From assembly GCA_947625045.1 (NCBI GenBank), contig CANQMW010000021.1, positions 1 through 48,996 of the forward strand: DNA of 48,996 bases, in the 5' to 3' direction. Positions 1 through 48,996 of the stretch are shown here, one piece after another. The notes under the pieces were generated by a model. It was not told where the DNA came from. It ran no database searches and worked only from the letters and a program-made list of their open reading frames with translations. Both the position numbers and the translations under genes were made by a program. The stretch's first letter is position 1; every line of letters begins with the position of its first letter. This DNA is from an uncultured Oscillospiraceae bacterium. Its GTDB lineage: Bacteria; Bacillota; Clostridia; Oscillospirales; Oscillospiraceae.

Positions 1-134
1 TCTATGTCCTTGGCCGCGCCGCCCCGGGGGTTGCGGGTGAAGAAGGCGAAGGTGTTGCCGCCCAGGGCGTCGATGCGCCGGCCCATGGCCTCGTACCCAC
101 CGGAGGCGGAGATATGGCATCCGATACGAAACAT
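1..134 (-). CDS. nfo: Deoxyribonuclease IV (endonuclease IV), N-terminal part only
   Basis: The gene starts at 134 and runs off the left edge, so only about 44 N-terminal residues are visible. They read MFRIGCHISASGGYEAMGRR and then, after a short gap, FFTRNPRGGAAKD. This is the characteristic opening of the AP endonuclease 2/Nfo family, including the first metal-site His of the TIM barrel (CHISASGG). The family cleaves DNA 5' to abasic sites in base excision repair and uses three zinc ions. An AGAGAGG ribosome site lies 6-12 bases upstream of the ATG. Identification rests on the N-terminal motif only; the catalytic rest of the protein is outside the window. Confidence 0.85.
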   Translation of the reverse strand, partial: MFRIGCHISASGGYEAMGRRIDALGGNTFAFFTRNPRGGAAKDI

Positions 135-165
135 ATGTGTACCTCTCTGTTGTTTTCTGGCCTTT

Positions 166-174
166 ATTGTATCA
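166..174 (-). promoter_or_regulatory. Putative extended -10 promoter for nfo
   Basis: On the minus strand TGATACAAT (TG-n-TACAAT) lies about 30 bases before the nfo start codon. No good -35 is seen 16-18 bases upstream, which is acceptable for an extended -10 promoter. Inferred from sequence only. Confidence 0.4.
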
Positions 175-212
175 TAGTTTCCGGTAAAATGGAACCGGGC
201 GGTGCCGTATCC

Positions 213-241
213 TTGTGCTTTAAGGGGCGATATGGTACAAT
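213..241 (+). promoter_or_regulatory. Putative sigma-A promoter for the small membrane protein gene
   Basis: TTGTGC (213-218) and TACAAT (236-241) are separated by 17 bases, with a TG one base before the -10 (extended -10). It lies about 46 bases before the ATG at 288 and is divergent from the nfo promoter. Confidence 0.45.
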
Positions 242-287
242 CATGGCATCAGCGCGATAGATCGGGATTTGTGGAGGCATATCGTTT

Positions 288-536
288 ATGGAAAGGCTCA
301 AAGCGATCCTTTTTTCACCCGCAGGGATGAAAATCATAAATGTGCTTTTCTTTCTGACTGTTTTGATACGCAATAATGGGTTTATAATCGTCGCACATCT
401 TGTGTGGGTGCTGTATCTCATTGCCACGATCAAGAACACCGCCGACAAAACGCTTAAAGCGGCATATCGGGTAATGGTCATTTACGCGGTCGTGATAATT
501 GCCGCCAACGGGTACTTCCTGATACATGGGAATTGA
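288..536 (+). CDS. Small two-helix membrane protein of unknown function
   Basis: This 82-residue protein has no family I recognise. Two hydrophobic stretches are visible, at about residues 17-45 (IINVLFFLTVLIRNNGFIIV region, possibly continuing as a second pass) and 62-79 (VMVIYAVVIIAANGYFLI). They are joined by a short charged loop, so it is probably an integral membrane protein. A GGAGG site at 273-277 lies 10 bases before the ATG, and a promoter with an extended -10 sits upstream, which supports a real gene. It is less GC-rich than its neighbours. It stands alone between nfo and the convergent csaB terminator. No function is proposed. Confidence 0.6.
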   Translation: MERLKAILFSPAGMKIINVLFFLTVLIRNNGFIIVAHLVWVLYLIATIKNTADKTLKAAYRVMVIYAVVIIAANGYFLIHGN

Positions 537-602
537 CCGCATTGTAAGATGATGTTTTGACGGCTTTGATAACTTCCCGTTTGCCGGGCCAAACAAAACA
601 GA

Positions 603-628
603 GCGGGAGCATCGGATGATGCTCCCGC
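603..628 (-). terminator. Intrinsic terminator downstream of csaB
   Basis: An 11-bp perfect stem (603-613 with 618-628) has a 4-base loop. On the minus strand it is followed by TCTGTTTTG. It sits 15 bases past the csaB stop and could also stop rightward transcription from the small membrane protein gene. Confidence 0.65.
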
Positions 629-642
629 CCTTATGCTATCGA

Positions 643-1698
643 TCAATCTCCCGCCAGGAGCTCCGCCGCGGCGGAGAGGCTGGTCTGCTCCCGGGTGCGG
701 AGGGTACGGGCGGCGGCGGACAGGTGCTCCCCGTCCAGGTGCATGGCGAAGTCCGCAAGCTCCTTAAGGCTCTCCGCCGTCACGTCCTCCAGCGCCGCCA
801 TGGGCAGGCCCGCGTCGGCGCAGAAGGCGTCCACCTTGGGGTCATAGCTTATCCCCCCGGCGGGCACCATGTCCCGCAGCGCGAACACCAGTCCGTGCAG
901 GCGCATGGAGAGCACCAGGCTCATCCGGCCCACCCGCTTGGGGTCCGAGGAGACCTGATAGGGCACATCTTTAAGCGCCGCGGCCACGGGCCGCACGGCC
1001 TCCCGGTCCCCGGGGGCCAGACAGATGAACAGGGGAGCCAGCTTATACCGCTCCCAGACGTAGCGGGCCGCCTCGGCGAAGCCGCCGGCATGGGCGTCGA
1101 AGCCCGGCCAGGGCCGGAGGATGAAGGCGGCCTTCCGCTCCCGCTCGCCCCCCGCCGGGGGCAGGCCTAGGGCCGGGTCCGCGGACAGCAGCATCCGGGG
1201 CCTCGTCACGCCCCAGCTCTCCAGCGTTTTCAGCGTAGTCTCATCCCGGGCGGCGATGACGTCGGCGTACTCGTTCAGATACCGGGCGGCACGGTCCCGG
1301 GCCTTGTCCGAGCGGATGGGCCCCGCCCCGGCGCCGTAGAGCATGGTGGCGCAGCCCATGGCCTTGGCGGCGCGCAGCAGCAGCAGGTAGTACCACAGGC
1401 TCCGGCGGCTGGTCACGTCCTGCAAAAGGCTCCCGCCGCCTAAGATGAACAGCTTCGCCCGGCCCATGGCCCCGAGCCAGCCCAGCCCGTTCAGCCGCCC
1501 CACGCCTGCGGCCCGGACGGACCGCGCGGTCTCTTTGGGGCGGCGGGAGACGACGCAAAGGGGCATGTCCCTCTCCAGCCGCCGCAGGGCGGCGGCAATG
1601 GCCGTGAGGGACGCGTCGTCCCCGGCGTTGGACATGCCGTAGGCGCCGGCGAGCACGGCGCCTCTTCGCTGGTCGGATGGCTTTTTGAGCCAGGTCAT
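643..1698 (-). CDS. csaB: Polysaccharide pyruvyl transferase (CsaB type)
   Basis: A 351-residue protein starting MTWLKKPSDQ; the ATG at 1698 was chosen because GGAGG lies 7 bases before it. The N-terminal nucleotide/sugar-binding pattern GAYGMSNAGDDASL (about residues 18-31) and the C-terminal SMRLHGLVFA...GISYDPKVDAF block are hallmarks of the PS_pyruv_trans family. CsaB proteins transfer pyruvate from PEP to secondary cell-wall polysaccharide, making the ligand for SLH-domain surface proteins; that role here is inferred from family. Length matches the family. It is separated from the hexuronate operon upstream by a terminator and has its own terminator, so it is probably a single-gene unit. 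No S-layer gene is in the window. Confidence 0.85.
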   Translation of the reverse strand: MTWLKKPSDQRRGAVLAGAYGMSNAGDDASLTAIAAALRRLERDMPLCVVSRRPKETARSVRAAGVGRLNGLGWLGAMGRAKLFILGGGSLLQDVTSRRSLWYYLLLLRAAKAMGCATMLYGAGAGPIRSDKARDRAARYLNEYADVIAARDETTLKTLESWGVTRPRMLLSADPALGLPPAGGERERKAAFILRPWPGFDAHAGGFAEAARYVWERYKLAPLFICLAPGDREAVRPVAAALKDVPYQVSSDPKRVGRMSLVLSMRLHGLVFALRDMVPAGGISYDPKVDAFCADAGLPMAALEDVTAESLKELADFAMHLDGEHLSAAARTLRTREQTSLSAAAELLAGD

Positions 1699-1715
1699 GG
1701 GGTGTCCTCCCGGAT

Positions 1716-1747
1716 GAAAAATGGGGACGCGCGGAGAGCGCATCCCC
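1716..1747 (-). terminator. Intrinsic terminator of the hexuronate operon
   Basis: On the minus strand a 10-bp stem (1738-1747 with 1723-1732, one G-U pair) with loop of 5 is followed by ATTTTTC. It lies 20 bases after the HIT gene stop and before csaB, so it marks the end of the uxa transcript. Confidence 0.75.
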
Positions 1748-1766
1748 TTGGGTATGGTGGTATGGT

Positions 1767-2186
1767 TTACAGGTTCGCCTTGATCTTTTCGATCATCTCG
1801 GCGTACTCGGCCTCGGTGAGGGTGGTCCTGCCGGGGTTCATCTGGAACACGCCGCCCCACTCAAACTGGTCCTTGTACTTGGGAACCAGGTGGAAGTGGA
1901 GATGGCAGCCCCCGTCGCCGTAAGCGCCGTAGTTCACCTTGTCGGGGTGGAAGGCGGCGTGGATGGCGCGGGAGGCCCGGGCCACGTCGGCGAAGAAGGC
2001 GGTGCGGTCTTCATCGGAGATGTCCACGAGCTCGCTGACGTGGTCCTTGTAGGCCACGATGCAGCGGCCGGGGTGGCTCTGCTCCCTGAAGAGGATGAGA
2101 GAACTCACGCTCAAATCGCAGATATAGATGCCGAAGGCATCCAGAAGCTCGCCCCGCATGCAGTAGCCGCAGTTTTGGTCTTTCAT
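1767..2186 (-). CDS. HIT family protein (histidine triad hydrolase)
   Basis: A 139-residue protein with the histidine triad H95-L-H97-F-H99 followed by LVP, which defines the HIT superfamily of nucleotide phosphoramidate hydrolases and transferases. An N-terminal C6-x2-C9 pair with H49 resembles the structural zinc site of some HIT proteins. An AAGGAG site precedes the ATG. It begins 15 bases after the uxaA stop and is the last gene before the operon terminator, so it is co-transcribed with hexuronate catabolism, although no pathway link is known. Substrate is unknown. Confidence 0.85.
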   Translation of the reverse strand: MKDQNCGYCMRGELLDAFGIYICDLSVSSLILFREQSHPGRCIVAYKDHVSELVDISDEDRTAFFADVARASRAIHAAFHPDKVNYGAYGDGGCHLHFHLVPKYKDQFEWGGVFQMNPGRTTLTEAEYAEMIEKIKANL

Positions 2187-2201
2187 ATCATGCTCCTTTT
2201 C

Positions 2202-3680
2202 TCAGAGGACGACGCCGTCCTTGAAGATGGATATCTCCCGGGCGCCGTGCTTTTCGGCCTTGGTCTGCTCACCGCCCGCCACGGCCAGCACGAAGTCCAG
2301 AAGCCGCTTGCCCGTCACGTCCAAGTCCTCGCCCTGGGCGGCGGTGCCGGCGTTGAAGTCTATCCAGTCCCGCTTTTTGTCGTACAGGGCGGTGTTGGTG
2401 GAGATCTTCACCGTAGGGGCGGGGGCGCCGAAGGGGGTGCCCCGGCCGGTGGTGAACAGGATGATGTGTGCCCCGGCGGCGGTGAGGGCCGTGGCGCTGA
2501 CCAGGTCGTTGCCCGGGCCGGAGAGCATGTTGAGGCCCTTCTTCGTGACGGCCTCGCCGTAGCCCAGAACGTCCACCACCTGGGCGCTGCCGCCCTTCTG
2601 CACGCAGCCGCAGGACTTGTCCTCCAGCGTGGTGATACCGCCGGCCTTGTTGCCGGGGCTGGGGTTTTCATAGACCACCTGGCCGTGGCTTGTGAAGTAA
2701 TGCTTGAAGTCCTCCACCATCTTCACGGCCTTGTCGAACACTTCTTTGCTCTCGCAGCGGTTGAACAAAATGCTCTCCGCGCCGAACATCTCCGGGACTT
2801 CCGTGAGCACCGTGGAGCCGCCGGCGGCGATGAGAAGGTCGGAGAATCGGCCCACGGCGGGGTTCGCGGTGATACCGGACAGGCCGTCGGAGCCGCCGCA
2901 CTTCATGCCGATGACCAGCTCGGAGGCGGAGATATCCTCCCGCCGGAAGGTGCCCACGTAATCGGCCAGTTCCTTCAAAAGGGCGGAGGCCGCGGCGATC
3001 TCGTCCGGCTCCTCCTGACAGATGAGGAACTTCACCCGCCTGTCGTCCCAGTCGCCCAGCTCCTGCTTGAACTGGTCCATGGTCAGGTTCTCGCACCCCA
3101 GGCCCAGCACCAGCACGCCCCCCGCGTTGGGGTGGCGGGCCAGGGCGGCCAGGAGCTTTCTCGTCTGGGCGTGGTCGTCTCCCATCTGGCTGCAGCCAAA
3201 GGGGTGGGGGAAGGTGTAGAGCCCGTCGATGGAACCGGTGACCAGGTGCTGGTTCTGCTCTACCAGCTGCTTGGCCACGCTGTTGACGCAGCCCACGGTG
3301 GGCAGGATCCATATCTCGTTGCGCACCGCCGCCCGGCCGTCGGGCCGGCGGTAGCCCTTGAAGGTATATTCCGCCTTCGCGGGCATGGGCAAAACCTTGT
3401 GGTCGTAGGTATATTCCCCGTCCTCGGAAAGGCCGGTGCGTACGTTGTGGGTGTGGACCCACTCACCGGCTGAGATGGGGGCCTTGGCCAGGCCGATGAC
3501 GCAGCCGTACTTCACCACCTGCCCGCCCTCGGGGATGGGGGAGAGGGCCAGCTTATGGCCCCGCTTCACGTCTTCGGCGGCGGTGACGGGTATCCCCTGG
3601 ACCTCCAGGGCTTCGCCCTTGGCTATGTCCTCCAGGGCCACCGCCACGTTGTCCGCGGGATGGATGCGGATGAGCTTCAT
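2202..3680 (-). CDS. uxaA: Altronate dehydratase
   Basis: A 492-residue protein matching UxaA in length. It dehydrates D-altronate to 2-keto-3-deoxygluconate, the third step of the galacturonate branch. The N-terminus (about 1-95, MKLIRIHPADNVAVAL...) is the SAF domain. The C-terminal UxaA/GarD domain contains conserved Cys/His stretches such as GCVNS, HPFGCSQMGDDH, LGLGCEN and MKCGGSDGLSGITANPAVG. Its start overlaps the uxaB stop by 4 bases (ATGA), indicating translational coupling. 2-keto-3-deoxygluconate kinase and aldolase genes, needed for the next steps, are not in this window. Confidence 0.95.
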   Translation of the reverse strand: MKLIRIHPADNVAVALEDIAKGEALEVQGIPVTAAEDVKRGHKLALSPIPEGGQVVKYGCVIGLAKAPISAGEWVHTHNVRTGLSEDGEYTYDHKVLPMPAKAEYTFKGYRRPDGRAAVRNEIWILPTVGCVNSVAKQLVEQNQHLVTGSIDGLYTFPHPFGCSQMGDDHAQTRKLLAALARHPNAGGVLVLGLGCENLTMDQFKQELGDWDDRRVKFLICQEEPDEIAAASALLKELADYVGTFRREDISASELVIGMKCGGSDGLSGITANPAVGRFSDLLIAAGGSTVLTEVPEMFGAESILFNRCESKEVFDKAVKMVEDFKHYFTSHGQVVYENPSPGNKAGGITTLEDKSCGCVQKGGSAQVVDVLGYGEAVTKKGLNMLSGPGNDLVSATALTAAGAHIILFTTGRGTPFGAPAPTVKISTNTALYDKKRDWIDFNAGTAAQGEDLDVTGKRLLDFVLAVAGGEQTKAEKHGAREISIFKDGVVL

Positions 3681-5155
3681 CCCTGGACCTCCTTCATGGC
3701 CTCATAGGGCCCCACGGTCTCGATGCGCTCCAGAGCCTTGGCCACAGCCTCCTCGAAGCCGGGGATGGCGGCCAGGACGCCGTCCCACATCTTCTCATTG
3801 TTGACCACGGCGTGGGTGATGGCCTTGGCGTCGTCGTCCTTGTGGTCATAGTAGAAGTCCAGCACCCACCCGTCGTCCTTCACGGCGTAGGTGTCCGCGC
3901 CCCGGACGCCGGTGAGGCAGTTCTCGCCCCGCTCCTTGGCGTTGTGGTAGAAGGCGATGTAGGCGGCAAAGGAGAAGGTGATGCAGGGGGGCAGCTTGCC
4001 CACCCGCTTTACATACTCTGTGAGGCTGGGCATGACCCGGGCCTTCCACTTGGCGGTGGAGTTCAGGGAGATGTCCAGCAATGCGTGGTCGATGTAGGGG
4101 TTGTTGAACCGCTGGCTCACCGCCGCGGCGAAGTCCAGCAGGTCCTCCTTGGGCAGGTCCAGGGTGGGGATGATCTCGTCGTAAATGGTCTTGTTCATGA
4201 ACCCATGGATGACCTCGTCCTCCATGCAGCTGCGGACGATGTTCTGGCCGGCCAGATACGCCCCCAGGACCATGGTGGTATGGGCGCCGTTCAGGATGCG
4301 GACCTTCCGCTGCTTGTAGGGGGTGTGGTCGTCCACCACGATGATGGGCAGGCCGGCCTTTTCAAAGGGCAGCTCATCCTTGATGGACTGGGGGCCCTCG
4401 ATGACCCAGAAGCCGAACACCTCGCCGGTGTCGATGATGTTGTCCTGGTAGCCCAGCTCCTCACAGATGGCCGCGGCCTCCTTCTTGGGGTAGCCGGTGA
4501 CGATGCGGTCAACCAGGGTGGAGCAGAAGAGGTTCTCGCCCATGGCCCAGGTCTTGAACTCATCCCCCAGGCCCCACATGTCGATGTACTGGCCTACGCA
4601 CTTTTTCAGCTCGTCGCCGTTGTGGTCGATGAGCTCGCAGCTAAGGATGATGAACCCGGGCAGGCCCTGCTTGTGGCGCTCATAGAGGAACTGGGTGAGC
4701 TTGCCGGGGAAGCTGGAGGCGGGCTTATCGTCGAACTTGCAGGCCGGGTCGAAGACGATACCGGCCTCGGTGGTGTTGGACACCAGGAACCGCAGGTCGG
4801 GGTTCTTGGCGCAGTCCAGAAGGGCCTGGAAGTCCTCGTAGGGGTTCAGGCACCGGCTGACGCAGGAGATGACCCGCTTGCGGTTGACCTGCTGGCCGTT
4901 CTCACGGCCCCGGAGGAACAGGGTGTACAGCCCCTCCTGGTCGTTGATCATGGGGGCCAGGCCCGGGGCGATGGGCTGGGTCAGGACCACCTTGGCGTTG
5001 AAACCGGCGGTCTCGTTCATCATGTCGATGAAGTAGTCCACGAAGGCCCGCAGGAAGTTGCCCTCGCCGAACTGCAATACCCGCTCGGGGGCATCTTTCA
5101 GAAGATACCCGTCGTAGCCCTGGTCCGCAAGAGTTTTGTAGCTGAGCTTTTCCAT
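3677..5155 (-). CDS. uxaB: Tagaturonate reductase (altronate oxidoreductase)
   Basis: A 492-residue member of the mannitol dehydrogenase family that reduces D-tagaturonate to D-altronate with NADH in the cytoplasm. The N-terminal FGEGNFLRAFVDYF segment (about residues 29-42) is the typical nucleotide-binding opening, and the central VRILNGAHTTMVLGAYLAG segment is the conserved signature of the family's C-terminal domain. It starts 3 bases after the MFS gene stop and overlaps uxaA by 4 bases, so it is embedded in the operon. Length and context separate it from fructuronate reductase (UxuB), which usually travels with uxuA. Confidence 0.93.
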   Translation of the reverse strand: MEKLSYKTLADQGYDGYLLKDAPERVLQFGEGNFLRAFVDYFIDMMNETAGFNAKVVLTQPIAPGLAPMINDQEGLYTLFLRGRENGQQVNRKRVISCVSRCLNPYEDFQALLDCAKNPDLRFLVSNTTEAGIVFDPACKFDDKPASSFPGKLTQFLYERHKQGLPGFIILSCELIDHNGDELKKCVGQYIDMWGLGDEFKTWAMGENLFCSTLVDRIVTGYPKKEAAAICEELGYQDNIIDTGEVFGFWVIEGPQSIKDELPFEKAGLPIIVVDDHTPYKQRKVRILNGAHTTMVLGAYLAGQNIVRSCMEDEVIHGFMNKTIYDEIIPTLDLPKEDLLDFAAAVSQRFNNPYIDHALLDISLNSTAKWKARVMPSLTEYVKRVGKLPPCITFSFAAYIAFYHNAKERGENCLTGVRGADTYAVKDDGWVLDFYYDHKDDDAKAITHAVVNNEKMWDGVLAAIPGFEEAVAKALERIETVGPYEAMKEVQG

Positions 5156-5158
5156 GAT

Positions 5159-6346
5159 TTATACCCTTCCTTTTTTAGAATCGATTTTATAACTCCCGTA
5201 ACTCAGGAGGATGGATACGAGCAGAAGCCCGGTGAACACCGCCACCAGGGTCATGCCGGCCCGGATGCCCGCCCGCTCGGCGGCAAAGCCAACCAGGGCG
5301 GGGGTTATCACGCCGCCGATGGAGCCGGTGAGGATGAGGATGGAGCAGCCGAAGTCGTTGCCCCGGATGCAGTCGGAGCCGAAGGCGAAGGCGCTGGGGT
5401 AGATGGTGGCCATGAACAGCCCCGTGCCCATGAGCCCCGCCAGGACCAGGCCGCCGGTGCGGCTGAACAAAAGCAGCAGGAAGCAGGCGAAGAGGCCTAT
5501 CCCGTCCACCAGCAGCATGACGGGGCGGGGGACCTTTCCCGTGACAGCGGCGCCGATCATCCGGCCGAAGAAGATCACCAGCCACAGAAGGCTGTTCATC
5601 ATCTGGGACATGTCGGCGCTCAGTATGCCCGCGTCCTGGAAGTAGGTCACGAGCCACCCCACGATGGCGTACTCCGCGGAGATGTAGAAAAAGAGCATGG
5701 CGCTGCCCAGCCAGAACTGCTTCACCTTCAAAAAGCTCTTGTCCACGGTCCTCACGCCCCTGGCGTGGTTCTCCGGGGGCAGGGGCATTTTCGCGTAGAC
5801 GAGAAGCTGGGCAAGGCACAGGACCATCAAAAGCCCCGCCACCAGCCGCCAGCCCATGGCTGGCCACCGCCGGGAGAACACCACCAGGATGATGGGGCTC
5901 AAAAGCGCCCCCACGGCGAAGGCGCCGTGCAGCAGGTTATAGCCCCTGGCCGCCTTTTCCCCGGGCAGGGTGGAGACCATAGTGTTGGAGAAGTTGGAGT
6001 TGCCGCCCCGGGCCACGCCGGTCATGAAGAAGGCGGCGATCATGAAGATGGGCGCGCCCAGGCCGCTCAAAAATATGAGGTAGGCCACGGCCATCCATAC
6101 CGCCAGGGACAGGATGCTCTTCCGCCGGCCCAGGAGGGCGGGCAGCACGCCGGCGACGATGGTGGCCAGCATGTTGCCCGTGCTCTGGCAGCTCAAGAGC
6201 ACCCCGGTCAGGTCGTAGTTGAACCCATAGGTCTCCCGCAGGAACGGGATGAAGGAGCCCAGGGGCTGGCTGGCAGCGCCGCTGGCGAAAAAGGCGAATA
6301 ATACGCAATAGAGAAGACGGTTTTGCTGTTTTTCTTCCAAGGTCAA
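5159..6346 (-). CDS. Major facilitator superfamily transporter, probably for hexuronates
   Basis: A 395-residue protein with about 12 hydrophobic segments. A LLGRRKSI loop between the second and third helices fits the MFS motif A position. Two TTG starts are possible: 6346 (a GGAAG only 3 bases away) or 6340 (9 bases, better spacing); no ATG fits. It lies between uxaC and uxaB with gaps of 12 and 3 bases, so uptake of a hexuronate or related sugar acid is inferred from context only. The same locus also encodes a TRAP transporter, so the two may have different substrates. Confidence 0.8.
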   Translation of the reverse strand: MTLEEKQQNRLLYCVLFAFFASGAASQPLGSFIPFLRETYGFNYDLTGVLLSCQSTGNMLATIVAGVLPALLGRRKSILSLAVWMAVAYLIFLSGLGAPIFMIAAFFMTGVARGGNSNFSNTMVSTLPGEKAARGYNLLHGAFAVGALLSPIILVVFSRRWPAMGWRLVAGLLMVLCLAQLLVYAKMPLPPENHARGVRTVDKSFLKVKQFWLGSAMLFFYISAEYAIVGWLVTYFQDAGILSADMSQMMNSLLWLVIFFGRMIGAAVTGKVPRPVMLLVDGIGLFACFLLLLFSRTGGLVLAGLMGTGLFMATIYPSAFAFGSDCIRGNDFGCSILILTGSIGGVITPALVGFAAERAGIRAGMTLVAVFTGLLLVSILLSYGSYKIDSKKGRV

Positions 6347-6358
6347 GTGCTTCCTTTT

Positions 6359-7795
6359 TTACAAATCGAAATACCTTGCCGCGTTATAGTAGCAGATGCC
6401 CTCGACGATCTTCTTCAGCGCTGCGTCGTCGGCGGGATACTCGCCGTTCTCCACCCAGTGGCCGATGAGGTTGCACAGGATGCGGCGGAAGTAGTCGTGG
6501 CGGGCATAGGAGAGGAAGGAGCGGGAGTCGGTGAGCATGCCCACGAAGTTGCCCAGAAGACCCAGGTTCGCCAGGGACTTCATCTGGGCCTCCATGCCGC
6601 TCTTGGTGTCGTTGAACCACCAGGCGGAGCCGTGCTGGATCTTGCCGGGGATCTCGTCGGACTGGAAGCAGCCCAGCATGGTGCCCAGCTGCTCGTTGTC
6701 GGCGGGGTTCAGGGAGTAGAGGATGGTCTTGGGGCACTTCCCCTCCATGTCCAGGGCGGACAGGAACCGGGCGATGTCGCCGCCGCAGGTGTTCTGGGCG
6801 ATCATGTCAAAGCCGGTGTCCGGGCCCATCTTGGCGTACATGCGCTCGTTCATGTTCCGAAGGCAGGAGTAGTGCAGCTGCATGGCGATGCCCAGGCGGT
6901 GGTATTCCTTCCCCAGGTGCAGGAGAATGGCGGTCTGATAGCCCTCCGCCTGCTCCAGGGTGACCTCGCCGCCGGCCATGACCTTTTTGAAGGCCGCGTC
7001 CGCCGCCACGTCGCTCACCGGGCGGAAGGGGATGTAGTCCAGGCCGTGGTCGCTGGCCCGGCAGCCCAGCTTTTTGAAGAACTCCAGCCGCTGGGTGAGC
7101 GCTTCGCACACATCGGAGACGCTGTCCAGGGACTTTTTGCCCACGCTGGCGGCCAGCTTTCCGATGTACTCGGCGAAGCCGGGCTTATTGATGTTGATGG
7201 CCTTGTCGGGGCGGAAGGAGGGGCAGACCTTGAACTGGATGGTGGGGTCCGCGGCGATCTTCTCGTGCCATTCCAGGGTGTCGATGGGGTCGTCGGTGGT
7301 GCCGATGAAGGCCACGTTGGCCTGCTGGATGAGGCCCCGGACGGTCATCTTGGGGTCGTTTTGCAGCTTATCCTTGGCCATGTCCCAGACCTCGTCCACG
7401 GTCTCGGGGCAGAGGTATTTCTCGTAGCCGAAGAATTTGTGCAGCTCCAGGTTGCACCAGTGGTACATGGGGTTGCCGATGGCCATGACCAGGGTCTCGG
7501 CGAACTTTTCAAGGCGCTCCTTGTTGGGCTTGTGGCCGGACACATAGTCCTCGTTCACGCCGTTGGAGCGCATCAGGCGCCACTTGTAGTGGTCGCCGAA
7601 GAAGCTGCCGTCCGGGTTCTCGCCCCCCAGCCACACCTGGGTCAGGTCCTCGAACTTCCGGTCCTCATATATCTCCTGGGGCGGGATATGGCAGTGGTAG
7701 TCCACCAGGGGCAGGGGCTCGGCGTAGTCGTGGAAAAGATGCTTCGCGGTCTCGGTCTCCAGTAGGAAGTCCTTGTCCATAAATGCTTTTGCCAT
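6359..7795 (-). CDS. uxaC: Glucuronate isomerase (uronate isomerase)
   Basis: A 478-residue amidohydrolase-fold enzyme converting D-glucuronate to D-fructuronate and D-galacturonate to D-tagaturonate. The metal-binding H34-x-H36 (VDYHCHIPP) near the N-terminus, the WRLMRSNGV segment and the GMLTDSRSFLSYARHDYFRR stretch near the C-terminus are typical of UxaC. Length matches the family. The upstream gene ends 18 bases before its ATG and the MFS gene follows after 12 bases, consistent with one polycistronic message. With uxaB and uxaA in order, galacturonate degradation is the most likely main task. Confidence 0.96.
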   Translation of the reverse strand: MAKAFMDKDFLLETETAKHLFHDYAEPLPLVDYHCHIPPQEIYEDRKFEDLTQVWLGGENPDGSFFGDHYKWRLMRSNGVNEDYVSGHKPNKERLEKFAETLVMAIGNPMYHWCNLELHKFFGYEKYLCPETVDEVWDMAKDKLQNDPKMTVRGLIQQANVAFIGTTDDPIDTLEWHEKIAADPTIQFKVCPSFRPDKAININKPGFAEYIGKLAASVGKKSLDSVSDVCEALTQRLEFFKKLGCRASDHGLDYIPFRPVSDVAADAAFKKVMAGGEVTLEQAEGYQTAILLHLGKEYHRLGIAMQLHYSCLRNMNERMYAKMGPDTGFDMIAQNTCGGDIARFLSALDMEGKCPKTILYSLNPADNEQLGTMLGCFQSDEIPGKIQHGSAWWFNDTKSGMEAQMKSLANLGLLGNFVGMLTDSRSFLSYARHDYFRRILCNLIGHWVENGEYPADDAALKKIVEGICYYNAARYFDL

Positions 7796-7813
7796 GATGC
7801 TAACTCCTTTTCA

Positions 7814-8353
7814 TTATGTATTGCTGCCCCCCCGGTCCTTGCGCTTGGCCTCGGGGACGTGTGTACATATAAAAGCCCACATAGGGCCGCTGCCCTCGCC
7901 GGGGTCGGGCAGGAGATAGGCCTGGTTGTCGCTGACATAGAGGGCCATGCAGGCCTTGAGGCGCACGGCGAGATAGATGCTGTCCCAGCCGTAGTCCACG
8001 TGGTTTTCCCGCACCGTCACGGTCATCCCGGCGTCGGTGAGGTCCAGAGTATAGGCCAGGGGGGCCGTGGAGAGCTTTAATTGCTTCGATTGGGCCCGGA
8101 TGGAGAGGAAGAAGGCCAGGATGTACCATATGGGCAGCACCAGGCCGATGGTCAGCAGCACCGTGCCCAGCATCACCGCCCCCTGGCGGATGGAGCGCAT
8201 AGCAAAGCACGCCACGGCGAAGGCGCACATGATGAGCGCGAAGAGGGCCGGTCCCTTCCAGCGCCGGCGGCGGACCAATACGTCATATATGGAGAAGGAG
8301 CGGAACACCGCCGGGGTGATGCGCCCTTCGATATGGTATTCGTGCTTATCCAT
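7814..8353 (-). CDS. Membrane protein of unknown function with a C-terminal YcxB-like/PH-like domain
   Basis: A 179-residue protein if the ATG at 8353 is used (GGGGGA 8 bases upstream); an ATG at 8359 has poor spacing. Two hydrophobic helices occur at about residues 36-50 and 58-82. They are followed by a soluble part (about 84-160) with the strand pattern TLDLTDAGMTVTVRENHVDYGWDSIYLAVRLKA, which resembles YcxB/PH-like domains. That family assignment is tentative. It is the first gene of the leftward uxa operon, 18 bases upstream of uxaC, an odd place for such a protein. A role in sensing or transport is possible but not shown. Confidence 0.65.
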   Translation of the reverse strand: MDKHEYHIEGRITPAVFRSFSIYDVLVRRRRWKGPALFALIMCAFAVACFAMRSIRQGAVMLGTVLLTIGLVLPIWYILAFFLSIRAQSKQLKLSTAPLAYTLDLTDAGMTVTVRENHVDYGWDSIYLAVRLKACMALYVSDNQAYLLPDPGEGSGPMWAFICTHVPEAKRKDRGGSNT

Positions 8354-8482
8354 GGGCATAGTCCCCCTATCCACCTAATCATCCATGGTCATATTTGCAC
8401 AGCGAACAGTTTTTTGCAAGTCTTCCAAGCCATTTTTGTCGCTTTAAACAAAAAAATTGCCAAAATTTCTTCAATCTGCGAA

Positions 8483-8511
8483 TGGACCAAATTGTATATT
8501 TGTGCTATATT
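8483..8511 (+). promoter_or_regulatory. Putative sigma-A promoter of the TRAP operon
   Basis: TGGACC (8483-8488), a 17-base spacer and TATATT (8506-8511) with TG one base upstream (extended -10). The predicted start of transcription is near 8518. It lies in an AT-rich region shared with the divergent uxa operon. Confidence 0.55.
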
Positions 8512-8520
8512 TTTTGTGTT

Positions 8521-8535
8521 CAGAGTCGTTCTCTG
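8521..8535. promoter_or_regulatory. Candidate operator just downstream of the TRAP promoter
   Basis: An inverted repeat CAGAG-TCGTT-CTCTG covers about +4 to +18 relative to the predicted transcription start, a usual place for a repressor site. No regulator gene lies next to it, and the arms are only 5 bp, so this is weak. Confidence 0.25.
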
Positions 8536-8576
8536 GATGAGTACACATGTCAAAAATTTTTTAGGAGGACCTGAAA

Positions 8577-9575
8577 ATGAAGAAACTTCTCTGCATGCTG
8601 CTGGCTGTCATGATGATCGCCAGCCTGGGCATGACCAGCGCCTTCGCGGCCGAGCCCGAGGTGACCCTGGTCTATGCCGAGCTGAACCCCCTGGATTCCA
8701 TCGTGGGCACCCTGGCCCAGGACTTCAAGGACAAGGTGGAAGAGATCTCCGGCGGCCAGATCGCCATCGACCTGCAGCCCAACGGCGTTCTGGGCAACGA
8801 AGCCCAGATCCTGGACGGCATCCTGGGCGGCAGCACGTCCGTTGATATCTGCCGTATCTCCGCCTTCGCGCTGAACGCTTACGGCTGCACCAAGGCCACT
8901 CTGCTGAGCCTGCCCTACACCTTCGTCTCCCGCGAGCACTTCTGGGCCTTCGCCAACAGCGACCTGGCTGACGAGTTCCTGATGGAGCCCCAGGAGATCG
9001 GCCTGCCCCTGCGGGGCATCTGCTACGGCGAGGAGGGCTTCCGTCACTTCTTCACCAAGGACCCCGTTGAGAAGATCGAGGACCTGGCCGGCATGAAGCT
9101 GCGCGTGTCCGAGGACCCCGTTATGACCGGTCTGGTCAAGGGCCTGGGCGCCAGCCCCACCGTGGTGAACTTCAATGAGCTCTACTCCGCCCTGCAGACC
9201 GGCGTCTGCGACGGCGCTGAGCAGCCCATCGCCAACTACAAGTCCAACGCCTTCCAGGAAGTCGCCCCCAACCTGATCCTCGACGGCCACACGCTGGGCG
9301 CCGTGCAGCTGGTCATCACCGACACCGCTTGGAACAAGCTGACCGAGGAGCAGCAGGGCTGGATCATGGAGGCTGCTGACTACGCTTCCAACAAGAACGC
9401 TGAGAACTCCCAGGCTGCTGAGGACGAGGTCCTGCAGGAGCTGAAGGATGAGGGCATCAATGTTGTCGAGGTCGAGGACAAGAGCGTTTGGGCCGACGCC
9501 TGCGCCGATGTCATCACCGCCAACATGAACGGCAACGACGAGCTCTATCAGCAGATCCTGGACATGGCTCCCTGA
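8577..9575 (+). CDS. dctP: TRAP transporter solute-binding protein (DctP family)
   Basis: A 332-residue extracytoplasmic receptor. A signal peptide covers about residues 1-24 (MKKLLCMLLAVMMIASLG, cleavage likely after AFA). There is no lipobox Cys at the cleavage site, unusual for a Gram-positive binding protein. Family features are the DLAGMKLRVSED segment, carrying the Arg that binds the substrate carboxylate, and NFNELYSALQTGVCDGAEQP. A strong AGGAGG site precedes the ATG. It is followed by dctQ and dctM and is divergent from the uxa operon, so a sugar-acid substrate such as galacturonate or glucuronate is inferred. Confidence 0.93.
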   Translation: MKKLLCMLLAVMMIASLGMTSAFAAEPEVTLVYAELNPLDSIVGTLAQDFKDKVEEISGGQIAIDLQPNGVLGNEAQILDGILGGSTSVDICRISAFALNAYGCTKATLLSLPYTFVSREHFWAFANSDLADEFLMEPQEIGLPLRGICYGEEGFRHFFTKDPVEKIEDLAGMKLRVSEDPVMTGLVKGLGASPTVVNFNELYSALQTGVCDGAEQPIANYKSNAFQEVAPNLILDGHTLGAVQLVITDTAWNKLTEEQQGWIMEAADYASNKNAENSQAAEDEVLQELKDEGINVVEVEDKSVWADACADVITANMNGNDELYQQILDMAP

Positions 9576-9610
9576 GTCATCGCCTCTGAAAGCTAAAACA
9601 TAACTCCGCG

Positions 9611-9641
9611 GCGGGAGCGCAGGGTCCTCCTGTGCTCCCGC
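9611..9641 (+). terminator. Stem-loop between dctP and dctQ (attenuator or mRNA stabiliser)
   Basis: A 13-bp stem (8 bp, one G-U pair, 4 bp) with a 5-base loop is followed by TGTTCGTTT. Located 36 bases after dctP, it could stop part of the transcripts or protect the dctP message 3' end, giving more binding protein than membrane subunits. Confidence 0.6.
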
Positions 9642-9679
9642 TGTTCGTTTCATGAAGAGGAAAGGAGCGGGCGTTACAT

Positions 9680-10219
9680 ATGCCGAAATTTTTCGTTACG
9701 CTCGACAAGATCCGTCCGGTCTATGACGTGGCCTACAAGGTGATCATGGTCATCTGCAAGCTGCTGCTGACCATCGACATCCTGGTCACGTCTTTCGCCG
9801 TGCTGGGCCGGTATGTGCCCTTCATCCCCGACCCCGCCTGGACGGAGCAGGTCGTGCTCACCTGCATGGTCTATATGGCCGTGCTCTCCGCCACCCTTGC
9901 CATCCGCAAGGGGGCCCACATCCGCATGACGGCCCTGGACCGCTATCTGCCCGACAAGCTGATCATGGTCCTGGACGTGCTGGCGGACCTGGCCGTGATG
10001 GCCCTGGGCATCATCTTCCTGTACTACGGCTGGCAGGTGTGCCAGTCCCCCCTGGCCAAGTTCGGCAAGTACGAGTCCATGCCCTGGCTGAGCCGGTTCT
10101 GGATGTACTTCCCCATCCCCGTAGCGGGCGTGGGCATGATCATCTTCGAGCTGGAAGCCGTCTATAACCATATCAAGGCATTCTTCGTGCCGGCGGAAAA
10201 GGAGGGGAAGAAAGCATGA
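9680..10219 (+). CDS. dctQ: TRAP transporter small membrane subunit (DctQ family)
   Basis: A 179-residue protein with four hydrophobic helices (about residues 18-36, 50-68, 96-116 and 137-157). The RKGAHIRMTALDRYLP segment after the second helix is typical of DctQ. It joins the large subunit to form the membrane part of a sodium-driven TRAP transporter. Its stop overlaps the dctM start by 4 bases (ATGA). The ribosome site AAAGGAG lies about 12 bases before the ATG, somewhat distant, which would fit lower translation than dctP. Confidence 0.92.
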   Translation: MPKFFVTLDKIRPVYDVAYKVIMVICKLLLTIDILVTSFAVLGRYVPFIPDPAWTEQVVLTCMVYMAVLSATLAIRKGAHIRMTALDRYLPDKLIMVLDVLADLAVMALGIIFLYYGWQVCQSPLAKFGKYESMPWLSRFWMYFPIPVAGVGMIIFELEAVYNHIKAFFVPAEKEGKKA

Positions 10220-11511
10220 GTCCTGAGACCTTAGGTACTGTCGTTCTGCTGGGAAGCTTCCTGGTCATGATCTTTCTCCGCTTCCCCATCGCCTACGCGG
10301 TGGGCCTGTCCACAGTCCTGTGCCTGCTGACCCAGGGCCAGCAGCTGGTGGTCCTGCCCCAGCAGATGGTCCGTGGCGTGTGGAGCTACAGTCTGATGGC
10401 CGTGCCCTTCTTCATCACCATGGGCGTGCTCATGGGCACCGGCGGCATATCGGAAAAGCTCATAGCGCTGGCAAACTCCCTGGTGGGCTGGATGCGCGGG
10501 GGCCTGGCCATGGTGAACATCGTGGCCTCCTACTTCTTCGGCGGCATCTCCGGCTCCGCCTCCGCCGACACCGCCTCCCTGGGCTCCCTGCTGATCCCCA
10601 TGATGGTCAACGAGGGCTATGACGCGGACTTCTCCACGGCGGTCACCATCACCTCCTCCTGCGAGGGCCTGCTGGTTCCGCCCAGCCACAACATGGTCAT
10701 CTACGCCACCACTGCCGGCGGCATCAGCGTGGGAAGCCTTTTCTTGGCCGGCTACCTGCCTGGCGCCCTGCTGGCTGTGAGCCTGATGGTGGGCTCCTAC
10801 ATCATCTCCGTCAAGCGCCACTATCCCAAGGGAGATAAGTTCAGCATCACCCGCTTTTTCAAGCAGCTGGCCACCTCCTTCTGGGCCCTGGCCGCCATCA
10901 TCATCGTGGTGGTTGGCGTGGTCGGCGGCGTGTTCACCGCTACCGAGAGCGCGGCCATCGCGGTCATCTACTCGCTGATCGTCAGCGTGTTCATCTACAA
11001 GGGCCTGAACTGGAAGGGCGTGTGGCAGAGCCTGGAGCAGTGCGTCGACACCCTGGCCATCGTGCTGATCCTCATCGCCACGTCCTCCGCCTTCGGCTTC
11101 TGCCTGACGCTGCTGCACGTGCCCGACACGGCCGCCCGGCTCATCACCGGCGTGTCCGACAACCCCATCGTCATCGCCCTGCTGCTGAACGTCATATTGC
11201 TGGTGCTGGGCTGCATCATGGACATGGCCCCCATCATCCTGATCGCCACGCCCATCCTCCTACCCATCGCCACCTCCATCGGCATCGACCCCATCCAGTT
11301 CGGCATCATGGTCATCCTCAACTGCGGCATCGGCCTGCTGACGCCGCCTGTGGGCGCGGTGCTGTTCATCGGCTCCGCCGTGGGCAAGACGCCCATGGAA
11401 AAGGTGGTCAAGGCCACTTTGCCTTTCTACCTGTGCATGCTGATCGCGCTGCTGCTCATCACCTTCGTGCCCCAGATCAGCCTGCTCATCCCCAACCTGC
11501 TGGCGAAATAA
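10216..11511 (+). CDS. dctM: TRAP transporter large membrane subunit (DctM family)
   Basis: A 431-residue, highly hydrophobic protein with about 12 helices, matching DctM in length. Conserved stretches include SGSASADTASLGSLLIPMM, the PPSHNMVIYA region and LTPPVGAVLFIGSAVG, known sodium and substrate-path segments in this family. It is translationally coupled to dctQ. It forms the transport channel that moves substrate handed over by DctP. Substrate is inferred from the uxa/kdgF context to be an acidic sugar. Confidence 0.95.
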   Translation: MSPETLGTVVLLGSFLVMIFLRFPIAYAVGLSTVLCLLTQGQQLVVLPQQMVRGVWSYSLMAVPFFITMGVLMGTGGISEKLIALANSLVGWMRGGLAMVNIVASYFFGGISGSASADTASLGSLLIPMMVNEGYDADFSTAVTITSSCEGLLVPPSHNMVIYATTAGGISVGSLFLAGYLPGALLAVSLMVGSYIISVKRHYPKGDKFSITRFFKQLATSFWALAAIIIVVVGVVGGVFTATESAAIAVIYSLIVSVFIYKGLNWKGVWQSLEQCVDTLAIVLILIATSSAFGFCLTLLHVPDTAARLITGVSDNPIVIALLLNVILLVLGCIMDMAPIILIATPILLPIATSIGIDPIQFGIMVILNCGIGLLTPPVGAVLFIGSAVGKTPMEKVVKATLPFYLCMLIALLLITFVPQISLLIPNLLAK

Positions 11512-11530
11512 GCAAGACACAAAAACAAAG

Positions 11531-11562
11531 GGAGGCAAATACCCCTAGGGGTGTTTGCCTCC
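11531..11562 (+). terminator. Strong hairpin between dctM and kdgF
   Basis: A near-perfect 15-bp inverted repeat (11531-11545 with 11548-11562, one G-U pair) is centred on CCCCTAGGGG. The tail is only TCTT, so termination is probably partial. It lies 9 bases before the kdgF ribosome site and may set the kdgF/TRAP expression ratio. Confidence 0.55.
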
Positions 11563-11586
11563 TCTTGCGGAAAGGAGTATAATATC

Positions 11587-11937
11587 ATGCTGAGCTATCC
11601 CGAGAAAAAACAGCGCTGGGTGGAGTACGCCAAGTGTGTGCCCACTTCCGGCGGCGAGGGCGTGACCCGCCGAGTCCTGGCCTTCACGGATAACGTCATG
11701 TGCGTGGAGAACCGCTTTGAAAAGGGTGCTGTGGGTTCCCTGCACAGCCATCCCCACACCCAGATCACCTATGTGGTCAGCGGGGCCTTCTCCTTCACCA
11801 TCGACGGCGAGACCCGCACGGTCCGGGCGGGGGACACCCTCCTCAAGGAGGACGGCGTGCCCCACGGGTGCGTATGCCTGGAGGCGGGTGTGCTGCTGGA
11901 CGTGTTCTCCCCCATGCGGGAGGACTTCGTCAATTAA
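11587..11937 (+). CDS. kdgF: Cupin, unsaturated uronate ring-opening protein (KdgF type)
   Basis: A 116-residue single-domain cupin; the ATG at 11587 is chosen for the AAAGGAG site 10 bases upstream. The metal site is visible as H53-x-H55-x3-Q59 and H93 (SLHSHPHTQ, VPHG), followed by LLDVFSPMREDF. This matches KdgF, which converts 4,5-unsaturated galacturonate from pectate lyases into the linear 5-keto-4-deoxyuronate form. It lies directly after the TRAP genes, so the transporter may carry unsaturated uronates or short oligogalacturonides. kduI/kduD and a pectate lyase are not in the window. Confidence 0.82.
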   Translation: MLSYPEKKQRWVEYAKCVPTSGGEGVTRRVLAFTDNVMCVENRFEKGAVGSLHSHPHTQITYVVSGAFSFTIDGETRTVRAGDTLLKEDGVPHGCVCLEAGVLLDVFSPMREDFVN

Positions 11938-11982
11938 CATAATTCAATTTACATAACATTATCAGCACCGCAGGAGGCAGCG

Positions 11983-13134
11983 ATGACCAGGTTCTATCTC
12001 ATACGCCACGCGGAGGCGGAGGGCAACCTCTACCGCCGGGCCCAGGGACAGTATAACTCCAATATCACCATGCTGGGCCGCCGGCAGGTGGCCGCCCTGG
12101 CGGAGCGGTTCAAGACTGAGCATATCGACGCCCTGTGGGCCAGCGACCTCATCCGCACCCAGTCCACCGCCAGCGCCATTTTGAAATACCACCCCGAGCT
12201 CACGATGCACACGGACAAGAGCCTGCGGGAGGTGGACGTGGGCTGCTGGGAGGACCACACCTGGGGGGAGATCGGCCGGGACTTTACCGAGCAGTATTGG
12301 TTTTTCACCCATGACCCGACCCGGTGGCATGTGCAAGGCTCTGAGGACTACGCCGCGCTGCTTTCCCGGCTCAAGGGGGCCCTGCTGGGCCTGGCGGACG
12401 CCTATCCAAATAAGACCGTGGCGGCGGTGAGCCACGCTTTTGCCATCCGGTCCCTGGCCTCGGACCTGTCCGGCACGCCCTTCGGAGAGATGCCCTTCGG
12501 GGACAACACTGCCGTCACCACCATAGAGGCGGAGAACGGCGCGCTGCGGCTGGTCGCCTACGGCGACGGGTCCCACCTGGGGGAATTGAGCACCTTCGCC
12601 CGGCAGGGGCTGGCGGGAAACCACCGGGGCAAAAAGGCGGACGGGACCTTCGCGCCCCTGGACCCACAGGCCGAGAGCGAGCTCTATACCCGTGCCTACC
12701 GGGAGACGTGGCTGGCAAGCCACGGGAATTTGACGGGCTTCGTGCCCACGCTGTACTTAAGCGAGGCCGCCCGCCGGGCGAAGGAGGACCCCCGGTGTCT
12801 TGTGAAGATATCCTATGATAACGCCCTGGCCGGGCTCATCGAGCTGGACCCGGACCGGGGAGAGGAGGAGCGCGCCGGGTGGATCAGCCTCATCTGGGTG
12901 GAGGAGGCCATGCGCCAGCGCCGGTTCGGCGCCCAGCTTCTGGGCCACGCGGTGAGCTATTTCCGCCATAAGGGCCGGGACAAGCTGCGGCTGCACGTGT
13001 CCCAGACCAACGACGACGCCCTGCGGTTTTACGAGGCCATGGGGTTTCGGAAGACCGGCACGGCCCGGGGCGTGGGCGGGCCGCTCTATCTCATGGAGAT
13101 GGACATCGCCCCCCGGGTGTGGCGCCTGCCATGA
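11983..13134 (+). CDS. Histidine phosphatase fused to a GNAT acetyltransferase
   Basis: A 383-residue two-domain protein. Residues 1-190 form a histidine-phosphatase (phosphoglycerate-mutase-like) domain with the phospho-accepting R8-H9-A motif, LREVDVGCWE and the second catalytic H151 in AAVSHAF. Residues about 240-378 form a GNAT domain with the acetyl-CoA loop RRFGAQLLG and the FYEAMGFRKTG end. AGGAGG precedes the ATG. The stop codon overlaps the metallophosphoesterase start by 4 bases, so the two proteins are probably made together. The substrate is unknown; removal of a phosphate and addition of an acyl group to related small molecules is one inference. Confidence 0.85.
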   Translation: MTRFYLIRHAEAEGNLYRRAQGQYNSNITMLGRRQVAALAERFKTEHIDALWASDLIRTQSTASAILKYHPELTMHTDKSLREVDVGCWEDHTWGEIGRDFTEQYWFFTHDPTRWHVQGSEDYAALLSRLKGALLGLADAYPNKTVAAVSHAFAIRSLASDLSGTPFGEMPFGDNTAVTTIEAENGALRLVAYGDGSHLGELSTFARQGLAGNHRGKKADGTFAPLDPQAESELYTRAYRETWLASHGNLTGFVPTLYLSEAARRAKEDPRCLVKISYDNALAGLIELDPDRGEEERAGWISLIWVEEAMRQRRFGAQLLGHAVSYFRHKGRDKLRLHVSQTNDDALRFYEAMGFRKTGTARGVGGPLYLMEMDIAPRVWRLP

Positions 13135-14240
13135 AACCGTCGCCGCTGTATCTGAACGCCCCGCCAAAGGTGGAGCGGGTGCACATCGGCCGGGATAAGC
13201 GCATTGTCTGTATTTCGGACATCCACGGGGACCTGGCGTGCCTCAAGGGCCTGCTGGAGAAATGCGCTCTGACGGACCGGGATGTGCTCATGCTGGTGGG
13301 GGACATCCTGGAAAAGGGGCCCGACTCCCTGGGCACCCTGCGGTATGTGATGGCCCTTTCCCGGGAGAGGGAGGTGCACGCCGTGTGCGGCAACTGCGAC
13401 TTCTGGCAGAACTTCTGCGACTATCCCGAGGACCCGGACCAGAACGCCTTTTACCTCCAGTACCTGGTGGGCCGGAACCGGGGCTGGGGCGACGGGCTCA
13501 TCGCCCAGATGCTCCATGAACAGGGCATATCCATCCGCCCGGACATGGACCTTTCCGCCGCCAAGGCGGCGGTGCGGGACAACTACGGGCCCGAACTTGA
13601 CTTTCTCCGGGCCCTGCCCCACATCATCGAGACGGAGGACTATACCTTCGTCCATGGCGGGCTGGCGCCGGAGAAGGGCGCCTTCGCCTGCATGAAACTG
13701 GACGCCTACCGTGCTGTGGCGAAGCCCCACCCGAAGTGGACCGTGGTGGGCCACTGGCCCCTGGTGCTGTACCACGAGGACGTGGTGGACGCCCGGCCCA
13801 TCGTGGACGGGGATTTAAAGCTCATCAGCATCGACGGCGGGCGGGTATTGAAGGACGACGGGCAGCTGAACGCCTTCTTCCTGCCGGATATGACCTGGAC
13901 GAGCTATGACGGCTTCCCGACCGCCCGGGTGAAGCAGGCCCAGCAGGCCAACGACCGGCACTGGTACATCCGCTACGGGGACAACGCGGTGGAAATTTTG
14001 GACGAGGCCGGCGGCTTCTGCCGGGTGCGGCACATCCGCACGGGGTATGTCATGGAGAACGTCCCCGCGGACCACATCCTGACCCGGGAGGGAGACCGGG
14101 CGACGATCAACGACATCACCGACTACCGCCTGCCCCTGAACGCGGGGGATGTCATCTCCGTAGTCCGCAAGACGCCCCGGGGGATCATGTGCAAAAAGGA
14201 CGGCGTCTCCGGGTGGTATTATGGGGAGTTGGAAGAATAA
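13131..14240 (+). CDS. Calcineurin-like metallophosphoesterase with C-terminal extension
   Basis: A 369-residue protein; the ATG at 13131 overlaps the previous stop (ATGA). The metallophosphoesterase motifs are present: D30-x-H32 in SDIHGD, GDILEKGPDS, GNCDFW in place of the usual GNHE, VHGG and GHWP. The domain therefore ends near residue 245 and resembles bis(5'-nucleosyl) or Ser/Thr phosphatase-type members. The last 115 residues hold two short SH3-like strand-rich segments (NAVEILDEAGGFCRVRHIRT and ISVVRKTPRGIMCKKDGVSG) that could bind ligand or wall material. No signal peptide is seen, so it is likely cytoplasmic. Substrate unknown. Confidence 0.85.
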   Translation: MKPSPLYLNAPPKVERVHIGRDKRIVCISDIHGDLACLKGLLEKCALTDRDVLMLVGDILEKGPDSLGTLRYVMALSREREVHAVCGNCDFWQNFCDYPEDPDQNAFYLQYLVGRNRGWGDGLIAQMLHEQGISIRPDMDLSAAKAAVRDNYGPELDFLRALPHIIETEDYTFVHGGLAPEKGAFACMKLDAYRAVAKPHPKWTVVGHWPLVLYHEDVVDARPIVDGDLKLISIDGGRVLKDDGQLNAFFLPDMTWTSYDGFPTARVKQAQQANDRHWYIRYGDNAVEILDEAGGFCRVRHIRTGYVMENVPADHILTREGDRATINDITDYRLPLNAGDVISVVRKTPRGIMCKKDGVSGWYYGELEE

Positions 14241-14245
14241 AAGCG

Positions 14246-14458
14246 TCATTTCCACTGGTCTGCCGCGGCTATCCCAAAATGCTTCTGGATGCGAAAAACC
14301 ACATTTACGCTCAGGTTTGGCGGAAAATCTCCTCTTTCCAGCCGGGTGATGGTCCTGACGCTCACGCCGAGGAGAGCGGCCATCTGCCTTTTGGACAGGC
14401 CGTTTTGTTGGCGAAGGTCCGTGATATTTCGCATGAAATTGTTAAGGCTGTCATCCAT
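14246..14458 (-). CDS. Small XRE-family helix-turn-helix regulator
   Basis: A 70-residue protein consisting of almost only a Cro/C1-type HTH (residues about 8-62, LRQQNGLSKRQMAALLGVSV and then TITRLERGD). The ATG at 14458 follows GGGAGG by 7 bases. An extended -10 (TGCTAAAAT, minus strand, 14489-14494) lies 30 bases upstream. The stop is 5 bases from the stop of the convergent metallophosphoesterase. It might regulate itself or the nearby DUF559 gene; neither is shown. Confidence 0.8.
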   Translation of the reverse strand: MDDSLNNFMRNITDLRQQNGLSKRQMAALLGVSVRTITRLERGDFPPNLSVNVVFRIQKHFGIAAADQWK

Positions 14459-14540
14459 TTCTGTTCCTCCCAATCAATGACTGGAGGTATTTTAGCAGAA
14501 TGAATGAGGTAAGGTGCTCTTATATAGGTGCAAAGAAAGT

Positions 14541-14560
14541 TTTACGCCCCGGGGCGTAAA
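14541..14560. repeat. Perfect 20-bp palindrome abutting the DUF559 repeat element
   Basis: TTTACGCCCC is followed directly by its exact reverse complement. It ends exactly where the hairpin-rich repeat element begins. It could be an operator for the XRE regulator, a hairpin, or the remnant of an insertion target. Confidence 0.6.
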
Positions 14561-15008
14561 GCCTCCCCTGTGCAAGGGGAGGTGCCGAGCGAAAGCGAGG
14601 CGGAGGGGTTGTTATGGAACGCAAACATAACAGAGAACTCACGTCAAGAGCCAAAGAACTGCGTAAAAATATGACAAAGGAAGAGCGGCACCTCTGGTAT
14701 GACTATCTTCGGAAGTATCCCGTTCCTTTTTCAAGGCAAAAGGTCTTGGGAAAATATATCGTTGACTTTTATTGTGCCCAAGCGAAGCTGGTCATCGAAT
14801 TGGATGGCTCGCAGCATTTTGAACCGGATGGCATGGCGAAAGATGCAGATAGAACGAACTTTTTGTCTGACTATGACTTAACAGTCATAAGGATACCAAA
14901 TAATGAGATCAGTCAGAACTTTGACGGCGTTTGCGAATACATAGATCGGACTGTAAAACAATCCCTCAGTCAGCTTCGCTGACAGCCCCCTTTGCACAAG
15001 GGGGCCTT
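14559..15008 (+). mobile_element. Hairpin-rich repeat element carrying a DUF559 gene
   Basis: The left end (14559-14612: AAGCCTCCCCTGTGCAAGGG, then a GC hairpin and GGAGGGGTTGTT) and the right end (14960-15008: AATCCCTCAGTCAGC, a hairpin, then CCCCCTTTGCACAAGGGGGCC) are the same two halves found fused at 25773-25884. The outer ends are imperfect inverted repeats and each is also its own hairpin. The DUF559 gene fills the space between. I infer a non-autonomous or nuclease-carrying mobile repeat. Confidence 0.7.
14614..14982 (+). CDS. DUF559 domain protein, predicted PD-(D/E)XK-type endonuclease
   Basis: A 122-residue protein matching the DUF559/Vsr-like nuclease fold. The RxxMTxEERxLW opening at residues 18-28, then GKYIVDFYC with D51 and the VIELDGSQH segment (E62, D64, H68), give the likely metal site. 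Its start codon lies 2 bases inside the end of the repeat's left half. Its last codons (QSLSQLR and stop) are made from the repeat's right half, so gene and repeat move as a unit. It is clearly more AT-rich than its neighbours, suggesting transfer. Cutting activity is inferred from the family. Confidence 0.85.
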   Translation: MERKHNRELTSRAKELRKNMTKEERHLWYDYLRKYPVPFSRQKVLGKYIVDFYCAQAKLVIELDGSQHFEPDGMAKDADRTNFLSDYDLTVIRIPNNEISQNFDGVCEYIDRTVKQSLSQLR

Positions 15009-15019
15009 CCATAAGGAAT

Positions 15020-15044
15020 GCGCCCCGGGATGCCCCCGGGGCGC
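15020..15044 (-). terminator. Intrinsic terminator of prfC
   Basis: A 10-bp perfect GC stem (15035-15044 with 15020-15029) with a 5-base loop lies 3 bases after the prfC stop. On the minus strand the tail is ATTCCTTAT. Confidence 0.6.
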
Positions 15045-15047
15045 GGT

Positions 15048-16640
15048 TTAATTCTGTTTAAACTCCCGCAGCACCAATCCCGGGTTTTTCTCCTCGGCCC
15101 AGCGGATGGACCACTGGCCGCCGAAGACCAGAAGGTCGTTGCCGCGGAAGTCCTGGACCCATCGGCTGTCGGTGCCGAGATTCAGGCGGGAAAGGTCCAT
15201 GTCCCTGTTCTCCACCCAGCGGACGAACTGGTAGGGCAGGCCCCGGCGGCGCACCTCCACGCCGTACTCGGTCTTGAGGCGGTACTCCAATACTTCCAAT
15301 TGCAGCACGCCCACCACGCCCACGATGACCTCCTCTAGGCCGGCGCCGGGGGCGTGGAAAATTTGTATGGCGCCCTCCTGGGCGATCTCCATCATGCCCT
15401 TTTCGAATTGCTTGCGCTTCATGGTGTCGATGCGCTCCACGGCGGCGAATATCTCGGGGGCGAAGGTGGGGATGCCCTCGAAGGTGACTTTTTTCGCCTT
15501 GTCGCACACCGTGTCGCCGATGGCGAAGATGCCGGGGTCAAAGATGCCGATGATGTCGCCGGCATAGGCCTCGTCGATGATCTGGCGGCTGTCCGCCATC
15601 ATCTGCTGGGGCTGGGCCAGGCGCAGGGTCTTGTTCCCCTGGACATGCAGGTATTCCTTATCCCGCTCGAATTTGCCGGACACCACCCGCATGAAGGCGA
15701 TACGGTCCCGGTGGGCCTTGTTCATGTTGGCCTGTATTTTGAACACGAAGGCGGAAAAATGCTCGTCAAAGGGGTCCACGGTGCCTTCCGCGGCCTGGCG
15801 GGGCAGGGGCGGGGGCGTGAGCGCGAGGAAGCTCTTCAAGAACGGCTCCACGCCGAAGTTGGTGAGGGCCGAGCCGAAGAACACCGGGCTCAATTGCCCC
15901 TTGTGGACCTGGTCCAGGTCGAACTCATAGCCCGCCCCGTCCAGCAGCTCCACGTCCGCCTCCAGGGTCTGGCGGAGCGTGGTGCCCAAGAGCGCGTCCA
16001 GGGCGGCGGTGTCCTCCAGGGTATGCTCCTCCGCCTGGATGCGGCTGGCGCCCCGGTGGGCGTCGCCGAAGGACAATATCTTGCCCGACTGGCGGTCATA
16101 GACCCCCTTGAAGTCCCGGCCGCAGCCGATGGGCCAGTTCATGGGGTAGGTGCCGATGCCGAACTCCTGCTCCAGCTGCTCCATCAGGTCGTAGGGGCTG
16201 CGGGCCTCCCGGTCCAGCTTGTTGATGAAGGTGAAGATGGGGATATGGCGCATGGCGCAGACCTTGAAGAGCTTCCTCGTCTGGGGCTCGATGCCCTTGG
16301 CCGCGTCGATGACCATGACGGCGCTGTCCGCCGCCACGAGGGTGCGGTAGGTGTCCTCGGAAAAGTCCTGGTGGCCCGGGGTGTCCAGGATGTTGATGCA
16401 GCACCCGTCGTACTCGAACTGCATGACGGAGGAGGTGATGGAGATGCCCCGCTGCTTTTCAAGCTCCATCCAGTCCGACACCGCGTGGCGGGCGGAGGCC
16501 TTGCCCTTCACCGCCCCGGCCAGCTGTATGGCGCCTCCGTAGAGAAGGAGCTTTTCCGTGAGCGTGGTCTTGCCCGCATCCGGGTGGGAGATGATGGCGA
16601 AGGTCCGCCGGCGGCGTATCTCGTTTTTCAAGTCGGCCAT
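15048..16640 (-). CDS. prfC: Peptide chain release factor 3
   Basis: A 530-residue translational GTPase of the RF3 family, full length. G motifs are visible: H19PDAGKTT (P-loop), GISITSSV (switch I), DTPGHQDFSEDT and NKLDRE. The C-terminus carries the RF3-specific domain (GVLQLEVLEYRLKTEYGVEV). RF3 uses GTP to remove RF1/RF2 from the ribosome after peptide release and supports quality control. The ATG at 16640 follows GAGGCAGG. A promoter candidate is at 16677-16705. It stands alone between the DUF559 element and a divergent gene. Confidence 0.96.
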   Translation of the reverse strand: MADLKNEIRRRRTFAIISHPDAGKTTLTEKLLLYGGAIQLAGAVKGKASARHAVSDWMELEKQRGISITSSVMQFEYDGCCINILDTPGHQDFSEDTYRTLVAADSAVMVIDAAKGIEPQTRKLFKVCAMRHIPIFTFINKLDREARSPYDLMEQLEQEFGIGTYPMNWPIGCGRDFKGVYDRQSGKILSFGDAHRGASRIQAEEHTLEDTAALDALLGTTLRQTLEADVELLDGAGYEFDLDQVHKGQLSPVFFGSALTNFGVEPFLKSFLALTPPPLPRQAAEGTVDPFDEHFSAFVFKIQANMNKAHRDRIAFMRVVSGKFERDKEYLHVQGNKTLRLAQPQQMMADSRQIIDEAYAGDIIGIFDPGIFAIGDTVCDKAKKVTFEGIPTFAPEIFAAVERIDTMKRKQFEKGMMEIAQEGAIQIFHAPGAGLEEVIVGVVGVLQLEVLEYRLKTEYGVEVRRRGLPYQFVRWVENRDMDLSRLNLGTDSRWVQDFRGNDLLVFGGQWSIRWAEEKNPGLVLREFKQN

Positions 16641-16676
16641 GATAGTACCTGCCTCAATAGACTCATGTAATCTGTA

Positions 16677-16705
16677 ATATTATCATCCCGGAGAGAGAAA
16701 ATCAA
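16677..16705 (-). promoter_or_regulatory. Putative prfC promoter
   Basis: On the minus strand TTGATT (16700-16705), 17 bases and TAATAT (16677-16682) with an upstream TG (extended -10). It is about 37 bases before the prfC ATG. Confidence 0.45.
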
Positions 16706-16814
16706 TTCCCAGGCCGGCCCGGTCCGGGAATTTTTTTACTTTCCCGACGGCGTCCGCCCCCTTTCGACAGGCCCTTTGGGCCATGCTAGGAGCATACGGA
16801 AAGGGGGTCAGGCT

Positions 16815-17966
16815 ATGCGGCGGGTGATATTCACAGTACTGGCGGCCGTGCTGGCGGTCGTCATATCCCTGCGGGTGGAGCGGGAGCCGGCGGCGGTCTC
16901 CGCCCTGGCGCCGGTGCGCTGGGACAGGTCGCGCTATAACGTGATGGAGGAGCCCTACGGGGCCGGAGACCTGCAGACCGCCGGCAGCGGGGCCCGGGCG
17001 GAGATAGAGAGTTATTTCCTGGGCCGGGCCCCGACGATGAAAAACGGCTGCACCGGCCTGCTGGCGGGGCAGAACGTGGTGCTGGTCCTCGCGGCAGACT
17101 GGCAGGCGGAGAGTTCCCCGGTATTGGACAGGCTGTCCTCCGAGGGAGCGCGGTTCACGGATGTCTACGCCCCGGACTGGTACCAGGGACCGGACGGGCG
17201 GGAGTTCGCGCTCCTCGCCGGCATGACCCCGGTGACCGTGCAGGAGCGGACCGCCCTGGCCTGGACCGGCGGGGAGGGCATATGCCTGCCCTTCGCCCTG
17301 GCCCGGAGCATGAGCAGGGCGGGGTATGAGACCTGGGCGTTCCCCGCCCGGACGGGGTATGAGAATGCATACAGTGCCCTTGGCTTCGGCCATGTCATGG
17401 CGCCGGGACAAGCCCTCTCCGGCAGCCTGGATGACCTGGGGGCGGGGCCGTGGCTGGCGTACTGGGTCCTGCCGGGGGACGGGGAGGGAGAGGTCACATC
17501 CCTCCTGACGGCGCTGGAGAGCCGGGGCCTTGGGCGCAATACGGCGGTGTGCCTGCTGACGGGCAGCAATGAGTCCCTGCGGGGGCATATGGTCCTGTGG
17601 GGCAATGGTCTTTCCGGTCTCACGGTGGACATGCCCTGTTCGGAACTGGACATCGCGCCCACGCTTTTGGACCTGCTGGGAGTGGAGATGGACAGCCGCT
17701 TTTTCTCCGGCCGGGACCTGTTCGCCCCGGCGGGGGAGGAGAGCGAGTATCCGGTGAGTCTCTACGGCAGCGCCTTCTCCGACTGGGTGACGGAGAAAGG
17801 ACGCTATGAGGCGGTCCACGATCTGTTCATCCCGGCGGCGGGGGCAAACATGAGCCAGACGGAGCGGGAGCGGTACGTGTCCCGGATGCGGGCGGAGGTC
17901 TACGAGCGGTACGTGTATGCCGGGCGGGTGCTGCAGACGGACCATTTCCGGGCGGCCCAGGGGTGA
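16815..17966 (+). CDS. LtaS/sulfatase-fold protein with degenerate active site
   Basis: A 383-residue protein with an N-terminal hydrophobic anchor (residues 1-20) and an alkaline-phosphatase-superfamily core resembling lipoteichoic acid synthase: NVVLVLAADWQ, LDRLSSEGARFTDVYAPDWY, then SELDIAPTLLDLLGVEMDSR. Key residues seem lost. The position of the nucleophile Thr (normally T-S-D-x-E-F) reads P-D-G-R-E-F, and the metal-binding D-H-G near the C-terminus reads G-S-N-E-S. It is shorter than LtaS (over 600 residues) and lacks the five-helix membrane domain. I infer a pseudoenzyme facing the cell wall. The ATG at 16815 follows AAGGGGG at a somewhat long spacing. Confidence 0.7.
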   Translation: MRRVIFTVLAAVLAVVISLRVEREPAAVSALAPVRWDRSRYNVMEEPYGAGDLQTAGSGARAEIESYFLGRAPTMKNGCTGLLAGQNVVLVLAADWQAESSPVLDRLSSEGARFTDVYAPDWYQGPDGREFALLAGMTPVTVQERTALAWTGGEGICLPFALARSMSRAGYETWAFPARTGYENAYSALGFGHVMAPGQALSGSLDDLGAGPWLAYWVLPGDGEGEVTSLLTALESRGLGRNTAVCLLTGSNESLRGHMVLWGNGLSGLTVDMPCSELDIAPTLLDLLGVEMDSRFFSGRDLFAPAGEESEYPVSLYGSAFSDWVTEKGRYEAVHDLFIPAAGANMSQTERERYVSRMRAEVYERYVYAGRVLQTDHFRAAQG

Positions 17967-17976
17967 AGAAACGCTG

Positions 17977-18005
17977 TTGCGTTTGCGGAAAGACTGATGT
18001 ATAAT
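17977..18005 (+). promoter_or_regulatory. Putative sigma-A promoter upstream of the secreted Pro/Thr-rich protein
   Basis: TTGCGT (17977-17982), 17 bases, then a perfect TATAAT (18000-18005). It lies 64 bases before the ATG at 18069. Confidence 0.55.
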
Positions 18006-18068
18006 ACAGATAAGTATGGACTTATACGCCTGTGTGTGTCTCAATAGTACAGGGGGAGGGATGGTATC

Positions 18069-18782
18069 ATGAAGACAAAGCGTGTCGCGATCGTGCTGCT
18101 GGTGCTGGCACTGGTAGCCGGCGCGGAGGCGCTTCTCATGAGCAGCCTTACCGGGAGCGGAGGGAACGGCCCCGCCGCCACGCCGCAGCCGTCGGCCAGC
18201 GCGGCGCCCACGGATGAGCCCGCCGCCGTCACGCCCACGGCCCCGCCAGCCATGACGGGCACGTTCCGGCCCGGCTTCACCAGCCCGCCCAGCAACGTGG
18301 GGAACAGTACAAGCCCCACCCGGGCCCCGGCGACCAATGCCCCCGAGCCCACCCGGGCGCCCGCCACCGCCACGCCCAAGCCCACCGCGCCTCCCACGGA
18401 TCCGCCTCCTTCTGAGCGCGTGACGGCGTCCAACAGCTTCAGTTCCTATACCGGCGTGGGCCTCAATATGTCCGTCAGCTGGACGGCCACGGACCTGGGG
18501 GACGGAACCACCCGTCTTTCCATCAGCGGCACCGTCAACTCCTACGCCCTGGACGTGATGAGCCTGCCGGTCTCCATCAGCTTCAGCGGCTACTCCCGCT
18601 CCCTCATGGGCAACAGCATCAGCGCTGGGGACGGCCTGCACTCCAACGGCTTGTTCTCCACCAGTATGGACGTGCCCACCGGCACCTCCGGCACCATGAC
18701 GGTCACCTGGAACTACAACGGCACCTACAGCGGCACGGAGATCGCCGACGTCACCGCCTCCGACTTCGTCTACACCAACTGA
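18069..18782 (+). CDS. Membrane-anchored extracellular protein with Pro/Thr/Ala-rich stalk
   Basis: A 237-residue protein not assigned to a family. An N-terminal signal anchor covers residues 5-24 (RVAIVLLVLALVAGAEALLM). A low-complexity stalk rich in Pro, Thr and Ala follows (about 30-118, repeated TRAPAT and APPT-like units). The C-terminal strand-rich domain (about 119-237) reads SVSWTATDLGDGTTRLSISG and ends DFVYTN, suggesting a beta-sandwich outside the cell. A GGGGGAGGG site precedes the ATG, and it has its own promoter and terminator. Probably a wall-spanning surface protein; binding partner unknown. Confidence 0.75.
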   Translation: MKTKRVAIVLLVLALVAGAEALLMSSLTGSGGNGPAATPQPSASAAPTDEPAAVTPTAPPAMTGTFRPGFTSPPSNVGNSTSPTRAPATNAPEPTRAPATATPKPTAPPTDPPPSERVTASNSFSSYTGVGLNMSVSWTATDLGDGTTRLSISGTVNSYALDVMSLPVSISFSGYSRSLMGNSISAGDGLHSNGLFSTSMDVPTGTSGTMTVTWNYNGTYSGTEIADVTASDFVYTN

Positions 18783-18794
18783 TACGCGATTCAC

Positions 18795-18827
18795 GGCCCC
18801 GGTACGGTGTGCCGGGGCCTCATTTTG
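18795..18827 (+). terminator. Intrinsic terminator after the secreted Pro/Thr-rich protein
   Basis: An 8-bp GC stem (GGCCCCGG with CCGGGGCC), extended by 3 more pairs including one G-U, closes a 3-base loop and is followed by TCATTTTG. Confidence 0.7.
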
Positions 18828-18849
18828 TGAACAGGTCAGGAGAGAGAAG

Positions 18850-20202
18850 ATGAAACGAGAGACATTTAGCTCCCGGCTGGGCTTTCTGCTGGTGAGCGCC
18901 GGATGCGCCATCGGCATCGGCAACGTGTGGCGGTTCCCCTATGTGGCCGGCCAGAACGGCGGGGGACTGTTCGTGCTGTTCTACCTTGTCTTCCTGCTCC
19001 TCATGGGCGTGCCTGTGATGACCATGGAGCTGGCCGTGGGCCGGGCGGGGCGGAAGAGCGCCCTGCGGGCCTTCCAGGCGCTGGAGCCCAAGGGATCCAA
19101 GTGGCACGTCCACGGCGTGGTGTGCATGATCGCGAACTACATCCTCATGATGTACTACACCACCGTGTCCGGCTGGATGCTGGGCTATTTCGTCAAGTTC
19201 CTCACCGGCACTTTCTCCGGGCTGGACGCCGGGGCGGTGGACGGGGTATTCTCCTCCCTGATGGCGAGCCCTATGGAGATGACCCTGTGGATGGCGCTGG
19301 TGGTGCTCTTCGGCTTTCTGGTGGTGAGCCTGGGCCTGCAGGGCGGCCTGGAGCGGATAAGCAAGGTGCTCATGAGCGCCCTTCTGGTGCTGATCGTCGT
19401 CCTGGCCGTGCACTCCATCCTCCTGCCCGGGGCGGGGGAGGGGCTTAAATTCTACCTGGTGCCCCATCTGGGCCGGGCCATGGAGATGGGCCTTGGGAAG
19501 GTCATCACTGCGGCCATGAACCAGGCGTTCTTCACACTGAGTCTCGGCATCGCGTCCATGGAGATATTCGGAAGCTACATGTCCAAAGATAACGCCCTCG
19601 CCGGCGAGGCGGTGCGCATCGGCGCGCTGGACACCTTCGTAGCCCTGTGCAGCGGCCTCATCATCTTCCCGGCCTGCTTTGCCTTCAACGTGGAGCCCGC
19701 GGCAGGCCCGTCGCTCATCTTCCTCACCCTGCCGAGGGTGTTCGTGAGCATGGCCGGGGGCCGGCTGTGGGGGACCTTGTTCTTCCTCTTCATGACCTTT
19801 GCCAGCTTCACCACGGTCATCGCCGTATTTGAGAACATCATCTCCGCCTGCATCGACAACCTGGGCTGGAGCCGGAAAAAGGCGGTGCTCATCAATGCGG
19901 TGTTCGTGCTCATTGCCAGTCTTCCCTGCGTGCTGGGCTTCAATGTGTGGAGCGATGTGCGCCTGCTGGGCGGCCGGGATGTGCTGGATATGGAGGACTT
20001 CATCGTCAGCAACCTGCTGGTTCCCATCGGCTCGCTCGTTTATCTCTTATTCTGTGTGAGCAGGTGGGGCTGGGGCTATGACAAATACATGGCCGAGGCC
20101 AACACCGGCGCGGGCCTGCGCCTGCCGGAGGGGAAATGCAGAAGTTCTACCTGCGCTTCATCCTGCCTGTGCTCATCCTCATCATCTTCATTCAGGGCCT
20201 GA
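18850..20202 (+). CDS. Sodium:neurotransmitter-symporter-family transporter, C-terminus frameshifted
   Basis: The reading frame gives 450 residues with the NSS signature GNVWRFPY (24-31) and about 11 helices. It is probably a Na+-coupled amino-acid importer. After GAGLRLPEG (residue about 427) the frame turns into a non-membrane tail rich in Ser and Cys (CASSCLCSSSSSS). The expected last helix, KFYLRFILPVLILIIFIQGL, is encoded in the -1 frame at 20136-20210. So there is a one-base frameshift near 20131-20136, from a real mutation, a sequencing error or recoding. The start ATG follows GGAGAGAG. It heads a run of six close genes ending in pepT. Confidence 0.8.
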   Translation: MKRETFSSRLGFLLVSAGCAIGIGNVWRFPYVAGQNGGGLFVLFYLVFLLLMGVPVMTMELAVGRAGRKSALRAFQALEPKGSKWHVHGVVCMIANYILMMYYTTVSGWMLGYFVKFLTGTFSGLDAGAVDGVFSSLMASPMEMTLWMALVVLFGFLVVSLGLQGGLERISKVLMSALLVLIVVLAVHSILLPGAGEGLKFYLVPHLGRAMEMGLGKVITAAMNQAFFTLSLGIASMEIFGSYMSKDNALAGEAVRIGALDTFVALCSGLIIFPACFAFNVEPAAGPSLIFLTLPRVFVSMAGGRLWGTLFFLFMTFASFTTVIAVFENIISACIDNLGWSRKKAVLINAVFVLIASLPCVLGFNVWSDVRLLGGRDVLDMEDFIVSNLLVPIGSLVYLLFCVSRWGWGYDKYMAEANTGAGLRLPEGKCRSSTCASSCLCSSSSSSFRA

Positions 20203-20210
20203 TCGGCTGA
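20136..20210 (+). CDS. Displaced C-terminal helix of the NSS transporter, or a tiny separate subunit
   Basis: A 24-residue frame beginning MQKFYLRFILPV and ending QGLIG encodes one hydrophobic helix matching the usual end of bacterial NSS transporters. It sits in the -1 frame relative to 18850-20202 and stops 8 bases beyond that frame's stop. A GGAGGGG lies 2 bases before its ATG, too close for an ideal ribosome site. Some NSS transporters work with a separate one-helix subunit (MetPS type, about 60 residues), but this one is much shorter, so a frameshift is favoured. Confidence 0.5.
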   Translation: MQKFYLRFILPVLILIIFIQGLIG

Positions 20211-20224
20211 AAAGGAGAAATGAC

Positions 20225-21265
20225 ATGAAAAAGATAGCTGTTTTGTTTCTGTGCCTCATGACGCTGCTGTCCGGCTGCGCCGTGAGCTCCATCGCCCCGG
20301 GTGAGGCGGGGGTGCGCTATGGCTTTGGCGGTCTGGCGGCGGCCCTGGACGGGGAGGACCTGGACCTCTCCGGCCTGAACGCGGTGCTGGAGGTGGCGGA
20401 GGACGGCGACACCAGGGGAGCCCGGCTCTATGTGGAGAACGAGGGCCAGGTCTACGCCGAGTTCATCGTCACCGTCACCGGGGACGAGGTGGCCGTCGTG
20501 GCCAACGGCCAGTCCAGCGGCTCCCGCGTCTATACCGTCACGGACCCGGACACCGCCGAGGCGGTGTTCCACGGCATAGGCGACTTCATCATGCCGGACT
20601 TTGAGCACATGACCGACGAGGAGATGGACGCCTACATGGCCCAGCTGGAGGAACGGCTGAGCCAGGTGGACGTGCCGGAGCTGACCGAGGAGGAGATACA
20701 GGCGTCTATGGAGCAGGCCCAGGCGTACGCCGACCTCATGGAAAAGTGCCTCACCGAGGCCGAGCCCATGGACCTGGACGGCGTGACCTATAGCGGCATG
20801 ACCCTGCACGCCACGGAGGCGGACGTGGCGGAGCTTCTTCGCATCCGCGGCCTGGAGGGCGCTGCTCAGTCCCTGGAGGCCGGCGGCCTGGGCCTGGACA
20901 TTTCAGGCAATTTCCGCAGCAGCGAGGACGGCGATACCTATACAGACCTGACCCTTAACATCGCCATGCCCGGGCAGGATACCTACAGCTTCCTGATCGT
21001 CGCCGACGGCACCGAGGCCGGCAAAACGGGCCTGGATGTCAGCGCGCTGATGGGTGAACAGGAGCTGGGCACGGTCCATCTGGACCTGCTGGGCGGCGGC
21101 GTGGCCGAGGCCCCCTGGCTGGATGTGGACACCTCCAATGCCACCGACCTCACCGGCAAGACCGGGGAGGAGCTGGAGAATGAGCTCATCATGGCCCTGG
21201 GCAGTCTGAGCGGACAGGCTATGGCGGGCCTCGCCATCGCGGCGGCCAATGCCGCTGTGGACTAA
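20225..21265 (+). CDS. Lipoprotein of unknown function
   Basis: A 346-residue protein with a classic lipoprotein signal peptide (MKKIAVLFLCLMTLLSGC, lipobox Cys at 18), so it is anchored on the outer face of the membrane. The mature part is very acidic. It contains a Glu/Met-rich helical segment (about 115-180, with EEMDAYMAQLEERL and EEIQASMEQAQAYAD) between strand-rich halves. I do not recognise the family. It starts 14 bases after the small NSS frame and 33 bases before the CLC gene, so it is likely co-transcribed with transport genes. Confidence 0.75.
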   Translation: MKKIAVLFLCLMTLLSGCAVSSIAPGEAGVRYGFGGLAAALDGEDLDLSGLNAVLEVAEDGDTRGARLYVENEGQVYAEFIVTVTGDEVAVVANGQSSGSRVYTVTDPDTAEAVFHGIGDFIMPDFEHMTDEEMDAYMAQLEERLSQVDVPELTEEEIQASMEQAQAYADLMEKCLTEAEPMDLDGVTYSGMTLHATEADVAELLRIRGLEGAAQSLEAGGLGLDISGNFRSSEDGDTYTDLTLNIAMPGQDTYSFLIVADGTEAGKTGLDVSALMGEQELGTVHLDLLGGGVAEAPWLDVDTSNATDLTGKTGEELENELIMALGSLSGQAMAGLAIAAANAAVD

Positions 21266-21298
21266 AGATCAAGCAAGCAGAGCCTCCGGGAGGATAAG

Positions 21299-22558
21299 TT
21301 GGAGCAGTTCAAGCAAGATCTAAAGCGCATCGTCTATGAGTGGGGCGCGTTCCTGCGCTGGGCGGTGCTGGCGGCGCTGACCGGCGCGGTGGTGGGCGGT
21401 GTGGCGGTGGCCTTTCACTGGTGCATCGGCACGGTCACGGCCCTTCGCATCATGGAGCCCCGGCTCATATGGCTGCTGCCCGCCGCGGGCGCCCTTATCG
21501 CCCTGACGTACAAGCTCTGCGGCATGGAGCAGGACAAGGGCACCAACCAGATCCTCCTGGCGGTGAGGGACAACGAGCCGGTGAAGCTGCGCATGGCGCC
21601 GCTCATCTTCTTCGCCACCGTGGCCACTCACCTGGCCGGCGGCTCCGCCGGACGGGAGGGAGCGGCATTGCAGCTGGGCGGCTCCATCGCCTCCTGGGCG
21701 GGGCAGAAGCTGAAGCTGGACGGCCGGGACCGGCGGATCCTGGTCATGTGCGGCATGGCCGCGGCCTTTTCGTCCCTCTTCGGCACGCCCATCACCGCGG
21801 CGGTGTTCGCCATCGAGGTGGCCAGCGTGGGGGTCATGTACTACGCCGCCATCGTGCCCTGCCTGGTGTCGTCGGTCAGCGGCTTTATTCTGGCCCGGGC
21901 CCTGGGCCTGCACGGCCTGGTGGGCTACAACGCCGGGGCGGTGCCGGTCCTGTCCGCCGCCAGCATGTGGCAGACCGTGGTGCTGGGCGTCGCCTGCGCG
22001 GCGGTGGCCATCCTCTTCTGCGTGGCCATGCACCAGGGCCATAAACTCTATGAGACCTACATAAAAAACAGCGTGCTCCGGGCCGCCGTGGGCGGCTGCG
22101 TCGTGCTGGGCCTGACGCTGCTGATGGGCAGTCAGGACTATTCCGGCGCCGGGGACGAGCTCATCCGGCAGATGCTGAATGGCCGCAGCGCCTGGTACAT
22201 GTTCCTTTTGAAGATACTCTTCACGGCCCTGACCATGGGGGCGGGGTTCCGGGGCGGCGAGATCGTGCCCGCGCTGTGCGTGGGCTGCGCCTTCGGCACT
22301 TGGATGGGCCCCCTGCTGGGCCTGCCCCAGGGCTTTTCCGGGGCGCTGGGCATGGCGGCGGTGTTCTGCGGCGCCACCAACTGCCCGGTGACCAGCTTCC
22401 TGCTGGCCTTTGAGCTGTTCGGCGGCCAGGGCATGATCCTCTACGCCCTGGGCTGCGCGGTGAGCTATATGCTGTCCGGGTACTATGGGCTCTACAGCGC
22501 CCAGAAGCTGGTATTTTCCAAATTCCGCCCGGAACAGGTGGACAGACCGGCGCACTGA
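21299..22558 (+). CDS. CLC-family anion channel/antiporter
   Basis: A 419-residue membrane protein of the CLC family with about 10-12 hydrophobic helices. The gating-glutamate motif is GGSAGREGAALQ, with E120. The later pore loop reads GAGFRGGEIVPALCVG instead of the GIFAP found in Cl-/H+ antiporters. Both segments resemble the EriC-like group that includes fluoride/proton antiporters, though the Thr often found in GGEVTP is Val here, so the anion is uncertain. It uses a TTG start at 21299 with GGGAGG 5 bases upstream. No fluoride riboswitch is visible. It sits in the NSS-to-pepT gene run. Confidence 0.85.
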   Translation: MEQFKQDLKRIVYEWGAFLRWAVLAALTGAVVGGVAVAFHWCIGTVTALRIMEPRLIWLLPAAGALIALTYKLCGMEQDKGTNQILLAVRDNEPVKLRMAPLIFFATVATHLAGGSAGREGAALQLGGSIASWAGQKLKLDGRDRRILVMCGMAAAFSSLFGTPITAAVFAIEVASVGVMYYAAIVPCLVSSVSGFILARALGLHGLVGYNAGAVPVLSAASMWQTVVLGVACAAVAILFCVAMHQGHKLYETYIKNSVLRAAVGGCVVLGLTLLMGSQDYSGAGDELIRQMLNGRSAWYMFLLKILFTALTMGAGFRGGEIVPALCVGCAFGTWMGPLLGLPQGFSGALGMAAVFCGATNCPVTSFLLAFELFGGQGMILYALGCAVSYMLSGYYGLYSAQKLVFSKFRPEQVDRPAH

Positions 22559-22586
22559 CGCGCCGTTGGAATAAGGAGAGAAAGCT

Positions 22587-23777
22587 ATGAATTTTGTATT
22601 TATTTCCCCCAACTTCCCCAAGACCTACTGGAACTTCTGCGACAGGCTCCGCCGGGACGGGGTCAATGTGCTGGGCGTGGGCGACTGCGCCTATGAGGAC
22701 CTGGAGCCGGGCCTGCAGGGTGCCCTCACCGAGTACTACCGGGTGGGGACATTGGAGGACTACGAGCAGGTGTTCCAGGCGGTGGCGTATTTTACTTACC
22801 GCTACGGGAAGATCGACTGGCTGGAGTCCAACAACGAGTACTGGCTGGAGCAGGACGCCCGTCTGCGCACGGATTTTCACATCATCACCGGCGTGGACAC
22901 CCAGGGCGTGGCGGCCTTCAAGAGCAAGTCCGGCATGAAGCACTATTACGCCAAGGCCGGTGTGCCCACCGCCCGCTGCCACAAGGTCTCCACCAAGACG
23001 GCCGCCAAGACCTTCATCAAAAAGGTGGGCTGGCCCGTCATCGCCAAGCCCGACATCGGCGTGGGCGCCAGCCACACCTGGAAGCTGGAAAATGAGCGGG
23101 ACCTGGACTGGTTCTTTAATGAGAAGCCCGACGTGCCCTACGTGATGGAGGAATTCATCTGGGGCGCCATCCGCTCCTACGACGCCATCATGGACTCCCA
23201 CTGCGAGCCCCTCATCGAGTCCTCGGCGGTGTTCCCGCCCTCCATCGCGGACATCGTCAACGACCAGGGGGACCTGTGCTACTACGTGGTGGACAAGGTG
23301 CCGGAGGCCCTGGCGGACATGGGCCGGCGGACGGCCAAGTCTTTTGGGGCCAAGAGCCGGTTCGTCCACTTTGAGTTTTTTGAACTCACAAAGGCCAAGC
23401 CCGGCCTGGGGGAGATAGGCGACTTCGTGGGATTAGAGGTCAACATGCGCCCGGCGGGGGGCTACACCCCGGATATGATAAACTTCGCCCACAGCACGGA
23501 CGTGTACCAGATATGGGCGGACATGGCGGTCTTTGACGAAAGCCATGTGACCCCCGGCGGACCGGACCACTTCTGCGCCTACGCAAGCCGCCGGGACCAG
23601 ACCGCCTACAAGCACAGCCACGAGGACATCATGGCCCGCTGGGGCGGGCAGATGGCCATGTGCGAGCGCATGCCGGACGCCCTGTCCGACGCTATGGGCA
23701 ACCAGATGTATACCATCCACGCATCCAGCGAGGATGAGGCCAAGGAATTCATCCGCTTCGTGTCGGAGCGGGCCTGA
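22587..23777 (+). CDS. ATP-grasp domain protein (predicted carboxylate-amine ligase)
   Basis: A 396-residue protein with an N-terminal preATP-grasp Rossmann-like part (NFVFISPNFPKTYWNFCDRL) and an ATP-grasp core from about residue 110. That core shows WPVIAKPDIGVGA (Lys and glycine loop), YVMEEFIWG (adenine-contacting strand) and LEVNMRPAGGYTPDM, the Glu-x-Asn-x-Arg metal and phosphate site. Such enzymes join a carboxylate to an amine using ATP. The substrate is unknown. AAGGAGAG precedes the ATG, and an esterase gene follows after 15 bases, suggesting a two-enzyme step. Confidence 0.85.
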   Translation: MNFVFISPNFPKTYWNFCDRLRRDGVNVLGVGDCAYEDLEPGLQGALTEYYRVGTLEDYEQVFQAVAYFTYRYGKIDWLESNNEYWLEQDARLRTDFHIITGVDTQGVAAFKSKSGMKHYYAKAGVPTARCHKVSTKTAAKTFIKKVGWPVIAKPDIGVGASHTWKLENERDLDWFFNEKPDVPYVMEEFIWGAIRSYDAIMDSHCEPLIESSAVFPPSIADIVNDQGDLCYYVVDKVPEALADMGRRTAKSFGAKSRFVHFEFFELTKAKPGLGEIGDFVGLEVNMRPAGGYTPDMINFAHSTDVYQIWADMAVFDESHVTPGGPDHFCAYASRRDQTAYKHSHEDIMARWGGQMAMCERMPDALSDAMGNQMYTIHASSEDEAKEFIRFVSERA

Positions 23778-23792
23778 TATAAGGAGGAACGT

Positions 23793-24533
23793 ATGACCAC
23801 ACGCTATTTCAAGGAGTACAGCCATATCCTGGGCCGGGACATGGAGTTCAAGATCTACGGCGAGGGCGGCAAGCTGTGCCTGGCCTTCCCGCCCCAGAAC
23901 GGCCGGTTCTATGACTTTGAGAACTACGGCATGGTGGACACCATCGCCCCCTGGGTGGAGGAGGGCCGCGTCATGGTCGCGGGCGTGGACGCCATCGACG
24001 GGGAGACCTGGTCCGCCGAGGGGAGCGACCCCCGGGCGCGGCTTGAGCTGCAGGAGCGGTGGTTCGCCTACGTGACCGACGAGCTCATCCCCCGGCTCCA
24101 TGAGCTGGGCTGCGACGACCGCAAGGCTATCACCACCGGCTGCAGCATGGGCGCGCTCCACGCGGCCAACTTCTTCTTCCGCCGGCCGGACCTCATCGAC
24201 ACGGTGGTGTCTCTGAGCGGGCTCTTCGACGCCAACTTCTTCTTCGGCGACTACCACGACGACCTGACCTATGCCAATTCGCCGCTGCAGTTTTTGCCCA
24301 ACATGCCGGAGGACCACCCCTACATCCAGCTCTACCGGGAGAGCAACATCGTCCTCTGCTCCGGCCAGGGCGCCTGGGACGAGGAGATGATGGCCCATGA
24401 GCGGCGGCTGGAGTCCATCCTGCACGTGAAGGGCATCCCCGTCTGGGCGGACTACTGGGGCTACGACGTCTGCCACGACTGGCCCTGGTGGCGCAAGCAG
24501 CTTCCCTATTTCTTCTCCCACCTGCCTATCTGA
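23793..24533 (+). CDS. Esterase family alpha/beta hydrolase
   Basis: A 246-residue protein with the nucleophile elbow G116-C-S118-M-G120 and a probable catalytic His at H228 (DVCHDWPWW). It matches the putative esterase (EsteraseD-like) family in length and layout. No signal peptide is seen, so it is cytoplasmic. GGAGG lies 5 bases before the ATG. It lies between an ATP-grasp gene and pepT with 15- and 19-base gaps. It may act on the product or precursor of the ligase; this is inference from order only. Confidence 0.82.
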   Translation: MTTRYFKEYSHILGRDMEFKIYGEGGKLCLAFPPQNGRFYDFENYGMVDTIAPWVEEGRVMVAGVDAIDGETWSAEGSDPRARLELQERWFAYVTDELIPRLHELGCDDRKAITTGCSMGALHAANFFFRRPDLIDTVVSLSGLFDANFFFGDYHDDLTYANSPLQFLPNMPEDHPYIQLYRESNIVLCSGQGAWDEEMMAHERRLESILHVKGIPVWADYWGYDVCHDWPWWRKQLPYFFSHLPI

Positions 24534-24552
24534 AACGAAGGAGCGGTATGCC

Positions 24553-25770
24553 ATGAGCGCCACGGAGCGGTTTTTGCGCTACGCTAAAATACACACTACC
24601 TCGGATGAGATGTCCGGGGCCACGCCGTCCTCCCCCTGCCAGTGGGAGCTGGCAAAGGTGCTTGTAAAGGAGCTGGAGGACCTGGGGCTGGAGAGGCCCA
24701 CAGTGGACGAGCACTGCATCGTCACCGCCTTCATCCCCGCCTCACCGGGCCATGAGGATGCCCCGTCCATCGGGTTCCTCGCCCATATGGACACCTCTCC
24801 CTCCTTCTCGGGAGAGAACGTGACGCCGGTGCTGCACGAGCACTATGACGGGGGCGATGTGGCCCTGCCCAAAGAGGGGCGGGTGCTCCGCGTCAGCGAC
24901 TTCCCATTCCTGCTCTCTCTCGCCGGGAAGACCCTCATCACCGCCAGCGGCGACACGCTCCTGGGGGCGGACGACAAGGCGGGCGTGGCCGAGATCGTGG
25001 AGATGTGCGCCCGGCTCATGGCGGGGGATACGCCCCACGGGCGGATATGCGTGGCCTTCACCCCCGACGAGGAGATCGGCCAGGGGCCGGACCATTTCGA
25101 CGTGGCCGCCTTCGGGGCGCAGTACGCCTACACCGTGGACGGGGGCGCGGCGGGTTCTATCGAATATGAGAACTTCAATGCCGCCAGCGCTATGGTGTCC
25201 ATTCAAGGCGTATCCGTCCACCCCGGCTCCGCCAAGGGGGTGATGGAAAACGCCCTGCTCATCGCCCAGGAGATCAACGCCCGCCTGCCGGCGGAGGAGA
25301 TACCGGCGCGGACCGAGGGCTATGAGGGCTTCTTCCACCTGGACGGCCTCAAGGGCACCGCGGCGGCCGCAAAAATGGGCTATATCATCCGGGACCATGA
25401 CAGGGAACGGTTTGAACAGCGCAAGGCCATGATGGAGACGGCGTGCAATACGGTGGCCGCGGCCCATCCCACGGCGAAGATAGCGCTGGACATGAAGGAC
25501 AGCTACTACAACATGCGGGAGAAGATAGAGCCCTGCATGCACCTCGTCGACAACGCCAAAAAGGCGGCGGAGATGGCCGGGGTGACGCCCACGGTGGAGC
25601 CCATCCGGGGCGGCACCGACGGCGCCCGCCTCAGCTTCATGGGCCTGCCCTGCCCCAACCTGGGCACCGGCGGCTTCAACTTCCACGGCCCGGCGGAGTG
25701 CGTCTGCGCTGAGGACATGGAGACGGTGGTGGAGATACTCTTAAATATCGTAAAGTTATATAGCGAGTAA
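24553..25770 (+). CDS. pepT: Peptidase T (tripeptide aminopeptidase)
   Basis: A 405-residue M20B metallopeptidase, matching PepT in length. Two-zinc site residues are visible: H78-x-D80 (GFLAHMDTS), GADDKAGVAE, the TPDEEIGQGPDHF stretch and the C-terminal GGTDGARLSFMGLPCPNLGTGG. It removes the N-terminal residue from tripeptides in the cytoplasm. It ends the gene run that begins with the NSS amino-acid transporter, suggesting peptide or amino-acid use. Its TAA stop is 2 bases from the start of an empty hairpin repeat element. Confidence 0.96.
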   Translation: MSATERFLRYAKIHTTSDEMSGATPSSPCQWELAKVLVKELEDLGLERPTVDEHCIVTAFIPASPGHEDAPSIGFLAHMDTSPSFSGENVTPVLHEHYDGGDVALPKEGRVLRVSDFPFLLSLAGKTLITASGDTLLGADDKAGVAEIVEMCARLMAGDTPHGRICVAFTPDEEIGQGPDHFDVAAFGAQYAYTVDGGAAGSIEYENFNAASAMVSIQGVSVHPGSAKGVMENALLIAQEINARLPAEEIPARTEGYEGFFHLDGLKGTAAAAKMGYIIRDHDRERFEQRKAMMETACNTVAAAHPTAKIALDMKDSYYNMREKIEPCMHLVDNAKKAAEMAGVTPTVEPIRGGTDGARLSFMGLPCPNLGTGGFNFHGPAECVCAEDMETVVEILLNIVKLYSE

Positions 25771-25772
25771 AA

Positions 25773-25884
25773 AAGCCTCCCCTGTGCAAGGGGAGGGGGA
25801 CCGCACGAAGTGCGGTGGAGGGGTTGTCAGACAATCCCTCAGTCAGCGCTTCGCGCTGCCAGCCCCCTTTACACAAGGGGGCCT
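25773..25884 (+). mobile_element. Empty copy of the DUF559-type hairpin repeat (MITE-like)
   Basis: A 112-bp element made of five consecutive hairpins. The ends are AAGCCTCCCCTGTGCAAGGG and CCCCCTTTACACAAGGGGGC, which are imperfect inverted repeats. Its middle, GAGGGGTTGTC-A-GACAATCCCTC, joins the two halves that flank the DUF559 gene at 14559-15008. It begins 2 bases after the pepT stop. Confidence 0.75.
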
Positions 25885-25890
25885 ATAAAG

Positions 25891-25920
25891 AAAAGGCTGT
25901 TGCAGATGCAACAGCCTTTT
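25891..25920. terminator. Bidirectional terminator between pepT and the radical SAM gene
   Basis: A 13-bp perfect stem (25891-25903 with 25908-25920) with loop AGAT, A-rich on one side and T-rich on the other, serves both convergent genes. Confidence 0.85.
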
Positions 25921-25927
25921 TATATGT

Positions 25928-26806
25928 TCAGCACTTCTCTATCCAGTGCTGGTCGTCGGGCTCAAAGACTACCTTTTCATAGGCGGGCACGTCCATCAGT
26001 ACGCCTGTCCAGTCGGAGTGGATGTCCCCGTTCTGCTTGATGATGACGTCATAGAGGATGTCGTAGGTGACCCCGTCGGGGCCGGTCTCAACGATGGTGG
26101 AGTAGGGCAGGGTCTTGTGGTAGGTTATCTCCACGCCGTCGTACTCGAAGTGGTAGCCGTTTCGCATGCGGCAGCCCTCCAGGCCCTTGTAGGTGAAGTA
26201 CTTCTTCAGGTCCCGCAGGATGTTGTCGCCCTCCTCCCGGTACAGGTTCTCCGGGGTGGTGTCGGTGTAGTCATAGCGGAACTGGATGGACACGTGCCGG
26301 CCCTTCCACCGCTCCACGAAGGCGGGCAGGTCTTGGGCGGGGTAGTTCTTCCACAGCACGCAGTTGACCCTCGCGGGCACCGGCAGGCGGCCGATGAGCT
26401 CGTCGGGGGACTCCTCCACGTACTTTTGCATGTGCCGGGAGATGTTGACGCAGGTGACCTTGTCCTTGTTGCGGCGGAAAAAGGACAATACGTCCTCCTC
26501 CGTCTCCCCCCCGAACACGGGGAGGGTGGTGTTGATGAACACCCGGTGGGTGGCGGGGATGCAGTCCAGCATGACCTGCAGGCTCTCCAGGTTCGCCATG
26601 GGCTCGCCGCCGGTGAACACGAAGTCGCACTGGGGGGTGATGGCGTCCATGCGCCGGATGCTATCGCATATCTTCTCCAGGCTGAAGTCCGACATGTCGG
26701 CGTATTCCTGCTTGTTGATGCAGAACGGGCAGTGGTTGCGGCAGTCATAGGGCACGAACACGGTGACGGTGGCGCCGCCTTCCCGCGTCTTGTAGGGATG
26801 GGCCAT
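25928..26806 (-). CDS. Radical SAM protein of unknown substrate
   Basis: A 292-residue protein starting MAHPYKTREGG (ATG at 26806, GAGGAA upstream). The 4Fe-4S/SAM motif is C22-x3-C26-x2-C29 (CRNHCPFC), followed by FVFTGGEPMANLESL, the GGEP SAM-contacting motif. No second cluster-binding Cys set typical of SPASM proteins is clear. The C-terminal third (about 200-292) includes GCRMRNGYHFEYDGVEITYH and DIIIKQNGDIHSDWTG-like segments. It is divergent from sigG with 191 bases between the start codons. The reaction is unknown; a role in the forespore is possible only by position. Confidence 0.85.
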   Translation of the reverse strand: MAHPYKTREGGATVTVFVPYDCRNHCPFCINKQEYADMSDFSLEKICDSIRRMDAITPQCDFVFTGGEPMANLESLQVMLDCIPATHRVFINTTLPVFGGETEEDVLSFFRRNKDKVTCVNISRHMQKYVEESPDELIGRLPVPARVNCVLWKNYPAQDLPAFVERWKGRHVSIQFRYDYTDTTPENLYREEGDNILRDLKKYFTYKGLEGCRMRNGYHFEYDGVEITYHKTLPYSTIVETGPDGVTYDILYDVIIKQNGDIHSDWTGVLMDVPAYEKVVFEPDDQHWIEKC

Positions 26807-26931
26807 AGGCGTGTTTCCTCGGTTTTCAGCAGATTTTGGCATCGCTGTGCCGATATCCAACACAGTATTTTACCATATTATCATCAAAAAGGAAAGAGGC
26901 CTCGCCGCTTTTTCTCCCGCCATGGGCCGGT

Positions 26932-26961
26932 GAATCAAATTTGCCTCCGCTGGCAACACTA
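26932..26961 (+). promoter_or_regulatory. Candidate SigG-type promoter upstream of sigG
   Basis: GAATC (26932-26936), an 18-base spacer and AACACTA (26955-26961) partly match the SigG consensus (-35 GMATR, -10 CATNMTA). SigG autoregulation is known in Bacillus. The match is partial. Confidence 0.3.
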
Positions 26962-26997
26962 TCTTCGCCTGACGAGATAACGAGAGGGGATAGTCCG

Positions 26998-27777
26998 TTG
27001 CAATGCAAAGTGGAGATCTGTGGCGTGAACACGGCCAGGCTGAAGGTACTGAAAAACGAGGAGACGAGGGCCCTGCTGGTCCGGGCCAAGGCGGGGGATA
27101 TGACCGCCCGGGAGGAGCTCATATCCGGCAATCTGCGGCTGGTGCTGAGCGTGATACAGAAGTTCGCCGGCCGGGGGGAGAACGTGGACGACCTCTTCCA
27201 GGTGGGCTGCATCGGCCTCATCAAGGCCATCGACAATTTTGACATCAGCCAGGATGTGAAATTTTCCACCTACGGGGTGCCCATGATATCGGGGGAGATA
27301 CGGCGGTATCTGCGGGACAACAGCGCCGTGCGGGTGAGCCGGTCCCTGCGGGACACGGCCTACCGGGCCATGCAGGCCAAGGAGGCCTTTCTGATGGAGC
27401 ACCAGCGGGAGCCCTCGGTGGAGGACATCGCGAAGATGCTGGGGCTGGAGCCGGGGGAGGTGGTCATGGCCATGGACGCCATCTCGGACCCGGTGAGCCT
27501 CTTCGAGCCGGTATATAACGACGGCGGCGAGAGCGTGGCGGTCATGGACCAGATCGGCGACAGCCGCAACACGGACGCGGCGTGGCTGGAGCGCATCGCC
27601 CTCACGGAGGCGGTGGACAAGCTGGCGGAGCGGGAAAAGCGCATCCTCTCCATGCGTTTTTTCGACGGCCGGACCCAGATGGAGGTGGCCGCAGCCATCG
27701 GTATCAGCCAGGCCCAGGTGTCCCGCCTGGAGAAGAACGCCGTGGGACAGATCAAAAAGGCCCTCTTCCCGGCGTGA
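26998..27777 (+). CDS. sigG: RNA polymerase sporulation sigma factor SigG
   Basis: A 259-residue sigma-70 family protein starting at TTG 26998 (GAGGGG upstream). The opening CKVEICGVNTARLKVLKNEE is the diagnostic SigG N-terminus. Region 2 (NLRLVLSVIQKFAGRGENVD, DLFQVGCIGLIKAIDNFD), region 3 and region 4 (SMRFFDGRTQMEVAAAIGIS) are all present. SigG drives late forespore genes such as small acid-soluble proteins. Its presence shows that the organism belongs to an endospore-forming lineage. Unlike in Bacillus, spoIIGA and sigE are not immediately upstream. Confidence 0.95.
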   Translation: MQCKVEICGVNTARLKVLKNEETRALLVRAKAGDMTAREELISGNLRLVLSVIQKFAGRGENVDDLFQVGCIGLIKAIDNFDISQDVKFSTYGVPMISGEIRRYLRDNSAVRVSRSLRDTAYRAMQAKEAFLMEHQREPSVEDIAKMLGLEPGEVVMAMDAISDPVSLFEPVYNDGGESVAVMDQIGDSRNTDAAWLERIALTEAVDKLAEREKRILSMRFFDGRTQMEVAAAIGISQAQVSRLEKNAVGQIKKALFPA

Positions 27778-27783
27778 TAAGTG

Positions 27784-27824
27784 CTCCCCCGGACCGCCGG
27801 TCCGGGGGATGCGTTTATATTATC
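27784..27824 (+). terminator. Hairpin element copy 1, after sigG
   Basis: A GC stem (27786-27795 with 27799-27808) with a 3-base loop is followed by ATGCG and TATATTATC instead of a T run. The same hairpin and tail recur at 33313-33355. Confidence 0.6.
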
Positions 27825-27849
27825 CGGCCGCTGCCGTTGAATTCTGTAT

Positions 27850-27878
27850 TTGATAGACACATTATCCTGTGTTATAAT
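27850..27878 (+). promoter_or_regulatory. Strong sigma-A promoter of the Type III restriction-modification operon
   Basis: TTGATA (27850-27855), 17 bases, TATAAT (27873-27878) with TG one base upstream. Five of six -35 bases and all six -10 bases match consensus. Confidence 0.8.
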
Positions 27879-27924
27879 CGGTTAAAACGGGGTGAATATG
27901 CGAAGAAGCATAGTGGAGGCCGAT

Positions 27925-30831
27925 ATGTTCTACAGGATGATAGAGAAAAAGCGGGATCAGTGGTATGCGTCCCCCGACTGCACGATACAGCCGCTGATCG
28001 CCTATATGGAAAAGCGCGGCCAGATGCGCGACGCGCAGGTCGAGGCCATCAAGACCTATCTCTATCTGAAGATCGCCTGCCGGAGCGAACCGCTGTCGGA
28101 CCTGTTCTCTTCCGGAGCCTTCAACACCCTCGACCTGGACGCGCTGCCGCTCACGGCCGACGCAAAGAACTATCTGTCCCATGCTCCGGCGGCTGCGGCT
28201 CTGCTGGAATATGCCCGGCTTAAAAATGACGAGGACGAACAGGTTTCGGTCAAGCTGGAGGAACAGCTTAAGGCTGCGCCCCGGAGCGTCGACTGCCGCA
28301 GGGTCTTCCGGGACCTTTTTTACGGCGTTTCCTATACGGATTATCTGTTCAGCCTTCCCATGGGCGCGGGCAAGACCTATCTGATGGCGGCGTTCATATA
28401 CCTCGATCTGTACTTTGCCTCCAACGAGCCGAATAACCGCGCCTTTGCCCATAACTTCATCATCTTCGCGCCCTCTGGGCTGAAATCCTCGGTCGTCCCC
28501 AGCCTCAAGACGATCCAGAACTTTGATCCGACGTGGGTCATTCCCGAGCCGGCGGCATCCAACATCAAACGCAGCATCTCCTTTGAGGTGCTGGATCAGG
28601 GCAAGACCGCCAGCAAATCCAATAAAACGAAAAATCCGAACGTTCAGAAGCTTTCGGCGCATCAGCCGTTTTCCAATCTGTTCGGGCTGGTAGCCATCAC
28701 AAACGCAGAGAAGGTCATTTTGGACCGGGTGGAGGAGGAAGGCGGACAGATCAGCTGGTTTGACGACAGCGACGATGACCGGGACCGTCAGGCCAATGAG
28801 CTTCGCAACATGATCGGCAAGCTGCCGTCCCTCTCCATCTTCATTGATGAGGTCCATCATGCCGTGAGCAACACGGACAAGACACAGGAACGCAAGCTCC
28901 GCGCGGTCGTCACCCGCTGGACGGAGAGCGGTGCGATCAATTCCATCATCGGTTTTTCCGGTACGCCATATCTGGAGAAGGCCGAAAAGACCGCTGTGAC
29001 AGATGGATTGTCCGTGGCCACGGCGGAGATCACGAACACGGTATATTACTATCCTCTCGTAAACGGCGTGGGCAACTTTCTGAAGCGCCCGACTGTGAAG
29101 ATATCGGACGTGGCCGACAGCGCCCGCATCATCGACAGCGGCGTTCGGGAATTCCTGGATACATACAAGGACACGGTCTATTCCGACGGCACTACGGCCA
29201 AGCTGGGCATCTACTGCGGCAGCATTGCCAAGCTGGAGGAGCTGGTCTATCCGCTGGTGTCGGGCATCGTGTCCGAATATGGCCTTCCGCCCACCTGTAT
29301 CCTGCGTTTCTATCGGGAATCCGGCAGCAAGGATGGGGCAAAGAGGTATAAGGCGCCGGCGGACAGCCAGATGCTGTTCGATACGCTGGATAAGTCCATC
29401 TCTCCCATCCGCATCATCCTTTTGGTGCAGATCGGCAAGGAGGGCTGGGACTGCCGCAGCCTGACAGGCATCATCCTCTCCCAGGAAGGGGACTGTCCCA
29501 CGAATATGGTCCTGCAGACATCCTGCCGCTGCCTGCGGCAGGTGGACAAGTCCAGCCCGGAGACGGCGCTCATTTATCTCAATGACGACAACGGTGAGAA
29601 GCTGATCGCCCAGCTGCAAAAGCAGCAGCACATCTCCCTGAAGGAGTTTACCGCCGGCGGCAAAGGTACGACAGAGCTGAAACGGTATGACCGGACAGCT
29701 CACCTTCGGCTGCCCAAGGTGGATTTTTACCAGCTTCAGGTCAGCTATGAGACGGCGGTCAAAGAAGAACCCGCCCCGGCGAAATATATCCCCCGCGCCG
29801 CTGACGGCGCCGCGCTTCGGGCGAGTATCACCCGCACGGCCGGCGACCTGGAAGACCTTGCAAAGGAAAGGATGTCTATCTCGGTCGACGACGCCGAGAG
29901 AGGCACGGAGCGCGCTCTGTTTTCCCCATGGCTCTACCGCATCGCCAAAGGCAGCTTTGGCTCTCTGACCATGGAAGAATTGAATGCCCGCCGGGCGCTT
30001 TTGGATGAGGTATTTGAGACTGTTACCTATATGGAGGGCGACGAACGCTATTTCAGTTCCAAGTATGATCTGCCCCGGGTAGAGGCCAACATCCGCAAAG
30101 CGTTTTGTGAGCAAAGGGACTTCATCACAAAAGAAGAACTTGTCCCGGAGGAAGCGGCGCTGCTGAATATGGCGAACTTCCGGTCCGTCATCCGCGTGGA
30201 CGATCCCAAAGAGTATTTCCCGGAGCAGTCCGTGGTGGAGAATATCATCCTGAATGACAAGAAGAGGTTCCGTGTCAGTCCGGAGATAGAGACGACGATC
30301 CGCGTCCTGGAGGAAACAGGCAACCACGAACTAGCGGAGTCCTTCCGCAGGCAGCATTCCTCCCATCCGCAGAAGGATCGGTCGTTCCACTATCTGCCCT
30401 ATCACACCGACAGCAGCTTTGAACAGCGCTTTTTGGAGGAAGTCCTGGCGTTTGACGACCTCGCGGTCTATGACCTTGAGGTGTATTATAACGGAGACCG
30501 GGCCATGACGGAGTTCAAGATCAGATGCTACAGGACAGCCGACGGCAAGTGGCAGTATATCGGCATGTACACGCCTGACTTTCTCATCATCCAGCGGCGG
30601 AATGGGAAGCTCCATAAGGTGCTGATCATGGAGACCAAGGGAGAGATCTACGCCAACGACCCCACATTCAAGGACAAGCGGGCCTTTATGGACTCTGAGT
30701 TTATCCGGCAGAACAATGCAAAATTCGGCTATGAGCGGTTCGCTTACCTGTACCTGGAGGACAGCATCGAGCCCGCGGACAGGCTGACGCTGACGCATGA
30801 GAAGATAAAAGAGTTTTTCGGGGAGGGATAG
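27925..30831 (+). CDS. res: Type III restriction enzyme, Res (helicase-nuclease) subunit
   Basis: A 968-residue protein if started at the ATG 27925, which has GGAGG 5 bases upstream; GTG 27892 or ATG 27898 would add up to 11 residues. Superfamily 2 helicase motifs are visible: Walker A LPMGAGKT (about 145-152), DEVH (308-311), GFSGTPYL (III) and QTSCRCLRQ (VI). Near the C-terminus PD885...E903-x-K905 (YTPDFLII, IMETKG) forms the PD-(D/E)XK nuclease. With Mod it cuts DNA after ATP-driven communication between two inversely oriented sites. The gene is less GC-rich than its surroundings, suggesting horizontal gain. Confidence 0.93.
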   Translation: MFYRMIEKKRDQWYASPDCTIQPLIAYMEKRGQMRDAQVEAIKTYLYLKIACRSEPLSDLFSSGAFNTLDLDALPLTADAKNYLSHAPAAAALLEYARLKNDEDEQVSVKLEEQLKAAPRSVDCRRVFRDLFYGVSYTDYLFSLPMGAGKTYLMAAFIYLDLYFASNEPNNRAFAHNFIIFAPSGLKSSVVPSLKTIQNFDPTWVIPEPAASNIKRSISFEVLDQGKTASKSNKTKNPNVQKLSAHQPFSNLFGLVAITNAEKVILDRVEEEGGQISWFDDSDDDRDRQANELRNMIGKLPSLSIFIDEVHHAVSNTDKTQERKLRAVVTRWTESGAINSIIGFSGTPYLEKAEKTAVTDGLSVATAEITNTVYYYPLVNGVGNFLKRPTVKISDVADSARIIDSGVREFLDTYKDTVYSDGTTAKLGIYCGSIAKLEELVYPLVSGIVSEYGLPPTCILRFYRESGSKDGAKRYKAPADSQMLFDTLDKSISPIRIILLVQIGKEGWDCRSLTGIILSQEGDCPTNMVLQTSCRCLRQVDKSSPETALIYLNDDNGEKLIAQLQKQQHISLKEFTAGGKGTTELKRYDRTAHLRLPKVDFYQLQVSYETAVKEEPAPAKYIPRAADGAALRASITRTAGDLEDLAKERMSISVDDAERGTERALFSPWLYRIAKGSFGSLTMEELNARRALLDEVFETVTYMEGDERYFSSKYDLPRVEANIRKAFCEQRDFITKEELVPEEAALLNMANFRSVIRVDDPKEYFPEQSVVENIILNDKKRFRVSPEIETTIRVLEETGNHELAESFRRQHSSHPQKDRSFHYLPYHTDSSFEQRFLEEVLAFDDLAVYDLEVYYNGDRAMTEFKIRCYRTADGKWQYIGMYTPDFLIIQRRNGKLHKVLIMETKGEIYANDPTFKDKRAFMDSEFIRQNNAKFGYERFAYLYLEDSIEPADRLTLTHEKIKEFFGEG

Positions 30832-30920
30832 TTATGATCTGCTGTGTGATAGACGACTGCCCTGCGGCGGCAGGAAGTTATCGGGGAGAATCGAAATAAT
30901 AAGCAAACGAGGGATCAATC

Positions 30921-32792
30921 ATGCCGATTAAATATGTTCCATTTATTCCGGAGCCGGTGGAGGGGCAGGCTGTTCTGGCAAACTTCAACCGCGTTCTGAA
31001 ATACAAGGGCGCCGATGATGTCGCATCGACGCTCCAGCGGGGTATGCCCTTATATGAGATGGAAAAACAGGAACAGGTGGGCGAAAACCCGGACGGCAAC
31101 ATGGTCATCCGGGGAGAGTGTGTCTCCGCCTGTGCCTATCTGAAGGAGCAGGGCATCCAGGTCGATCTTGTCTACATCGACCCGCCTTTTGCCAGCGGCG
31201 CGGACTATGCCAAAAAGGTCTATATTCGCCGTGATCCCAAGGCGGCCAAGGCCATCGCCCAGGCCGAACAGGAACTGGACGTGGACGAGCTGAAGACCTT
31301 TGAGGAAAAGATGTACGGCGACGTCTGGGACAAGGAGAAGTATCTGAACTGGATGTATGAGAACCTCATGGCCATCAAAAGCGTCATGAGCGAGACGGCG
31401 TCTATTTATGTGCATCTGGATTGGCATATCGGGCATTATGTAAAAATACTTTTGGACGAGATCTTCGGTGAAGATAATTTTCAAAGAGAGATCATATGGG
31501 ATATTCAGGTTTTGTCCGGTTATAAGACGATCGCGCCAAATTGGGTCAGAGGGCATGATACGATCTATTTTTACACCCGTTCTGAAGAAAAAGTCTTTAA
31601 CAAACAAAAGCAGGAGCATCGTAAAGAATATCTTGAGAGATTCAACAAGACAGACGAAAACGGGCGAAAATATTTTGATGGCCGGGGAAGCATCATATAT
31701 CTGGATGAAGCCATTGAAAAAGGCAAGGCTGTTGGTGACGTGTGGAGCGATATAATGTCGTTTCAGCAAATTGCGACCTCTACGGAAAAAGTGGGTTATG
31801 CCACCCAAAAGCCGGAAGCGCTCCTTGAACGCATCATCAAGGCTTCTTCAAATGAGGGAATGCTGGTGGCCGACTTTTTCGGCGGCAGCGGCGTGACGGC
31901 TTCGGTGGCCGCAAAACTGGGCCGGCGGTTCATACACTGTGACGTTGGGCTGAATTCTATCCAGACGACCCGCGACAGGCTGACCGCCAACGGAGCGGAA
32001 TTCGATGTGCTGGAGATCAAGGACGGCGTACAGCTTTACCGCAATCCTGTCCAGACGATGGATAAGATCAAGTCCCTTATCCCCGGTCTGAAGAATGAGG
32101 ACTCCCTGGGCTCTTTCTGGGAAGGCGCCATTTCCGACAGCGAGCTGGGCACGGTCCCTGTCTATGTGCCGAATCTGATGGACAGTTCCTCCAAACTGCT
32201 GGATAAGGTCATGATGAACCGTATCATCCATCAGGCCATTCCCGACCTGGACGCCGGCGTGAAAAAGGTCATCGTCTATTACATCGACATCACCAGCGAA
32301 GAGGAGATCGAGGCGTTTATCAAAGAGGACGACAGTACCGCCGTTGAGATCAAGCTGCGGGACCTGAAAACGATCCTGGACGATGTGGTCATCGGCGACT
32401 ATGCGCAGTTCCACACGGAGGATGTACATACCGATCTGTTCGGCGGCTGTCAGGTGGTGATCGACAAGTTCATCAGCGACCGTGTCATGCAGAAGATCGA
32501 TGATTTCAACAACAAATCCCGCATGAACGCCACAGCCAAACGTCCCTTCAAGCCCATCAGGATCAGCGAGGAAGGACTGGAGCTGATCGAGTTTCTGAGT
32601 CTGGACTGCACGGCGGCCGAGGGCGAGTGGCATTCCGACAGCGAGATCAGGATCGACAAAAACGGATATGTCATCGCCAACGGCTCCAGGACGCAGCATT
32701 TCTGGAACGGCGGCATCCTCAGCGAGAAGCGCCCCCTGCGCCTGAAGATCCGTAATATCTGCGGTGACGAGACGATATGGCCGATCGCATAG
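30921..32792 (+). CDS. mod: Type III DNA methyltransferase, Mod subunit
   Basis: A 623-residue N6-adenine-type methyltransferase. The catalytic motif IV D87-P-P-F lies before the SAM-binding motif I D318FFGGSG, the beta-class order typical of Mod. The stretch between (about residues 185-300, nt 31470-31820) should be the target-recognition domain; it is visibly more AT-rich than the rest of the gene. Mod alone methylates one strand of an asymmetric site and guides Res. It begins 89 bases after res. Gene order res-mod is the reverse of many classic Type III loci. No simple-sequence repeat for phase variation is seen. Confidence 0.93.
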   Translation: MPIKYVPFIPEPVEGQAVLANFNRVLKYKGADDVASTLQRGMPLYEMEKQEQVGENPDGNMVIRGECVSACAYLKEQGIQVDLVYIDPPFASGADYAKKVYIRRDPKAAKAIAQAEQELDVDELKTFEEKMYGDVWDKEKYLNWMYENLMAIKSVMSETASIYVHLDWHIGHYVKILLDEIFGEDNFQREIIWDIQVLSGYKTIAPNWVRGHDTIYFYTRSEEKVFNKQKQEHRKEYLERFNKTDENGRKYFDGRGSIIYLDEAIEKGKAVGDVWSDIMSFQQIATSTEKVGYATQKPEALLERIIKASSNEGMLVADFFGGSGVTASVAAKLGRRFIHCDVGLNSIQTTRDRLTANGAEFDVLEIKDGVQLYRNPVQTMDKIKSLIPGLKNEDSLGSFWEGAISDSELGTVPVYVPNLMDSSSKLLDKVMMNRIIHQAIPDLDAGVKKVIVYYIDITSEEEIEAFIKEDDSTAVEIKLRDLKTILDDVVIGDYAQFHTEDVHTDLFGGCQVVIDKFISDRVMQKIDDFNNKSRMNATAKRPFKPIRISEEGLELIEFLSLDCTAAEGEWHSDSEIRIDKNGYVIANGSRTQHFWNGGILSEKRPLRLKIRNICGDETIWPIA

Positions 32793-33042
32793 TCCCGCCG
32801 CGGTACGGTTTGGAAAAACATAGCATATTCCCGGCATAAGGACGAAACAGACGGGGCCGTCGGGGCGGCCGGCTTGGGCATTATGTCACCGGTAACGAAA
32901 GTACGCCGCGCTTCCGGCCCCATTCTTGGTCGAAATCGACCTATCATTTCCCGGCGGATGGGTCTATAATGCCCCAGGCAGCAAAAGGAAAACAGCGGCT
33001 GCCGGCGCCGCGAAGGCGGCGCGAGAAAGGAGAACGCATTAT
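32793..33042. other. Intergenic region with hairpins between mod and the small HPr-like gene
   Basis: A short GC hairpin (32855-32859 with 32866-32870) without a T tail lies after mod. The perfect inverted repeat GGTCGA-AA-TCGACC is at 32928-32941, and TATAAT is at 32965-32970. A 7-bp hairpin (33005-33011 with 33016-33022) sits just before the next ribosome site. No gene is seen here. Confidence 0.5.
32928..32970 (+). promoter_or_regulatory. Putative promoter with operator-like palindrome for gene 33043-33288
   Basis: A perfect TATAAT (32965-32970) with a weak -35. The inverted repeat GGTCGA-AA-TCGACC is centred about 42 bases upstream of the expected transcription start, a usual activator position. 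Confidence 0.4.
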
Positions 33043-33288
33043 ATGACCATATCATCCAAAGCCGAAGTGGAAAAGCTGCAGGAGACGCTGCGGCAGTGCG
33101 GCGGCGACGTGTGGATAGAGAATATCCGCGGCGAGCGGGTGGACCTGAAGGACGAACTGGGCTTTTTCCAGGGCGTGGCGAAGCTGATCGGGAATGATGA
33201 CGGCGAGTACGAGTTGTTTGCCCGCCGGAGCGAGGACGAGTGCCGCCTGATGGACTTCTGCTTCTGGCAGACCCGCAAGGCCGGCTGA
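33043..33288 (+). CDS. Small hypothetical protein with faint HPr-like pattern
   Basis: An 81-residue protein starting MTISSKAEVEKLQ; AAAGGAG precedes the ATG. The sequence DVWIENIRGERVDLKDELGF resembles the strand-helix pattern around the regulatory loop of HPr-family proteins (V-x-x-x-x-GR-x-V-D-A-K-S-x-x-G), but the phosphorylated His near residue 15 is absent. The likeness may be chance. It stands alone between mod and the M16 peptidase, has its own TATAAT promoter and ends before a hairpin terminator. Function unknown. Confidence 0.65.
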   Translation: MTISSKAEVEKLQETLRQCGGDVWIENIRGERVDLKDELGFFQGVAKLIGNDDGEYELFARRSEDECRLMDFCFWQTRKAG

Positions 33289-33312
33289 AGACCCGGTATC
33301 CATTCAAAAGAA

Positions 33313-33355
33313 GCATCCCCCGGACGGAAAGTCCGGGGGATGCGCGTATATTATC
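33313..33355. terminator. Hairpin element copy 2, between the small gene and the M16 peptidase gene
   Basis: A 13-bp perfect stem (33313-33325 with 33331-33343) with loop GGAAA, then TATATTATC. It closely matches copy 1 at 27784-27824 and separates two convergent genes. Confidence 0.65.
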
Positions 33356-33358
33356 AAG

Positions 33359-36250
33359 TTACTGCTGCACGGGCTCCACGCTGTCCAGCCCTTGGCAGGC
33401 GTCCAGCACGGCCTGGCCGCCGATGACGCATATCCGGTCCGCGGCGCAGACCGCGTCCAGGGTGTCCGCGAAAGCTATGAGCTCGGCCGGCGTGGTGTGG
33501 AGTATCTCCCGGCGCTGGCGGGCCAGGTCTTGGCCGGACTGGCCGTTCAGGTACACCCCCGCGGCCCGCAGGCCCTCCATCCAGGGGGAGAGCACCGGCT
33601 CCGTGGAGGAGATGGTGCTGATGATATACTTGTCGATGGGTCCGGCCGCGGCCTCCCGCAGGGCCTGGGACGCCTGGGCGAAGACGTCCAGGGTGGCGGC
33701 GGGGCTGGGGTCCCGGTAGCTGGTGAAGGCCACGTCGCCCAGAACGCGGACGGAGAGGTTCACCCCATAGGCGCCGCCCTTGACCCGCACCCGGTTCCAC
33801 AGGTAGTCCAGCGTCAGCAGCTGTCCGGCCACCAGATCCGCGCCGGCAAAGGCGCTGCCCAGGCCGTACAGGTTGGCGCCCCGGGCGGCGAACCCCACTT
33901 GGGCGGGGATGACGAAGCCCTCCCTGCGGGCGGGCAGGGGAGAATATTCCGCCCGCGGCCCCATGGCGCCGCTGTTCAGCACGGCCAGCGCCGAGGACAC
34001 GAAAGCGTCGTCCCGGGGGCCGGTGAGGCTCACGGTGAGCCGTTCACGGCTGAAGAGCCGCCCGCAGAGATCCGCCATCTCCCGGCACAGTGCTTCGCCC
34101 TCGGTCTGGAACGCCCTGTCCCAGGCCTGGTATGCCCGGAGCATGGAGATACCCTGGACCGCCTCGGCCACGGCGCCCCGGGCGGAGCCCTGGGCGGCTA
34201 TGCGCATGGAGCCGTAGGAGTTGCCGCTCATGGTGACGGACTGCTCCAGCCCCAGCCGCTCCTGGCGGAGGATGTTGTAGATAAAGCCGCCGTCGTCAAA
34301 GCGGGTACGTTTCAATATTTCCCCCAGCAGGGCCACGGCGCCGGCCTTATGGTCCGGCAGCATGGAGATGCTCACCTGCACATAGGGCGTGACGTGGGCG
34401 GTGTCGGCCCCGGGGCCGAAGGCGGTGATAGAGGCGCTGAACCGGCCCAGAGTGCCCTCGATGGCGCTGCGCAGGGCCAGCACGTCGTAGTGCTCCGTGG
34501 CCGCCTGGCCCAGGAGCCGGGTCAGCAGCTTTGTCTTTTGAAGCGCCTCCAGGGGCAGGTCGGAGACGTCGAAGCAGAGGTCCAGGTAGGTGATGCCGTC
34601 GGTCTCCACGGGGTGGTGCAGGACCGTGACGCCCTCGATGGCGCCCACCTCCTGCCGGAAGGGCATGCCCTCTTCGGGGATGTCGGTGAGCTTCAAGGTG
34701 GGGAGGCTCGCCAACTCCTCCGGTGTGTCCACCTTGCTCTGGCGCTCACGGAGTACGCGAAATTCCGCCATGACCTCCTGAATGGCAGCGTCGTCCCAGC
34801 CGGCCTTGATGGAGGCGCAGCGGTCCGCCTCGGCCCGGGCTTTCTCCTGGCCCAGGGTCTTGCTGGGGAGCATGAGCACCCTTGCCCGGTGGTCGTTATC
34901 CAGCAGTACCCGGCGCAGGAAGCCCTCGAACCAGCCCGCGTCTATCTTCTCCCGCAGGGAGGCGAACAGGGCGCTGTAGCTGAAATTCAGGGCGGGGTCG
35001 CCGCCGTAGAGCCACGTCTCCAAAGAGGAGATAGCGTATACCAATCCCCGGGGCGTGGTGCCGAAGTCCTTCTCCCGGATGGTGAACTCCAGCCGGTCCA
35101 GGATGCTGTGCAGCCGTTTTTTGTCCAGACCATTATCCGCCAGGGCGGAGAGAGTGCTCTCCACCGTCTGCCAGATATGGTCCTTTTGGGCCGGGTCGGC
35201 GTTTTTGATCTCCAGCACGGCGTAGAGCTGCTGCACCCCGTCCATCTTGTCCAGGATCACGTCCTCGGCAAGACCCTCGTCCAGCAGGGCCTTGGTCAGG
35301 GGCGCCTCGTTGGAGCCGCAGAGAAACTGGCTCAATACGGAAAAGGCCACGTCCGGCTCGATGTCGTCATACTTTCCGAAGACCCAGCCCCCGGCCAGGA
35401 TGGCCTTGTTCCGCTCATCCTCTTCGGCGCCTATCTCGTAATAACAGGTCTGCTCCGGCGGGGCCACAGGCGCCTGCATGGGGATGTCCGCGTCCGGGTC
35501 GATGCGCTCATAGGGGGCCAGGAAGCCGTCCAGCTTCGCCAGCACCGCGTCCAGGTACATCTGCCCGTCCAGGCAGATGTAGCTGTTGGAGGGGTGGTAA
35601 AACCGGGTGTGATCAGCCAGATACTCCTCATAGGTCAGCTCCGGGATGTGGTCCGGGTGGCCGCCGGACTCATAGCCGTAGCAGCTGTCCGGGAACAGCA
35701 GCCGGTCCAGGGCCGACTCCATGACCCGGTCGGCGGAGCCGTAGGCGCCCTTCATCTCGTTGTACACCACGCCGTTGAAGCGAAGCTCCCCCTCGGGCGA
35801 GTCCAGTTCGTAGTGCCAGCCCTCCTGCCGGAAGGCGTGGGGGTCACGGAGGGAAAGAGGGTGCAGTACCGCGTCCATGTATACGTCGATGAGGTTCAGG
35901 AAGTCTTGGGCGTTGCGGCTGGACACGGGGTACATGGTCTTGTCCGGGAAGGTCATGGCGTTCAGGAAGGTGGCCATGGAGCTCTTCAAAAGCTCCACGA
36001 AGGGCTCCTTCACCGGATATTTCTCCGAGCCGTTCAGCACCGAGTGCTCCAGGATGTGGAACACGCCCGTATCGTCCTGGGGGATGGTCTTGAAGGCGAT
36101 GGAGAAGGTCTTGTTGTCGTCGGGCCGGTCCAGCCATATGAGCCGGGCCCCGTTTTTCTCGTACTCCATCCGCCACATCACGGCCCCGATCTCGGGCAGA
36201 TCCTGGCTTTCCAGGACCCGGAAGCCGTGGAGCATGTCGCCTTTTTGCAT
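33359..36250 (-). CDS. Insulinase-family (M16C, PreP-like) zinc peptidase
   Basis: A 963-residue protein with the inverted zinc motif H65-I-L-E68-H69 near the N-terminus and a second Glu region in FNGVVYNEMKGAYGS. Full length for the M16C group, whose four domains close as a clamshell around peptides. No signal peptide is visible, so a cytoplasmic role in degrading peptides is likely. The ATG at 36250 is preferred, with AAAGGA 8 bases upstream. Upstream a promoter candidate reads TTGTAA-17-TAAATT (36303-36331, minus strand). It is divergent from higB. Confidence 0.92.
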   Translation of the reverse strand: MQKGDMLHGFRVLESQDLPEIGAVMWRMEYEKNGARLIWLDRPDDNKTFSIAFKTIPQDDTGVFHILEHSVLNGSEKYPVKEPFVELLKSSMATFLNAMTFPDKTMYPVSSRNAQDFLNLIDVYMDAVLHPLSLRDPHAFRQEGWHYELDSPEGELRFNGVVYNEMKGAYGSADRVMESALDRLLFPDSCYGYESGGHPDHIPELTYEEYLADHTRFYHPSNSYICLDGQMYLDAVLAKLDGFLAPYERIDPDADIPMQAPVAPPEQTCYYEIGAEEDERNKAILAGGWVFGKYDDIEPDVAFSVLSQFLCGSNEAPLTKALLDEGLAEDVILDKMDGVQQLYAVLEIKNADPAQKDHIWQTVESTLSALADNGLDKKRLHSILDRLEFTIREKDFGTTPRGLVYAISSLETWLYGGDPALNFSYSALFASLREKIDAGWFEGFLRRVLLDNDHRARVLMLPSKTLGQEKARAEADRCASIKAGWDDAAIQEVMAEFRVLRERQSKVDTPEELASLPTLKLTDIPEEGMPFRQEVGAIEGVTVLHHPVETDGITYLDLCFDVSDLPLEALQKTKLLTRLLGQAATEHYDVLALRSAIEGTLGRFSASITAFGPGADTAHVTPYVQVSISMLPDHKAGAVALLGEILKRTRFDDGGFIYNILRQERLGLEQSVTMSGNSYGSMRIAAQGSARGAVAEAVQGISMLRAYQAWDRAFQTEGEALCREMADLCGRLFSRERLTVSLTGPRDDAFVSSALAVLNSGAMGPRAEYSPLPARREGFVIPAQVGFAARGANLYGLGSAFAGADLVAGQLLTLDYLWNRVRVKGGAYGVNLSVRVLGDVAFTSYRDPSPAATLDVFAQASQALREAAAGPIDKYIISTISSTEPVLSPWMEGLRAAGVYLNGQSGQDLARQRREILHTTPAELIAFADTLDAVCAADRICVIGGQAVLDACQGLDSVEPVQQ

Positions 36251-36302
36251 AGCTACCGTCCTTTCCGTAACGGGCGGACGCCGCCCGACTGTTTTCAATA
36301 TT

Positions 36303-36331
36303 AATTTACACGATAGGCCCCGGTTTTACAA
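36303..36331 (-). promoter_or_regulatory. Putative promoter of the M16 peptidase gene
   Basis: On the minus strand TTGTAA (36326-36331), 17 bases, TAAATT (36303-36308); four of six matches in each box. Confidence 0.35.
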
Positions 36332-36389
36332 CTCAAAGTTTTTTCTTTCAATATGAAAGGGCGGGGTGGTGTCCTGACGGAATGCCTGC

Positions 36390-36418
36390 TTGACATATAC
36401 ACGCATCCCAGGTATAAT
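36390..36418 (+). promoter_or_regulatory. Perfect consensus sigma-A promoter of higBA
   Basis: TTGACA (36390-36395), a 17-base spacer and TATAAT (36413-36418) match consensus in all 12 positions. The expected transcription start falls at about 36425, the A of the higB ATG, so the message would be leaderless. Confidence 0.85.
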
Positions 36419-36424
36419 GTTTCC

Positions 36425-36706
36425 ATGATAAAGAGCTTTGCGGACCGGGAGACGGAAAAGGTCTATCACCAAGTCTTTTCCTCCAAGCTCCCCCAGGCCA
36501 TGCAGCGAACGGCGCTTCGCAAGCTGATCATGATCGACGATGCAGGATGTTTGGAGGATCTGCGCGTTCCGCCCGGAAACCGCTTGGAACGGCTTTCCGG
36601 CGACAGAGCGGGACAATACAGCATCCGGGTCAATGACCAGTACCGCATATGTTTCGCTGTGGATGGCAATGATTTTTACGATGTTGAGATCGTCGATTAT
36701 CACTGA
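36425..36706 (+). CDS. higB: HigB-type toxin (RelE/ParE superfamily mRNA interferase)
   Basis: A 93-residue protein matching the HigB/plasmid-maintenance killer family: MIKSFADRETEKVYHQ at the start, PPGNRLERLSGDRAGQYSIRV in the middle and QYRICFAVDGNDFYDVEIVDYH at the end. The conserved Arg residues and C-terminal His are those used by the family to cut mRNA on the ribosome. No ribosome site precedes the ATG, but a perfect promoter places the transcript start at the ATG. higA follows after 39 bases. The toxin-first order is typical of higBA. Confidence 0.92.
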   Translation: MIKSFADRETEKVYHQVFSSKLPQAMQRTALRKLIMIDDAGCLEDLRVPPGNRLERLSGDRAGQYSIRVNDQYRICFAVDGNDFYDVEIVDYH

Positions 36707-36745
36707 CAGCGCAGAAGCATATTATGACCAGAATGGAGGATATCA

Positions 36746-37048
36746 ATGCCTAACACGATACCTACCCCCAAGATGAGCGAGATACTGTGGGAGGAATTCA
36801 TGGAGCCGCTGGGCGTGTCGGCCTATAGGCTGGCCCGGGCCATCCATGTCCCCACGTCCCGAATACAGGACATTCTTCACGACCGGCGGAAGATCACGGC
36901 GGATACCTCTCTGCGCTTTGCAAAGTATTTTGGCGTCTCGGACCGCTATTTCCTGGACATGCAGAACGACATAGACCTCCGGGAGCTGAAGGCCAGCATG
37001 GCGAAGGAGATACGGGACATCCGCCCGTTCCAGTCAGCGTCCGTATAA
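36746..37048 (+). CDS. higA: HigA-type antitoxin (XRE-family DNA-binding protein)
   Basis: A 100-residue protein with a HigA opening (PNTIPTPKMSEILWEEFMEP) and a Cro/C1 helix-turn-helix (about 24-62, GVSAYRLARAIHVPTSRIQD and then ILHDRRKITADTS). HigA binds HigB to block it and represses the shared promoter. A clear GGAGG lies 6 bases before its ATG, unlike higB, so antitoxin should be translated more efficiently than toxin. The pair probably came with the accessory region that also holds the Type III system. Confidence 0.93.
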   Translation: MPNTIPTPKMSEILWEEFMEPLGVSAYRLARAIHVPTSRIQDILHDRRKITADTSLRFAKYFGVSDRYFLDMQNDIDLRELKASMAKEIRDIRPFQSASV

Positions 37049-37053
37049 GGTCA

Positions 37054-37081
37054 TTGCAATCGGGGGAAAAACTGGTATAAT
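37054..37081 (+). promoter_or_regulatory. Putative promoter of the flavodiiron protein gene
   Basis: TTGCAA (37054-37059), 16 bases, TATAAT (37076-37081). The -10 lies inside the left arm of a 15-bp perfect palindrome. Confidence 0.55.
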
Positions 37082-37105
37082 AGCGCCAAAGGCGCTATTA
37101 TACCA
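37073..37105. promoter_or_regulatory. Perfect 15-bp inverted repeat overlapping the -10 box
   Basis: Arms 37073-37087 and 37091-37105 are exact reverse complements around AAA and each contains a TATAAT-like box. It could be an operator for a redox- or oxygen-responsive repressor, or a hairpin at the 5' end of the message. On the minus strand it is followed by GTTTTTC, so it could also act as a leftward terminator. Confidence 0.6.
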
Positions 37106-37115
37106 AACAATACCG

Positions 37116-37149
37116 GTCGCGCTCCCGGCTTACGCCGGAACCGCGCGAC
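37116..37149 (+). promoter_or_regulatory. Nested hairpin in the 5' leader of the flavodiiron gene
   Basis: Outer arms GTCGCGC (37116-37122) and GCGCGAC (37143-37149) enclose an inner stem CCGGC-TTAC-GCCGG (37125-37138). It lies 45 bases before the start codon. It matches no riboswitch that I know. Confidence 0.4.
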
Positions 37150-37193
37150 ATGGTATAACGAGAACACTGAAATGACTGCCAGGAGGACATGAA

Positions 37194-39044
37194 ATGTACT
37201 GCGTGAAAAAGATCACCGACGCCATCACCTGGATCGGCGGCAACGACCGGCGCATCGCCCTTTTTGAGAACGTCTACCCGGTGCCGAACGGCGTTTCCTA
37301 TAACTCCTACTTCGTGGAGGACGACGAGACCGTGGTGCTGGACACCGTGGACCGGTCCGTGCGGGACGTGTTCTTTGAGAACATCCGCCACCTGCTCCGC
37401 GGCCGGAAGCTGGACTGGCTGGTGGTTGACCACATGGAGCCGGACCACGCCGCCACCATCGAAGAGGTGGTGCTGCGCTGGCCGGAGGTGAAGATCGTCT
37501 GCAACCAGAAGATCGCAACTATGATGAAGCAGTACTTCACCTTCGACGTGGACGCCCATATCCATCTTGTGAAGGAGGGGGACACCCTCTGCACCGGCTC
37601 TCACACCTTCACCTTCGTCATGGCCCCCATGGTCCACTGGCCGGAGGTCATGATGACCTATGAGGTCACGGAAAAGGCCCTCTTCTCCGCCGACGCCTTC
37701 GGCTCCTTCGGGGCCCTGGACGGGGAGATATTCGCCGACCACGCCGCCCAGGACCAGGTCTACATGACCGAGGCCCGGCGGTACTATACCAACATCGTGG
37801 GCAAGTACGGCAGCCAGGTCCAGGCCATCCTCAAGAAGGCCGCGGGACTGGACATCGCCCTGGTGTGCCCCCTGCACGGCTACGTCTGGCGGCGGAACGT
37901 GGGGGACTTCATCGACAAGTACGTGAAGTGGAGCGGCTACACCCCCGAGGACAAGCAGGTGCTCATCGCCTACGCCTCGGTGTACGGCCACACGGAGAAC
38001 ACCGCGGAGATCATCGCCGCCCGCCTGGCGGAAAAGGGCGTGCGCACGGCGCTTTATGACGTGTCCGTGACCCATCCCAGCTACATCGTGGCGGAGGCCT
38101 TCCGCTGCAGCCACATCATCTTCGCCTCCACCACCTACAACGCCGGCGTGTTTGTAAATATGGAGAACCTCCTGCACGACATCGCCGCCCACAACCTGCA
38201 AAACCGCACCGTGGCCTTCGTGGAGAACGGCTCCTGGGCTCCCACGTCGGGCAAGCTCATGGCGGAGATGGTCTCCGGGCTCAAGAACATCATGGTGCTG
38301 GACCAGAAGCTCACCATCCGCTCCTCTTTGAAGGAGGACCAGCTGGGCGAGCTCGAAGCCCTGGCGGACGCCATGGCCGCGTCGGTCCACACCGCCGCCG
38401 AGGCGGACCACCCCAAGGCCCCGGAGGGCAAGGCCGTGGATTCCGCCGCCGTGCGGAGCCTCTCCTACGGCCTCTTCGTCCTCACCGCCCGGGATGGGGA
38501 CAAGGACAACGGCTGCATCATCAACACCGTCCAGCAGGTCACCGGCTCGCCCCTTCGCATCTCCATCGCGGTGAATAAGGAAAATTACACCCATGACATG
38601 GTGCTGAAGACCGGTGTGTTCAACGTCTCTACCCTGACCACCTCCGCCACCATGGACCTGTTCAAGCACTTCGGCTTCCAGTCCGGCCGGGAGGCGGACA
38701 AGCTGGCCAACTGGCCCGAGGCCAGCCGCAGCGCCAACGGCGTCAGCTTCATCCCCGGCTGCACCAACGCCTTCATGTCCGGCAAAGTGGTGAACGCCAT
38801 CGACTGCGGCACCCACACCCTGTTCATCGCGGACGTGACGGAGGCGAAGAAGCTCTCCGACGAGCCCAGCGTCACCTATCAGTACTACTTCGACCACATC
38901 AAGCCCAAGCCCCCGGTGCTGGAGCAGAAGAAGGGCTTCGTGTGCAAGATATGCGGCTACGTCTACGAGGGCGACGAGCTGCCGGCGGACTTCGTCTGCC
39001 CCCTGTGCAAGCACGGGGCGGAGGATTTCGAGCCCATCGGCTGA
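37194..39044 (+). CDS. Multidomain flavodiiron protein with flavin reductase and rubredoxin domains
   Basis: A 616-residue cytoplasmic protein with four domains in order. The metallo-beta-lactamase-like diiron domain (1-245) has ligands H80-x-E82-x-D84-H85, H148, D167 and H228. A flavodoxin domain follows (about 255-395, LIAYASVYGHTENTA), then a flavin reductase domain (about 415-570, NGCIINTVQQVTGSPLRISI), then rubredoxin (580-616, C584-x2-C587 and C602-x2-C605). Flavodiiron proteins reduce oxygen to water or NO to N2O, protecting anaerobes. The fused reductase and rubredoxin would let it take electrons from NAD(P)H without partners (inference). AGGAGG precedes the ATG. Confidence 0.95.
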   Translation: MYCVKKITDAITWIGGNDRRIALFENVYPVPNGVSYNSYFVEDDETVVLDTVDRSVRDVFFENIRHLLRGRKLDWLVVDHMEPDHAATIEEVVLRWPEVKIVCNQKIATMMKQYFTFDVDAHIHLVKEGDTLCTGSHTFTFVMAPMVHWPEVMMTYEVTEKALFSADAFGSFGALDGEIFADHAAQDQVYMTEARRYYTNIVGKYGSQVQAILKKAAGLDIALVCPLHGYVWRRNVGDFIDKYVKWSGYTPEDKQVLIAYASVYGHTENTAEIIAARLAEKGVRTALYDVSVTHPSYIVAEAFRCSHIIFASTTYNAGVFVNMENLLHDIAAHNLQNRTVAFVENGSWAPTSGKLMAEMVSGLKNIMVLDQKLTIRSSLKEDQLGELEALADAMAASVHTAAEADHPKAPEGKAVDSAAVRSLSYGLFVLTARDGDKDNGCIINTVQQVTGSPLRISIAVNKENYTHDMVLKTGVFNVSTLTTSATMDLFKHFGFQSGREADKLANWPEASRSANGVSFIPGCTNAFMSGKVVNAIDCGTHTLFIADVTEAKKLSDEPSVTYQYYFDHIKPKPPVLEQKKGFVCKICGYVYEGDELPADFVCPLCKHGAEDFEPIG

Positions 39045-39066
39045 AAAAGCGCTGCGGCGCATAAAG

Positions 39067-39092
39067 AGGACCGACCCCAAGGGGTCGGTCCT
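39067..39092 (+). terminator. Terminator of the flavodiiron gene (convergent with the secreted array)
   Basis: A 12-bp perfect stem (39067-39078 with 39081-39092), 2-base gap, then TTCTGTTTTCTG. It also lies 29 bases past the last gene of the leftward array. Confidence 0.8.
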
Positions 39093-39121
39093 TTCTGTTT
39101 TCTGTGAGGCGGCTCCGGCTG

Positions 39122-40609
39122 TCAGCCGTTGGCCTGGTGATACTCACCGTCGCCCCACATGCCGGTGGCGGCGCTGTAGGCGCCCCACTTTTCGGTCCAG
39201 GTGCACTGGCCGTTGACGCCGCCGTGGGCGGTGTTAAACCAGCCCATGCCCGCGTCGGTGTAGGTCCACTGCCAGCCGGTGAGCATGCGGCCGATGCAGC
39301 CGTTTTTGTCGTTGGGCTGGAACATGTACCAGCCGGTGCCGTTTTTGTTCTCCACGTACTGGAAGCCGGTGGCCAGCTTCCCGTCGGCGCCCACGTAGTA
39401 CCAGTAGCCCCACTTCGAGGCGGCGGGCTCGTTGGCCCAGTAATTGAACTTCTGCACGCCGTCCACGAAGTAGTAGTAATCGCCGGTGTCATAGTCATAG
39501 GCCCAGCCGGTGCCGGACTTGGGCGCGTCCACGGGCAGGTCCGTCTTCACGATCTCTACATCGATGTCGCCGGAAGCCGGGATGTCATAGTAGTAGCCGT
39601 GGAGGTCGTCGCCGTCATACGCAAAGTATTCCTCAGCGAAAGGCTCCACGTTCGCCTTGACAGAATAGCCCGCTTCCACCTGCACCGACAGGTACATGCC
39701 GCCCACGATGCCGCTGCCGGCGTCGGCCTCGGCCTCGTCATCGTCGTACATGAAGGCGTACACGACTGCGTACTCGGGGTCGGTGATGTTCAGCTCACCC
39801 GTGGCCTTTCTCACGTCCACATGGATGCTCTTCACGGCGTAGGGCTCGAACGTGGTCACGATATGGCCGTCATCCTCCTCGTAGGAGTACTGAGGCTCCG
39901 CGCCGTCGAAAAACGGGACATAGCCGGCGTCGCAGGTGAACGTGCCAAGGAATTCAAGATCGAAGAGGGCGAACTCACTCGTCTTCACATAGACGCCCGC
40001 CGGGGCCGTCCAGGTCACGGGGATGGCGTCGGGGGCTTCCGGGTCGGCCACGATGGTGGCGGTCACGTCGCAGCTGTCCCCCGCGTTGAGGTAGAATATG
40101 ACGGCATTGCCTATGTCGCCGTCATGTGCGCTGCCGCGCATCAACTCGCCGTCCAGCACGCCGCGGTCACTGGCAGATACCAGATCGGCGTCAAACTGGG
40201 CGGTATAGCGGTAGTCCATGACCAGCGCCACCATGTCGCCTGTCAGAAGGGGGATATCGTCAAAATCATCCGTGTAGGTCTGCATGCCCGCGTCTATTTC
40301 CGTGTCATTCACCACCAGGACGAGCCAGAGCTTGCTGGTGTCGCCCAGGATGGTGAGCTTGCCGGTCTGGGGCGCGGGGCTCGTTGTGTCCTCCGGCTCC
40401 GCCGCCGCGGTCTGGGGCAGGTCAGGCGCGGCCGCGGGGACCTCCTCCACGGGGGCCTCCTCTATGGGCGCTTCGGGGGCTATGGGGGCCTCCGGGGCGG
40501 CGGCTTCCTCGGTCTCAGATACCTCAAATACGTCCTCCGCCGCCAGGGCGGGCGCGGCCAGGGCCAGGATCATGACCAGCGCCAAAAGAAGGGTAAAGAT
40601 GCGTTTCAT
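39122..40609 (-). CDS. Secreted wall-binding repeat protein, array member 1 (promoter-distal)
   Basis: A 495-residue protein. It has a signal peptide (1-23, MKRIFTLLLALVMILALAAP, cleaved near ALA-AED) and an acidic Pro/Glu/Ala linker (about 26-82). The strand-rich middle domains share phrases with its paralogues (GKLTILGDTSKLW, CDVTATIVADPEAP, CDAGYVPFFDGAEP, VRKATGELNITDPE, GIVGGMYLSVQVEAGYSVK). The C-terminus (about 365-495) is aromatic-rich with choline-binding/CW_binding-type units (GYWYYVGADGKLATGFQYVE, GTGWYMFQP). It should bind wall polymers outside the cell. It is the last of four tandem genes, 54 bases after member 2. Ligand of the middle domain unknown. Confidence 0.82.
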   Translation of the reverse strand: MKRIFTLLLALVMILALAAPALAAEDVFEVSETEEAAAPEAPIAPEAPIEEAPVEEVPAAAPDLPQTAAAEPEDTTSPAPQTGKLTILGDTSKLWLVLVVNDTEIDAGMQTYTDDFDDIPLLTGDMVALVMDYRYTAQFDADLVSASDRGVLDGELMRGSAHDGDIGNAVIFYLNAGDSCDVTATIVADPEAPDAIPVTWTAPAGVYVKTSEFALFDLEFLGTFTCDAGYVPFFDGAEPQYSYEEDDGHIVTTFEPYAVKSIHVDVRKATGELNITDPEYAVVYAFMYDDDEAEADAGSGIVGGMYLSVQVEAGYSVKANVEPFAEEYFAYDGDDLHGYYYDIPASGDIDVEIVKTDLPVDAPKSGTGWAYDYDTGDYYYFVDGVQKFNYWANEPAASKWGYWYYVGADGKLATGFQYVENKNGTGWYMFQPNDKNGCIGRMLTGWQWTYTDAGMGWFNTAHGGVNGQCTWTEKWGAYSAATGMWGDGEYHQANG

Positions 40610-40663
40610 TTTAACTGTCTCCTTTTTTCAGAATGGGATACTTATTGTCGATGGACCCAGCCG

Positions 40664-42154
40664 TCAGCCCAGGGCCCGGTGGTACTGGCCGTCGGCCCAC
40701 ATGCCGGTGGCGGCGTTATAGGCGCCCCAGCCGGTGGTATACAGGCACTGGCCGTTGACGCCGCCGTGGGCGGTGTTGAAGAAGCCTATGCCCGCGTCGG
40801 AATAAGTCCACTGGGGGCCGGTAAGCATGCGGCCGATGCAGCCGTCGTCGTTGCCGGGCTGGAACAGGTACCAGCCAGTGCCGTTCTCATTCTCCACATA
40901 CTGGAAGCCGGTGGCCAGCTTGCCGTCGATGCCCACGTAGTACCAGTAGCCCCACTGGGAGGCGGCGGGCTCATTGGCCCAGTAGTTGAACTTCTGCACG
41001 CCGTCGACAAAGTAGTAATAGTCGCCGGTGGTCTTGTCATAGGCCCAGCCGTTGCCGGACTTGGGCATGGCTATGGAATCATCCTTCACGATCTCGATGT
41101 CCATATCGCCGTCGTCGGGAATGACAAAGGCGTAGCCGTGTACGCTCTTGCCCTCATAGAGCGCGTAGCCGCTGGCATAGACCTGGGCGTCCGTCTTGAC
41201 GGTGTAGCCCGCCTCCACGGCGATCCCTAAGTACAGGCCGCCCACCAGGCCGCTGTCGGTGTCGGCCGTGGCGCCGGCGCCGTCGTCCATGATGACCGTC
41301 GCGACCTTGTCCGTGAGGCCGGTGATGTGAAGCTCACCTGTGGCCTTCCTGAGGTCGATCTTGATGCTCTCCGCGCCCTCGATGGGGATGAACAAAGTGG
41401 TGGTATAGCCGTCCTCCGTGTCATCAGCGCCCAGGCTCTCCGCGCCGGTGAACAGGGGGACATAGCCGGCGTCGCAGGTGACGCTGCCCAGGGAGGCCAG
41501 GGACTCGGAGAGGACGACATCACTCGCATCCACGTACACGCCCGCCGGGGCCGTTACGGTCACGGGGATGACGCTGGGGGCCTCGGGGTCAGCCACGATG
41601 GTGACGGTCAGATCGCAGCCATCCTCTGCGGTGACGCCGACGGTCACTACGTTGGCCACGTCGCCGGTATGCAGACCGTTCGGCAGTCCAGCGTTCAGTA
41701 CGCCGCGCAGCTCCATGGAGGGCCGCTCTTTGTCAAATTCCGCGGTATAGCGGTAATCCATGACCAGCGCCACCACCTCGTCTTCCTGGATGGGGATCTC
41801 GGTGGTGTCGAATTCGCCCATATAGTCCGTCTCGCCCACGTCGTTGACTACTCTGACGCACCAGAGCATATCAAGGTCGCCCTTGAGGGTGAGCTTGCCG
41901 GTCTGGGGCGCGGTCTCCGTGTCCTCAGCCGCAGCGTCTCCGGGCTCCGCCGCCGCGGTCTGGGGCAGGTCGGGCGCCTCGGCGGGCGTCTCTTCCGCAG
42001 GGACTTCTTCCAGTACCTCGGGGGCTATGGGCGCCTCAGGGACGGCTGCCTCTTCGGCGGCAGCCGCCTCGAAGACGTCCTCCGCCGCCAGGGCGGGCGC
42101 GGCCAGGCTCAGGACCATGACCAGGGCCAGCAGGAGAGTAAACATACGTTTCAT
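40664..42154 (-). CDS. Secreted wall-binding repeat protein, array member 2
   Basis: A 496-residue paralogue; the ATG at 42154 has AAGGAG upstream. Layout is the same: signal peptide MKRMFTLLLALVMVLSLAAP, acidic Pro/Glu/Ala linker, middle domain with GKLTLKGDLDMLW, MDYRYTAEFD, CDAGYVPLFTGAES and RKATGELHITGLTD, then the aromatic wall-binding C-terminus. The middle differs most from its siblings (it begins with AAAAEEAAVPEAP, and its strands around LPNGLHTGDVANVV are unique), while signal and C-terminal segments are nearly identical. The gene starts 45 bases after member 3. Likely product of tandem duplication. Confidence 0.82.
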   Translation of the reverse strand: MKRMFTLLLALVMVLSLAAPALAAEDVFEAAAAEEAAVPEAPIAPEVLEEVPAEETPAEAPDLPQTAAAEPGDAAAEDTETAPQTGKLTLKGDLDMLWCVRVVNDVGETDYMGEFDTTEIPIQEDEVVALVMDYRYTAEFDKERPSMELRGVLNAGLPNGLHTGDVANVVTVGVTAEDGCDLTVTIVADPEAPSVIPVTVTAPAGVYVDASDVVLSESLASLGSVTCDAGYVPLFTGAESLGADDTEDGYTTTLFIPIEGAESIKIDLRKATGELHITGLTDKVATVIMDDGAGATADTDSGLVGGLYLGIAVEAGYTVKTDAQVYASGYALYEGKSVHGYAFVIPDDGDMDIEIVKDDSIAMPKSGNGWAYDKTTGDYYYFVDGVQKFNYWANEPAASQWGYWYYVGIDGKLATGFQYVENENGTGWYLFQPGNDDGCIGRMLTGPQWTYSDAGIGFFNTAHGGVNGQCLYTTGWGAYNAATGMWADGQYHRALG

Positions 42155-42199
42155 TTTTCTCGCTCCTTTTTCAAAATGTTTCAAAATGAGATATATCTG

Positions 42200-43645
42200 T
42201 CACTGGTGGCTCTGGCCGTCGGCCCAGAGGCCGGCAGCGGCGTTATAGGCGCCCCACTCGGTGGTGTACAGGCACTGGCCATTCAGGCCGCCATGGGCGG
42301 TGTTGAACCAGCCCATGCCCGCGTCGGAACCGGTCCACTGCAGGCCGGTGAGCATCCGGCCGATGCAGCCGTCGCCGTTGTCGGGCTGGAACAGGTACCA
42401 GCCGGTGCCGTTTTCGTTCTCCACGTACTGGAAACCGGTGGCAAGCTTCCCGTCGGGCCCCACGTAATACCAGTAGCCCCACTGGGAGGCGGCCGGCTCA
42501 TTGGCCCAGTAGTTGAACTTCTGCACGCCATCCACGAAGTAGTAATAGTCGCCGGTGGCCTTGTCATAGGCCCAGCCGGTGCCGGACTTGGGCGCGGCCA
42601 CGGGCAGCTCCGTTTTCACGACTTCTATGTTGATGTCGCCGGCGTCGGGGATGTCTAAGCCGTAGAAGTGGGTGTTGACGCCGTCATATTCCATGTAGAC
42701 CTCATTGAAGGGTTCAACGTCCGATTTGAGGGAATAGCCTGCCTCTACGCCTACTGCCAGGAACGTGCCGCCCACGATGCCGTTGTCGGCGTCGGCCACA
42801 GTCAGGTAGTCGCCGGCCGCGATGGTCAGCGTCACCTTATCCGTAAAGCCGGTGATATTCAGCTCGCCAGTGGCCTTTTGGACGTCCACCTCGACGCTCT
42901 CCACATCATCAAAGGCCTTGAACATGGTCCAGACGCGGCCGTCGTCCATATCAAGAGAGCCCATGGGCTCGGCACCGAGGAAAAACGGCACATAGCCGGC
43001 GTCGCAGTAAAGGCCGCCGGTCGTGCCGGCGAAGACCTGACCTTCCGTCTCCACCGTGACGCCCGCCGGGGCCGTCACGGTCACGGGAAGGAGGGCGGGA
43101 GCCTCCGGGTCCTCCATGATGGTGAGGGTCAGATCGCAGCTGCCGTTGGGGGCCCAATCCATGATGACGTCGATGAGGTTCGCCGGCTCATCCTCGTGTT
43201 CGCCGAAGGCCGTGTCGATGAGGAAGCAGCGCCCGTCATAGAGCTCGCAGTCCCAGTTCGGCTGGACGGTATAGCGGTAGTCCATGGCTAGGACCAGCAC
43301 GTCGCCCGGCTTGATGGTGATGTCCGAATAGTCCAGCTGGTAGTCCGTCTGGCCGGCGTCCTCCACCACCGAGACGTACCAGAGCTTGCTGGTGTCGCCC
43401 AGGATGGTGAGCTTGCCGGTCTCGGGGTCGGCTTCCGTGTCCGGCTCCAGCGCCGCGGTCTGGGGCATATCGGGCGCGACCGCCTCGGGGGCCTCCTCCG
43501 CGGGGGTCTCTTCCTCTATGGGCGCTTCGGGCGCGGCTGCCCCCTCGGTCTCGGATGCCTCGAATACATCCTCCGCCGCCAGGGCGGGGGCGGCCAGGCT
43601 CAGGACCATGACCAGGGCCAGAAGAAGGGTAAAGATGCGCTTCAT
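42200..43645 (-). CDS. Secreted wall-binding repeat protein, array member 3
   Basis: A 481-residue paralogue, the shortest of the four because the linker is shorter. It shares the signal peptide, AEDVFEASETEGAAAPEAPI linker, GKLTILGDTSKLWYVSVVED, DYQLDYSDI, CDAGYVPFFLGAEP, VQKATGELNITGFTD and the aromatic C-terminus. It resembles member 4 most in the middle part (DYQLDYSDI and VVEDAG phrases). Its start is 16 bases after the stop of member 4, the tightest gap in the array, supporting one transcript. No sortase signal or membrane anchor is seen at the C-terminus. Confidence 0.82.
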   Translation of the reverse strand: MKRIFTLLLALVMVLSLAAPALAAEDVFEASETEGAAAPEAPIEEETPAEEAPEAVAPDMPQTAALEPDTEADPETGKLTILGDTSKLWYVSVVEDAGQTDYQLDYSDITIKPGDVLVLAMDYRYTVQPNWDCELYDGRCFLIDTAFGEHEDEPANLIDVIMDWAPNGSCDLTLTIMEDPEAPALLPVTVTAPAGVTVETEGQVFAGTTGGLYCDAGYVPFFLGAEPMGSLDMDDGRVWTMFKAFDDVESVEVDVQKATGELNITGFTDKVTLTIAAGDYLTVADADNGIVGGTFLAVGVEAGYSLKSDVEPFNEVYMEYDGVNTHFYGLDIPDAGDINIEVVKTELPVAAPKSGTGWAYDKATGDYYYFVDGVQKFNYWANEPAASQWGYWYYVGPDGKLATGFQYVENENGTGWYLFQPDNGDGCIGRMLTGLQWTGSDAGMGWFNTAHGGLNGQCLYTTEWGAYNAAAGLWADGQSHQ

Positions 43646-43661
43646 TCTTCTTCCTCCTATT

Positions 43662-45140
43662 TCAAATTATCCCGTCAAGATACCAGTGGGACCAGCCGTC
43701 GGCCCAGGCGCCGGCGGCGGCGTCATAGGCGCCCCACTCGGTGGTGTACATGCACTGGCCGTTCAGACCGCCATGGGCGGTGTTGAACCAGCCCATGCCC
43801 GCGTCGGAACCGGTCCACTGCAGGCCGGTGAGCATACGGCCGATGCAGCCGTCATCGTTGTCGGGCTGGAACATGTACCAGCCGGTGCCGTTTTCGTTTT
43901 CCACATACTGGAAGCCGGTGGCCAGCTTCCCGTCGGGTCCCACGTAATACCAATAGCCCCACTGGGAGGCGGCGGGCTCATTGGCCCAGTAGTTGAACTT
44001 CTGCTGGCCGTCCACGAAGTAGTAATAGTCGCCGGTGGCCTTGTCATAGGCCCAGCCGGTGCCGGACTTGGGCGCGGCCACGGGCAGGTCCCTCTTCACG
44101 ACCTCCGCGTTGATGTCGCCGGAAGCGGGGATGTCATACCAGTAGATATGGATGTTGCCGCCGTCATACTCAACGTACCGGTCATCGTAGGCCTCCACGT
44201 CCGACACGATGTCGTATCCCGCTTCCACGGCTATCGACAGGATCATACCGCCCACCAGGCCGCCGTTGGCGTCGGCCTGGGTTAAATAGTGGTCGAACAT
44301 GAGGGCATACTCGGTTCTGTTCTCCGGGTCGGTCAGGTTCAAATAGCCTGTGGCCTTTCTGACCTCCACCTCGACGCTCTCCGAATCGTCATAGACCTTG
44401 AACATGGTCAGGATGAGGCCGTTATACGCAACGGAAGTGTCCCAGGGCTCGGCGCCGGTAAAAAACGGGACATAGCCGGGTTCACAGTAGAAGCCGTCGC
44501 TCGTGCCGGCGAAGACCTGGTTGTCCGCCTCCACCGTGACGCCTGCTGGGGCCGTCACGTTCACGGGGATGAGGGCGGGGATATTCGTGTCCGCATCCTC
44601 CTCCACGGTGAGGGTCAGATCACAGCTGCCGTCTGGGGCCGCCTCCACGAAGATGGTGAAGAGGTTCGCCGGTTCGCCCACGTGTTCGTCAAAGGGAGCG
44701 ACGGTGAGGATGCTGCGCCCATCGTAGAGCGTACAGTCCCTGTCCGGCTGGACGGTATAGCGGTAGTCCGTGGCCAGGACCAGCATGACGCCCGGCCCGA
44801 TGGGGATATCAGAATAATCCAGCTGGTAATCCGTACTGCCGTAGTCCTCCACCACCGAGACGAACCAGAGTTTACTGGCGTCACCCAGGATGGTGAGCTT
44901 GCCGGTCTGGGGCTCGGCGGTATCCTCCGGCTCCGCCGCGGCGGTCTGGGGCAGGTCGGGCGCGGCCGCCTCTGGGGCCTCCTCCGCGGGGATCTCTTCC
45001 TCTATGGGCGCCTCCGGCGCCTGAGGCGCGGCGGCTTCCTCCGTATCAGATGCCTCGAATACGTCCTCCGCCGCCAGGGCGGGGGCGGCCAGGCTCAGGA
45101 CCATGACCAGGGCCAAAAGAAGGGTAAAGATGCGCTTCAT
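43662..45140 (-). CDS. Secreted wall-binding repeat protein, array member 4 (promoter-proximal)
   Basis: A 492-residue paralogue, first in the transcript; the ATG at 45140 follows AGGAGG. Layout: signal peptide (MKRIFTLLLALVMVLSLAAP), acidic linker (SDTEEAAAPQAPEAPIEEE), strand-rich middle (GKLTILGDASKLWFVSVVED, CDLTLTVEEDADTNIPALIP, CEPGYVPFFTGAEP, VRKATGYLNLTDPE) and the aromatic choline-binding-type C-terminus with an extra tail SHWYLDGII. A promoter (45176-45204) and a phased direct repeat lie upstream. Role unknown; surface adhesion, wall remodelling or host interaction are possible. Confidence 0.82.
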   Translation of the reverse strand: MKRIFTLLLALVMVLSLAAPALAAEDVFEASDTEEAAAPQAPEAPIEEEIPAEEAPEAAAPDLPQTAAAEPEDTAEPQTGKLTILGDASKLWFVSVVEDYGSTDYQLDYSDIPIGPGVMLVLATDYRYTVQPDRDCTLYDGRSILTVAPFDEHVGEPANLFTIFVEAAPDGSCDLTLTVEEDADTNIPALIPVNVTAPAGVTVEADNQVFAGTSDGFYCEPGYVPFFTGAEPWDTSVAYNGLILTMFKVYDDSESVEVEVRKATGYLNLTDPENRTEYALMFDHYLTQADANGGLVGGMILSIAVEAGYDIVSDVEAYDDRYVEYDGGNIHIYWYDIPASGDINAEVVKRDLPVAAPKSGTGWAYDKATGDYYYFVDGQQKFNYWANEPAASQWGYWYYVGPDGKLATGFQYVENENGTGWYMFQPDNDDGCIGRMLTGLQWTGSDAGMGWFNTAHGGLNGQCMYTTEWGAYDAAAGAWADGWSHWYLDGII

Positions 45141-45175
45141 AGATATGCCTCCTGTTCCAGAATAAGCATACTGAT

Positions 45176-45204
45176 ATAATAGCACCCGGCCCCGCCGCCC
45201 GCAA
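45176..45204 (-). promoter_or_regulatory. Putative promoter of the secreted-paralogue operon
   Basis: On the minus strand TTGCGG (45199-45204), 17 bases, TATTAT (45176-45181). It is 35 bases before the member 4 start codon. Confidence 0.5.
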
Positions 45205-45214
45205 GGATCCTGTC

Positions 45215-45253
45215 CTGACTTTCACGAAATCGAACCTGAGTTTCACGTAGTCG
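45215..45253 (-). promoter_or_regulatory. 21-bp-phased direct repeat upstream of the array promoter
   Basis: Two 18-base copies (45215-45232 and 45236-45253) match at 15 positions and share CTGA, TTTCACG and TCG. The period of 21 bases equals two helical turns, and the site lies just upstream of the -35, as expected for an activator dimer. Confidence 0.5.
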
Positions 45254-45266
45254 CCCAAAAAACAGG

Positions 45267-45294
45267 AAAACGGCCCCCAAAAGGGGGCCGTTTT
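45267..45294. terminator. Bidirectional-type terminator after the arabinose/transketolase operon
   Basis: A 12-bp perfect stem (45267-45278 with 45283-45294) with an AAAA loop and runs of A and T at the two outer ends. It follows the transketolase C gene by 16 bases. Confidence 0.8.
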
Positions 45295-45310
45295 TGGTTG
45301 TCTTGGGCGG

Positions 45311-46243
45311 TCACTTACATGCTTCAGCGATATGGGGCGCGGTGAGGCCGAACTCCTCCAGCAGGGGGCCGAAGGGGCCGGAATGGCCGAACACGTCCCG
45401 GACGCCCACCCGCTTCACCGGGCAGGGCACGCCCGCCTCGGCGATGACGGCGCAGACCGCCTCGCCCAGGCCGCCGATGATGTTGTGCTCCTCGCAGGTG
45501 ACGATCTTCTTGCACTCTTTGGCGGCCTTCAGTACCAGCTCCGTGTCCAGGGGCTTCACCGTGGCCATGTTGATGACCCGGGCGGATATGCCCTCCTGGG
45601 CCAGGATGCCGCGGGCCCCCAGGGCCTCGGCCACGCACAGGCCGTTGGCGATGATGGCCACATCCGTGCCGTCGGCCAGGGTCTCGCCCTTGCCGATGGT
45701 GAACTTGAAGGTCTCCTCGTCGTGGATGATGGGCACCGGCGCCCGGCCGAAGCGCATGTAGACGGGCCCCTTGTAGTCGTAGGCCGCGAACACCATGGCC
45801 CGGGCCTCCACCGCGTCGGCGGGGCTCATGACCACCATGCCGGGGATGGAACGCATGAGGGCGAAGTCCTCACAGCACTGGTGGGAAGCGCCGTCCTCGC
45901 CCACAGAGATGCCGCCGTGGGTGGCGCCGATCTTCACGTTCAGATGGGTGTAGCCGATGGAGTTGCGGACCTGCTCGAAGGCCCGGCCGGAGGCGAACAT
46001 GGCAAAGCTGGAGGCATAGGGTACCAGGCCCATGGCCGCCGCGCCCGCCGCCACCGCCATCATGTTGCCCTCGGCGATGCCGCAGTTGAAGTGGCGCTCG
46101 GGGTAGGCCTTCTGGAAGACGTTGGTCTTGGTGGCGTTGGAAAGGTCCGCGTCGAACACGATCACGTCGCCGTGCACCCCACCCAGCTCCTTGAGGGCGT
46201 TGCCGTACCCGTCCCGGGTGGCCATTTTCTTCACATCACTCAT
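45311..46243 (-). CDS. Transketolase, C-terminal subunit
   Basis: A 310-residue protein with the pyrimidine-binding domain (FNCGIAEGNMMAVAAGAAA, with the catalytic Glu in GIAEGNM) and the C-terminal transketolase domain (KKIVTCEEHNIIGGLGEAV). With the N-terminal subunit it forms a split transketolase using thiamine diphosphate and moves two-carbon units between pentose phosphates. It overlaps the N-subunit gene by 8 bases, showing coupling. In this operon it would process xylulose 5-phosphate made from arabinose. Confidence 0.93.
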   Translation of the reverse strand: MSDVKKMATRDGYGNALKELGGVHGDVIVFDADLSNATKTNVFQKAYPERHFNCGIAEGNMMAVAAGAAAMGLVPYASSFAMFASGRAFEQVRNSIGYTHLNVKIGATHGGISVGEDGASHQCCEDFALMRSIPGMVVMSPADAVEARAMVFAAYDYKGPVYMRFGRAPVPIIHDEETFKFTIGKGETLADGTDVAIIANGLCVAEALGARGILAQEGISARVINMATVKPLDTELVLKAAKECKKIVTCEEHNIIGGLGEAVCAVIAEAGVPCPVKRVGVRDVFGHSGPFGPLLEEFGLTAPHIAEACK

Positions 46244-47090
46244 TTTTGCCGCCCTCCAGTCCGGCCAGGACGGCGTTCAGGTCGTCCATGGCGATCTTGT
46301 ATTCCTCGTCGTTGGGGGCCTTGCCGTGCCAGCCCACCTGGTTTTCCATGAAGGAGACGTCCTTGCCCTTGGTGGTCTTCATGACGATGGCCGTGGGCAC
46401 GCCCTTGGTGGCCCGGGCCTCGGCGAAGGCCGCCTCCATCTGGTCGAAGTCGTGGCCGTTGATCTCAATAACGTGCAGGCCGAAGGCGGCCAGCTTATCC
46501 GTGATGGGATAGGGGCTCATGACCTTGTCGATGGGGCCGTCGATCTGCAGGCCGTTGTTGTCCACGATCACGCACAGGTTGTCCAGCTTGTGGTGGTGGG
46601 AGAACATCATGGCCTCCCAGACCTCGCCTTCTTCGATCTCGCCGTCGCCCAGCAGGGTGTAGACCCGGACGGGTTTTCCCTGGAACTTGGCGGCCAGCGC
46701 CATGCCCGCCGCGGCGGAGACGCCCTGGCCCAGGGAGCCGGTGGACATGTCCACGCCGGGGGTCATGTCCATGTTGGGATGGCCCTGGAGATGGCAGCCG
46801 ATCTGCCGCAGGCCCTTGAGGTCCTCCCAGGGGAAGAAGCCCCGCAGGGCCAGCGTGGCGTAAAGGCCGGGGGCGGTGTGGCCCTTGGAGAGGACGAACC
46901 TGTCCCGGTCATCCATTTTGGGCTGGGCCGGATCGATGTTCAGTTCTTTGAAATAGAGATAGGTGAACATGTCCGCGGCGGAGAGACTGCCGCCGGGATG
47001 GCCGGCATGGGCGGCGTGGGTGCCCTCGATGACGCCCATGCGCACCTTGCAGGCCGCGATGGCCAGCTCCTTTTTTTCCTTATCAGTCAT
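46236..47090 (-). CDS. Transketolase, N-terminal subunit
   Basis: A 284-residue protein holding the thiamine diphosphate pyrophosphate-binding domain. HAAHAGHPGGSLSAADMFTY lies near the N-terminus, and the GDGEIEEGEVWEAMMFSHHH segment has the GDG...N metal site continuing to DNNGLQIDG. The two-gene form is common in Clostridia and archaea, in place of the single 650-residue enzyme. It begins 26 bases after araD. The ribosome site is GAGGTAATGC just before the ATG. Confidence 0.94.
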   Translation of the reverse strand: MTDKEKKELAIAACKVRMGVIEGTHAAHAGHPGGSLSAADMFTYLYFKELNIDPAQPKMDDRDRFVLSKGHTAPGLYATLALRGFFPWEDLKGLRQIGCHLQGHPNMDMTPGVDMSTGSLGQGVSAAAGMALAAKFQGKPVRVYTLLGDGEIEEGEVWEAMMFSHHHKLDNLCVIVDNNGLQIDGPIDKVMSPYPITDKLAAFGLHVIEINGHDFDQMEAAFAEARATKGVPTAIVMKTTKGKDVSFMENQVGWHGKAPNDEEYKIAMDDLNAVLAGLEGGKNE

Positions 47091-47116
47091 AATGCATTAC
47101 CTCGTTTCCGCGCTCA

Positions 47117-47815
47117 TCAGCCCTGGCCATAATAGGCGCCGGGGCCGTGCTTGCGCAGATAGTGTTTGTCCAGAAGCTCCTGCTGCATGGGAGGCAGACC
47201 GGGCTCCAGGGCCAGGGCGTGCAGAGCCATGAAGGCCACCTCCTCCAGGACCACGGCGTTGTGCACCGCGTTCATGGGGTCCGTGCCCCAGGCGAAGGGC
47301 CCGTGGCTGTATACCAGGGCGGCGGGGATCTGGTCCGGGTCGATATGGCGGGTCTTCAGCGTCTCGATGATGACGTTGCCCGTCTCCAGCTCGTACTTGC
47401 CGTTGCCGATCTCCGACGGGGTCATCTTCCGGGTGCAGGGTATCTCCCCGTAGAAGTAGTCCCCGTGGGTGGTGCCGTAGGGGGGGATGCCCCGGCCGGC
47501 CTGAGCGAAGGAGGTGGCCCAGCGGCTGTGGGTGTGGATGACGCCGCCCAGAGTGGGGAAGGCGTTGTAGAGCGCCACATGGGTGGGGGTGTCGCTGGAG
47601 GGCTTGTAGCGGCCCTCCACGCGCTTGCCCTCCATGTCTACGACCACCATGTCCTCCGGCTTCATGTCGTCGTACTCCACACCGGAGGGCTTGATGACCA
47701 CAAGGCCCTTCTCCCGGTCGATGCCGGACACGTTGCCCCAGGTGAAGGTCACCAGATTATGCTTCGGCAGCAGCAGATTTGCGTCGCAAACGATCTTTTT
47801 CAGTTCTTCCAGCAT
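47117..47815 (-). CDS. araD: L-ribulose-5-phosphate 4-epimerase
   Basis: A 232-residue class II aldolase-family enzyme, the usual AraD length, starting [16 protein letters not shown]. Zinc ligands are visible in [16 protein letters not shown] (His-x-His), preceded by [11 protein letters not shown] and SSDTPTH. It converts L-ribulose 5-phosphate to D-xylulose 5-phosphate. It starts 11 bases after the araA stop and is followed by the transketolase genes, so the products pass directly into the pentose phosphate pathway. Ribulokinase (araB) is not in the window. Confidence 0.95.
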
Positions 47816-47826
47816 GGCATTATACC

Positions 47827-48996
47827 TCAGATGGCCTTCAGCTTCCAGGCGATATCGTTCCAGAAGAGCTCTTTTTCCAGCCCCTCCACGGTGGTGTCCT
47901 TGGAAATGTGGACGAACTCGATGCCCATGATGTTGGCCCAGTCCTTCATCTGCTCGGCGGTCACGTCGTAGGAGAGGACCGTGTGATGGGCGCCGCCCGC
48001 GGTGATCCAGCACTCCACGCCGGTGGTGAGGGACGGCTCCGCCCGCCACATGACCCGCGCCACAGGCAGGTTGGGCATGGGCATGATGGGCTTCACCGCC
48101 TCGATGTCCTGCACGATGAGGCGCAGGCGGCCGCCCATGTCGATGAGGCTGGCCACGATGGCCTTGCCCGCCTTGCCCTCGAATACCAGCCGGGCGGGAT
48201 CCTTCTCGTTCATGCCGATGCCCAGGTGGTGGGTCTCGATGCGGGGCTTATCCGCCGCGAGGCTGGGGCAGACCTCCAGCATGTGGGCGCCGAGGCTATA
48301 CTCCTGGCCCTCCACAAGATGATAGGTGTAGTCCTCCATGAAGGCGGAGGCGCCGTTGCCGTTCTCGCCCATGGCCTTCATGATGGCGGTCATGGCGGAT
48401 ACCTTCCAGTCTCCCTCGCCGCCGTAGCCGTAGCCCTGGGCCATCAGGTGCTGGGAGGCAAGGCCGGGCAGCTGCTCCATGCCGTACAGGTCCTGGAAGG
48501 TGTTGGCGAAGGCCTTGCAGCCCTCGGCGTCCATCATCTTCTTGATGGCGATCTCCTCCCGGGCCTGGTAGCGGATGGCGGCGGTATCGTCGGTGGCGAT
48601 ATCGTAATTGGCCTCATAGACCTTCATGAGCGCGTCGATCTCGTCCTCGGTGACGGCGTTCATCTCCTTCACCAGGTCGCCCACGGCCCAGGTGTTCACC
48701 TGCCAGCCCAGCTTCGTCTGGACCTCTACCTTGTCGCCCTCGGTGACGGCCACCTCGCGCATATTGTCCCCGAAGCGCATGACCTTCATGCCCCGGCTCA
48801 CCGCCGCTCCCACGGCCGCCTTCATCCAGCTGCCGATGCGCCCCAGGACCTTTTCGTCCTTCCAGTAGCCTGCGATGACCTTCCGGGGCGTGCGCAGGCG
48901 GGCCGCGATGAAGCCGTGCTCCCGGTCGCCGTGGGCGGCCTGGTTCAGGTTCATGAAGTCCATGTCGATCTCCTCGTTGGGGATCTCCTTGTTGTA
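47827..48996 (-). CDS. araA: L-arabinose isomerase, 5' part cut by the window edge
   Basis: About 389 C-terminal residues of AraA (full proteins about 500). The frame enters from the right edge as [20 protein letters not shown], continues with [11 protein letters not shown] and contains [34 protein letters not shown] and the [12 protein letters not shown] metal-site end. The enzyme turns L-arabinose into L-ribulose using Mn2+. Visible AraA catalytic regions look intact. It is the first visible gene of the leftward operon araA-araD-transketolase; its start and promoter lie outside. Confidence 0.96.

Follow-up and report, generated by a model that had tools for sequence, protein, structure and literature searches.

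A small nuclease gene of the DUF559 family in the window (the whole stretch of 48,996 nucleotides analysed here) is proposed to form a mobile unit together with the two inverted, BoxC-like triplex repeats that bracket it, and the empty doublets of the same repeats are assumed to be gene-less relatives of this unit; we give this reading a probability of about two in three. That the unit in the window is mobile appears very probable, and the DUF559 nuclease is probably the mover of the repeats. Sequence comparison shows a precise unit that is found again in many genomes, occupies different sites inside a single genus and carries a repeat class in keeping with the clade of its nuclease.

The left half of the unit (14558..14612, forward strand; its start had been set at 14559 and is corrected here) reads, 5' to 3' and in the grammar common to such halves, AAAG, a pyrimidine arm CCTCCCC (14563-14569), the loop TGTGCAA, the complementary arm GGGGAGG (14577-14583), an inner hairpin, a purine run GGAGGGG (14602..14608, forward strand) that mirrors the arm at 14577-14583 as a third strand, and the tail TTGT. 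The nuclease gene (14614..14982, forward strand, 122 aa) has its ATG 2 bases past this TTGT, and takes its C-terminal codons and its TGA stop from the right half (14958..15008, reverse strand), which is inverted and follows the same grammar with the outer hairpin arms GCCCCC/GGGGGC and the tail ATTGT. Both halves are seen in further copies in the genome. The initial annotation had described the gene between two repeat halves, its start close to the left boundary and its borrowed end just as they are found here; its "two halves of a hairpin repeat" have to be redrawn, each half consisting of two hairpins and a tail and the halves being imperfect inverted repeats of each other. Aligned plainly, the two reach a score of 28, whereas controls from the same locus reach up to 34, because left and right are two sub-types, and the two-sidedness of the window unit therefore rests on the common hairpin grammar and on many other loci. 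The stretch between the halves holds no gene other than DUF559, HUH Y1 transposase genes included. A search of 14400-15100 for known RNA families gave a sole Rfam match with an E-value of 0.24, which is chance level.

The empty copy to which the initial annotation had pointed is real: at 25772..25884 (forward strand) a left half and an inverted right half follow each other 3 bases apart without a gene. A 701-base query gave 81 matches in the same genome, which has two DUF559 genes, both lying between such halves, and the stretches examined contain 28 gene-less copies, in each of which a left half precedes an inverted right half and the middle varies (four of the 28 doublets carry an extra half). 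The second filled copy has a left end of the right-half kind, and its left flank matches two places in genome G023, so that its site is without a clean orthologous match. No short target duplication was seen by eye at the ends of the empty doublets in the printed copies from this genome.

With a search pattern in which several arms could combine freely with five tails, 57 halves were picked up in the genome, 27 of them with the arm GGGGAGG and, in all 27, the tail GAGGGGTTGT; the remaining 30 have AGGG-type arms, with the tail GATTGT in 29 and GATCGT in one. The inner hairpin is variable, and 22 of its 31 distinct segments contain a perfect stem of at least 4 bp (413 of 3100 shuffles). A purine-motif intrastrand triplex needs a third strand in mirror order; an alternative duplex would need direct order. 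In a covariation test over 57 distinct arms and 259 halves from all loci, in which some arms are nested versions of one hairpin, the third strand agreed with the mirror of its own arm at 0.821 compared with 0.748 (sd 0.011) for permuted arms, none of 1000 permutations being as high, and with the direct order at 0.753, the permuted level. Counted simply as present or absent, the mirror third strand occurs in 168 of 266 halves and the direct-order one in 113 of 266. The tail was also considered as a strand of an alternative hairpin, that is, as a direct-order repeat of the purine arm, and this was rejected because direct order stays at the permuted level. The order of bases in each half follows the grammar of an intrastrand triplex motif, namely a pyrimidine arm, a purine arm and a mirror purine third strand. 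The initial annotation, correct about the pairing of the repeats with DUF559, had missed this grammar and the arrangements in other phyla described below.

The product of the gene matches Pfam PF04480 (DUF559) with an E-value of 3.4e-30 and 104.6 bits against a curated cut-off of 20.6. Structure comparison of its model revealed a resemblance to the domain of the homing endonuclease I-Bth0305I (3R3P) and to Vsr, and the modelled protein has the PD-(D/E)XK, Vsr-like fold common to the solved members of the family. Residues E24, D51, E62, D64 and H68 are invariant across 41 DUF559 sequences, and we take them to be acidic or active-site residues with a catalytic role. With I-Bth0305I and Vsr as the fold relatives of a protein whose own activity is predicted, the reading of the spread as "nuclease-driven" is therefore reasonable; to our knowledge, neither relative is bracketed by repeats of its own. 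A defence-system gene was considered and rejected, the window protein giving just weak partial PADLOC matches (DpdF, mREase_II) and YcjD, the family member in E. coli, none. The consulted portions of the open-licence PMC literature on DUF559, ycjD and COG2852 contain no link between DUF559 and repeats.

DUF559 is present in 17 of 35 genomes of the genus, some of the 35 being incomplete, and in 98 of 300 genomes of the family (56 of 106 genera sampled), several of which have more than one such gene; a scan of named genomes yielded at least 79 further loci. A pyrimidine-arm hairpin lies within about 130-150 bases of the gene on both sides in 83 of 133 clostridial loci, compared with 3 of 1779 control windows drawn from these loci; it is found on the left only in 16, on the right only in 22 and on neither side in 12, and the full two-sided form is therefore missing in about 37% of the clostridial loci. 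The 133 include repeats of one locus (L116 with L021 and L117 with L017 are on the same contigs, and L112 and L193 share both flanks) and two pieces of one broken gene counted separately (L026 and L031). Other measures gave a similar picture: the inverted-repeat score is at least 30 in 87 of 130 loci and 9 of 1888 controls, and a looser triplex grammar is present on at least one side in 128 and on both sides in 82 of 131 loci (83 and 2, respectively, of 1035 controls). The halves are conserved beside DUF559 in other genomes at a rate that argues against the chance link allowed for at the outset.

The two sides of a unit also belong together. When the hairpins were sorted post hoc into seven classes by arm and loop, with 36 of the 133 loci unclassable and left out, left and right class agreed in all 63 loci with both sides classed (34% expected from the class frequencies). 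On a tree of 92 nucleases, built from few columns, with many open forks and with near-copies that favour clustering, the repeat class changes 12 times compared with 47.6 times for shuffled labels (none of 200 shuffles as low). Clustering is seen for classes A, B, D, E and G and not for the small classes C and A2, whose 4 and 2 changes are as in the shuffles. The strongest single argument is that nuclease genes from one genus fall among types A, B and D on the tree, each with the matching repeat, and that genomes G011, G013 and G015 each carry one A gene and one B gene in different parts of it (L016 and L032 were classed from one side only). A match between nuclease clade and repeat class is thus supported for most classes. 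An ordinary nuclease gene caught in repeat-rich intergenic islands, functionally unconnected with the repeats, might be thought of since such repeats are numerous in these genomes and additional ones adjoin the unit at several loci; the both-side hairpins at 83 of 133 loci as compared with 3 of 1779 windows from the same loci, the 63 matching pairs and the clade specificity make this explanation extremely improbable and already hard to keep.

Carriers of type A and type B nucleases are rich in the matching doublets, a conclusion supported by counts within the genus. At least 15 type A doublet matches are found in 16 of the 17 DUF559-positive genomes and in 2 of the 18 without the gene (Fisher p 6e-7, with a cut-off chosen post hoc and kinship uncorrected), and at least 25 in all 11 carriers of a type A gene and in 5 of the 24 other genomes. 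The DUF559-positive exception is G010, whose gene is of type D; G017 and G029 have many type A doublets, and the genus-genome search found no DUF559 in either. Type B half matches, counted with 26 candidates scored per genome, number 26-33 in the five type B carriers, which rank within the top 7 of the 35 genomes, and 0-20 in the other 30 except G017 and G032 (28). The type D unit of G010 gave two matches, both of them its own halves; for that of Flavonifractor plautii ATCC 29863 there were three, the unit's own halves accounting for two. Neither genome has a dispersed stock, and amplification of empty copies is therefore not universal. The mobile unit with a nuclease first proposed for the window is supported in part by the recurrent association of repeats and gene, the empty doublets and the match of clade and class, and has to do without such amplification as a general property.

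A link of copy number with the gene would also arise if the doublets spread otherwise and DUF559 were a homing gene that targets the centre of its cognate doublet and is copied in between the halves, since such a gene would persist where its targets abound; that the gene sits at the centre of the doublet and that its fold matches the I-Bth0305I domain fit this explanation as well. It is a serious alternative to unit mobility, and we nevertheless consider it unlikely: at L182, L168 and L135 the duplicated target lies outside both halves, and neither G010 nor F. plautii, which both carry the unit, has a stock of empty doublets.

Comparison of outer-flank DNA, which should work within a genus and may fail between genera where the DNA is too diverged, found nine groups of loci sharing both sides, four of which are one-locus repeats, and the 12 type A genes of the genus fall into 10 flank groups. 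Within one genus, the flanks place the unit at different sites. Two shared places hold units with different hairpins, one (L086 and L094) read as recF-gyrB and the other (L147, L165 and L170) as the front of rnhA. At the window site, compared across 29 loci (L056, L076 and L082 not covering it), the same unit occurs in G011 only, and G032 has a broken DUF559 there. In the filled orthologous locus of G011 (L020) a GC-rich terminator-like hairpin precedes and follows the unit, the two copies agreeing nearly exactly over 28 bases. In the window the right copy (15020..15044, no strand assigned) is terminator-like, several unit-less orthologues having a single such hairpin by eye, and the left copy (14544..14557, no strand assigned) is reduced to a GC-rich palindrome, possibly a remnant of a duplicated terminator hairpin, of 10 bases and a score of 20, within the control range.

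Direct repeats flanking the unit with a score of at least 40 were found in 12 of 127 loci and in none of 6000 crossed pairs. Five of the 12 (L155, L092, L108, L111 and L028) are largely the same kind of repeat, that of L185 continues into a repeat next to it, and the cases of L095 and L027 are less clear-cut. Cleaner duplications are those of L168 (40 bases, 5 mismatches), L135, L179 and L020, and also that of L182, which has 67 bases and one mismatch and directly adjoins the left half; shorter adjacent pairs occur at L148 (17 bases) and L093 (14 bases). Some units thus have a long and variable target duplication of 14 to 67 bases, and most show none. The target duplication to be looked for according to the initial annotation is accordingly present in some units and has no short constant length. 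As for sites that lack the repeat, the place in G023 that is orthologous to the site at 25772 (L203) has no doublet; its terminator differs as well, and this pair therefore does not fix the exact ends.

We propose that a half folds when single-stranded, its hairpin taking up the mirror third strand, and that the cognate nuclease would recognise the folded half and its tail and would cut at the unit ends or at the target. Repair replication would then leave a copy at the new place, sometimes with a target duplication of 14 to 67 bases, and doublets without the gene could be moved in trans as long as both ends are retained. Any more detailed strand chemistry of this movement is doubtful at best.

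The closest known repeats are BoxC, also called PIT or TM (TMECO), which were described in the 1990s (PMC4666352). The consulted sections of Holder et al. (2015; PMC4666352) report 23 triplex motifs in E. coli K-12, among them five inverted pairs of two sub-types, high motif numbers in Neisseria and Microcystis, triplex formation in vitro by an E. coli motif with a link to genome instability, and no mobility gene near the E. coli motifs in the contexts analysed. The clostridial halves resemble these motifs as described there in having a pyrimidine arm, a purine arm and a mirror third strand in which T may replace A, and in forming inverted pairs of two sub-types (PMC4666352). They differ in that they bracket a gene, unlike the E. 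coli motifs in those sections, and in the second loop, which is an inner hairpin of ~17-25 bases in the clostridial halves and TTA or CCG in BoxC (PMC4666352). The published motif search used loops of 1-6 nt (PMC4666352). With an inner hairpin of ~17-25 nt, the clostridial halves exceed this range and are therefore called TM-like, not TM.

In layout the unit can be compared with REPtrons (TnpA-REP/RAYT, an HUH Y1 enzyme, with REP/REPIN repeats), which likewise combine one small DNA-processing enzyme gene with dispersed palindromic repeats, and REPINs are inverted doublets. The TnpA-REP enzyme and the REP repeats have co-evolved, and according to the same excerpted source tnpA-REP is mostly single-copy without evidence of mobility (PMC8266576), whereas some of the genomes considered here have several DUF559 genes. 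The enzymes are unrelated, the gene between the halves being DUF559 and not HUH Y1, and the repeats here have a mirror third strand; dispersed repeats that match the enzyme are found for types A and B and are lacking for the type D units of G010 and F. plautii. The best reading is that the nuclease-repeat unit is REPtron-like in layout and not a member of the REPtrons; it would work like a REPtron with no tested component in common. A likeness to a MITE and its parent insertion sequence, suggested at first, extends to the filled copies and the many gene-less copies with common ends. It does not extend to a short constant target duplication, none having been found (14 to 67 bases where present, and none in most units), or to a DDE transposase, which is absent from the unit.

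Outside Clostridia, protein searches found DUF559 in plasmid records of Deinococcus, Cyanobacteriota and Pseudomonadota, some of which are chromosomes filed as plasmids. In 22 chosen loci, one of them a phage record, a triplex motif lies within 200 bases on at least one side in 17 and on both sides in 7, compared with 88 and 18, respectively, of 595 control windows, which lie in the same repeat-rich stretches. No motif was found within 200 bases at the other five (E. coli K-12, Picosynechococcus, Novosphingobium, P. aeruginosa and Thermoactinomyces). The Deinococcus plasmid loci L274, L281 and L287 have exact triplex motifs in inverted array on both sides, and at L275 one motif is exact and the other has two mismatches. 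Three Deinococcus plasmids have the gene within the hpa operon, at a different junction in each; a fourth has it between paaD and paaZ. The DUF559 gene of L275 separates two genes that overlap in L274. No target duplication was found in four Deinococcus loci. N. gonorrhoeae has an exact motif after the gene and a weaker one before it; this weaker motif has a one-base second loop and is therefore left out of the motif counts for the 22 loci.

In E. coli KE47 the last codons and the stop of ycjD are read from a motif (L114 3332-3370). The corresponding motif of K-12 is degenerate (L195 2533-2559), and a full one with the loop TTA follows at 2714-2749; we read the motif beside ycjD as one of the K-12 motifs of Holder et al. 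Second loops are short in the copies from Deinococcus and E. coli. Upstream of ycjD no motif was found, and the E. coli form is one-sided. At least 80% of the ycjD query is covered in 3320 of 5426 E. coli genomes, and in those E. coli entries listed that have the gene, it always lies next to sapF. An unambiguous empty site was sought in E. coli and rejected, an efflux operon occupying the site in the three ycjD-less strains examined; such an operon at this site in strains without ycjD is described in the excerpted text of PMC12817139.

The constant place beside sapF would suit a host function, in which DUF559 is a Vsr-like repair or structure-resolving nuclease for triplex or hairpin DNA and the repeats are its regulatory or recognition sites. 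The Vsr fold of the family and a DUF559 protein that, according to part of PMC12907096, acts in a DNA-damage phenotype in Caulobacter agree with such a role; the patchy presence of the gene even within the genus (17 of 35 genomes, some incomplete), the different sites, the flanking duplications and the insertion of the gene inside other operons in Deinococcus do not, and we regard it as quite improbable. The mobile unit remains the preferred explanation. Its extension to bacteria at large is tentative, at somewhat less than an even chance: DUF559 proteins would be the mobility enzymes of BoxC/PIT/TM-like repeats across bacteria, the co-evolving partners being nuclease and triplex repeat, in the form of an autonomous unit together with gene-less doublets; this would be a class of mobile element that parallels the REPtrons and is unrelated to them, and YcjD would be the remnant partner of the E. 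coli BoxC repeats. BoxC/TM repeats have so far been orphans with no known mobility gene beside them in the contexts covered by the consulted sections of PMC4666352, and the unit may explain the spread of this long-orphaned class. Should DUF559 prove to be their enzyme, this domain of unknown function, which occurs in 56 of 106 genera sampled in the family and in E. coli, would acquire a function; a class of mobile repeats that spans phyla could then be tested in E. coli K-12, and there would be an example of a nuclease under selection for recognising a DNA shape other than B-DNA.

Several minor observations concern the surroundings of these genes. The intergenic site downstream of the gene at 15048-16640 of the window has a broken type C DUF559 in G032 (L057 / L026), another insertion between two near-identical hairpins in G015 (L073, by eye) and a type C-like doublet in G024 (L059, by eye), and by eye appears to be a repeated target. 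Type A, B and G units (L118, L127, L105, L112, L167 and L173) have the outer left sequence GCGCACTTCTATACACC in common and, on the right, AACTGTTTTACGGACACC or a near variant behind a hairpin, both by eye. A further family of short palindromes (GTCGCTGAAAGCGAC / GCGCCGCAGGCGC) borders units in the genus at L010, L019, L021 and L013 (by eye), and at L021 a further small hairpin is nested as an insertion within the right hairpin of the unit. In E. coli K-12 the 3' end of ycjD is repeated about 100 bases further on (L195 2480-2680), and the stretch between these repeats is missing in strain 167 (L197), whose ycjD is annotated as incomplete. In N. gonorrhoeae (record W01, 57113-59092) a pyrimidine-rich motif recurs seven times at a spacing of ~280 bases, with one gap.
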